This document shows positions 1 through 50,859 of a DNA stretch of 50,859 nt, one piece after another. Source of the stretch: Betaproteobacteria bacterium (GTDB lineage Bacteria > Pseudomonadota > Gammaproteobacteria > Burkholderiales > SG8-39); contig VBCM01000194.1 of assembly GCA_005883675.1 (NCBI GenBank), positions 1 through 50,859 on the forward strand. Reading direction: 5' to 3'. The notes beneath the pieces are model-generated. The model saw only the letters and a program-made list of their open reading frames with translations, did not search any database and was not told the origin of the DNA. Numbering within the stretch: the stretch's first letter is position 1; each line of letters begins with the position of its first letter. A program made the position numbers and the translations under genes.

Positions 1-1
1 G

Positions 2-289
2 GTGGAGCAGTCGCGTTACAACTTCGAGCTCGCGAACGCCGACATGCTGTTTCGCCACTTCGGCGAATACGAGGCCGAGGCAAAGCGCCTCGTCGCCATG
101 CAATGCGTGCTGCCGGCCTACGAGATGGTGCTGCGCTGCTCGCACAGCTTCAACCTGCTCGATGCGCGCGGCGCGATCTCGGTGACCGAGCGCGCCGCGT
201 ACATCGACCGCGTGCGCGCGCTCGCGCGCGCGGTGGCGAAGGCGTATTACGAATCGCGCGAGCGACTGGGCTTTCCGCTCGCCTCATGA
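2..289 (+). CDS. glyQ: Glycyl-tRNA synthetase alpha subunit, C-terminal part (truncated by window start)
   Basis: Protein ...[25 protein letters not shown]...[25 protein letters not shown] is typical of the GlyQ C-terminus; directly followed by glyS. Confidence 0.95.
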
Positions 290-2337
290 CCGGCCGCGCG
301 ACGTTGCTCGTCGAGCTCCTCACCGAGGAGCTGCCGCCGAAATCGCTGCGCGCGCTTTCGGAGGCCTTCGCCGAGCGCTCGCTCGACGCGCTGGGGAAGC
401 TCGCGCTGGCCGATCCGAAATCGGCGCTCGCGGTCTACGCCACACCGCGGCGGCTCGCCTTTGCGATCGCCGATGTGGCCGACAAGGCGCCAGGGCGCGA
501 AATGGAGGTGACCGGTCCTTCCGCCAAGGCGCCGGCCGCGGCGCTGGAGGGCTTCGCGCGCAAGCATGGCCTGAAGCCCGAGCAGCTCGAGCGGCGCGAC
601 ACGCCGAAAGGGCCTGTCGTCCTCGCGCGCGTCCAGGTGAAAGGGGCGCTGCTCGACGAAATGCTCGCACCGCTGCTCGAAGAAGCGCTCAAGGGGCTGC
701 CGATTCCCAAGCTCATGCGCTGGGGCGCGAGCGACGCGCAGTTCGTGCGTCCGGTGCACGGCCTCATAGTGCTCCACGGCTCGCGCGTGGTGCCAGGCAA
801 GGTGCTCGGCGTGAGCGCGGGGCGCATCACGAGCGGACACCGCTTTCTAGGCGAGCGAGCTATCGAGCTGAAAAGCGCGGAGGAGTACGCGTCCCGCCTC
901 GAGCACGACGGCAAGGTGATCGCCGGCTTCGCCGCACGACGCGCGGAAATCGACCGGCAGCTCAAGGAGGCGGCGATCCGGGAACGCGGGAGCCTTGGCG
1001 GCTACGCCGATCTGCTGGACGAGGTGACGGCGCTCGTCGAATACCCGCAGGTCTATGCCGGCGGCTTCGATCGCGCCTTCCTCGAAGTGCCGCCGGAGTG
1101 CCTGATCCTCACCATGCGGCAGAACCAGAAGTATTTCCCGCTCTTTGACAACGCAGGCAAGCTCCTGCCGCGCTTCCTCATCGTCTCCAACATGCGCACG
1201 AGCAACCCCAGCCACATCGTCGCCGGCAATGAACGCGTGGTGCGGCCGCGCCTCGAGGATGCCCGGTTCTTCTATAACCAGGACCGCAAGGTCCGGCTGG
1301 AATCGCGCGTGCCGCCGCTCGCCAAGGTGGTCTATTACGCCAAGCTCGGCAGCATGCTCGATCGCGTCGAGCGCTTGCGCGCCCTCGCCGGGCGCATCGC
1401 CGAGCGCCTGCAGGCCGAGCGCGCGGCTGCGGACCGTGCCGCCTACCTTTGCAAGGCAGATCGCCTGACCGGCATGGTCGGCGAGTTCCCCGAGCTGCAG
1501 GGAGTGATGGGTCGCTATTACGCGCTCAACGACGGTGAGAGCCCGGTGGTGGCGGACGCGATCGCCGAGCACTATCTGCCGGGCTACGCCGGCGACCGCC
1601 TGCCGGTGCATCCGGTGGGCGCCGCGCTCGCGTTGGCGGACAAGCTGGAAGCGCTCGCCGGTTTCTTCAGCATCGGACAGACGCCCACGGGCGAGCGCGA
1701 TCCGTTCGGCCTGCGCCGAGCGGCGCTCGGCGTCATCCGCATCCTGGTGGAGCGCAAGCTCGGGCTCGCGCTCGATGAGCTGCTGGCGGCGGCGCTTGCG
1801 CCATTTGCGGCCGCGAAGTCCACGGTCAACGCGGAGCTGGAAAGCTTCGTTTACGAACGCGCGCGGGGCTATTTTCGCGAGCACGGCTACTCGGCGAACG
1901 AGGTGGAAGCAGTGCTGTGCCTGGCGCCGGCGCGGCTCGATCTCATCCCGAAGCAGCTCGAGGCGGTGCGCGCCTTCGCCGCGCTGCCGGAGGCGGAAAG
2001 CCTGGCCGCGGCGAACAAGCGCATCGGCAACATCCTCAAGCAGGCGGACGCCGTGCCCGCCGGCTTCGACGTCGGACTGATGGTGCTGCCCGAGGAAAAG
2101 AGCCTCGCGAGCACCTTCGGGCGCCTCGAGCCGGACGTAGACCGCGCGTTCCGGGCGCTCGATTACACCGCGGCGCTCAAGGCGCTCGCGACGCTGAAGA
2201 CGCCGGTGGACGCTTTCTTCGACAAGGTGATGGTGATGGACAAGGACCCGCGCGTGCGCGCCAACCGCATCGGCTTTCTCGGTAAGCTGCACGGCACGAT
2301 GAACCGCATCGCCGACCTCTCCAAGCTCGCGACATGA
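286..2337 (+). CDS. glyS: Glycyl-tRNA synthetase beta subunit
   Basis: [21 protein letters not shown]... start at ATG 286 (ATGA overlap with glyQ); full-length family match. The ORF-track start at 103 is an upstream extension. Confidence 0.96.
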
Positions 2338-2867
2338 AGCTTGTCATCCTCGATCGCGACGGCACGATCAACCACGACAGCGAGCACTACATCAAGTCGC
2401 TCGAGGAATGGCGGCCGCTCAAGGGCAGCCTGGAAGCGATCGCGCGCCTTACGCAGGCCGGCTATCGCATCGTCGTCGCCACCAACCAGTCCGGCATCGC
2501 GCGCGGGCTCTTTTCGACCCGCACGCTGTTCGATATCCACGACGCCATACAGCGCTCGGCACTCCAGGCGGGCGGGCGCATTGACGCCTTCTTCTTCTGC
2601 CCGCACGCCGCGGACGCCGGCTGCCAGTGCAGAAAGCCCCAGCCGGGGATGCTCCTCGAGGTGGCTCGACGCTTCAACATCGCGCTCGAGGACACCTATA
2701 TGGTGGGCGATGGCTTGCGCGACGTACAGGCCGCCGCGGCGGCGGGTGCGCGCCCGGTGCTCGTGCTTACGGGCAAGGGACAGAAGACGCAAGCGGAAGG
2801 CAAGCTTCCGTCGGGCACGCAGGTCTTTGCCGATCTCGCCGCGTTCGCCGAACACCTGGCTCCATGA
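2334..2867 (+). CDS. gmhB: D-glycero-beta-D-manno-heptose 1,7-bisphosphate 7-phosphatase
   Basis: HAD motif LDRDGTIN, CPH..DAGCQCRKPQPGM zinc-binding loop, MVGDGLRD. Confidence 0.95.
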   Translation: MKLVILDRDGTINHDSEHYIKSLEEWRPLKGSLEAIARLTQAGYRIVVATNQSGIARGLFSTRTLFDIHDAIQRSALQAGGRIDAFFFCPHAADAGCQCRKPQPGMLLEVARRFNIALEDTYMVGDGLRDVQAAAAAGARPVLVLTGKGQKTQAEGKLPSGTQVFADLAAFAEHLAP

Positions 2868-3518
2868 CGTGGCTGCGCTCGGGCCTCTTTGCGCTCGCGC
2901 AGCTCCTCGTCACGCCGCCCTATGCGCTCATCGCCCTCGCCACGTTTCCGCTGCCGCGCATGTGGCGCTATCGCATCATCTCCGGGTGGTCGCGGCTCAA
3001 CATCTGGCTCGCGCGCGCTCTGCTCGGCATCGATTGGCGGGTCGAGGGGCGCGAGCATCTGCCCGATCGGCCGGCGGTCATCCTGGCGAAGCACCAGTCG
3101 GCGTGGGAGACGATGGCTTTCCAGCTCATCTTTCCGCCCCAGGTGCTTGTGCTCAAGCGAGAGCTGCTGTGGATCCCGTTCTTCGGCTGGGGGCTCGCGC
3201 TGATGAGCCCGATCGCCATCGACCGCTCGCGTGGCATGACGGCGCTGCGCGCGATCGCCCGGCGCGGCCGCGAGCGGCTCGCGCAGGGCTTCTGGGTGGT
3301 GATCTTCCCAGAGGGAACGCGCGTGCGGCCCGGTGAACGGCGCGCTTATCAGCTTGGCGGCGCGTGGCCTTTTCTGGCCGCGCAACGCCTTCCTCAAGCG
3401 TCCCGGGACCATCACGGTGCGCATCGGACCGTGCATCGACGCGGCCAGCCGCGATGCGAAGGCGGTGAACCAACTGGCGGAAGCATGGATCGAGGAACAA
3501 CAGAAGGCGCTCTGCTGA
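2864..3518 (+). pseudogene. plsC: 1-acyl-sn-glycerol-3-phosphate acyltransferase, interrupted by an apparent frame-breaking deletion near 3355-3375
   Basis: Frame 1 gives MTWLRSGLF...KHQSAWET...FPEGTRVRPGERRAYQLGGA, then the frame is lost; the family C-terminus GLFWPRNAFLKRPGTITVRIGPCID...[12 protein letters not shown] is in another frame (3333..3518). The intervening motif-IV segment (xTGxPVVPVAxNxG) is missing. Confidence 0.75.
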
Positions 3519-4204
3519 TCGAGCTCGGCGGGCGGCTGATCGAATACCGCTTCGCGCGCCGGCGGCGCCGCATGCTCGCCATCACGGTGGACGCGGCGGG
3601 CCTCAGGGTATCGGCGCCGTTGCGCGCTCCGTGGCGGGAGATCGAGGCGTTCCTGCGCGACAAGGAGCGCTGGATCCTGCGTAAGCTCGACGCGTGGTCG
3701 CGCGTGCCGCGCGCGCCGGTGCTGCACGGCGTGAGCGGCGAGACGCTGCCCCTCTTCGGCATCCCGGCAACGCTGGAAGTGCGCCCCGGCCGCCGCCGCG
3801 TGGAGGAGCACGACGGGCGGCTCGTGGTGCATGCCCGCACGCGGGCGCTCGACGTGCTCACCGCCTGGCTTAAGCATCGCGCGCTCGACGCCTTGGCGCC
3901 GCGCACCGCCCATTACGCCGCCGTGCTCGGCGTGCCGGCGCCGCGCGTCACGCTCTCGAACGCGCGCACGCAGTGGGGCGTCTGCACCGAAGGCGGCGCC
4001 ATCCGGCTCTCATGGCGCCTGGTGCACGTCGAGCCGCGCCTCGCCGATTACGTCGTTGCGCACGAGGTCGCCCACCTCGTGGAGATGAACCATTCGCGCC
4101 GCTTCTGGGGACTGCTCGCGTGGCTCCACCCCGACTGGCGCGAAGCGCGCGAGCGCCTCGAGCTCGCCGCCGCCACCCTTCCCGTCCTGAAAGGCACCCG
4201 ATGA
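3484..4204 (+). CDS. YgjP-like (DUF45) metal-dependent hydrolase
   Basis: [16 protein letters not shown] zinc-metalloprotease-like motif; likely ATG at 3484 overlapping the original plsC stop. Confidence 0.85.
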
Positions 4205-4584
4205 GAATCCTGCACACCATGCTGCGCGTTGGAAACATGGAGCGCTCGGTCAAGTTCTACACCCAGATCCTCGGCATGAAGCTCCTGCGCACCACCGAGC
4301 GCCCCGAGCAGAAATACTCGCTCGCCTTCGTCGGCTACGACGACGAGAAGCGCTCCGCGGTGCTCGAGCTCACGTACAACTATGGCGTGGAGCGCTATGA
4401 GCTCGGCAGCGCCTTCGGCCATGTCGCCATCGCCGTGCCGGACGTGAAGCAGGCCTGCGAGCGCGTGCGCGCGAGCGGCGGCAAGGTAACGCGCGAGCCC
4501 GGCCCGGTGAAGGGCGGGACTTCGGTGATCGCCTTCGTCGAGGACCCCGACGGCTACAAGCTCGAGTTCATCGAGACCGCCTGA
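4201..4584 (+). CDS. gloA: Lactoylglutathione lyase (glyoxalase I)
   Basis: [46 protein letters not shown]... canonical GloA. Confidence 0.96.
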
Positions 4585-5323
4585 AGGCGCTGATGCGCGC
4601 ATAGTCGGCGGGCGACAGGTCCTCCGGCCGCAGCCGCGCATCGATCCCGAGCCGCTCGTAATCGCCCGGCGCTAGCGGCAGCGCATTGCGCAATTGCTTG
4701 CGCCGCGCCGAGAACGCCCGGCGCAGGAGCTCCTCGTCGATCGCGAGCATCGCCTCGAGCGGCCGCAGGCGCACGACGGCCGATTCCACCTTGGGCGGCG
4801 GCCGGAACGCGCCTTTTGAAACGGTAAACAACTTCTGCATCGCAAAGCGCGCCTGTAACGCGACCGAAAGGCGCCCATACTCGGCGGTGCCGGACGCTGC
4901 CACCATGCGCTCGACCACCTCGAGCTGGAGCATGAAATGCATGTCGCGGACCCGATCGGCGTACGCGGCCAGATGAAAAAGCAGCGGGGTGGAAATGTTG
5001 TACGGCAGGTTGCCCACCAAGCGCATCCCGGCGGGAAAGCGGCCGAAGTCGTATTCGAGCGCATCGGCGCAATGCACGGTCAGCTGGTACGGCGGAAAGC
5101 GCGCGGCAAGCGCCGCCGCTAGGTCGCGGTCGAGCTCGATGGCTTCCAGCTTCCCCACCCGCTCGATGAGCGGCGCGCTGAGCGCGCCTTCGCCCGGCCC
5201 GATCTCGACCAGCACATCGCCCGGCTGCGGCGCGATGGCCTCGACGATACGCGCGCGGACGCGCGGGTCGTGCAGGAAGTGCTGCCCGAACCTTTTACGT
5301 GGACGATGCGAGCTCGATCGCAA
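4568..5323 (-). CDS. ksgA: 16S rRNA (adenine1518-N6/1519-N6)-dimethyltransferase, probable TTG start
   Basis: [31 protein letters not shown] motifs; start probably TTG at 5323 inside the pdxA 3' end. Confidence 0.92.
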
Positions 5324-6206
5324 GCTCGAGCGCCTCGCGCAGGCTGCCCGCGTCCGCGCGCCCGCTGCCGGCGATGTCGAGCGCGGTGCCGTGATCGACC
5401 GAGGTGCGCACGAACGGCAGCCCAAGCGTAATGTTCACGCCGCGGCCGAAGGACGCGTACTTCAGCACCGGCAGGCCCTGGTCGTGATACATGGCGAGCA
5501 CCGCATCGGCGTCTTTCAGCCGCTCGGGCACGAACAGCGTATCGGCCGGTATCGGCCCGCTCGCCTCGATGCCCGCCGCGCGGGCGGCGGCGATCGCCGG
5601 CGCGATGACATCGGCGTCCTCATGGCCGAGGTGGCCCGACTCGCCGCTATGGGGATTGAGGCCGGCGACCAGGATGCGCGGGCGGGCGATGCGAAAGCGC
5701 CGGCGCAGATCGGCGTCGAGCACACGCAGCGTCCTGCCCAGTGATTCGCCGGTGATCGCACGCGGTACGTCCGCCAGCGGCAGGTGCGTGGTCGCCAGGG
5801 CCACGCGCAGGCCGCCGCCCACCAGCATCATCACAACGTGCTCGGCGCCCGCCGCCTGGGCCAGGTATTCGGTGTGGCCGATGAACGCAATGCCGGCGTC
5901 GTTGATCACGCTCTTTTGCACCGGCGCAGTGACCATCGCTGCGTACTCGCCGGCGAGGCACCCGCGGATCGCACGGTCGAGGACAGCGAGCACGTACCGG
6001 GCATTGCCCGCATCCAGCTTGCCCGGCGTTGCCGGGCGGGTAAGCGGCACGTGCTCGATGCGCGGGCAGCCGCCGAGAAGCCCACGATCGCCAATGACAA
6101 CCAGCTGCGCGCCGCGCGCCTCGCGTGCGACGCGCACGCAGAGCTCGGGACCGACGCCGGCGGGCTCGCCGGAAGCAAGCGCGATGAGCGGCTTAGCGTT
6201 CGTCAA
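5295..6206 (-). CDS. pdxA: 4-hydroxythreonine-4-phosphate dehydrogenase
   Basis: GEPAGVGPEL, TAPVQKSVINDAGI.FIGHTEYLA, YHDQGLPVLKY. Confidence 0.95.
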   Translation of the reverse strand: MTNAKPLIALASGEPAGVGPELCVRVAREARGAQLVVIGDRGLLGGCPRIEHVPLTRPATPGKLDAGNARYVLAVLDRAIRGCLAGEYAAMVTAPVQKSVINDAGIAFIGHTEYLAQAAGAEHVVMMLVGGGLRVALATTHLPLADVPRAITGESLGRTLRVLDADLRRRFRIARPRILVAGLNPHSGESGHLGHEDADVIAPAIAAARAAGIEASGPIPADTLFVPERLKDADAVLAMYHDQGLPVLKYASFGRGVNITLGLPFVRTSVDHGTALDIAGSGRADAGSLREALELAIELASST

Positions 6207-7482
6207 GCCGCAGCTCGACGTAGGTCTGGTCGCGCAGCTGCCGCAGCCATTCCTGGTACGCCTCGTCGGCCTTGCGCTCGCGCAGCGCCTGCCGGGCTTG
6301 CAAGCGCTTGCGCTCGGGGGAGAGATCGCTCGAGCGCCGCTCGAGCACCTGGATCAGGTGGTAGCCGAAGGGCGTGCGCACGGGCTGGCTGACCTCGGCC
6401 ACTTTCAGCTCCTGATAGGCGCGCTCGAACTCGGGCACCGTGTCGCCCGGATAGACCCAGTCGAGCTCGCCGCCGCGCGCCGCGGTGCCATCGTCGGAGT
6501 TGGCGCGCGCGAGCTCGGCAAAATCGGCGCCGCCGCTCACAATGCGTTCGCGCAGGTCGAGAAGCTTGCGGCGAGCCTCGGCCTCGGAGACCGCCTCGTT
6601 CGTACGGATGAGGATGTGCCGCAGCCGCGTCTGCACTACCGGCGCTTGGGCGTCCGTGCCGCGGCGCTCGACGAGCTGCACGATGTGGAAGCCCGCAGGG
6701 CTGCGCAGCGGCTCGCTGATGTCGCCGGGCTTCATCTTCGCGAGCGCGTCGGCGAAGAGCTCGGGCAGCCGCTCGTGGTTGCGCCAGCCGAGCGCGCCAC
6801 CCTGCAGCGCATCAGGGGCGTCGGAGTACGCCGCGGCGACGCGCGCGAACGGCGCGCCGCTGCGCACCTCGGCCACCGCCTGCTCGGCTCGGCTGCGCGC
6901 CTGGCGGATGCGCTCGGGGCTCGCGCCCTCGGGCACGCGCACGAGGATATGGGCGAGGTTGTACTCCGCGCCCTCGTCGGGGCGGTTCTTCAGCTGCTCG
7001 AGGAAGAGATCCACCTCGGTGTCGCTCACCTGCACGCGGTTCTCCACCTCGCGCTCGCGCAGCCGCGTCAGGATCATCTGCTGGCGCACTTCGTTGCGCC
7101 AGGCGTCGAAGGCGACACCGTCGCCTTCCAGCGCCCGACGGAAATCGGCGAGCGTCATGTTGTTCGACTGCGCGATGCGCTCGACCGCGCGGTCGAGCTG
7201 CAGCTCGTCGATGCGGATGCCGGTCTCGCGCGCGAGCTGCAATTGGGCCTTGTCGAGGATCAGCCGCTCGAGCATCTGCCGCTCGAGCACCGCGCGCTCG
7301 GGCGCGGGCGTGCCCTGCCGGCGCAGTTGCCGCTCGGCCATGCCCACCGCCTCGTTCAGCTCCGAGTACGTGACGACGTCCTTGTTCACCACCGCGACGA
7401 TGCGGTCGACGAGGGTGACGGCAGGCGCGGCGCCGGCGAACAGCGCCGTAGCGGCGGCGACGATGAGGATGAGCTTTCGCAT
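6193..7482 (-). CDS. surA: Periplasmic peptidyl-prolyl isomerase chaperone SurA (signal peptide, two parvulin domains)
   Basis: Signal peptide, VDRIVAVVNKDVVTYSEL, two rotamase segments with HILVR/HILIR; adjacent to lptD. Confidence 0.96.
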   Translation of the reverse strand: MRKLILIVAAATALFAGAAPAVTLVDRIVAVVNKDVVTYSELNEAVGMAERQLRRQGTPAPERAVLERQMLERLILDKAQLQLARETGIRIDELQLDRAVERIAQSNNMTLADFRRALEGDGVAFDAWRNEVRQQMILTRLREREVENRVQVSDTEVDLFLEQLKNRPDEGAEYNLAHILVRVPEGASPERIRQARSRAEQAVAEVRSGAPFARVAAAYSDAPDALQGGALGWRNHERLPELFADALAKMKPGDISEPLRSPAGFHIVQLVERRGTDAQAPVVQTRLRHILIRTNEAVSEAEARRKLLDLRERIVSGGADFAELARANSDDGTAARGGELDWVYPGDTVPEFERAYQELKVAEVSQPVRTPFGYHLIQVLERRSSDLSPERKRLQARQALRERKADEAYQEWLRQLRDQTYVELRLDER

Positions 7483-9690
7483 CTAGAAGACCTGTTCGAA
7501 CGGCAGCTGCGAGCGGGCGCTCGGCGGCGCGAGCGCCGGATCGACGCGGTTGATCACGGAATAGCCCGGTACATCCCTTCTCAATAGCTGCACCGCTTCG
7601 GCGGTGCCGATCTGTCCCACGCCGGTGAACTCGAGCTGGAAGATGAGCGCCGTCGAGGTCACCTGCGATGCCGCCTGCAGCCGTTGCACGACGAAGCGGA
7701 ACACCCAGCAGCCCGCGTTGTATTCGGCGCCGGCCAGGCCTTCGAGCAGCCGCCGGTCGAAGAACGAGTAATTGTAGCGTCCGACGGCGTACCAGCCGGC
7801 CGCCACCGGCCACTGTCCCGAGAGATCGAGCTGGCGCAGGAGATCGCGCTGGAAGCGATAGCTGGCATTGAAGACCTTGGCGACCTGCGGCGCGTAGCGC
7901 ATGCCGATGCTGTAGCGCTCGACGCGGTGGTCGTAGGGATTGTATTGGGTGGTGGCGTCGAAGGTGAGGCGCTGCTGCAGCCGGCCGCCAATCGAAGCCA
8001 GCACGTCCGATTCCCTCGCCACCCTTAAGGTCGAGCCCTCGGCGAGCGCCACCCGCTCGTTGCGGAAATAGAAGCGCTGCCCGAGCGTGCCGCGCAGGAG
8101 CTCCTGGCCGTCGGCCTGCAGAAAGCGGGTGGTGACCGCGAGCGTCGCCTGGTTCGCATCGCCGAAGCGATCACCGCCGACGAAGCGGTTCTCGGTGAAG
8201 AGCTGCGGGTAGTTGAAGTCGGCGAGCGCAGTATCGAAAACCGGGATGTGGTCCTGGTTGTGGTAGGGCGCGTACACGTAGAACAGGCGCGGCTCGAGCG
8301 TCTGGGTGAGCGAGCGGCCGGAGAGGCTCGTGCTTCGCTCGAACACGAGCCCGCTGTCCAGGCTCGCCCATGGCACGGCCACCGAAGGATTGTTCGGCTC
8401 ACCGGCGGTGGACTGGTCGAGCTGGTAGCCCGCATAGCGCAAGCCCGTCTTCGGCGTCACGAACCAGCCGGGCGCGATGCGCGGCATGCTGAGGACCGGA
8501 TTGAAGCTCGAGCGCGAGCCCTCGACCATCGTCGGATGGACGAAGCGCACGTATTCGCCGGGGAGCGACGTGTCGAAGCGCCCCGCGAGGTCGTTGTAGG
8601 AGGCGGTGGCATTGAGTTGCGGCACTCGGTGATACGGCGGCACGATCGGCGCGAGCGGGTCCTGTAACGTCTGGAATTTCTGCACGCGAACTTGCGTGCT
8701 GTAGGTCCCGGCGGCCGGCAAGCTGCCCGTACGGGTGACGTAAGCGTCCTGCGGCAGGTTGCCGACCGAAACCTGCTTCACCTGGCTCGCGAGGTCGACG
8801 AAATAGCGGTCGTCCGAGACCTTGTTGTAATCGACGTTGGCAGTCAGACCGGGCCGGAAGGTCTGTAAGTGCTGCCACGAAAGGCCGGTGCGCGTGGCGC
8901 CGAACACCGGGTCGTGCGGCAGATACTCGTAGCGCAGCTCGCCCGCGTACGGGCGCTCGAGATAGCGGAAGTGATTCTTGAGCTGGAAGCCGCGGCGCAC
9001 CATGTAGACCGGCGTGAAGGTGGCGTCGCGCTCCGGCGCGATGTTCCAGTAATACGGGATGCCGAATTCCAGCCCGCGCGTGCTCGTCTGCGAGTAGTAC
9101 GGCGTGAGCAGGCCGCTGCGGCGGCGGTTCTCGAGCGGAAATGTCGCATACGGAGCCGCGATGATCGTGTGGTCGAAGAAGCGCAGCCGCGGGTGGTTAG
9201 CCTTGCCCTCGTCGACCTCGTAGTCGAGCTCGAGCTGCGTTGCCTCGAGAAACCAGTCGTCCTGCCCGGGTTGGCAGGTGGTGAAGCGCGCGTTGAACAA
9301 GCGGTAATGGTTCGGGCCGAGAAACTCCATGCGCTCGGCCGCGCCGCGCGCCGGCCGCTCGCGCTGCAGCAGAAAGCCGGGACTGTCGAACGTGCCGGTA
9401 TCCTCGAGCGTGTTGTACTCGAGGGTGGGCCCGAAGAAACGGTCGACGCCGCTTTGCAGCCGCACGCCGCCGGTGCCCTCGAGCTCGCCGAACTCGCGGT
9501 TGTAGCGCAGGAACTCGCCAAACACCGACACCTCGCCGCGGCGGATCTCGGCCGCGCCGCGCGCGCTCACCTCGAGGTCGCTCACGCCCTCGATCTTCTG
9601 CGCATCGATGGTGGTCGATTCCGACTGCTGCCCGAGCGCGCTTCCCGCGGCGGCCAGCGCGATCGCCAGCGTCGCGAGGCGGGATGACAT
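7483..9690 (-). CDS. lptD: LPS-assembly outer membrane protein LptD
   Basis: OstA-like N-terminus, NARFTTCQPGQDDWFLEA, PYATFPLENRRRSGLLTPYY, EYNAGCWVFRFVVQR; syntenic with surA/pdxA/ksgA. Confidence 0.95.
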   Translation of the reverse strand: MSSRLATLAIALAAAGSALGQQSESTTIDAQKIEGVSDLEVSARGAAEIRRGEVSVFGEFLRYNREFGELEGTGGVRLQSGVDRFFGPTLEYNTLEDTGTFDSPGFLLQRERPARGAAERMEFLGPNHYRLFNARFTTCQPGQDDWFLEATQLELDYEVDEGKANHPRLRFFDHTIIAAPYATFPLENRRRSGLLTPYYSQTSTRGLEFGIPYYWNIAPERDATFTPVYMVRRGFQLKNHFRYLERPYAGELRYEYLPHDPVFGATRTGLSWQHLQTFRPGLTANVDYNKVSDDRYFVDLASQVKQVSVGNLPQDAYVTRTGSLPAAGTYSTQVRVQKFQTLQDPLAPIVPPYHRVPQLNATASYNDLAGRFDTSLPGEYVRFVHPTMVEGSRSSFNPVLSMPRIAPGWFVTPKTGLRYAGYQLDQSTAGEPNNPSVAVPWASLDSGLVFERSTSLSGRSLTQTLEPRLFYVYAPYHNQDHIPVFDTALADFNYPQLFTENRFVGGDRFGDANQATLAVTTRFLQADGQELLRGTLGQRFYFRNERVALAEGSTLRVARESDVLASIGGRLQQRLTFDATTQYNPYDHRVERYSIGMRYAPQVAKVFNASYRFQRDLLRQLDLSGQWPVAAGWYAVGRYNYSFFDRRLLEGLAGAEYNAGCWVFRFVVQRLQAASQVTSTALIFQLEFTGVGQIGTAEAVQLLRRDVPGYSVINRVDPALAPPSARSQLPFEQVF

Positions 9691-9715
9691 CGGCGGCTAG
9701 AGCGCTCTTAGTCGG

Positions 9716-10723
9716 ATGTTAGAATTTTCAATCATACACGCCGACGATCGTCGCTCGCGCCTCGAGCGCTGGCTATACGAGGTACTGCGCGCCGAGCTGC
9801 GCGGCGCGCGCTTCACGCTCACGCCGGCATCCGAAGACGCGAGCTTCCGCCGCTACTTCCGCGCCACGCTCGACGATGGCCGCAGCTACGTGATCATGGA
9901 TGCGCCTCCGCAGCAGGAGGACTGCCGGCCGTTCGTGCACGTCGCGCGGCTGCTGCAGGAGGCGGGCGTGCATGCGCCGCAGGTGCATGCCGCGGACCTT
10001 GCAGCCGGCTTTCTCCTGCTGTCCGATCTTGGAACGCGTACCTACCTCGGTGAGCTCAATGCCGCGAACGCGGACACGCTGATGCATGATGCGACCGATG
10101 CGCTCGTGCGCTGGCAGCTCGCGACGCGGCAAGGCGAGCTGCCGCCCTATGACGAAGCGCTCCTGCGGCGCGAAATGAACCTCTTTCCCGAGTGGTACGT
10201 CGCATGCCACCGCGGCAAGACCTTGGCCGGCGCGCAGGCACAGGCGCTGGAAGGCATCTTCGCGACGCTGGTGAAGAGCGCGCTCGCGCAGCCTGCGGTA
10301 TACGTGCATCGCGACTATATGCCGCGCAATCTCATGCTGACAGAGCCCAATCCAGGCGTGCTCGACTTCCAGGACGCGGTGATCGGGCCGATCAGCTACG
10401 ACATGGTCTCGCTCGTGCGCGATGCGTTCATCAGCTGGGATGAGGAGCGCGTGCTCGACTGGAGCGTGCGCTATTGGGAAAAGGCGCGCGCCGCGCGCCT
10501 GCCGGTGCCCGGCGATTTCGCCGAGTTCTGGCGTGCGTTCGAGTGGATGGGGCTGCAGCGGCACCTGAAGGTGCTCGGCATTTTCGCGCGCATCAATTAC
10601 CGTGACGGCAAGCCCAAGTATCTGGAGGACACGCCGCGCTTTCTCGGCTATGCGCGGGCGGTCGCCGAGCGCTATCGCGAGCTCGCGCCGCTTGCGCGCT
10701 TGCTGGACGAAGTCGCGGCATGA
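9716..10723 (+). CDS. amgK: N-acetylmuramate/N-acetylglucosamine kinase (APH fold)
   Basis: DYMPRNLMLTEPNPGVLDFQDAVIGPISYDM; followed by murU and divergent from lptD as in pseudomonads. Confidence 0.88.
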   Translation: MLEFSIIHADDRRSRLERWLYEVLRAELRGARFTLTPASEDASFRRYFRATLDDGRSYVIMDAPPQQEDCRPFVHVARLLQEAGVHAPQVHAADLAAGFLLLSDLGTRTYLGELNAANADTLMHDATDALVRWQLATRQGELPPYDEALLRREMNLFPEWYVACHRGKTLAGAQAQALEGIFATLVKSALAQPAVYVHRDYMPRNLMLTEPNPGVLDFQDAVIGPISYDMVSLVRDAFISWDEERVLDWSVRYWEKARAARLPVPGDFAEFWRAFEWMGLQRHLKVLGIFARINYRDGKPKYLEDTPRFLGYARAVAERYRELAPLARLLDEVAA

Positions 10724-11397
10724 AAGCGATGCTGCTTGCCGCCGGGCGCGGCGAGCGGCTGCGGCCGCTCACCGAGCACACGCCGAAGGCGCTGGTCGCA
10801 GTCGGCGGCAAGCCGCTGATGGGCTGGCACCTCGAGCGCCTGGCGGCGGCGGGTTGCCGGGAGGCGGTGATCAACGTCTCGCACCTCGCCCAGCAAATCA
10901 TCGACTATGTCGCCGACGGCCAGCGTTTCGGGCTCAGCGTGCGCTATTCGCGCGAAGCCGAGCCGCTCGAGACCGCGGGCGGCATCGCGACCGCGCTGCC
11001 GCTCCTTGGCAGCGCGCCATTTCTCCTCGTTAACGCCGACATCTATTGCGAAGTGCCGTTCCGGCCGCTGCTCGCCCACCCGCTCGGCGGCATGCTCGCC
11101 CATCTCGTGCTGGTGCCGAATCCGCCGCACCGCCCGCAGGGCGATTTTTCGCTCGCTGCAGGCCACGTCGGCACCGCCAGCGCGCCGCGCTACACTTATG
11201 CCGGCGTCGCCGTGATGTCGCCGCAACTTGTCGGATCGGTGAAGCGCGGCGAAAAGGCGCCGCTTGCGCCGCACTTGTACCGCGCCGCCGGGCAGGAGCG
11301 GCTCTCCGGCGAATTGTTCACGGGACTCTGGCAGGACGTGGGCACGCCCGAGCGCGTCGCCGAGCTCGCAGCACAACTTGCATCGCGAACATCATGA
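10720..11397 (+). CDS. murU: N-acetylmuramate alpha-1-phosphate uridylyltransferase
   Basis: MLLAAGRGERLRPLTEHTPKALVAVGGKPL nucleotidyltransferase signature, ATGA overlap with amgK. Confidence 0.9.
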   Translation: MKAMLLAAGRGERLRPLTEHTPKALVAVGGKPLMGWHLERLAAAGCREAVINVSHLAQQIIDYVADGQRFGLSVRYSREAEPLETAGGIATALPLLGSAPFLLVNADIYCEVPFRPLLAHPLGGMLAHLVLVPNPPHRPQGDFSLAAGHVGTASAPRYTYAGVAVMSPQLVGSVKRGEKAPLAPHLYRAAGQERLSGELFTGLWQDVGTPERVAELAAQLASRTS

Positions 11398-12719
11398 AAG
11401 CCGCCGACCATCTTGCTCTTTACGCCACGCGCCGCGAACGCCTCGCGGCGCTGATGGGTGAAGGTGTCGCGCTCATCGCCACCGCTCCCGAGCGCGTGCG
11501 CAATCGCGACAGCCATTACCCCTATCGCTTCGACAGCTACTTTTACTACCTCACCGGCTTCGTCGAGCCCGAGGCGGTGCTGGTGGTCGTCGCCGGCAAA
11601 TCACCCAAGGCGCTCCTTTTCTGCCGCAACCGCGACCCCGAGCGCGAGACCTGGGAGGGCTTTCGCTACGGGCCTGAAGGCGCGCGCGAGCGCTTTGGCT
11701 TCGACGAGGCTCATCCGGTGGGCGAGCTCGACGAGGCGCTGCCGAAGCTCCTCGAAGACCAGCCGGTGCTCTATTACCCCGTTGGCGCGGAGGCCGACTG
11801 GGACGCGCGCGTGATGCGCTGGCTCAACATCGTGCGCGCGAAGTCGCGCGCCGGGATCGCGGCGCCCGAGCGGCTGCACGACGTGCGCGCGCTGCTCGAC
11901 GACATGCGCCTCGTCAAAGACGAGCAGGAGCTCGCCACCATGCGACGCGCGGCGCGCATCGCCGCCGCGGCGCACCGCCGCGCCATGCAGGCCGCGCGCC
12001 CCGGCCGCATGGAGTACGAGATCGAGGCCGAGCTGCTGCACGAATTCCGGCGCAATGGCGCGCAGTTTCCGGCGTACTCGCCGATCGTGGCGGCCGGCGC
12101 GAACGCCTGTGTGCTGCATTACGTGGCGAACGACGCCCGCCTGCGCGACGGCGACCTGCTGCTGATCGATGCGGGCTGCGAGCTCGATGGCTACGCCTCC
12201 GACATCACGCGCACGTTCCCGGTGAATGGACGCTTCAGCGGCGCGCAGCGCGAAGTTTATGAGCTGGTGCTTGCTGCGCAGCGCGCGGCGATGGCGAAGG
12301 TGCGCAGCGGCAACGCCTGGAACGAGCCGCACGACGCGGCGGTGCGCGTGCTCGCGCAAGGCATGCTCGACCTCGAGCTTCTCTCCGGTTCGCTCGACGA
12401 GGTGCTGGAGAAGGAAACCTATAAGCGCTTCTACATGCACCGCACGGGCCATTGGCTCGGGCTCGACGTGCACGACGCCGGCGAATACAAGCGGCAGGGC
12501 AACTGGCGGCGCCTGGCGCCGGGCATGGCGCTGACGGTCGAGCCGGGCCTCTATATCCGCGCGGCCGACGACGTGCCCGCGCGGCTGCGCGACATCGGCG
12601 TGCGCATCGAAGATGACGTCGTGGTGACCGCAGGCGAATGCGAGGTGATTACCGCCGAGGCGCCGAAGCTCGTCGACGACATCGAGGCGCTGATGCGCGA
12701 TGGCCGCTCCGCCGGTTGA
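11394..12719 (+). CDS. pepP: Xaa-Pro aminopeptidase
   Basis: RVRNRDSHYPYRFDSYFYYLTGF; metal-binding DAGCELDGYASDITRTFP, HRTGHWLGLDVHDAG, EPGLY; ATG at 11394. Confidence 0.94.
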   Translation: MKAADHLALYATRRERLAALMGEGVALIATAPERVRNRDSHYPYRFDSYFYYLTGFVEPEAVLVVVAGKSPKALLFCRNRDPERETWEGFRYGPEGARERFGFDEAHPVGELDEALPKLLEDQPVLYYPVGAEADWDARVMRWLNIVRAKSRAGIAAPERLHDVRALLDDMRLVKDEQELATMRRAARIAAAAHRRAMQAARPGRMEYEIEAELLHEFRRNGAQFPAYSPIVAAGANACVLHYVANDARLRDGDLLLIDAGCELDGYASDITRTFPVNGRFSGAQREVYELVLAAQRAAMAKVRSGNAWNEPHDAAVRVLAQGMLDLELLSGSLDEVLEKETYKRFYMHRTGHWLGLDVHDAGEYKRQGNWRRLAPGMALTVEPGLYIRAADDVPARLRDIGVRIEDDVVVTAGECEVITAEAPKLVDDIEALMRDGRSAG

Positions 12720-13761
12720 CGTCGTGCCTTTGCGGGTTGACGTCCTTATTCGCGGCGCGGGCCCGGTTGGCTGCGCTGCCGCCCTCGCCCTGCGGCTCGC
12801 GGGTCTCAGCGTCGCCATCGTCAATGGGCGTTCGCCGCCGCCCGCGTTTCGCCCGCTCGCCCTCTCCTATGCCAGCCGCCTGATCCTCGAGCGGCTCGGC
12901 GTCTGGCAACGCGTCGCCGTGACGCCGATCGAGCACATCGTCGTATCCCAGGCGGGCCGCTACGGCCGCACGCGGCTCGATGCTGCTGATGCGGGCGTGC
13001 CAGCGCTCGGCTATCAGACCGAATACGCGGCGCTTGTCGGCGCTCTGAGATCAGCGCTGGGCGATGTGCTCACGGCCGAGGCGCCCGCGGCGAAGTGCAT
13101 CGTGCATGCCGAAGGCACGCCGGGCGAGCAGCCCGGGAAGCGTTACCGCCACCATGTGCTCGTGGCGCTGCTCGAGAGCAACCCCGCGGCATCCGCGACC
13201 GCCTATGAGCGCTTCACGGCCGAGGGACCGCTCGCCCTGCTGCCGCTTGCAGGCCACTACGCCCTGATATGGAGTCTCGAGCCGGCTCGGGCCCAGCACC
13301 TCGCCGACGCGCCGCAGCCGGAGTTCATCGAGCAGCTGGCGCAAGTCGCGCCATCCGGCGCCGGGCGCGTCCTGAGCGTTCAGTCGCGGAGCGTGCAGGT
13401 GCCGACGCTGAAAGTGCGCCGCGTGCGCGCGAGCGCAAACGAGGTCTACATCGGCAACGCGGCGCAGACGCTGCATCCGGTTGCGGGGCAAGGGCTGAAT
13501 CTCGGCCTGCGCGACGCCTGGGACCTCGCGTGCGCGCTCGCCGCGGCGCCGGATCCAGGCGACGCCGCTTTGCTAGCACGCTTCGCCGCAGCGCGGCGGC
13601 TCGATGCGCGTGCAGCGATCGGCGTCACCGATTTTCTTGCCTCCGGCTTCGCCGCTTCGAGCGCGCTGATGAGCGCAGCGTTGATGACGCTCGATTTTTT
13701 TCCGCCGGCGCGCCGCTTTTTCGCGCGACGCATGATTTACGGCGCGTCGGCGCTTCCCTGA
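12700..13761 (+). CDS. UbiH/COQ6-family FAD-dependent monooxygenase
   Basis: Rossmann VDVLIRGAGPVGCAAALALRLAG, IGNAAQTLHPVAGQGLNLGLRDAWDL. Confidence 0.85.
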   Translation: MAAPPVDVVPLRVDVLIRGAGPVGCAAALALRLAGLSVAIVNGRSPPPAFRPLALSYASRLILERLGVWQRVAVTPIEHIVVSQAGRYGRTRLDAADAGVPALGYQTEYAALVGALRSALGDVLTAEAPAAKCIVHAEGTPGEQPGKRYRHHVLVALLESNPAASATAYERFTAEGPLALLPLAGHYALIWSLEPARAQHLADAPQPEFIEQLAQVAPSGAGRVLSVQSRSVQVPTLKVRRVRASANEVYIGNAAQTLHPVAGQGLNLGLRDAWDLACALAAAPDPGDAALLARFAAARRLDARAAIGVTDFLASGFAASSALMSAALMTLDFFPPARRFFARRMIYGASALP

Positions 13762-13813
13762 AAAAAGATTTGCGGTAAAATCCGCTTCCCTTCGCAATTC
13801 TTCGGCCCTGGCA

Positions 13814-14782
13814 ATGAAAATCGGCGCCCACGCGCTGCCTTCCGCAGTGTTTGTCGCGCCAATGGCTGGGATCACCGATCGCCCCTTCCGCCGCCTCGCC
13901 AGGCGCTACGGCGCCGGGCTCGCCACTTCAGAGATGGTGTCAGCGCGGCCCGAGCTGCGCGCGACGCGCAAGTCGCTGCTGCGGCTCGATCATGCCGGCG
14001 AGCCGCAGCCGGTGTCGGTGCAGATCGCGGGCGCCGACCCGGCGATGCTCGCCGACGCCGCGCGCTATAACGTCGAGCGCGGCGCCCAGATCATCGACAT
14101 CAACATGGGCTGCCCGGCGAAGAAGGTGTGCAATGTCGCGGCCGGCTCGGCGCTCCTCTCGGACGAGAGCCTGCTCGGGCGCATCGTCGAGGCGGTCGTC
14201 GCTGCGGTCGACGTGCCGGTGACGGTGAAGCTCCGCACCGGACCGAGCCCCGAGCGGCGCAACGCGGTGCGCATTGCACGCATCGTGGCGGCCGCGGGCG
14301 CCCGGATGCTTGCCATCCATGGGCGCACGCGCGCCTGCATGTTCGAAGGCCAGGCGGAGTACGAGACCATCGCTGAAGTGAAGTCGCGCAGCGGCATCCC
14401 GGTGATCGCCAACGGCGACATCGCGACGCCGCAAGATGCGAAGCGCGTGCTCGAGCTGACCGGAGCCGACGGCATCATGATCGGCCGCGCGGCGCAGGGT
14501 CGGCCGTGGCTCTTTCGCCAGATCACGCACTACCTCGCGACCGGCGAGCTGCTCTCCGCACCGGGGCCGCGAGAGATGGGCAAGGTGCTGGTTGAGCACC
14601 TGGACGGCTTGTACGATCTCTACGGCGACGAGCAAGGCACGCGCGTCGCGCGCAAGCACATCGGCTGGACGGTAAGGGAACTGCCGGGAGGAGAGGGCCT
14701 GCGTAACCGCGTCAACGGCATGGCCGTGGCGCAGGCGCAGCGTGCTGCAGTGAACGACTATTTCGAGAGACTTGCCGCATGA
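13814..14782 (+). CDS. dusB: tRNA-dihydrouridine synthase B
   Basis: [41 protein letters not shown]; upstream of fis. Confidence 0.95.
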
Positions 14783-15018
14783 ACCGCGCGAACGAGCTGC
14801 ACGAAGCCGTCAAGCGCTCCCTCGAGCGCTACTTCAAGGACATGGACGGGGAGACGCCCACCGCGATCTACGACATGGTGCTGAAGAACATCGAGCGGCC
14901 GATGATCGAGACCGTGCTCGGCCACGCCGAGGGCAACCAGTCGCTTGCCGCGCAGATGCTCGGCATCAACCGCAACACGCTGCGCAAGAAAATGCAGCAG
15001 CTGCGGATCAAAGGATAG
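14779..15018 (+). CDS. fis: Fis family DNA-binding protein
   Basis: 79 aa, ...[37 protein letters not shown] overlap with dusB. Confidence 0.94.
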
Positions 15019-16565
15019 TGCAGCGCGTCCGCCGGGCGCTCGTCAGCGTCTCGGACAAGGCGGGCGTCGTTGAATTCGCGCGCGGGCTTGCCGCGTGCGG
15101 CTACCGCATCCTCTCCACGGGCGGCACTGCCGCGCTCCTTGCGCGCGAAGGCATTGCCGTCACCGAAGTCTCGGCGTACACCGGCTTCCCGGAGATGCTC
15201 GATGGGCGGGTGAAGACGCTGCACCCGCGCATCCACGCCGGGCTTCTCGCGCGGCGCGAAGATCCGAAACACATGGCGGCGCTCGCGCACGCGGGCATCG
15301 AGACGATCGAGCTCCTCGTCGTCAACCTCTATCCGTTCCAGGCGACGGTAGCGCGCGAGGACTGCACGCTCGAAGAGGCCGTGGAAAACATCGATATCGG
15401 CGGGCCCGCGATGCTGCGCGCGGCGGCCAAGAACTACGGCTCGGTCGCGGCGATCGTCGATCCGGCGGACTACCCGCAGGTGCTGGAAGAGCTGCGCACG
15501 CAAGGCGCCGTATCGGCCGAGACGCGCCTGGCGCTCGCGCGCAAGGCATTCGCGCATACCGCGGCCTACGACGGCGCGGTCGCCAATTACCTCACTGCGC
15601 CGCGGGGCGCGGAGTACCCGGCGGTGCTGACGCTGCAGTTCCACAAGCTCCAGGACCTGCGCTACGGCGAGAACCCGCACCAGAGCGCCGCGTTCTACCG
15701 CGATGCGCGGCCGGTGGCGGGCGCGCTCGCCAGCTATCGTCAGGTGCAGGGCAAGGAACTCTCGTACAACAACATCGCCGACGCAGACGCGGCGTGGGAA
15801 TGCGTCAAGCAGTTCGAGGAGCCGGCGTGCGTCATCGTCAAGCATGCGAACCCGTGCGGTGTCGCCGTCGGCGCCACGCTGCAGGCGGCGTATGAGCGCG
15901 CGTTCGCCACCGATCCGGTCTCGGCGTTCGGCGGCATCCTCGGTTTCAATCGCGCGCTCGATGCCGGCGCGGCGCAGGCGCTCGGCCAGCAGTTCGCCGA
16001 GGTCATCATCGCGCCGCGCGTGGCGCCCGACGCCTTGGAAGTACTGAAAGGCAAGGCCAACCTGCGCCTGCTCGAAGTGCCGCTCGCGCGCGAGCACCAG
16101 GCGCACGACTACAAGCGCATCGGCGGCGGGCTGCTCGTGCAAGCTGCGGATAGCCGCATGGTGGAGCGCCGCGAGCTGCGCGTGGTGACGCGAAAAGCAC
16201 CGAGCGAAGCGCAATGGGGCGATCTCGCGTTCGCCTGGCGCGTCGCCAAATTCGTAAAGTCCAATGCGATCGTCTTCGCCAGCGACCGTGCCACGCTCGG
16301 CATCGGTGCTGGCCAGATGAGCCGCGTCGACAGCGTGCGCATCGCCGCGCTGAAGGCGCAAAGCGCGAAGCTCTCGCTCGCCGGAGCCGCCGTAGCGTCG
16401 GACGCGTTCTTTCCGTTCCGCGACGGCGTGGACGTGCTCGCCCAGGCGGGCGCCGCGGCGCTGATCCAGCCCGGCGGCAGCGTGCGCGACGAGGAGGTGA
16501 TCGCCGCGGCCGACGAGCACGGCATCGCCATGGTGTTTAGCGGCGTGCGCCACTTCCGGCATTAA
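15018..16565 (+). CDS. purH: Bifunctional AICAR formyltransferase/IMP cyclohydrolase, GTG start
   Basis: [45 protein letters not shown] at 15018 overlapping the fis stop. Confidence 0.95.
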
Positions 16566-17839
16566 TGAAGCTCCTCGTCGTCGGCGGCGGCGGACGCGAG
16601 CACGCGCTCGCCTGGAAACTCGCGCAGAGCCCACGCGTGCAGAAGGTGTTCGTCGCGCCGGGGAACGGCGGCACCGCATCTGAGCCCGGGGTCCAGAACG
16701 TCGCGCCCACCGAGACGGCGGCGCTGATCGATCTCTGCCGGCGCGAGCAGATTCAGCTCACGCTGGTGGGGCCGGAGGCGCCGCTTGCCGCAGGCATCGT
16801 CGATGCGTTTCGCGACGCGGGTTTGCGCATCTTTGGGCCGACGCGCGCAGCGGCGCAGCTCGAGTCCTCCAAGGACTTCGCCAAGAGCTTCATGGTGCGC
16901 CACGGTCTGCCGACCGCGCGGCACCGCAGCTTCGACAACGCGCGCGACGCGAGAGCGTACATCGCCGCCGAGCGCACGCCGATCGTCGTCAAGGCCGACG
17001 GCCTCGCCGCCGGCAAAGGCGTGGTGGTCGCCGCCACGCGCGAGGAGGCGAACGCCGCCCTCGACGCCATGCTGGTCCAGCGGCGCTATGGCGCCGCGGG
17101 CGGCCGCGTGGTGGTGGAGGAGTTCCTGGAAGGCGAGGAGGCGAGCTTCATCGTGATGTGCGACGGCACGCACGTGCTGCCGCTCGCCACGAGCCAGGAT
17201 CACAAGCGGCTGCGCGATGGCGACCAGGGTCCGAACACCGGCGGCATGGGCGCCTATTCGCCGGCACCGATCGTCACGCCCAAGGTCCACGCGCGCGTGA
17301 TGCGCGAAATCATCCAGCCGGCGGTACAAGGCATGGCGCAGGAAGGCCATCCCTACGTCGGGTTTCTCTACGCCGGGCTGATGATCGACAGCGCCGGCAA
17401 CCCGCGCGCGCTGGAATTCAACTGCCGGCTGGGCGACCCGGAGACCGAGCCCATCCTCATGCGCCTGAAGTCCGACCTGCTCGAGCTCGTCGAGCACGCG
17501 CTCGCCGGTACGCTCGAGCGCGCCGAGGCCGAATGGGACCGGCGCTGCGCGCTCGGCGTGGTGCTCGCCGCCGCCGGCTATCCGGACGAGCCGCGCAAGG
17601 GCGATCGCATTCAAGGTCTGCCCGCGCCGGCGCCCGATTGCCGCGTGTTCCATGCCGGCACGCGGCTCGATAGCGGCACGCTCGTCACGAACGGCGGACG
17701 CGTGCTCTGCGTCACCGCGCTCGGCGATTCATTGCGCATCGCGCGCAGCCGCGCGTACGAGGCGATCGAGCGCATCCGCTACGACGGCATGCAGTATCGG
17801 CGCGATATCGGCCATCGCGCGCTCAAGAAAAGCCGCTAG
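16565..17839 (+). CDS. purD: Phosphoribosylamine--glycine ligase
   Basis: [23 protein letters not shown]..., [29 protein letters not shown]. Confidence 0.96.
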
Positions 17840-17841
17840 GC

Positions 17842-18723
17842 GTGCGCGAGCAGGCGGTCTACGATCTCCTCGCCCGGCTGCAGGACCGCATCGTCGCGGC
17901 GCTGGAAGCGCTCGATGGCGGCCGCTTCAGCACCGATCTCTGGCAGCGCGCCGAAGGCGGCGGCGGCGTCACGCGCATGCTGGAGGATGGCGCGGTGTAC
18001 GAGCGCGCCGGCGTGAACGTCTCGCGCGTGCACGGCGCATCACTCCCCGCCTCGGCGACAGCCTCGCGCCCGCAGCTCGCCGGGCGGGCGTACGAGGCAA
18101 TGGGCCTCTCGCTCGTGCTGCACCCACGCAACCCGTACTGCCCGACGGTGCATATGAACACACGCTTTTTCAGCGCCGGCGAGACGTGGTGGTTCGGCGG
18201 CGGCATGGATCTCACGCCCTATTACGGCTTTGTAGAGGATGCGCGCCATTTCCACGCTACCTGCCGCGATGCGCTGGCGCCCTACGGCGCTGACTATTAC
18301 CCGCGGTACAAGCGCTGGTGCGACGAGTACTTCAGGCTGCGCCACCGCGGCGAGCCGCGCGGAGTGGGTGGCATCTTCTACGATGACCTCGCGGATCGCG
18401 ACTTCGACTTCAGCTTCGCGCTCGCCCGCTCCGTCGCGGAGCACTTCCTGCCAGCGTATATGCCGATCCTGGAGCGCCGTCGCGGCGCACCGTACGGCGA
18501 GCGCGAGCGCGACTTCCAGGCGTATCGCCGCGGCCGCTACGTCGAGTTCAACCTGGTCTACGACCGGGGCACGCTTTTTGGCCTGCAGTCAGGTGGGCGC
18601 ACCGAGTCGATCCTGATGTCGCTGCCGCCGCGCGCGGCATGGCGCTACGACTGGCAGCCCGCGCCGGGATCGCCGGAGGAGGCGCTGTACAAGGAGTTTC
18701 TCGTTCCCCGCGACTGGGTCTAA
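17842..18723 (+). CDS. hemF: Oxygen-dependent coproporphyrinogen III oxidase
   Basis: [61 protein letters not shown]. Confidence 0.95.
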
Positions 18724-19913
18724 GGCAGCTCGGCCGCGCGGCGAAAGTGGCGCTGCGCTTCGCCCGTGTCGGCCAAGCGCTCGGCGAGCCGCGCGAGCTC
18801 GAGGTGCACGGCGCGCGCGTCCTCGAACGACAGGCTCGCCTCGAGGAAGCTCCGCGCCTTCCCCCAGAGCTCGGCCTGCGCGCACAGGCGCCCGAGCGCG
18901 GCAAGCAGCTCCGGATCGCGGCTATGCGCGGCGAGCCAGCGCTCGGCGCGCTCGATGCGAAGCCGTGCCTCCTCCTCACGCTCGGCAGGCGCCAGGGTCG
19001 TCGGCAGCTGCGCGTATAGCCCAATCAGGCGCGAGCTCCATTCGGCGGCGAGCGCCTTCTCCAGGATCTCGCGCGCGAGCGCCGCAAGCCCGAGCGCGGT
19101 GGCGTGGCGCGCCGCCGCCGCGGCGACGCGCGGGTGCAGCTGGTCGCGCTCACTGATCGCACGCCAGCGCCGCTCGAAGGCGCCGGTATCGTCCGCTGAG
19201 CGGCCGAGGAGCTCGACGTTGGCCTGCACCTTGTACTCCTCGGCGAGCGCGGGCGCGATGGCGTCGCGCTTGACGAGCTGCCCGGCAAGGCGCAGCACCT
19301 CGTCCCAGGCGCCCGCGCCGCGCTCGGCCCGAAGCAAGAGGCGCGCGGTGGCGATGTGGCGCGGCCCCGAGCTCTGCACGCGGCGCAGCGCATCGCGCGC
19401 CGCAGCGAAGTCGCGCTCTTCCAGCGCGAGCTCGGCCCGGCTCACGAGCCGCGCCGTCTGCAGTTCGTCGCCCGCGGCGTCGGCGCGCTCGAGCCAGCGG
19501 TCGCGGTCTTCGAAGTTGCGCATCTGGTGCGCCGCGCGCGCGGCGAGCAGCGCGGCGAGCCCGGGCGCCGGCCCGATCTCGAAGGCGAGCGCGGCCTGGC
19601 GCTCGGCGCGCCGGTAACGGCCTTCGTAGTAGGCCTGCAGCGCCGCGGCGAGCGCGCCATGGGCGCGCTCGCGCCGCCGACGGGCGCGGTAGGCGCGCAC
19701 GGTGGCCGGCAGCGCGAGGATCTGGCCGAGGAGCCGCACGCCCGCGTAGAGGATGGCGAAGCTCGCCGCCGCCGCCAACGCAAAGAAAAACATGGTCACT
19801 TCGACGCGGTAGGGCGGATAGACGAACAGCACGTAGCCCGCGTCGACGCGCCCGAGGATGACGAGCGCCACCGCCGTGGCGAACACGGCGAGCAGCCACG
19901 CGAGCGACCTCAT
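18720..19913 (-). CDS. hemY: HemY-like TPR inner-membrane protein
   Basis: [47 protein letters not shown]-rich; hemCDXY synteny. Confidence 0.88.
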
Positions 19914-19923
19914 CCCGCGCAGT

Positions 19924-20979
19924 TCATCCCGGCGCGCGCTCGCGCCGCGACTTGTAGCCGCGCACCGCGTCGAGGCTTTCCGAGATCGTGGGCATATCGA
20001 AAGTGATGGACATGCCGGAGAGCTGCTTCAACTGCGCCACGGCGTCGCCGGTCGACTTGGAGCGCGGGTCGAAATAGCGCTGCACCCAGGCGGCGGTGGC
20101 GCGCAAGTCCTCACGGTAGCCCGCTTCGTCGCGCGCGAGAAGCGATGCGCGCGCGTTGAGGAGCCTCAGGCGCAGGTTCTCGCGCACGAAATAGGCCTGC
20201 GAGGGCGGCAGCAGCGGCGGCTCGGCTGCGCCCATGCGCCGCACGACGATGAGCTGCGAGAGCTCGTTCCACACCTCGGCGGCGAGCCGCGCGAACAGGC
20301 CGCGATCCGCGGCGCTCGCTCTGGCGGGCATCTCGCGCTCCGTGCGCTCCTCGAAGGCGAGCGGCAGCGAATCGATCGAAGCGATCAGATTGTCCAGGCG
20401 CATCGCCATCGCCGGGAAGTCCACCACCGGTGCTGCCTTGAGGCGCTCGATGTCGCGCGCGAGCGCGCGGCGGATCGGCGCGAATTGCGGGCGGTCGGCG
20501 CGCGCCAGGCGCGCCTCGGCGAGCTGCAGCGCAAGGAGCGCCGCGCGCACGTTGCGCGCGAGCTGCAGCTGCTGCGACGCGATGGCCAGCACCTGCTCGA
20601 TCTCGGCGAGCTGCCACTCGTCGCGGTTGCGCGAGAGATCCTGGTAGAGCGCCTCGAGCGCGAGCTGCTGGCTCTGCGACTCGGCAAGGCGCCCTTCGAG
20701 CTGGCCGAGCCTCGCCTGCGCCTCGCGCACGGCTTCCTGCGCCGTCCGCGCCACCGAGCGCGCATCGCGTGCATCGGATTCGATGTCGCGCAGCCGCCGT
20801 GCAAGCTCATCCTGCGTGGCGGCGATACGGCCGCGCGTGTCGTACCACGCCAGCGCGGCGAGCCCGGCGGCGAGCAGCACGGCGATCAGCACCAGCGTCG
20901 CCATGCGCGATGGCGCGCGCGATGCGGCCGGCGGAGCCGGCGGCGCCGCCGGCGCGGCGGGATCAGTCTCCGGCATCAA
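19924..20979 (-). CDS. hemX: HemX-like membrane protein (uroporphyrin-III C-methyltransferase family)
   Basis: Single TM helix, coiled coil, LARDIERLKAAPVVDFPAMAMRLDNLIASIDSLPL; hemD-hemX-hemY order. Confidence 0.87.
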   Translation of the reverse strand: MMPETDPAAPAAPPAPPAASRAPSRMATLVLIAVLLAAGLAALAWYDTRGRIAATQDELARRLRDIESDARDARSVARTAQEAVREAQARLGQLEGRLAESQSQQLALEALYQDLSRNRDEWQLAEIEQVLAIASQQLQLARNVRAALLALQLAEARLARADRPQFAPIRRALARDIERLKAAPVVDFPAMAMRLDNLIASIDSLPLAFEERTEREMPARASAADRGLFARLAAEVWNELSQLIVVRRMGAAEPPLLPPSQAYFVRENLRLRLLNARASLLARDEAGYREDLRATAAWVQRYFDPRSKSTGDAVAQLKQLSGMSITFDMPTISESLDAVRGYKSRRERAPG

Positions 20980-21697
20980 AATATCCTACCAGCCGCTCGA
21001 GCAGGTCGTCGTCGCTCGCGGCGGCAACGACCACCTCTCGGGCGCCGCGCGAGCGCGCATGGTTGGCGATGCGCTCGTGCAGCACGAAAACCGGCAACGC
21101 CGCGATCAGTTCGTCGCCGCCCATGGCGCGGAAGTTATCGAGCGCCTGCGCCGACCAGACGACGAGCGCGTGCACCTCGCCGCGGTGCCACGCCGCGACG
21201 AGCGGTGCGGCGTCGGCCGCCGGCTTCACGCGCCGATAGCACACCGCGTACTCAACCACCGCGCCGCGCGCGCTGAGCGTCTCGGAGAGGAGCTCGCGCC
21301 CGGCTTCGCCGCCCACGATGAGCACGCGCTTGCCGGCGAGGCGCTGCATCTCGGGCAGCGCGAGCAGCGCTTCGCTGTCGGCGCCCGCCACGGGCGCGAT
21401 GATCGCTCGGGCGCCCGCGCGCTCGAGCTCGCGGCGCGTACCGGCGCCGACCGCGGCCGCAAGGCGGGGCGGCCACGGCGCTGGTGCGGCCAATGCGACG
21501 CGCACCGCGGAGGGGCTGACGAAGACGGCGAGGTCGTACTCGGTGAGGCGCGAAAGCCCGTCCGGCGTCGCGAGCGGCTGGATCTCGATGGCCGGGAAGA
21601 CGATCGGCTTCGCCCCGCGGCGCTCGAGGAGCCGCGCGAACGGTCCCGCAAGATCGCGCGGACGCGTGAGCACCACACCGCGGCCGGCGAGGCTCAT
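20963..21697 (-). CDS. hemD: Uroporphyrinogen-III synthase
   Basis: [32 protein letters not shown]...; ATG at 21697 overlaps the hemC stop. Confidence 0.9.
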
Positions 21698-22611
21698 GGT
21701 GTGCGCGGCAGGATCGCGTCCGCGCCTTGGGCCCGCAGCGACTGCGCCGCGCGCGCGCCGACTTCTTCCGGGTCGGTGCCCCCGGCATGCGCGCGCAGCA
21801 CGCGCCGGCCATCGGCGGAAGCGACCAGCGCTTGGAGCTCGACGCGCCCCGCAGTCATCACCGCGTAGGCACCGAGCGGCAGCGCGCAACTGCCACCCAG
21901 GGCCCGGCTCACCGCGCGCTCCGCAAGCACGCATTGCGCGGTGTCCAAGTCCGCAAGGGGCGCGAGCAGTGCGATGAGCTCGGCGCGGGCGCCGCGGCAC
22001 TCGATGCCGAGCGCGCCCTGCCCCGGCGCGGGCAGGCTCTCGTCGATCGGCAGGCGCGCGGAAATCCGCGCGGCCAGCCCGAGACGCACGAGGCCTGCCA
22101 CGGCGAGCACGATCGCGTCATAGTCGCCGCGGTCGAGCTTGGCGATGCGCGTCTCGACATTGCCGCGAAGCAAGCGGACGTCCAAGCGCCGGTAGCGCTC
22201 ACTTACCTGCGCGGCGCGGCGCAAGCTAGAGGTGCCCACCACGGAACTCGGCGGCATATCGGCAAGCGCCCGGTAGCGATTGGAAACCAGCGCATCGCGC
22301 GGGTCTTCGCGCGCGGTGATCGCGGCGAGCGTAAAACCGGGCGGCAATTCGGCGGGCACATCCTTCATCGAGTGCACGGCGAGGTCGGCGCGGCCCTCAG
22401 CCATCGCGGTCTCCAGCTCCTTCACGAAGAGTCCCTTGCCGCCTGCCTGGTCGAGCCGGCGGTCGACGAGCTGGTCGCCGCTCGTCGTCATCGGCAGGAG
22501 CTCTACGCGCATGCCGGGGTGCAGCGCCTCCAGGCGCTCCTTGACGTACCCGGCCTGCCACAGCGCGAGCCGGCTAGCGCGGGTCGCGATCACCAGGCGC
22601 TGAACGCTCAT
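21694..22611 (-). CDS. hemC: Porphobilinogen deaminase
   Basis: [65 protein letters not shown]. Confidence 0.95.
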
Positions 22612-22616
22612 TTGCG

Positions 22617-23369
22617 TTATTTGTCCGCGACCAGCTCGCGCACCGCGGGCCACTGGCGGCGGCTCACCGGCAGCCGCTCGGCGATGCCGTCGAGCACCAC
22701 CTGCCAGTGCGCCTCCTCGTCGCCGCCGCCGGTGCGCTCGAAGCCGCGGATCGCGGCACGCGCCACCAGGCAGTTGCGGTGGATGCGCACGAACGGGCCG
22801 CTGAACTCGCGCTCGAGCGCGACTAGCGACTCCTCGATCAGGTGCTCGCGCTCTCGCGTGCGCACCGTGACGTACTTCTGCTCGGCACGCAGGAAGACGA
22901 TGTCCTTGACCGGCACGAGCACGATGCGATGGCGCTCGGCGACCGACAGGTATTCGCGCGGCGCACCGGCCGCGCGCTCGAGGCTTTCGCGCGGCGGGGC
23001 CCCGCCGGCGGCCGCTTTCTTGAGCGCTGCGGCGAGCCGTTCCGCGCGCACCGGCTTCAGCAGATAGTCGAGCGCGCTCAGCTCGAACGCTTCGATGGCG
23101 TGCTTGTCGTGCGCGGTGACAAAGACCACCGCAGGCGCGTTTTCCATCCCTGCGACATGCCGCGCGAGCTCGAGCCCGTCCATGCCCGGCATGCGGATGT
23201 CGAGCAGCAGCACCTGCGCGGCGCTCGCCGGCAGGCGCTCGAGCGCTTCGATGCCGTTTTTCGCCTCGCCGGCCACGATGTTCGGCACCTCGGGGCCGAT
23301 GTCCTGCAAGAGCTCGCGCAGGCGCTCGCGCGCCGGCGCCTCGTCATCGGCGATGAAGACCCGGATCAT
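22617..23369 (-). CDS. LytTR-family response regulator (AlgR-like)
   Basis: Receiver domain [14 protein letters not shown]...[15 protein letters not shown] plus LytTR DNA-binding domain; algZ-algR-hemC synteny. Confidence 0.92.
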
Positions 23370-24303
23370 GTGCGGCGGTAAGCTCGCGGATGTTCTCGAG
23401 CGCCATGCGGTTGCCGGCGCGCTGGCCGCCCGCCTCGAGGTACGGGTTCTCGATCGCGGCGTACACCCGGTCGCCGTGCCGCTCGATGCGCACCAGCACG
23501 TCGCCGGCGCCGGTGCCGGGCTCGACGCCGTGATACACCGCATTCTCGAGGAGCGGCTGCAGCACCATCGGCGGCAACAGCGCATCGGAGGGCGCGGCGT
23601 CGAGCTCCCAGGTGATGCGCAATCGGTCACCCAGGCGCAGCTGCTCGATCTCGGCGTAGCGCTCGAGCAGCGCGATCTCGTCGGCGAGCCGCACGAATTG
23701 GCGCGCATCGGCCATCAGCGTGCGAAAGAGGTCCGCCAGGTCCTCGAGCGAGCGCTCGGCCCGCTTGGGGTCGCGGCGGATGAGCGCGAGCACCGCATTC
23801 AGGCTGTTGAAGAGGAAGTGCGGGCGGATGCGCGCCTGCAGCGCCTGCAGGCGCGCCTCGGCGAGCGCCGGCGAAAAGGCCTTGGTATGCAGGTGGAAGT
23901 AGGCGAGGAGCGACGCTGCCGCGAGCACCGTGATGGCAAGCGTACGCGGCAGGCTCGGCAGTGCCTCGCCGACGAACGCCCGCACCACGCCGTGATAGGC
24001 CGCGGCGATCGCCGTGGCGATCGCCACCACGGCAAGGCAACCCAGCCAATACGGCAGGCGCGCGAGCAACGCCGAGGCGGCGAAGAGCACGATCAATTCC
24101 ACGAGCAGCAGGGGCTCGAGGAACGCCGCCGCGTACATGAAACGCTCCAACGCGGGCGCCAATGCGCTCGTCGCGTAGAACGCGCCGACGAGCGCAAGCG
24201 CGTTCATGGCCACGAGCACGCGCGCCATGACGGCGAGGTTGCGAAAGTCCGGCAGAACGTCCGGATAGGCGTTTTGCCTTATACTGGGCATGGTTACGAA
24301 CAA
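23344..24303 (-). CDS. LytS/AlgZ-like sensor histidine kinase, C-terminus apparently truncated or frameshifted
   Basis: His_kinase motif [23 protein letters not shown]-box [17 protein letters not shown]; ends ...[23 protein letters not shown], lacking the usual last ~30 residues of the ATPase domain. Start may be 24291. Confidence 0.85.
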
Positions 24304-24336
24304 GTCTTAAACTGTATTCAAGCTCATTGTGCGAGC

Positions 24337-25650
24337 ATGGCGAGCAAGCCGCAACCTTGGTCTGGCCGCTTCAGGGAGCCGGTCGACGAGCGCGTAAAGC
24401 GCTTCAGCGCCTCGGTTGATTTCGATCGACGGCTTGCCGCACAGGACATCGCCGCCTCCCTTGCCCATGCGCGCATGCTGGCCCGCGTAGGCATCATCAA
24501 GAAAGCGGATCTTACGGCGATCGAGCGCGGCCTCGCACGCGTGCGCCGCGAGATCGAGAAGGGCGAGTTCGCCTGGTCGCGCGATGCCGAGGACGTGCAT
24601 CTCAACATCGAGCGCCGGCTCACCGCGCTCGTCGGCGAGGCGGGCAAGCGCCTGCATACGGCGCGCTCGCGCAACGACCAGGTGGCCACCGACCTGCGGC
24701 TCTGGCTGCGCGAGGAGATCGACGCCATCGATAAGCTGCTCAGCGGCCTATTGCGCGCGCTGATCGCGCAAGCGGAGCGCCATGCCGCGCTGGTAATGCC
24801 TGGCTTCACCCACCTGCAAGTGGCGCAGCCGGTCACCTTCGGGCACCACCTGCTCGCCTACGTCGCCATGCTCGAGCGCGATCGCGAGCGCTTGGCGCAA
24901 TGCCGCTCGCGCGTGAACCGGCTGCCGCTCGGCGCCGCCGCGCTCGCCGGCACGAGCTTCCCGATCGACCGCGCGCGGGTCGCGCAAGAGCTGCAATTCG
25001 AAGGCTTGTGCGAGAACTCGATCGATGCGGTGTCCGATCGGGATTTTGCAATCGAATTCTGCGCCTGCGCCGCGATCGCGATGATGCATCTGTCGCGCCT
25101 GGCCGAGGAGCTCGTGCTGTGGTCGAGCCAGCGCTACGGCTTCGTGCGGCTGCCGGATCGCTATTGCACCGGCTCGTCGATCATGCCGCAGAAGAAGAAC
25201 CCCGACGTGCCGGAGCTCGTGCGCGGCAAGAGCGCTCGCGTGTTCGGCTCGCTCGTCGCGCTGCTTACGCTCATGAAGGCGCAGCCGCTCGCCTACAACA
25301 AGGACAACCAGGAAGACAAGGAGCCGCTGTTCGACGCGGTGGACACCCTCAAGGACTGCCTCGCGATCTTTACCGGCCTCATTCAGGGGCTCGCGCCGGT
25401 GCCGCGCGCGATGCGCGCGGCGCTCGCCGAGGGGCATGCCACGGCCACCGATCTTGCCGACTACCTGGTGCGCAAGGGCATGGCCTTTCGCGATGCGCAT
25501 GAGGTCGTCGCGCGTGCGGTGCGCGAAGCGGAGGGCCGCAATACCGATCTCGCGCGGCTGCCGCTCGCCACGCTCAAGCGCTTCTCGCCGCAGATCGGCG
25601 CGGACGTGCGCCGCGTGCTCACGCCCGAGGGCTCGGTAGCCGCGCGCAGC
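24337..25650 (+). CDS. argH: Argininosuccinate lyase; no stop codon at the expected C-terminus (frame stays open to 26760)
   Basis: [33 protein letters not shown]..., [20 protein letters not shown], ends in conserved [18 protein letters not shown]; the end coordinate given is only the end of recognisable homology. Confidence 0.9.
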
Positions 25651-25651
25651 C

Positions 25652-26932
25652 ATGTCGGCGGCACTGCGCCAGTATCCCGTGCGCCGCAAGCTCGGCGAGG
25701 GAGCGAGCTCCGAGGTCTACCAATGCTACGACCCGTTCAACGATCGCGACGTCGCGATCAAGGTCGCCTTCCCGGAGAAGTTCCAGGATCCGGAGCGCGG
25801 CCGGCTCTACAAGAAGCTTTTCCTCACCGAGGCATCGCTCGCCGGGAAGCTGCAGCACCCGCACATCTGCCAGATCTACGACGCAGTGGCGGAAGAGAAG
25901 CTCCATTACATCGTCATGGAGTACGTCGACGGCGGCACGATCGAGAAGTACTGCCGCCCCGAGGCGCTGCTGCCGGTCGAGCGCGCGGTGGAAATCATCT
26001 TCAAGTGCACGCGGGCGCTCGAGTTCGCGCAGCAGCTGGGCATCACGCACCGCGACTTAAAGCCCGCCAACATCCTGCACACCGGCGAGACGCAGGTGAA
26101 GATCACCGATTTCGGCGCGGCGCTCATCGCGAGCGGCGATACGACGCAGATTCGCTCGATCGGCTCGCCCGCCTACATGTCGCCCGAGCAAGTGAAGGAG
26201 GCCGCGGTCGACCACCGCAGCGACATTTATTCGATCGGCGTGGTGATGTATCACCTGCTCACCGGCCGGCTGCCGTTCGAGGGCGCAAACAGCTACAGCC
26301 TGGTCTACCAGATCACCCATGCGCCGGCCGCGCCGCCCTCGCGGCTGCGGCCCGCACTGGCGCCCGAGATCGACGCCGTGGTGATGCAGGCGATGGCGCG
26401 CGAGCGGGGGGAGCGCTTCCAGGACTGGGCGGCGTTCTCGCGCGAGCTCGCGCACGTGTTCCGCCCCGGGCGCAGCGTCGCCCGCAGGGCGCAGAGGTTC
26501 GCCGACTCCGATCGCTTGGAGACACTGCGCACGCTCGCTTTTTTCCAGGAGTTCTCCGACGCCGAGCTGTGGGAGGTGGCGCACATCTCCACGTGGCGCC
26601 ATGCGCAGGCGGGCCAGCCGCTGATGAAGGAAAGCGAGCCGGGCGACGAGTTCTGCATCCTCGCCGAAGGCGAAGTGAAGGTGACGAAGCGCGGCCGGCT
26701 GCTGAGTGTCCTCGGCGCGGGCGAGCCGTTCGGCGAGATGGCTTATCTCTCGAAGAATGACAAGCGCCGCGGCGCCGATGTCACGGTGAGCGCGGAGGCG
26801 GACATCATCTACATTCCCACGGCCAAGCTCGCGCGAGTCTCCGAAGGCTGCCGGCACAACTTCGATCGCGCCTTCATGGCGATCCTCGCCGAGCGCCTCG
26901 CCAAAGCCAACCTGCGGCTTTCCGGCGTATAG
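25652..26932 (+). CDS. Ser/Thr protein kinase with C-terminal cyclic-nucleotide-binding domain (paralog 1)
   Basis: [40 protein letters not shown]-terminal cNMP-binding fold with [11 protein letters not shown]. Confidence 0.93.
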
Positions 26933-26945
26933 GCTGAGATTCGGC

Positions 26946-28220
26946 ATGGACCGGGTCGCGAACTACCCCATCGTGCGCAAGCTCGGCGAAGGGGCCACTT
27001 CCGAAGTGTTCCTGTGCCAGGACCCGTTTCGCAATCGCGAGGTCGCGGTGAAGCGCATCTTTCCCGAGGCACTGCGCGACCCGGTGCGCGGACGGCTCTT
27101 CCGCAAGCTCTTCTTCACCGAGGCGTCGCTCGCCGGCAAGCTCGAGCATCCGCACATCGCCCAGATCTACGACGCGGGCATCGGCGAGGATTCGGGCTAC
27201 ATCGTCATGGAGTACGTCGCGGGCGGCACCATGGAGGGCTACTGCGCGCCGGGGAACCTGCTCGCGCTCGAGCAGGTGGTGGAGATCGTCTTCAAATGCA
27301 CCCGCGCGCTCGCCTACGCCCACATGCTCGGGGTCACGCACCGCGACATCAAGCCGGGCAACATCCTGTATGCCGGCTCGCCGACCGACGTGCGCATCAG
27401 CGACTTCGGCCTGGCGCTCAATATCGGCGCCGAGACCACGCAGATCACCGGCGTCGGCTCGCCCGCCTACATGTCGCCGGAGCAGATCCGCGAGGAGCTG
27501 GTGGACCACCGCACGGACCTCTATTCGCTCGGCGTGGTGATGTACCAGATGCTCACGGGCGTGCTGCCGTTCCGCGGCAGCAACAAGTACGCCATGATCT
27601 ACCAGATCACGCAGCACGAGCCGCCGCCGCCCTCGGCGGAACGGCGGCAGGTGCCGGCGTCGCTCGACCGCATCGTGCGGCGCGCGATGCACAAGGAGGC
27701 GGCGAAGCGCTACCAGAGCGGCGACGAGTTCGCCGAGGACCTGATCGCGGCGCTGCGCGCCGGGCTCGGCGAGCCGCGGCGCGAATTCGGTGATGCCGAC
27801 AAGTTCGCGCTGCTGCGCTCGATGCGCTTCTTTGCCGCCTTTACCGACCAGGAGCTGTGGGAGGTGGTGAAGCACGGCATCTGGGAGCAGGTCGGCACCG
27901 GCACGGTCGTCCTGCGCGAAGGCGAAGCGGGCGACTTCTTCTGCGTGCTGATCGACGGCGAGATGCGCGTCAGCAAGAACAAGAAGCTGCTCACGGTGCT
28001 CGGGCCCGGCGAGCCCTTCGGCGAGATGACTTACCTTTCGGCGAGCGACCCGCAGCGCAGCGCCACCGTCGCGGCGAGCGCGGCCTCGCGCATCCTGCGC
28101 ATGCGCGTCGCGGATCTCGAGCAGGCGAGCGTCTCCTGCCGCAGCAAATTCGATCGCGCCTTCATCGGCATACTCGTCGAGCGGCTCAACCTCGCCAATA
28201 CGCGCCTTACCTCGGGATGA
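26946..28220 (+). CDS. Ser/Thr protein kinase with C-terminal cyclic-nucleotide-binding domain (paralog 2)
   Basis: [39 protein letters not shown]; cNMP-binding GEPFGEMTYLSASDPQRSATV; collinear with the upstream paralog. Confidence 0.93.
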   Translation: MDRVANYPIVRKLGEGATSEVFLCQDPFRNREVAVKRIFPEALRDPVRGRLFRKLFFTEASLAGKLEHPHIAQIYDAGIGEDSGYIVMEYVAGGTMEGYCAPGNLLALEQVVEIVFKCTRALAYAHMLGVTHRDIKPGNILYAGSPTDVRISDFGLALNIGAETTQITGVGSPAYMSPEQIREELVDHRTDLYSLGVVMYQMLTGVLPFRGSNKYAMIYQITQHEPPPPSAERRQVPASLDRIVRRAMHKEAAKRYQSGDEFAEDLIAALRAGLGEPRREFGDADKFALLRSMRFFAAFTDQELWEVVKHGIWEQVGTGTVVLREGEAGDFFCVLIDGEMRVSKNKKLLTVLGPGEPFGEMTYLSASDPQRSATVAASAASRILRMRVADLEQASVSCRSKFDRAFIGILVERLNLANTRLTSG

Positions 28221-29026
28221 ACTTCGGCGAGCTCGGCCTCAGCGCCGCCGAGCCGGTGAGCGGCGGCTGCATCCACCGCTGCTACCGCGCGCAGCGCGAC
28301 GGCCGAGCCGTGTTCCTCAAGCTGAACGAGGCGCGCTTTGCCGATGCCTTCGCCGCCGAAGCAGACGGCCTTGCCGCGCTGCGCGCTGCCGGCTGCCGCG
28401 CCCCCGAGCCGATCGCGCACGGCACGGCGGGCGCGAGCGCTTACCTGCTGCTCGAGTTCCTGGAACTGCGCTCCGGCGGCGACTTCGCGTCCCTCGGCAC
28501 CATGCTCGCCGCCATGCATCGCCGCCAGGCGGAGCGCTACGGCTGGCCGCGCGACAACTACATCGGCGCCACGGCCCAGCCGAACGGCTGGTCGGAGAGC
28601 TGGATGGCGTTCTGGCGCGAACGGCGCCTGGAACCGCAGCTCGCGCTCGCCGCGCGCAATGGCTACCGGATCGATGTGCCGCCGGTGTGGCAGCTGCTCG
28701 AGGGTCATGAGCCCGCGCCATCGCTGCTGCATGGCGATCTGTGGAGCGGCAATGCGGGCTTTCTGCCCGACGGCGCGCCGGCGCTCTTCGACCCTGCGGT
28801 GTACTACGGCGACCGGGAAGCAGATCTCGCCATGACCGAGCTCTTCGGCGGCTTTGCGCGGCAGTTCTACGCGGCGTACGAAGCCGCGTGGCCGTTAGCG
28901 CCCGGCTATGCGCGGCGCAAGCACCTCTATAACCTCTATCACCTGCTCAACCATCTCAACCTCTTCGGCGGCGGCTATCTGGCGCAGGTGCGCTCGGCGC
29001 TACGCCTTCTGGCGCGTGGCCTCTAG
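28217..29026 (+). CDS. Fructosamine kinase family protein
   Basis: SLLHGDLWSGN..ALFDPAVYYGDREADLAMTELFGGF; ATGA overlap with the kinase stop. Confidence 0.9.
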   Translation: MNFGELGLSAAEPVSGGCIHRCYRAQRDGRAVFLKLNEARFADAFAAEADGLAALRAAGCRAPEPIAHGTAGASAYLLLEFLELRSGGDFASLGTMLAAMHRRQAERYGWPRDNYIGATAQPNGWSESWMAFWRERRLEPQLALAARNGYRIDVPPVWQLLEGHEPAPSLLHGDLWSGNAGFLPDGAPALFDPAVYYGDREADLAMTELFGGFARQFYAAYEAAWPLAPGYARRKHLYNLYHLLNHLNLFGGGYLAQVRSALRLLARGL

Positions 29027-29332
29027 CAGCTTCTGCAGCTCGCCCGACTGGTACATCTCGCGCATGATGTCCGAGCCGCCGATGAACTCGCCGTTGATGT
29101 AGAGCTGCGGAATCGTCGGCCAGTTGGCGTACTCCTTGATCCCCTGGCGGATGTCCGCATCGGCGAGCACGTTGACGGCCGCGAAATCACGCACCCCGCA
29201 GGCGTTCAGCACCTGCACCGCGAGCGCGGAGAAGCCGCATTGCGGGGCCTGCGGCGTGCCTTTCATGTAGAGCACGACGGGCGCGCCCGTCACCTGATCC
29301 TTGATGCGCTGTTTGATGTCCATGGGCGTCAT
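29000..29332 (-). CDS. grxD: Monothiol glutaredoxin, Grx4 family
   Basis: VVLYMKGTPQAPQCGFSALAVQVL (CGFS), NWPTIPQLYINGEFIGGSDIM. Confidence 0.95.
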   Translation of the reverse strand: MTPMDIKQRIKDQVTGAPVVLYMKGTPQAPQCGFSALAVQVLNACGVRDFAAVNVLADADIRQGIKEYANWPTIPQLYINGEFIGGSDIMREMYQSGELQKLLEATRQKA

Positions 29333-29333
29333 T

Positions 29334-30122
29334 TTACCGCCTGCCGCCCGAAACTCGCGCTATTCCGGCGAGATCGGGCCACGTGCGCACCTCGTGCAGC
29401 CCGGCGTGCTCCAGCAGCTCGCGGACGCGCGCGTCCTGGCCGATGCCGTGCTCGACGAGGAGCCAGCCGCCGCCCGCCAAAAAGGCAGGCGCTTGCGCAC
29501 TTATGGCGCGGATGGCGTCCAAGCCATCGCGGCCTGCAACGAGCGCGCTCGCCGGTTCATAGGCGAGCGCGGCGAGATGGGGGTCGCCTTCGGCAACATA
29601 TGGTGGGTTGGCGACGATGAGTTCGCAGCGCTCACCGCCAAGCGGCTCGCACCAGCGGCCGTGGCGCCAGTCGACCTCGAGGCCCAGCCGCACCGCATTG
29701 CGCCTCGCAAGCTCCAGCGCCGCCGCACTCGCCTCGACGCCGATCACGCGCCCGGCGGGCCGCTCGTGCTTGATGGCGAGCGCGATGGCGCCGCAGCCGG
29801 TACCCAGATCCGCGACCGTCCGGAATTCGCGCTCGAGCGCAAGCTCGACCAGCAGTTCGGTTTCCGGGCGTGGGATGAGCACCGCGGGATTGACGGTCAG
29901 CCGCAGGCCGTAGAACTCCTGCTCGCCGAGGATGTAAGCGACCGGCTCGCCGTCGCGGCGGCGCGCGGCAAACTCGGCGAAGCGGGTAGCGCTCTCTGCG
30001 GGCAGCGGGCGCTCGGGGAACGCGATCGCCGCCGCCTGGCTGAACCCGGTGGCGGCAGCAAGCAGGATGCGCGCCTCGCGCGCCTCTAGGCCGCTCGCGT
30101 TGAGCGCCTCCGCTACCGTCAA
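29334..30122 (-). CDS. prmC: Peptide chain release factor N5-glutamine methyltransferase, probable TTG start
   Basis: [39 protein letters not shown] at 30122 overlaps the prfA TGA. Confidence 0.93.
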
Positions 30123-31180
30123 GCGGCTTCTTCGGCGAGCTGGGTGAGCTGTTCGGTCTGGAATTCGCTCGCCAGCGCGGCGATCAGCTCGTCGAGCTCG
30201 CCGTCCATGATGCGGTCGATCTTGTAGAGCGTGAGGTTGATGCGGTGGTCGGTGACGCGGCCCTGCGGAAAGTTGTAGGTACGGATGCGCTCGGAGCGGT
30301 CGCCCGAGCCTATGAGGAGCTTCCTCGTGCTGGCGGTCTTCGCCTGCTGCTCGCGCTGCTGCTTGTCGCGGATGCGCGCGGCGAGCACGCCGAGCGCCTT
30401 CTCGCGGTTCTTGTGCTGCGAGCGCGAATCCTGGCACTCGACCACGAGGCCGGTCGGCAGGTGCGTGACGCGGATCGCTGATTCGGTCTTGTTGACGTGC
30501 TGGCCGCCCGCGCCCGAGGCGCGGAACGTGTCGATGCGCAGCTCCGCCGGGTTGAGCACCACGTCGTCAAGCTCGTCCGCTTCCGGCAGCACGGCGACCG
30601 TGCAAGCAGAGGTGTGGATGCGGCCCTGTGCCTCGGTGGCCGGCACGCGCTGCACGCGATGGCCGCCCGACTCGAACTTGAGCTTCGAGTAAGCGCCCTG
30701 GCCGACGATGCGCGCGATCACCTCCTTGTAGCCGCCGAGCTCGGAAGCGCTTTCGGAGATAAGCTCCAGCTGCCAGCGCTGCCGCTCGGCGTAGCGCGTG
30801 TACATGCGGAAGAGATCACCCGCGAAAAGCGCCGATTCATCGCCGCCCGTCCCGGCGCGCACCTCGAGGAACACGTTGCGATCGTCGTTCGGATCCTTGG
30901 GCAGCAGCGCCTTCTGCAGCTCGCCCTCCAGGCGCTCCATCGTTGCCCGCGCGCCCTTCAGTTCATCGTCGAGCGCAAGTTCGCGCGCCGCCTCGGCATC
31001 GCCCTCGGCCTTGCGGTACTCGTCGTAGAGCACGACGATGGCGGAGAGCTCGGCGTGCTCGCGCGACTGGCTGCGAAAGCGCTCGATGTTGCGCGCGGCC
31101 TCCTCGGCGGCGAGCAGCCGGTCGAGCTCCGCCCGCCGCGCGACGAGGCTGTCGAGCTTGGCGCGAAGCGTGGACTTCAC
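30119..31180 (-). CDS. prfA: Peptide chain release factor 1
   Basis: [47 protein letters not shown]. Confidence 0.96.
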
Positions 31181-32418
31181 TGCAGGCGGTACAGGCGCGC
31201 CAGCATCTCGGCGAGCGCGCGGCGCTCCTCGCCCGCGGTGTCGTGCAGCGCCTGGGTCGGCGCATGCAGCAGCTTGTTGACGAGCGCCTGCGACAGCGCG
31301 TCGAGCACCTGGCGCGGCTCCTCGCCGCGCGCGAGGAGCTTCAGCGCACGCTCGAGCTCCTCGCGCCGCGCCTCGTCGGCGCGGCTGCGCAGCGCGCGGA
31401 TCAGCGGCACATTCTCGCGCGAGCGCATCCAGTGCATGAACTGGCCGACCTGGGTATTGATGATCGCCTCGGCCTGCGCCACGGCGGAGCGGCGCGCGTC
31501 GAGGTTCGCGCTGACGATGCCGCCGAGCTCATCGAGTGTGTAGAGAAAGACGTCGTCGAGCTCGCCCGCCTCCGGCTCGATGTCGCGCGGCACGGCGAGA
31601 TCCACCATGAAGATCGGCCGGCGGCGCCGCGCGCGCAGCGCCCGCTCGACGAGTCCCTTGCCGAGGATCGGCAGCGACGAGGCGGTACACGAGACGACGA
31701 TGTCGTATTCATGCAGATGATCGGCGAGCGAGCGCAGCTCGATCGGCTGGGCGTTGAAGCGCCGCGCGAGCTTCTCGGCGCGCTCGAGCGTGCGGTTCGC
31801 CACCGCGATGCGCGCGGGCGCCTGCGCGGCGAAATGCGTCGCGCAAAGCTCGATCATCTCGCCGGCGCCGATGAAGAGCACGCGCTGGTCTTTCAGGCTG
31901 GGAAAGATGCGTCCCGCGAGCCGCACCGTGGCCGCGGCCATGGAGACGCTCGACGCGCCGAGCTGCGTGGTCGAGCGCACCTCCTTCGCCACGGCGAAGG
32001 AGCGCTGGAAAAGCTTGTGCAGGAGCGTGCCGAGCGTGCCGGCGGACTCGGCGGCGCGCGCGGCCTCCTTCATCTGCCCGAGGATCTGCGGCTCGCCGAG
32101 CACCATGGAATCGAGCCCGGAGGCGACGCGAAACACGTGCCGCACCGCCTGCTCGCGCGGCAGCGTGTAGAGGTACGGGCTCAGGCCGTCGGGCTCGAAG
32201 CGGTGGTAGCGCGCGAGCCAGTGCGCAGCCGCTGCGGGTTCGTCGCCCGCCACGTAGAGCTCGGTGCGATTGCAGGTGGAGAGGATCGCCGCTTCGCGCG
32301 CGAGGCCGCCCTTGAGCTCCCCGAGCGCCTCGCGCAGCCGCTCGACATGGAACACCACGCGCTCACGCACCGCGAGCGGCGCGGTCTGGTGGTTGAGTCC
32401 GAGTGCGTAGAGAGACAT
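31177..32418 (-). CDS. hemA: Glutamyl-tRNA reductase
   Basis: [47 protein letters not shown]. Confidence 0.96.
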
Positions 32419-32441
32419 CCGCGGCCGAGCTAAGGCCGCAG

Positions 32442-32447
32442 ATTATA
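32442..32447 (-). promoter_or_regulatory. Possible -10 element (TATAAT) of the hemA-prfA-prmC-grxD operon
   Basis: Perfect TATAAT on the minus strand 24 nt upstream of the hemA ATG; no convincing -35. Confidence 0.35.
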
Positions 32448-35058
32448 AGGGCTTAAGCAGCGCCTCGAGCTCCGCAGCGGGAAGCGGCTTGCTAAAGAGA
32501 AAGCCTTGCGCTTGGTCGCAGCGCAGCAGCCTGAGCAGCTGCGCCTGCTGCTCGGTTTCCACGCCCTCGGCGACCACCTTGAGGCGCAAGGCCTGCGCGA
32601 GCGAGATGATCGCCGAGATGATGCTCGTGTGGTCGGCGTGCTCGGTCACGCCCTGCACGAAGCTGCGGTCGATCTTCAGCGTGTCGACCGGCAGCCGGCT
32701 GAGATAGGCGAGCGAGGAATAGCCGGTGCCGAAGTCGTCGAGCGCCATGCGCAGTCCCATTTCGCGCAGCTCGCGCAGCTTGCGGATGCTCTCATCGACA
32801 TCCGACATCAGCAGGCTCTCCGTGATCTCGAGGTCGACGCCGCCGCCGTCGGCGCCGATCGCGCCGAGCGCCCCGCGCACGTCCTGCACGAAGCTCTTGC
32901 GGCGCAGCTGCACTGCAGAGACGTTCACCGCGATACGCGGCACGGCGAGGCCCTTTGCACGCCATGCCGCGTACTGGGCCTTCGTCGCGGCGAGGACCTG
33001 CTGCCCCGCCTCGAAGATGAGGCCGGTCTGCTCGAGCACCGGCACGAACTTCGCGGGCGATATCAGCGCGCCATCCGGTCCGTGCCAGCGCATCAGTGCC
33101 TCAAGGCCAACCATCTCGCGCGTAGCAAGGTCGACCTTTGGCTGGAAGTGCAGGAAGAGCTCGCCCTTCTCCACCGCCTTGTGCACCCGGTGCTCGAGCT
33201 CGACCTGCTCCGCGACGCGCGCATTGATGCTCGGCGCGTAGAACAGATACCGCTCGCCGGTTTCCTTGGCCCGCTTGAGCGCCGCCTCGGCATTGCGAAA
33301 GACGGAATCGGCGTCCGCGCCGTCATCGGGCGAAACGGCAATCCCAGACTTCGCCGTGACGAGGACCTCTTTGCCCGCGATGTTGAACGGCGCGCCAAAA
33401 ACATTGGCGGCCTCCAGTCCCCGGGCGACGTTTTCCGCGCCGCGGATGTTCGGATACATGAGCGCGAACACGTTCCCGCCCAGGCGCGCGACGCGGCCGA
33501 TGTCGCCGGCGGCGTCGCGCAAGCGCTGCGCCACAGCCTTGAGCAGGGCATCGCCCAGCTGGCGGCCGAGCGTATCGTTGATGGCCTTGAAGCGCTCGAG
33601 GTCCGTGATGATGAGCGCGAGCTTGGAGCGCGACGTTCCCACCGCCTGCAGCGCCTCGCTCAGCCGCTCGTGGAATAGCGTGCGGTTGGGCAACCCGGTA
33701 AGCGGGTCATAGAGCGCGAGATAGGTGAGCTGATCCTGCTTGACGATGAGCTCCAGCGCGAAGGAGATGTTCGCGGTGAGCTCCTCGAGCATGCGCATCT
33801 CGTCCTGATCGAAGAAGCCCGCCTCGCGCGCATGCAGGCCGAGCAGGCCGATCGGCTTCGCATCGACCACCAGCGGGAAACTGGCTGCGGCGCCGATGCC
33901 GCTTGCGAGAAAGCGCGGCCGATCGCGCGCCGGCACATCGGCGTCGTGGGCGACGTCGTTCCACAACGCCGACCTGCCAGTGCGCAACGCTATGCCACTG
34001 GTGGTGCGGCCTGCCGGCGTATCGGCGGACATCGCCACCGCTATGGTGTCCAGGTGGGCGATGCTCGTCCCTTGGCGCACGACCCATTGCACCATGCCGT
34101 CATCGCGCAGCATGCCTATGTGCGCGCCAGCAAAGTTGCCGATCTCCACGGCGATCCGACAAATCTCCTCGAACAGGGCGTCGCGCTCACGCAGGCGCAC
34201 CAGCGTCGAATTGATGCTGCTCGTAAAATGGCGGATCCGCGACAAGCGCGCGATGCGCGCGCGGTGCTCGAACTGCTCGGTCATGTCGCGCGCGAGGCCG
34301 TCGATGCGCTCGGGGCGGCCGTCGCCGCCGCGCACCAGCTTGCCGCGCGCGTTGATCCAGCGCTCGCCGCGGGTCGGCACGATGATGCGGTAATCGAAAT
34401 CGAACGCCTCGCCATCGTGCAGGCGGCGCCACGCGCTCAGCACTGCGTCGCGGTCACTGGGATGGATCTGCTGCTTCCACAGGTCGGGATCGAGCAGCAA
34501 CGCCTGCGGCTCGTAGCCGAACACTTCCTTCGCCGCCGGGCTAGCGTAGATCACTTCGCCGGTCTGCGCGTCGATCGACCATAGCACGTCGGGGATGGAG
34601 GTAAAGATGCTCGTCAGCCGCTCGCGCGCAAGGTCGAGCTCGGCCTCGGCGCGTTGCTTCTCGCGGCGCTCCCGCGCCTCGGCGAGCGCGCGCTCCACGG
34701 CTGCGGGCAGGCGGACCAGGTTGGCCTTCAGCACGTAGTCGGTCGCTCCGCTCTTCAGCGCGCGGATGGCATATTCCTCGCCGATCGTGCCGGAGACAAA
34801 GATAAAGGGCACGTCCGGACACAGTTCGGTCGCGAGGCGCAGCGCCGCCATGCCGTCGAACTGCGGCATGGAGAAATCCGAGAGGATGATGTCGGGCGCG
34901 AACTCGCGCAGCGCCGCTTCGAAGGACTCCTGGCTCTCGACGATGCGGTGGCCGACGCGCAGGCCCGCGCGCTTGAGTTCGCGCACCTCGAGTTCGGCGT
35001 CGCTCGCGACATCCTCGGTGAGCAGCACGCGGATCGTGGGTGCCGGCATGCCGATCAC
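32443..35058 (-). CDS. REC-PAS-GAF-GGDEF(degenerate)-EAL protein
   Basis: Receiver SDFSMPQFDGM, PAS, GAF, GGDEF position reads GGNVF, EAL domain with EALMRW, NVSAVQL, DDFGTGYSSLAYL, LKIDRSF, EGVE. Confidence 0.93.
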   Translation of the reverse strand: MIGMPAPTIRVLLTEDVASDAELEVRELKRAGLRVGHRIVESQESFEAALREFAPDIILSDFSMPQFDGMAALRLATELCPDVPFIFVSGTIGEEYAIRALKSGATDYVLKANLVRLPAAVERALAEARERREKQRAEAELDLARERLTSIFTSIPDVLWSIDAQTGEVIYASPAAKEVFGYEPQALLLDPDLWKQQIHPSDRDAVLSAWRRLHDGEAFDFDYRIIVPTRGERWINARGKLVRGGDGRPERIDGLARDMTEQFEHRARIARLSRIRHFTSSINSTLVRLRERDALFEEICRIAVEIGNFAGAHIGMLRDDGMVQWVVRQGTSIAHLDTIAVAMSADTPAGRTTSGIALRTGRSALWNDVAHDADVPARDRPRFLASGIGAAASFPLVVDAKPIGLLGLHAREAGFFDQDEMRMLEELTANISFALELIVKQDQLTYLALYDPLTGLPNRTLFHERLSEALQAVGTSRSKLALIITDLERFKAINDTLGRQLGDALLKAVAQRLRDAAGDIGRVARLGGNVFALMYPNIRGAENVARGLEAANVFGAPFNIAGKEVLVTAKSGIAVSPDDGADADSVFRNAEAALKRAKETGERYLFYAPSINARVAEQVELEHRVHKAVEKGELFLHFQPKVDLATREMVGLEALMRWHGPDGALISPAKFVPVLEQTGLIFEAGQQVLAATKAQYAAWRAKGLAVPRIAVNVSAVQLRRKSFVQDVRGALGAIGADGGGVDLEITESLLMSDVDESIRKLRELREMGLRMALDDFGTGYSSLAYLSRLPVDTLKIDRSFVQGVTEHADHTSIISAIISLAQALRLKVVAEGVETEQQAQLLRLLRCDQAQGFLFSKPLPAAELEALLKPL

Positions 35059-35495
35059 TGTGGCACCCGGGTGGTGAGCAGCCAGTAAAGGCCGATCTTC
35101 GCCACCGTCTCGATAAACTGATTGAACTGCACGGGCTTGACGATGTAGCTGTTCACGCCAAGGCGGTAGCTCTCGAGGACATCGCGCTCTTCATTGGAAG
35201 AGGTCATGACAACGACCGGGATGCTGCGGGTTGTCGGATCTGCCTTCAGCTGCCGGAGCACTTCGATGCCGTCGATCTTCGGCATCTTGATGTCCAGCAG
35301 CACAAGCTTGGGCGGGCGTGACGGGTCGCGGCCGACATACTGACCCCTGCAGAAAAGGTAATCGAGCGCTTCAGCGCCATCCTTCACCCAGCGCACCTGA
35401 TTCGCGAGGTTGTGGCGTCGCAGCGCTCGCATTGTCATTTCGGCGTCCTCGCTGTTGTCCTCAGCGAGCAGGATTTCGACTTGTTCATCGGCCAT
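35055..35495 (-). CDS. Single-domain response regulator (Rcp1-like)
   Basis: ILLAEDNSEDAEMTMRALRRHNLANQVRWVKDGAEALDYLF...LLDIKMPKIDG...KPVQF. Confidence 0.93.
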   Translation of the reverse strand: MADEQVEILLAEDNSEDAEMTMRALRRHNLANQVRWVKDGAEALDYLFCRGQYVGRDPSRPPKLVLLDIKMPKIDGIEVLRQLKADPTTRSIPVVVMTSSNEERDVLESYRLGVNSYIVKPVQFNQFIETVAKIGLYWLLTTRVPQ

Positions 35496-35498
35496 GGC

Positions 35499-38012
35499 TC
35501 AGCTCAGCGCGGGAAGTGAAAAGAAAAAGCACGCACCGTCGCCCGGTTTGCCTTCCGCCCAAACACGTCCGTTATGGCGCGCGACGATGCGCTGCACGAT
35601 GGCGAGGCCCACACCCGTGCCTTCGAACTCGTCGGCGCGGTGCAGCCGCTGGAACACGCCGAACAGCTTGCCGGCGTAGCGCATGTCGAAGCCGGCACCG
35701 TTGTCGCGCACCCAATAGACGTTCTGCGTCGGCTCCCCGCGCGCGCCGATTTCAACGCGTGGGTCGGGCTTGTTGGCGCTGTACTTCAGCGCATTGCCGA
35801 TGAGATTGATCCACGCTTGCCTGAGCAATGCGCTATCGCCGTTGACCGGCGGCAGCGCCGAGCATTGCACCGCTCGTTCACCGCGCAGCTCGTCCGCTAC
35901 TTGCCGCGCAAGGCGCGTCATATCGACCGGCGCGCTCACCGCCTGTTGCCGGTTAAGCCGGGAGAAGGCAAGCAGGTCATCGATCAGCTGGCCCATGCGC
36001 TTCGCGTTCGCGCGCACCACGCCGAGCAGGCGGCGGGCGTCGTCATCGAGCCCCTCGGCGTGATCCTCCTCGAGCATGCGCGCGTACCCGTCGATTGCGC
36101 GCAGCGGGGCGCGCAAGTCGTGTGAAACCGAATAGCTGAAGCCCTCGAGCTCCTGGTTCGCTATCTGGAGCTCTGCGGTGCGCTGCTGCACGCGTCCCTC
36201 GAGTTCGGCAGCATGCCCTTTGACGCGCTCAACAAGGCGCGCCTGCATCATGGCGATTGCGAGCTGGGTCGCGACCTCTTGCGCGATATTGGTCTGCTCG
36301 GGCGTAAAGGCATTTTTCTCGCCACCGAAGCTCACGGCACCGAGCAGCTCACCCCCGGCGATCATCGGCACCGCTATGTAGGCATGCACGCCCGAGGCGA
36401 GCAGCGCCTGGCGTTCCGGCGTCGCCGGCAGCGTATCGGCATCGATGAACTGCGCTTCACCCCTGCGCAGAGCCTCCAGATCGCCCATCAGACGGATCGA
36501 GTAACGCACGCCCGGCCCGACATGCGTGCGTTGCCGACCGGCCGCTGCGATCCACTCCACTTCAGCGGCCTGGAGATCGAAGCGGTTGATGATGGCGCGC
36601 GGCACGCCGAGCAGCCGTCGCAGCGGCTGGATCACCGCCGCGGCAATCGCGCTCGGCGGCTGCTCGCTCACCATGGCGCGGTCGATTTCGCTGAGAATGC
36701 GAAGCCGTTCGGCATGCATGGCGAGCGCGCGCTTGCGCTCGCTCACGTCGAATACCGTCGAGCGGCTCATGAGATAGCGTCCCGCTGCATCGGTGATGCT
36801 TGTCGCATTGAGCGAACCGGTGAACGTCGAGCCGTCCTTGCGCCGGTACTCGAACTCCGCGTCGCGCAGCCAGCCTTGCTTTCGGAACAGCGGAAAGATC
36901 TCGCGCCAGAAGCGCTGGGCACTCGCGGGGGTCATCAGGTCGGCGTGGCGCATCTTTCCGACGACCTCGTCTCGCGAGTACCCGAGCCAGGAGAGCCAAG
37001 TGTCGTTGATGCGGATGATGAGGCCGTTCGCGTCGACCGAGTGGTAGCCGCACGGTGCTCGGTTGTAGAGGTCCTTAAGCTCGCGGCGCTGACGCAGCAG
37101 ATGCAGCGAAAGCAACGCCACGGCGGCGCAAAAACTCAGGATGATGGCGTAGCCCACGAGTAGCCGCTGCAGCTGGTTCTCGCGAGCGGCAAAGGCCTGC
37201 GTGCTCGGCTGCTCCATCAGCACGCCCCAACCGTGCCGGCTTGCCACGTAGGCGAACACGTACGGCTCGTCGGTCCCCGGGCGATCGGCCACGTCGACGC
37301 CTCGCAGGCCTTGCAGCAGCCGCGCGACCGCGGGATGCGCCGAAAGGTCGGGCGGCTCGGTCGCAGGCAGCGCCGTCGGATGGAAGGCGGCGGTGCCGCG
37401 AGCATCGATGACATGCAGCGAGCCGCCGGGCCCGACGTCGGTGGCGCGCGCCCAATCGAAGAACGAGTCGAGACCAATTTGCAACTGCAGGATGCCGCTC
37501 GGTGCTCCAGCGGCGCTGCCGATGGGCACAGCCACGGCGAACACATGCCGTCGCGGTGCCGCCGCCCGCAGATAGACGCTCGACACATAGGGGCGCCAAG
37601 TCCGGCTGACACCGGCGTACCACTCGCGATGAGCGAAGCTTTGTCCCTGGACCGCGCTCACCTCGGGGATGTCCGCCATGAGCTTGCCGCCCGCGTCATA
37701 GAGGACGATGCGGTCGACGAACGCAAATTGGCTCGGCACCTCGTTCAGGATGCGCACGGCAGCTCTCCATTGGCCGGCAGCCACGAGCTCGCGGAAGCGC
37801 ACGCGCGTCGCGAGTGAGGTGCCTAGATCCACCATGCGATCGAGTCTCTCGGAAAGCGTTGCCGCGGCGAGCTGCGTAAGCGCGAGCCGGCGCTCCATGA
37901 CTACCTCCGTGAGCTCCCGCTTCACGGAGTCGTAGATGTGCAGGGCGAGCGCGACGAAAAGCAAAACGAGAAGCGCCGCTCCTACATAAGCAACGCGCGG
38001 CGCGTTCGGCAT
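35499..38012 (-). CDS. Membrane sensor histidine kinase (Cache-PAS-GAF-HisKA-HATPase)
   Basis: N-terminal TM + periplasmic Cache-like region, PAS, GAF, FSYSVSHDLRAPLRAIDGYARML, HATPase DNGAGFDMRYAGKLFGVFQRLH; start taken as ATG 38012. Confidence 0.9.
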   Translation of the reverse strand: MPNAPRVAYVGAALLVLLFVALALHIYDSVKRELTEVVMERRLALTQLAAATLSERLDRMVDLGTSLATRVRFRELVAAGQWRAAVRILNEVPSQFAFVDRIVLYDAGGKLMADIPEVSAVQGQSFAHREWYAGVSRTWRPYVSSVYLRAAAPRRHVFAVAVPIGSAAGAPSGILQLQIGLDSFFDWARATDVGPGGSLHVIDARGTAAFHPTALPATEPPDLSAHPAVARLLQGLRGVDVADRPGTDEPYVFAYVASRHGWGVLMEQPSTQAFAARENQLQRLLVGYAIILSFCAAVALLSLHLLRQRRELKDLYNRAPCGYHSVDANGLIIRINDTWLSWLGYSRDEVVGKMRHADLMTPASAQRFWREIFPLFRKQGWLRDAEFEYRRKDGSTFTGSLNATSITDAAGRYLMSRSTVFDVSERKRALAMHAERLRILSEIDRAMVSEQPPSAIAAAVIQPLRRLLGVPRAIINRFDLQAAEVEWIAAAGRQRTHVGPGVRYSIRLMGDLEALRRGEAQFIDADTLPATPERQALLASGVHAYIAVPMIAGGELLGAVSFGGEKNAFTPEQTNIAQEVATQLAIAMMQARLVERVKGHAAELEGRVQQRTAELQIANQELEGFSYSVSHDLRAPLRAIDGYARMLEEDHAEGLDDDARRLLGVVRANAKRMGQLIDDLLAFSRLNRQQAVSAPVDMTRLARQVADELRGERAVQCSALPPVNGDSALLRQAWINLIGNALKYSANKPDPRVEIGARGEPTQNVYWVRDNGAGFDMRYAGKLFGVFQRLHRADEFEGTGVGLAIVQRIVARHNGRVWAEGKPGDGACFFFSLPALS

Positions 38013-38127
38013 GTGCGCGCTACCCGATTCGCGGACATATTTATTGGCCAAAATCAAAGGATAAGCGAAGTAACGTAAGGTGTCTTCTGACCTTCCGAAA
38101 GGCCTTATCAGCAAACCTGCAACCAAC

Positions 38128-38143
38128 TGTGCGTTTACGCACA
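38128..38143. promoter_or_regulatory. 16-bp perfect inverted repeat TGTGCG-TTTA-CGCACA (candidate Crp-type operator)
   Basis: Exact dyad in the intergenic region between the histidine kinase and the peptide operon; outer TGTG-N8-CACA matches Crp half-site spacing. Confidence 0.35.
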
Positions 38144-38323
38144 CTTTTGCGCCTAAAGCTGCGCAAGCGCGCATGCGCGCGCCGGCGTTTCGGTGGCAGG
38201 CGAGCCATCTCGCCTCATTAGCCGCGTGGTCCGCGGGCTTCGCGGCCGCGGGGCAAAACCTTTCATTGTTTCCGGCGCCGGTGCGTTTGATGAAGCGGTG
38301 GCTTTTTTGCGCCAATCGGGATG

Positions 38324-38343
38324 CGCGCTGCATTCGCAGCGCG
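38324..38343 (+). promoter_or_regulatory. Perfect 8-bp stem/4-nt loop hairpin in the putative 5' leader of the peptide gene
   Basis: CGCGCTGC-ATTC-GCAGCGCG, about 26 nt upstream of the peptide ATG. Confidence 0.4.
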
Positions 38344-38369
38344 GACCAAAACTGCGAGGAGAACACGCT

Positions 38370-38549
38370 ATGTCGAAGAAGCAGAGCCAAATCGTGCGCA
38401 AGCCGTCGAAGAAAATCGCTGACGCGCGCCGCGTCCGCTACGGCGGCGGCTCCATGCCGCGTGTGCTGCGTTCGGCGGACAAGCTGACCCAAGACTCACG
38501 CACGATCCGCTTTGGTGGCGGCTCGATGCCCGCGAGCCTCAGAAAGTAA
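38370..38549 (+). CDS. 59-aa basic small protein with duplicated R(Y/F)GGGSMP motif, function unknown
   Basis: ATG at 38370 preceded by GAGGAG Shine-Dalgarno; MSKKQSQIVRKPSKKIADARRVRYGGGSMPRVLRSADKLTQDSRTIRFGGGSMPASLRK; repeats differ at synonymous sites. Confidence 0.82.
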   Translation: MSKKQSQIVRKPSKKIADARRVRYGGGSMPRVLRSADKLTQDSRTIRFGGGSMPASLRK

Positions 38550-38558
38550 GTTGCCGCG

Positions 38559-39320
38559 ATGACCGAAACACACCAGCCGAACCCCGTGGTCACTTTCTAC
38601 GGGGCAGTGCCGGGCATCCGTGCGCCGATACGCGCGGATGCGTCTGGACTGGGAACGCTGCCGTCGCGCGGCTTTCAATACTGCGAAGCGCTGAGGACGG
38701 CATCGTCCTTCGGCTGGTATGTGTTTCCGCCGATCGATTTCACGCTGCAGTGGGACGGCTCACAGATCATCTGGACGTATCGTGGTGCCAAAGGCTGGTA
38801 CCCGCTCACCAGTGCGCAGTTCCCCGGCTTTCAGGCGGTATTTGACCGTGCGGCGCCGAAGCGGCTGCGAGGATTCGCGCCGCCGTTCCTCAGCGCCATT
38901 CCCGAGCCGGGCATCATCCAGTTGTGGACCGGCTTGTTCGTCGCGAGCGCGGAGAACTGGAGCATCCTGATACGGCCGCCAGCGAACTTGCCCCGCAATC
39001 TGGCCTACGAGCCTTACGAAGGCATCGTGGAAAGCGACCGCTGGTTCGGGCCACTCTTCACCAATATCCGCCTCATCAAAACGGACGTGCCGATCGTCTT
39101 CAGCACCGAAATGCCGCTGCTGCAGGTGCAGCCGCTCCATCGCAGCACGTATGCGGAAGAGGTAACAAACCGCTTCGGCATGGTGCCGGCGCTCGCCGAT
39201 TTCCCTCCTCACGCGTGGGAACGCTATGAGACTAACATCGTAAAACCGCGCGAGATCGGCGCCTACGCCACCGAAGTGCGGCGACGTCGCCGCAGCGGCT
39301 GCCCGGTCCACGCCGGGTGA
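38559..39320 (+). CDS. DUF6065-like protein of unknown function
   Basis: GWYVFPPIDFTLQWDGS...GLFVASAENWSILIRPPANLPRNLAYEPYEGIVESDRW..NIRLIKTDVPIVFSTEMPLLQVQPL recalled as resembling the DUF6065 pattern; 9 nt after the peptide stop. Confidence 0.65.
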   Translation: MTETHQPNPVVTFYGAVPGIRAPIRADASGLGTLPSRGFQYCEALRTASSFGWYVFPPIDFTLQWDGSQIIWTYRGAKGWYPLTSAQFPGFQAVFDRAAPKRLRGFAPPFLSAIPEPGIIQLWTGLFVASAENWSILIRPPANLPRNLAYEPYEGIVESDRWFGPLFTNIRLIKTDVPIVFSTEMPLLQVQPLHRSTYAEEVTNRFGMVPALADFPPHAWERYETNIVKPREIGAYATEVRRRRRSGCPVHAG

Positions 39321-40249
39321 ACGGCTACTTCGCCGCGGCGCTCGCCGTGCTCATCTGGGCGGCGTACCCGGTCGCCACGCGTGCTGGAGTCACCGGGTCG
39401 TTCACCGCGCAGGAGCTGGTGACGCTGCGCTTCGGCATCGGCGCGCTGCTCTTCCTACCCTACCTGCTGGTGCATTTTCGCGCCATCACTCGCGAGGCCT
39501 GGCTGCGCGGCGTGCCGCTCACGCTCTTTCAGGGCGCCGGCATGGGGGCGCTGGTGATCTTTGGCCTGCAATTCGCTCCCGCGAATCACCAGGCAGCGCT
39601 CGGTCCCGGCGTCTGTTCGACCTGGGTCGCGTTGCTCGCGTTTCTGGTGTTTGCCCGCCGGCCATCGCCGCGCATCATGATCGGCGCGACCTTGTGCGCG
39701 ATCGGCGTATTCGCACTCACCTCATGGGGCGCGGGCAAGCACAACCAGGCGGTGCTTGGCGGCGATGCCATGTTCCTCGCCGCTTCAGCCCTTGGCGCGC
39801 TCTACGTGCTGCAGCTTCGCAGCTGGGGCGTCAGCGCGATGCAGGCGGCGGCCATTGTGACAGTGTATTCGGGCGTGATCGTGGTGCCTTGGCATCTATG
39901 GTCCGCGTCCGAGCCGCTGTGGCGCGTTGCGCCGGTCGAGCTTCTCTGGCAAACGCTGTGGCAGGGCGTGCTGATCGGCTGCGTTGCGCTCATTGCATTC
40001 AACCAAGCCATCACCCGCTTGGGCCCCGAGCGCTCGAGCGCGATGATCGCGCTCGTACCGGTGCTGAGCGCCGTCCTAGGGTTTATCTTCCTGCGCGAAG
40101 TTCCCTCGACCGGCGAAGTCGCCGCCATCCTCGCCATCTCCGCCGGCGTATCGGTCAGCGCGTCGCTACCGCGGCAGCCCGGCCTCGACCAGAGCTGCGA
40201 TGAAGCGTCGGGCCTGCGGGGTGTCGCGGCCCGGATAGCGCGCTTCTAA
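39317..40249 (+). CDS. EamA/DMT-superfamily transporter, GTG start
   Basis: Ten hydrophobic segments, two EamA repeats (…AALAVLIWAAYPVATRAG…; …LIALVPVLSAVLGFIFLREVPSTGEVAAILAISAGV); GTG 39317 overlaps the upstream TGA. Confidence 0.9.
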   Translation: MNGYFAAALAVLIWAAYPVATRAGVTGSFTAQELVTLRFGIGALLFLPYLLVHFRAITREAWLRGVPLTLFQGAGMGALVIFGLQFAPANHQAALGPGVCSTWVALLAFLVFARRPSPRIMIGATLCAIGVFALTSWGAGKHNQAVLGGDAMFLAASALGALYVLQLRSWGVSAMQAAAIVTVYSGVIVVPWHLWSASEPLWRVAPVELLWQTLWQGVLIGCVALIAFNQAITRLGPERSSAMIALVPVLSAVLGFIFLREVPSTGEVAAILAISAGVSVSASLPRQPGLDQSCDEASGLRGVAARIARF

Positions 40250-42715
40250 TACGCTGGCGGTGAGACCGGGCTCGAGCTGACGCAGCTCGGCCATGGCCTT
40301 CCGGGCTTCCTCCAGCCGCCCGGTGAGTACGAACGCTGCGACGAGCGTACGCAAGCTCGGCGTATGCAATCGATTCTCCCGCAAGGAGCGCATCGACAGC
40401 TCGATGGCCCGGTCGTACTGCTCGGCGACCAGATGCGCCATGCCCGCGAGCGAATCGAAGTAATACATCATCGGATCGAGCGGCGAGAGGGAAAGCGCCT
40501 GGTCGGCGCACTGCACTGCTTCGGCGCCGCGCCCGCGCCAGGCGTGGGTGATCGCGCGGTGTAGCCAAGCCAGGGGCTCATTCGGATTCGCGGCGATCGC
40601 CTGAGCTAGGCGCTGTTCGGCGGCGTCAAGGTCGTGGAGCGACCAGGCGGTGACAAACCCGTCGACCGCAAGGGCAAGCGCGTCCTCGGGGTCGCAGGCT
40701 AGCGCGCGTGCTGCGCAAGCGGTGGCGTCGGCGAAGTCCTGCGCCGGGGCTTCGCTCATGCCGGCGAGAACCCGCAAGATGTGCCATTTCGCAAGCCAGG
40801 CATGCGGCGCAGGCGACACCGGGTTTCGCGCGATCGCCGTCTCGAAGGCTTGGCGTGCGGCGAAGAAGTCGTCGCGAGACTGGCGATGCATCAGTTCGAC
40901 GCCGCGAAGTGTCATGCCGTAGGCGTCGAGCTCATCGAAGCTGGTGATGCGGGCGCGGCGCAGCTCGATTGAGCGCACTACGGGGGTGACGCTCTGCACC
41001 ACCTTGCGCGCGAGCTCGCCCTGCATGGCGAACATGTCCGCAAGATCGCCCTCGAATCGCTCGCTCCATACGATCCTGCCGTCACGCGTATCGGCAAGCT
41101 CCGCCATGAGGAGGGCCTGCGCCTCGGCGGTCTGGACGCTGCCCGAGAGCACGTACTGCACGCCGAGCATCTCGCCGATCGTGCGCACGCCGAGCGGCGC
41201 CCGCCGGAAAGCCATCGTCGAGAGGCGAGAACTGACGAAGAAATCCGGCACCCGCGACAGCACGGCGATGGTCTCATCGGCGAGCCCGTCGCCGATGAAG
41301 GCAAGCCGCATGTCGTCGCTGCGTACCTGGAACGGAATCACGGCAAGCGATGGGCGGCCGTGCGCGCGCACGGCGGCGCTCGGCGTGGCCGCGTCGGCGT
41401 GCGCGGCGGGCCAAAGCCGGAACGCGCGCTCGGTGCGGCTGCGGTTGCGCAGACGCTGCTCGCCCAGGTCCTCGACAGAGGCGTCCACCCCGCTCGTGAG
41501 CTGGTCGCGAACCGCGGCCGAGACGATGGTCTCGCCGGCATTGGCGAGCTCCGCCAGGCGCGCGGCAACGTTGACGCCGTCCCCCAGCACGTTGAACGTC
41601 TCGACGATCACATCGGCGACGTGAATGCCGATGCGCAGCCCGAGCGGCTGTGCGTTGCTTGACGCGTTGGAGCGCGCCAGCTCCTGATGCAGTTCTAAGG
41701 CGCAGCGCACCGCCAGCGAGGCTTCGGTGAATTCAGCGAGGAAGCCGTCGCTGAGAGTGCGCGACAGGCTGCGGCCGGCGTGCGTCGGAATGATCTCAGC
41801 GGTGGCGTGGGCGAAAAAAGTGCGCCAGCGCTTGAGCGTGCGCTCCTCATCGCGCTCCATGAGACCCGCGGCATCGATGGCATCGGCGACCAGCACCGCG
41901 CGCCGCAGCCGCTGCGGGCCCCAGGTGGCGATATGGCGCAGCTCCTCTTCCGGCGCCGGCGCGCCAGACGCCTGCTCGGCCCGGGCCTCGCCGGCGAGCC
42001 GCTCGAGCGCACTCAAGTCGCGCAGGACGAGCGCGCGCCCCTGCCGCTCGACGAGGCCCTGGCGCGCCAGCCGCGAAAGCTCGCGCGTCACTTCGGAGCG
42101 CCCGGTGCCGACGCGGTCTGCAATTTCCCGATGGCTTGGCGCGCGTTCGATGCGCGCCGCGTTGTCGGCCGTGCCCGCGGCGCGCGCCATGCGTAAGAGC
42201 TCGCCCAGCACGCGGTCCTGCACGCGTCGCGCGCCGAGCTCGAGCAGCCGGGCGGCGAGCTCGCGCACCGACCCGGTGAGCCGCCGCAGCAGGCGCTCGC
42301 GCACCGTGGGATGGTTGGCGAGGATGGCGCGGAATGCTTCCGGCGGCATCGAGGCGAGCAGCGATTCGCGCACTGCCAGCACGTCAGCGAAGTGGCTGCG
42401 CCCGTCGATCGCCGAATGCTCCCCGAACACGTCGCCCGCCGGCACGTCGCGCAGGATCAAGGTGCGCCCGCGGGCGGCCGGCGCGGCGAGGCGCACCACG
42501 CCCGAGATTACGAAGTAAACGTCGCGATCGGTGCCCTCGCGCCGGATGATGACGGCATTGCGCTTGCAACGCGTCCAGGTGCACTGCTGCGCGATCTCGC
42601 GCAGGCTCGCCGTGTCGAGGCCCTTGAAGAGCTCGACCTTCTGCAGGCCGAGCAGGGCGGAAACGCGCGCCGCGGGCTTGTCGCCTGCCTTGCGCCGCGC
42701 TCGCGCCGTCACCAT
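40166..42715 (-). CDS. Crp-type cNMP-binding/HTH - class III nucleotide cyclase - TPR fusion protein
   Basis: N-terminal Crp sensor (GDVFGEHSAIDGRSHFADVLA), HTH (SHREIADRVGTGRSEVTRELSRLARQGLVE), cyclase homology (VLVADAIDAAGLMERDE, LSDGFLAEF, LGDGVNVAARLAELA), TolB-like/TPR C-terminus. Confidence 0.88.
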   Translation of the reverse strand: MVTARARRKAGDKPAARVSALLGLQKVELFKGLDTASLREIAQQCTWTRCKRNAVIIRREGTDRDVYFVISGVVRLAAPAARGRTLILRDVPAGDVFGEHSAIDGRSHFADVLAVRESLLASMPPEAFRAILANHPTVRERLLRRLTGSVRELAARLLELGARRVQDRVLGELLRMARAAGTADNAARIERAPSHREIADRVGTGRSEVTRELSRLARQGLVERQGRALVLRDLSALERLAGEARAEQASGAPAPEEELRHIATWGPQRLRRAVLVADAIDAAGLMERDEERTLKRWRTFFAHATAEIIPTHAGRSLSRTLSDGFLAEFTEASLAVRCALELHQELARSNASSNAQPLGLRIGIHVADVIVETFNVLGDGVNVAARLAELANAGETIVSAAVRDQLTSGVDASVEDLGEQRLRNRSRTERAFRLWPAAHADAATPSAAVRAHGRPSLAVIPFQVRSDDMRLAFIGDGLADETIAVLSRVPDFFVSSRLSTMAFRRAPLGVRTIGEMLGVQYVLSGSVQTAEAQALLMAELADTRDGRIVWSERFEGDLADMFAMQGELARKVVQSVTPVVRSIELRRARITSFDELDAYGMTLRGVELMHRQSRDDFFAARQAFETAIARNPVSPAPHAWLAKWHILRVLAGMSEAPAQDFADATACAARALACDPEDALALAVDGFVTAWSLHDLDAAEQRLAQAIAANPNEPLAWLHRAITHAWRGRGAEAVQCADQALSLSPLDPMMYYFDSLAGMAHLVAEQYDRAIELSMRSLRENRLHTPSLRTLVAAFVLTGRLEEARKAMAELRQLEPGLTASVLEARYPGRDTPQARRFIAALVEAGLPR

Positions 42716-42735
42716 GAATTGACTTTACCACCGAC

Positions 42736-42741
42736 TATAAT
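42736..42741 (+). promoter_or_regulatory. Possible -10 element (TATAAT) for the ACP-KAS pair
   Basis: TATAAT 10 nt upstream of the ACP ATG in a 35-nt divergent intergenic gap; no correctly spaced -35. Confidence 0.3.
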
Positions 42742-42750
42742 GGGCGCCCG

Positions 42751-42996
42751 ATGGACACGCTCGCGCGCATCAAGGATCTCGCCGGCAAGGAGTTTTCGCT
42801 CGATGCGCAAGCGCTCGACCCCGGCGCGCCGCTCGACAAGCTCGGCATCGATTCGCTCTCTTTCATCGAGTTCATGTTCAAGGTCGAGGAAGAATTCGGC
42901 GTCAGCGTGTCCGACGAGGACCTGAAGGGCATCAGGACGCTCGGCGACCTGGAGCGTCATATCGCCGCCGCGCTCACTGCCGCCGGCAAGGCCTGA
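42751..42996 (+). CDS. Acyl carrier protein
   Basis: LDKLGIDSLSFIEFMFKVEEEFGVSVSDEDL with the phosphopantetheine DSL serine. Confidence 0.93.
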   Translation: MDTLARIKDLAGKEFSLDAQALDPGAPLDKLGIDSLSFIEFMFKVEEEFGVSVSDEDLKGIRTLGDLERHIAAALTAAGKA

Positions 42997-43004
42997 GGCA
43001 CAGC

Positions 43005-44237
43005 ATGACGCAACGCCGCGTCGCGGTCACCGGGGCGGGCGTAGTCTCGCCCCTGGGTTGCACGCTCGAGGATTTCCACCGCGCGCTGTGCGACGCGCGG
43101 CCGGGCGTCCGCCGCCTCGCGCCCGAGATCGTGCAGGGCTCGGGCGTGCAGGTGGGCGCGCTCACGGACTGGAAGCCCGCCGCGCTCCTTGCCGAGGGTG
43201 AAGCCGCCAATCTCGACCGCGCCACGCAGTTTGCGCTGGGCGCGGCGGCACAGGCGCTCGCGGCGAGCGGTCTCGACATCGCGCGTGGGCCCGAGCGCGT
43301 CGGCGTTTATTGGGGCACGGGCCTCGGCGGCGCCCATACGCTGGAGACCGCCTACAAGCAGATCTACGCCGCCGGTCAATGGCGCACGCGCCCACTCACG
43401 GTGGTGATGGCGATGAACAATGCGGCGGGTTCCAACGTTGCCGTACGCCACGGCCTGCGTGGGCCATTCGCAAACTACGCCACCGCCTGCTCTTCGTCGG
43501 CGATGGCGCTCGGCGAGGCGATGCGCACCATCCAGGCGGGCCGCGCCGACGCCATCGTCGCCGGCGGCTCGGAAGCGCTGCTGACGCCGGCAACGCTCGC
43601 TGCATGGCAAGCGCTGCGCACGCTGGCGCCGGCGGATGCGGGAAACGCGGCGGCAAGCTGCAAGCCTTTCGACCGGCGGCGTAACGGGCTCGTGCTCGGC
43701 GAGGGCGCCGCGGCGTTCGTGCTGGAGGACTACTCGCGCGCCGCCGCGCGCGGCGCGCCCATACTGGCGGTCCTCACGGGCTACGGCAACTCGTGCGACG
43801 CGGTGCACATATCGCGGCCGGACCGCGACGGCCAAGTACGCGCCATGCGTGAGGCCCTCGCCGAGTCCACGCTCGCCCCGCACGCCATCGGCTACATTAA
43901 CGCGCATGGCACCGCCACGGCGGTCGGAGACGTGGTGGAAGCCGAGGCCATCAACGCGGTGTTCGGCGAGGCGGCGGCGCAGGTGCCGGTGAGTTCCACC
44001 AAGTCGCTGCATGGCCATTTGCTCGGCGCTGCGGGCGCTCTCGAGTTTGCCGCGGCGCTGCTGCCGCTCCTGCGCGGCTGGCTGCCGCCGACCGGATTTC
44101 TCGAGGACCCCGATCCCGCTTGCAAGCTACGCCACGTGGCGCTGCGTGCCGAACGGGTGAATCCGCCAAGCGCCGTGATGTCGAACTCGTTCGCCTTCGG
44201 CGGCTCGAACGTCGTGCTGATCGCGGAACGCGCCTAG
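43005..44237 (+). CDS. Beta-ketoacyl-ACP synthase, FabF-like
   Basis: Active-site Cys in YATACSSSAMALGEA, NAHGTATAVGD, KSLHGHLLGAAGALE. Confidence 0.93.
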   Translation: MTQRRVAVTGAGVVSPLGCTLEDFHRALCDARPGVRRLAPEIVQGSGVQVGALTDWKPAALLAEGEAANLDRATQFALGAAAQALAASGLDIARGPERVGVYWGTGLGGAHTLETAYKQIYAAGQWRTRPLTVVMAMNNAAGSNVAVRHGLRGPFANYATACSSSAMALGEAMRTIQAGRADAIVAGGSEALLTPATLAAWQALRTLAPADAGNAAASCKPFDRRRNGLVLGEGAAAFVLEDYSRAAARGAPILAVLTGYGNSCDAVHISRPDRDGQVRAMREALAESTLAPHAIGYINAHGTATAVGDVVEAEAINAVFGEAAAQVPVSSTKSLHGHLLGAAGALEFAAALLPLLRGWLPPTGFLEDPDPACKLRHVALRAERVNPPSAVMSNSFAFGGSNVVLIAERA

Positions 44238-44704
44238 TAGCTAAGCTCCGGCCGGACGTAGCACTTGAATTCCACCACGTTGCCCGACGGGTCCACCACC
44301 ATGAACGTCTGGTGCTCGTGAGCGCTGTTCGGGAATCGCAGCGCGGGCCGCACGAGGAACTTGATGCCGAGCTTCTCGATGTGCGCCTTCATGCGCGCGA
44401 AATCCTCCATGCGCAGGAAGGTGAGTCCGTGATGCCGGGGGTAGGCGCGCGGATGGGGCTCGATCGCGCGACGCTCGAGGTGACAGACGAGCTGCAGTAC
44501 GCCGCCGAAGCTGAACGTGACGCGGTCCTTGAGCATGCGCACGGGCCGCGCGCCGAGGACCTGCGCGTACCAACGGGCGGTCTCCTCGAGATCGCGGCAG
44601 GGGATGGCGACGTGCGCGATATAGCGTCCGGCCGCTACCGGCGTGTTGTCCAGCAATCCCGCGACCGGCTCGACTTGCGCAGACTCGATGAGCTCTTCGG
44701 CCAT
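44234..44704 (-). CDS. VOC/glyoxalase-like family protein
   Basis: YIAHVAIPCRDLEETARWYAQVLGARPVR...HEHQTFMVVDPSGNVVEFKCY. Confidence 0.87.
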   Translation of the reverse strand: MAEELIESAQVEPVAGLLDNTPVAAGRYIAHVAIPCRDLEETARWYAQVLGARPVRMLKDRVTFSFGGVLQLVCHLERRAIEPHPRAYPRHHGLTFLRMEDFARMKAHIEKLGIKFLVRPALRFPNSAHEHQTFMVVDPSGNVVEFKCYVRPELSY

Positions 44705-44750
44705 GGCGCAAGTGTGCCGCCCTGGGGCGAAGCGCGTCGTTAAAAGGTGT

Positions 44751-44826
<76 letters not shown>

Positions 44827-44864
44827 GTGCCGGGTGCTGCGGGGAAGGCGCGGATTATACCCGC

Positions 44865-44900
44865 CGACAAAAACGAAAAGGGCCCATCGCTGGGCCCTTT
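44865..44900 (-). terminator. Rho-independent terminator of groES-groEL
   Basis: Perfect 10-bp stem AAAGGGCCCA-GCGA-TGGGCCCTTT followed on the minus strand by TCGTTTTTGT. Confidence 0.9.
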
Positions 44901-44905
44901 CCGTT

Positions 44906-44935
44906 GACTGCGTTACTGCGGACTGCGTTACTGCG
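44906..44935. repeat. Perfect tandem duplication of a 15-bp unit (GACTGCGTTACTGCG)x2
   Basis: Direct reading between the groEL stop and its terminator. Confidence 0.95.
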
Positions 44936-44937
44936 AG

Positions 44938-46906
<1,969 letters not shown>

Positions 46907-46950
46907 GCTGGCTCCCAAATTGAAAAAATGATGTATTACAATGGCTTGCG

Positions 46951-48435
46951 ATGCTAAGAACTCTCAAAATCCATAAGCCGGCTACTGTTAGCACTCGGCT
47001 CGGACGAGTGCTAATGATAGCCGCGGCGCTGCTCGCTTTCAAGGCCGCCGCGCAGGACCTGCCGCGGCCGGTGCGGCAGGGGCTGCGCACCGCCGGCGTC
47101 CCCGCCTCGAGCGTCTCCGCCTGGGTGCAGGAGGTCGGAGCGCCGCGACCGAGCGTCGCAGCGCGGGCCGACACGGCGATGCACCCGGCTTCGGTGATGA
47201 AGCTCGTGACCACGTACGCCGCGCTCGAACTCCTGGGCCCCGCGTACCGCTGGAAGACCGAGACCTATGTCGACGGCGAAGACCTGTTCCTGCGCGGCTA
47301 CGGCGATCCGAATCTCAACTATGAGAGCTTCTGGCTGCTACTGCGCAATCTGCGCGGCCGGGGGCTTCGCGAGCTGCGCGGAGACGTGGTGCTTGATCGC
47401 AGCTACTTCGGCCCGGCCCAGTACAGCGCGTTCGACAGCGAGATTTTCCGTCCTTACAACGTCACGCCAGACGCGCTGCTCGTCAACTTCAAATCGCTGC
47501 GCTTTACCTTCATTCCGCAGGGCGATAAGGGCGTACGCGTGTTCGCCGAGCCGGCGCTGCCCGGACTCGAGATCGTCAACCAGCTAAAGCTCGGCGATGG
47601 CAGCTGCCCGGACGGCAATCGCGCGTTTCGCGAGCTCATCCAGGCGTCGTTCCAGTCACAGCCGCCCCGCGCGAGCTTCGCCGGCACTTATCCGCTGAGT
47701 TGCGGCGAGCGCGACCTCAATATCGCGCTGCACGACCCGCAGGATTATGTCGCCGCGATGATCCGGCAGCTCTGGGGCGAGATGGGCGGCACCTGGTCAG
47801 GCAGCGTGCGCGACGGTGTCGTGCCGCCCGGCGCGCGGCTCCTGTACGTGCACGAGTCCGAGCCGCTCGGCGACATCGTGCGTGACATCAACAAGTTCTC
47901 GAACAACGTGATGGCGCGCCAGCTCTTCCTTACTCTGGGTGCGGAGCGCGGCGGCCCGCCGGCGCGTGCCGAGGAAGCCGCGCGCGCCATCAAGGAGTGG
48001 ATGGCGGCGAAGAAGATCGACGCGCCGGAGCTCGTGCTCGAGAACGGCTCGGGCCTCTCGCGCACCGAGCGCATCAGCGCCCGGCATCTCGCCACGCTGC
48101 TCGCCGCCGCGTGGCGCAGCCCGGTGATGCCCGAGTTCGTGTCCTCACTTCCCGTGGTGGCCGCCGACGGCACGATGAAGAAGCGCCTGCGCGGCGAGCG
48201 CGTGGCAGGCAGCGCACATGTCAAGACCGGCTTGCTCGCCGACGCGCGCGCCATCGCGGGATATGTGCTCGACCGCAACGGGCGGCGCCATGTCGTGGTG
48301 ATGATCGCCAACCATCCGAAGGCGCCAGAGGCCGACGCCGCGATGGATGCGCTCCTGCAGTGGGTGTACGACTCGCCTACAGCCCCAGCTCGGCCCATAA
48401 CGAATCGACCCGGCGCTTCACCGCCTCGTCCATGA
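46951..48435 (+). CDS. dacB: D-alanyl-D-alanine carboxypeptidase/endopeptidase (PBP4 family); start ambiguous (46951, 47008 GTG or 47014)
   Basis: [19 protein letters not shown] (SxxK), [14 protein letters not shown] (SxN), [17 protein letters not shown] (KTG). Confidence 0.9.
46988..47014. promoter_or_regulatory. CIRCE element (HrcA operator), perfect TTAGCACTC-N9-GAGTGCTAA
   Basis: TTAGCACTC GGCTCGGAC GAGTGCTAA read directly, upstream of groES. Confidence 0.97.
47014..47042 (-). promoter_or_regulatory. Predicted groESL promoter TTGAAA-N17-TATCAT, adjoining CIRCE
   Basis: Minus strand CTTGAAAGCGAGCAGCGCCGCGGCTATCAT: -35 at 47042..47037, 17-nt spacer, -10 at 47019..47014. Confidence 0.65.
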
Positions 48436-49840
48436 CGATCGGCCGGCCCCAGCGCCGCTCGCTCTCGCCCGGCCATTTGTTGGTGGCGTCGATCCCCATC
48501 TTCGCGCCGAGGCCGGAGACCGGGCTCGCGAAATCGAGGTAGTCGATCGGCGTACGCTCGGCGATCAGGATGTCGCGCGCCGGATCGACCCTCGTGGCGA
48601 GTGCCCACACCACCTCCTTCCAGTTGCGCACATCGATGTCGTCGTCGCAGACGATGATGAATTTCGTGTACATGAACTGGCGCAGGTAGCTCCAGATGCC
48701 GAACATCACGCGCTTCGCGTGCCCCGCATATTGCTTGCGCATGCTGACGAGCGCGAGCCGGTACGAGCAGCCTTCGGGCGGCAGATAGAAATCCACGATC
48801 TCGGGGAATTGCTTGGCGAGCAACGGCACGAAGAGCTCGTTCAGCGCCATGCCGAGGATCGCCGGCTCGTCGGGCGGTTTACCGGTATAGGTGGAGTGGT
48901 AGATCGCCGAGCGCCGCGTCGTGACGCGCTCGACCGTAAGCACCGGGAAGCGCTCGACTTCGTTGTAGTAGCCGGTATGGTCCCCGTGCGGGCCCTCGTC
49001 CGCGCTGTCACCGGGCCGGATCGTTCCCTCGAGCACGATCTCGGCGCTCGCCGGCACTTGGAGCTCGCTGCCCAGGCACTTCGCGAGCTCGGTGCGCGCG
49101 CCGCGCAGGAGCCCGGCAAACTGGTATTCGCTCAGGGTATCGGGCACCGGGGTGACCGCGGCGAGCATGGTCGCCGGATCGGCGCCCAGCGCCACCGCCA
49201 CGGGGAAGGGTTCATCCGGATGCGCGAGCTGGTGGTCGCGGAAGTCGAGCGCACCGCCGCGATGCGCGAGCCAGCGCACGATGATGCGGTCCGGCGCGAT
49301 CAGCTGCTGGCGGTAAATGCCGAGGTTCTGCCGCCGCTTCTGCGGCCCGCGCGTGACGGTCAGCCCCCAGGTGATGAGCGGCCCGGCATCCCGGGGCCAG
49401 CACGTCTGCACTGGCAGCTTGCCCAAGTCGACGGCGCGTCCTTCGTGCACGATCTCCTGGCAGGGCGGCGACGAGCGCTCCTTCGGCGCCATGTCGAGCA
49501 CGCGCTTGAACACCGGAAACTTGTCCCACAGGTCGCGCAGCCCGGTCGGCGGCTCCGGCTCTTTGAGGTACGCGAGCACCTTGCCGACTTCACGCAGCTC
49601 GGCCGCGTCTTTCGCGCCCATCGCCGCCGCGACGCGCGACACCGTGCCGAAGAGATTGGCAAGCACCGGCGTGTCGTAGCCCGCCGGGCGCTCGAAAAGC
49701 AGCGCCGGCCCGCCCGCGCGCAGCACGCGGTCGCAGATCTCGGTGATCTCGAGGCGCGGTGAGACCGGTACGCGCACGCGCTTGAGCTCGCCGCGCGCTT
49801 CGAGCTGGGCGATGAATTCGCGCAGGTCGCGATAGCTCAC
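48377..49840 (-). CDS. ubiD: 4-hydroxy-3-polyprenylbenzoate decarboxylase UbiD
   Basis: [80 protein letters not shown]. Confidence 0.96.
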
Positions 49841-49847
49841 ACGAGTC

Positions 49848-50384
49848 CTACCGGGCTGCCGCCATCAGACGCTCGGCAGCCATCTCGGCGAAGTCGAGAA
49901 GCAGCGTATCGCGCCCACGCACCGAATAGGCGCGCTCCGCGCCGCCGAGAACCAGCGTGAGCGTGGTCGCGCCGCGCCAGCCGAGCACGCCGAGCGCCGC
50001 GCCGCCGAGCGCGGCGGCGAGTGCGATCGCCGGCAACACCGCGGCCACCCCTTCGATGAAGCGAAACAGGCTATAGAGCGCTCGTCCCACGCCCTGGGCG
50101 CTCGCCATCATCTCCTGCGCCGCGCCGTGCGAAAGGCTGCCGATCGGCGCCGCAATTGCGAGCAGCAGAAGCGCGACGATCACCAAGGCGACGCCCCAGC
50201 CGAGACGGCGGGAATCGCGCTCGAAGGCCACCTTGAGCGCCGTGATGCGCGAAAACGGCACCGTCTCCACGTGCGAGTCGCTGCGGTGCACGAGGTAGCG
50301 CGGATAGAGCATGAGCTGCGAGCCGCGTTGCAGCCCGTTGGTGAAATCAAAGCGCAGGAGCGGCGTCTGCGCGTCGTCGCTCAT
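49848..50384 (-). CDS. Hypothetical membrane protein with two predicted TM segments
   Basis: [80 protein letters not shown]...; between ubiA and ubiD. Confidence 0.7.
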
Positions 50385-50859
50385 GCGATGGCGAAGCTCG
50401 CCACGATACCGGCAAGGACCGCCGCGCCGACCCAGTTGTTGTGCCGGAAGGCCTTGAAGCAGCCCTCGCGCGTACGCGCGCGAATCAGCCGCCAGTGGTA
50501 AAGCGCCATCGCCGCGGCGCCGCCGAGCCCGACGTAGTAGGGCCAGGCGAGCGCGCGCAGCGCCCCCACCGACGCCAAGAGCGCGAGCATCAGCGCGTAG
50601 CTCGCCATCACGGCGGCGAGATCCCAGCGGCCGAGCGTCAGCGCCGAGGTGCGGATGCCGAGCTTCGCGTCGTCGTCGCGATCCACCATGGCGTACTCGG
50701 TATCGTAAGCAAACGCATAACCGACGTTGGCCGCGAGGAGCAGCCAGCACTCGGCCGGCAGGCGCTCCTGGGTGGCGGCGTAGGCCATCGGAATGCCGAA
50801 GCCGAAGGCGATGCCGAGATAGAGCTGCGGCAGCGCGAAGAAGCGCTTGCTGAACGGAT
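50381..50859 (-). CDS. ubiA: 4-hydroxybenzoate polyprenyltransferase, C-terminal part (5' end beyond window)
   Basis: FGIPMAYAATQERLPAECWLLLAANVGYAFAYDTEYAMVDRDDDAKLGIRTSALTLG; frame open to window end. Confidence 0.94.
   Translation of the reverse strand, partial: PFSKRFFALPQLYLGIAFGFGIPMAYAATQERLPAECWLLLAANVGYAFAYDTEYAMVDRDDDAKLGIRTSALTLGRWDLAAVMASYALMLALLASVGALRALAWPYYVGLGGAAAMALYHWRLIRARTREGCFKAFRHNNWVGAAVLAGIVASFAIA

Follow-up and report, generated by a model that had tools for sequence, protein, structure and literature searches.

A tandem-repeat peptide linked to a predicted dUTPase-fold DUF6065 protein and a TPR regulator in Proteobacteria: a candidate RiPP-like or peptide-signal module

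The locus lies in a 50,859-nt stretch of betaproteobacterial DNA, called the window here. A short peptide gene is followed on the plus strand by a DUF6065 gene and a transporter gene, with a large regulator gene on the opposite strand. The features are as follows:

38128-38143, no strand: perfect palindrome TGTGCGTTTACGCACA, a candidate Crp-type operator, intergenic and upstream of the peptide gene.
38356-38361, plus strand: Shine-Dalgarno sequence GAGGAG, read from the sequence, 8 nt before the ATG.
38370-38549, plus strand: tandem-repeat, precursor-like peptide of 59 aa with two units (homologues adjoin the same DUF6065 subfamily; purifying selection).
38421-38459, plus strand: repeat unit 1, DARRVRYGGGSMP (unit comparison).
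38493-38531, plus strand: repeat unit 2, DSRTIRFGGGSMP (unit comparison).
38559-39320, plus strand: window-type DUF6065 protein of 253 aa with a predicted dUTPase fold (Pfam PF19541, AlphaFold2, structure matches).
39317-40249, plus strand: EamA (DMT-type) transporter (Pfam PF00892, E = 1.2e-23).
40166-42715, minus strand: regulator with cNMP-binding, Crp HTH, class III cyclase, TolB_N-like and TPR regions (Pfam), convergent with the operon.

A preliminary description of this DNA had proposed that the peptide, the DUF6065 protein and the EamA exporter form one functional unit. Its reading of the layout was reproduced. The peptide ORF and its Shine-Dalgarno sequence lie where they had been placed, the DUF6065-like gene starts 9 nt further on and matches PF19541 above the cut-off, and the GTG start of the EamA gene shares 4 nt with the DUF6065 stop (TGA). 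The long intergenic gap of about 357 nt was likewise recovered, its size following from the start of the histidine kinase gene, most likely at 38012. The kinase itself (35499-38012) was considered as a partner and rejected, with a strong neighbouring homologue at L042 only. At the other end of the operon the 3′ ends of the EamA (plus) and regulator (minus) genes overlap convergently by 84 nt (40166-40249). A search for RNA families, sigma-70-type promoters and terminators near the operon gave nothing convincing. As had been claimed, the window operon encodes no RiPP-modifying enzyme recognisable by Pfam and NCBIfam.

The window peptide belongs to no family in Pfam or NCBIfam. There are 11 differences in 39 nt between its two units (dS about 1.0, dN 0.2), so the duplication is not recent. 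The same core is found in both units of each of the nearest relatives, GAGSAP at L042 and GNGMAP at L041, as GGGSMP is in the window. That both units have been altered together shows that selection holds the two alike, and the doubled GGGSMP motif noted earlier is beyond chance, since the cores change in concert across species. Homologues next to the same DUF6065 subfamily were found at about 80 further loci, which bears out the expectation that the motif is conserved in relatives. These peptides are short and precursor-like, and their units, in tandem, number from 1 to at least 17; because contig ends interrupt many arrays, the counts are lower bounds. At many loci a single unit lies within a peptide of 30-60 aa. 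The unit is conserved and basic, with the pattern D-x-G-[KR]-[VI]-R-[LIFY]-G-x-x-x-[PR] (consensus from about 90 loci, D-[A]-[G]-[KR]-[VI]-R-[L]-G-[AG]-x-x-[RP]). Its core falls into two types, A (GGxAPxL and similar) and B (GAGxRxx). In the roughly 90 loci read, arrays lie upstream of DUF6065, usually at a distance of 90-300 nt. The end of an array often coincides with the end of a core (e.g. ...VRLGGVAPAL-stop), the pattern expected of repeated cores with spacers. Inspection of the precursors by eye revealed no Sec-type or other secretion signal and no long leader.

Two plasmid-borne Rhizobium loci were recovered by tblastn. In these an 83-aa hypothetical protein with units like DDGKVHIANKSPAF precedes a DUF6065 gene whose product is 42% identical to that of the window, and in one of the two an overlapping MFS gene comes next. 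The plasmid search for peptide relatives returned nothing beyond these loci. Eight DUF6065 loci came from scanning genome contigs, and all but one of them, in a Binatia MAG, have a repeat peptide directly upstream; the loci with the peptide are from Betaproteobacteria, Roseomonas (2-5 or more units, GKVRLGGYAPSLPPVRVSAEA), Nereida (5 units) and Rhizobium terrae. In the Binatia MAG (L048, 5081-7582) the window-type DUF6065 gene sits between genes for an Asp/Asn beta-hydroxylase and a sulfotransferase, and no repeat peptide was found. A second DUF6065 copy in a Roseomonas MAG (L058, 3368-3913; G451) encodes a distant window-type protein and is preceded by a different repeat peptide, with a 27-aa period (TRQFGDGGxxPSLKAHLAKASAKTAKQ). 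Judging by this locus, repeat peptides with other motifs may follow the same principle.

Selection on the peptide was apparent at the level of single units. Compared codon by codon within 28 arrays, units gave pS 0.286 and pN 0.046 (ratio 0.16), and one 17-unit array had pS 0.23 and pN 0. Across the whole ORF, the comparison of the window with L042 (dN 0.17, dS 0.76) also reveals purifying selection. The low pN/pS among units makes translation of the arrays very likely and indicates that each unit matters for its amino-acid sequence.

The linkage of peptide and DUF6065 gene was assessed with a position matrix, which found the motif within 600 nt upstream of window-type DUF6065 at 80 of 91 loci. 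The matrix found no motif in control regions (0/91 on the reverse strand, 0/94 downstream, 0/64 further upstream) or upstream of ordinary, main-family PF19541 DUF6065 genes (0/25). It was trained on the same loci that it scores, so independent tests weigh more. A profile search placed window-type DUF6065 in 84 of 250 genomes of Acetobacteraceae, the family of Roseomonas, about a third. A blind search of the same 250 genomes with the peptide profile matched 78, and 74 of these also carry the DUF6065 gene (Fisher p = 6e-47). Window-type DUF6065 occurs in 4 of 336 further sampled Alphaproteobacteria. At each of these loci, which came to light after the pattern had been defined, a repeat peptide lies immediately upstream (4/4). 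The blind peptide search of 308 Alphaproteobacteria matched four genomes, all of them DUF6065 carriers with the peptide beside the gene each time. In both searches, then, peptide homologues accompany the DUF6065 gene, and the outcome named beforehand as refuting the unit, homologues that mostly lack the gene, did not occur. That these genes are chance neighbours, or that the array has no role at the protein level, is as good as refuted by the purifying selection on each unit, the co-occurrence in the 250 genomes and the lack of the motif from every control region. Peptide and DUF6065 gene together present what is sought in RiPP-like systems, a conserved precursor-like ORF that co-occurs with a partner gene.

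Of the DUF6065 genes that lack an adjacent peptide, seven belong to genomes that hold a peptide match elsewhere. Many such detached arrays stop at a contig edge, so real relocation is clear for some only (e.g. L204 and L205). Arrays away from DUF6065 in genomes that carry it were seen at L200, L201, L204, L205 and L105 (9206-9263), and possibly act in trans. Within the sampled genomes, all from one database, the module occurs in about a third of Acetobacteraceae and sporadically elsewhere in Proteobacteria. No further case was found in 300 genomes of the window's own order; the window lineage may therefore have acquired the locus. A phage origin was considered and rejected, with no match in phage records or viral contigs.

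One member of the peptide family matches pantocin A weakly (E = 0.03). In Pfam, two of nine aligned peptides match CsrA weakly (best E = 1.4e-6), which could suggest a CsrA-like or other nucleic-acid-binding repeat protein. However, these matches arise because KVRIGGNAP resembles the VRIGxNAP of CsrA; the resemblance spans some 10 residues of one repeat (VRIG..AP), the matches stem from repeated copies and none is full-length. Moreover, the window peptide and type B cores (GAGMRRG) are unmatched, and such a protein would leave the DUF6065 linkage unexplained. We consider this explanation highly improbable, and the option of a basic RNA- or DNA-binding small protein, raised in the preliminary description, was judged unlikely.

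The DUF6065 protein of the window matches PF19541 partially, over profile positions 85-165 (35.9 bits against a cut-off of 26.6, E = 7.5e-9); its relatives match with E = 2e-15 to 2e-17. An AlphaFold2 model built from a nine-sequence alignment (pLDDT 75.2, pTM 0.68) is least certain in the loop 28-49, which contains C42 and has pLDDT under 50. Among the best 50 PDB matches listed by Foldseek all are dUTPases (probability 1.00, best E = 4.5e-4), with TM-scores by target of up to 0.76, and a viral structure library returned dUTPases and uncharacterised phage proteins. A dUTPase fold is thus predicted for the protein. Motif III of dUTPases (GVIDxDYxG) is recognisable only in part, in the stretch GIVE[ST]D.WFG (for example GIVESDRWFG), with Glu in the place of the catalytic Asp. 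The glycine-rich C-terminal motif V is absent from the inspected alignment. Given the Glu and the missing motif V, the protein is not called a dUTPase. As an enzyme of that kind it was rejected, since the set of five motifs is incomplete and there is no sequence match: no dUTPase profile matched at E 1, and neither Pfam nor the PDB yielded a dUTPase by sequence. Residues common to the window-type and main-family proteins include C42, G52, W65, N143, G155, E158, D160, N169 and W220; among them C42, E158 and D160 are only candidates for functional residues, and no conserved set of metal ligands was found. The phage family phrog_7084, of unknown function, is related to DUF6065 (E = 7.5e-4) within a wider superfamily (L036, 1279-2055).

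The exporter proved less constant than the other two members of the proposed unit. EamA homologues occur at three betaproteobacterial loci and at L043 and L132, an MFS gene replaces EamA in Rhizobium, Nereida and one weak case, and most Acetobacteraceae loci have neither within 6 kb. In the betaproteobacterial and Rhizobium loci the exporter gene overlaps DUF6065. With EamA or MFS at few loci only, an exporter was dropped as a core component; EamA is not general, so the peptide-DUF6065-EamA unit is one lineage's version. The earlier proposal of one functional unit therefore stands for peptide and DUF6065 and falls for the exporter, which is confined to some lineages.

One rival reading leaves the peptide unprocessed. 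The dUTPase fold is typically homotrimeric, and each unit could instead be a linear motif that binds a DUF6065 trimer, with the intact array scaffolding or titrating DUF6065 and tuning its activity or the TPR regulator. Identical tandem motifs with flexible spacers would suit such a motif array, as would a conserved, basic unit, and the sameness of units within an array could serve multivalent binding without processing; the exporter is, moreover, missing from most loci. However, the single-unit peptides of 30-60 aa at many loci offer no multivalency, and several lineages do have exporters in the operon. The C-terminal half of the unit varies between clades yet is uniform within an array, as would be expected of a product. 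We regard this explanation as somewhat unlikely.

Within 6 kb of 90 loci the recurrent neighbours are DUF6065 and a regulator. No known peptide-modifying enzyme, RiPP enzyme family or dedicated protease recurs there, with neighbour genes grouped by BLAST and annotated by Pfam for part of them. The commonest neighbour at related loci is a BTAD-TolB_N-TPR regulator with a SARP-like BTAD domain, and residues 436-849 of the window regulator align with it (27% identity, E = 2e-28). In all, 44 loci match the window regulator. The gene had been described beforehand as a nearby Crp-cyclase fusion. Its TolB_N/TPR half recurs at those loci; the regulator adjoining EamA is a third conserved partner, which that account had overlooked. 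It is present at 32 of the 54 loci with at least 3 kb of flank on both sides. The window's own genome has exactly one homologue, that of the window, and G450 also has one; in G555 the closest homologues are at its three DUF6065 loci. Other genomes contain extra, more distant homologues, about 20 in G585. Orientation differs by core type, with regulators divergent and upstream at type B loci (24) and mostly convergent and downstream at type A loci (13), like the window. The window regulator is an unusual 849-aa fusion of a cyclic-nucleotide-binding domain, a Crp HTH, a class III cyclase, a TolB_N-like region and TPRs (40166-42715, minus strand), and one chain might both make and sense a cyclic nucleotide.

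A palindrome lies upstream of the operon in all three betaproteobacterial loci. The copy at L042 is identical to TGTGCGTTTACGCACA, and L041 has GTGCGTTAACGCAC. The window holds TGTGCGTTTACGCACA only once, and its own genome contains two perfect copies, the second at G000:C59:36782-36797 (L229), near a methyltransferase-like gene. We infer that the palindrome at 38128-38143 would be bound by the Crp-HTH of the window regulator.

The peptide core type tracks the partner proteins and not the species. Two changes between types A and B suffice on the tree of DUF6065, and two on that of the regulator, although at least 12 genomes hold one type A and one type B locus. So few transitions point to co-inheritance of peptide, DUF6065 and regulator as a module, which is not by itself proof of binding specificity. 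Units are uniform within species, and the C-terminal half of the unit differs by clade.

Such a pattern could also fit a pheromone circuit, organised like RRNPP systems or the multi-copy yeast alpha-factor, in which released units are the signal, DUF6065 aids their maturation and the TPR half is the receptor. The regulator adjoins the peptide gene (divergently in type B, convergently in type A) and its tree tracks core type; units are alike within species and different between clades; and the palindrome upstream of the operon would suit a Crp-HTH regulator. However, several loci have no regulator within 3 kb, and TolB_N/TPR domains are common in regulators with other inputs, as the many distant homologues in G585 illustrate. 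We regard a circuit of this kind as unlikely.

Taken together, the module is best read as a new RiPP-like class or a peptide signal. Specifically, a multi-unit precursor peptide would be matured or handled by a dedicated dUTPase-fold protein under the control of a TPR regulator, a reading to which we give about an even chance of being right. The small gene would encode a leaderless or very-short-leader precursor with 1 to 17 or more near-identical units. DUF6065 would be a partner dedicated to this precursor, most likely one that matures the units by modification or release; alternatively, it may bind and protect them during processing. The TolB_N/TPR regulator would control the locus and may sense the product, which would leave the cell; some lineages add an operon exporter (EamA or MFS). 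The boldest form of this reading is peptide communication in Gram-negatives, with a propeptide of up to 17 identical copies, maturation by what would be the first dUTPase-fold enzyme known to modify a peptide, an intracellular TPR receptor and an exchangeable BTAD or Crp-cyclase DNA-binding half; we consider it very doubtful.

No curated family matches the peptide or the module. No description of 'DUF6065', 'KVRLGG' or this module was found in a literature search without preprints and most subscription papers, and a prior description is possible. The three-part module of repeat peptide, dUTPase-fold protein and TPR regulator is apparently an undescribed peptide-based system. Modification of the peptide by DUF6065 would mean that an old nucleotide-enzyme fold had been recruited to peptide maturation in a new RiPP class. 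If the regulator senses the product, Gram-negatives would have an RRNPP-like peptide signal. Either way DUF6065, so far functionless in annotation, gains a substrate that can be tested directly and that varies in nature in its number of units and its core sequence.

Several known systems invite comparison. Within PF19541 the main family is homologous to window-type DUF6065, but its genes lack an upstream repeat peptide. The dUTPase superfamily (dUTPase, dCTP deaminase) shares the predicted fold and the motif III-like stretch with DUF6065, which differs in its Glu for Asp and its lack of motif V. The multi-core RiPPs, such as microviridin with the precursor AMdnA and its partner ATP-grasp ligase AMdnC, likewise combine a short ribosomal precursor, several cores per chain and a dedicated partner gene alongside (PMC5934393). 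However, none of the known RiPP enzymes (ATP-grasp, radical SAM, YcaO, LanM or others) was recognised at our loci, the partner is predicted to fold as a dUTPase, the leader is only about 11-20 aa and one chain can carry as many as 17 near-identical units. Yeast alpha-factor and the fungal repeat proteins processed by Kex2, among them the ustiloxin-type RiPPs (PMC7329392), resemble the peptide in their tandem near-identical units, spacers and species-specific core, whereas the present system is bacterial and has no secretion signal, recurring Kex2-type dibasic site or UstY-like enzyme. RRNPP quorum sensing, which has been described for Firmicutes, Gram-positive bacteria, and for mobile elements of theirs, shares a small peptide gene next to a regulator with a TPR half (PMC10075063). 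Unlike RRNPP, the present module is found in Proteobacteria; its regulators have a DNA-binding half of BTAD or Crp type and a TolB_N region, its peptides have tandem units, and a DUF6065 gene comes in addition. Multi-core RiPPs, fungal repeat-derived peptides and RRNPP systems are analogues of this module rather than families that contain it.
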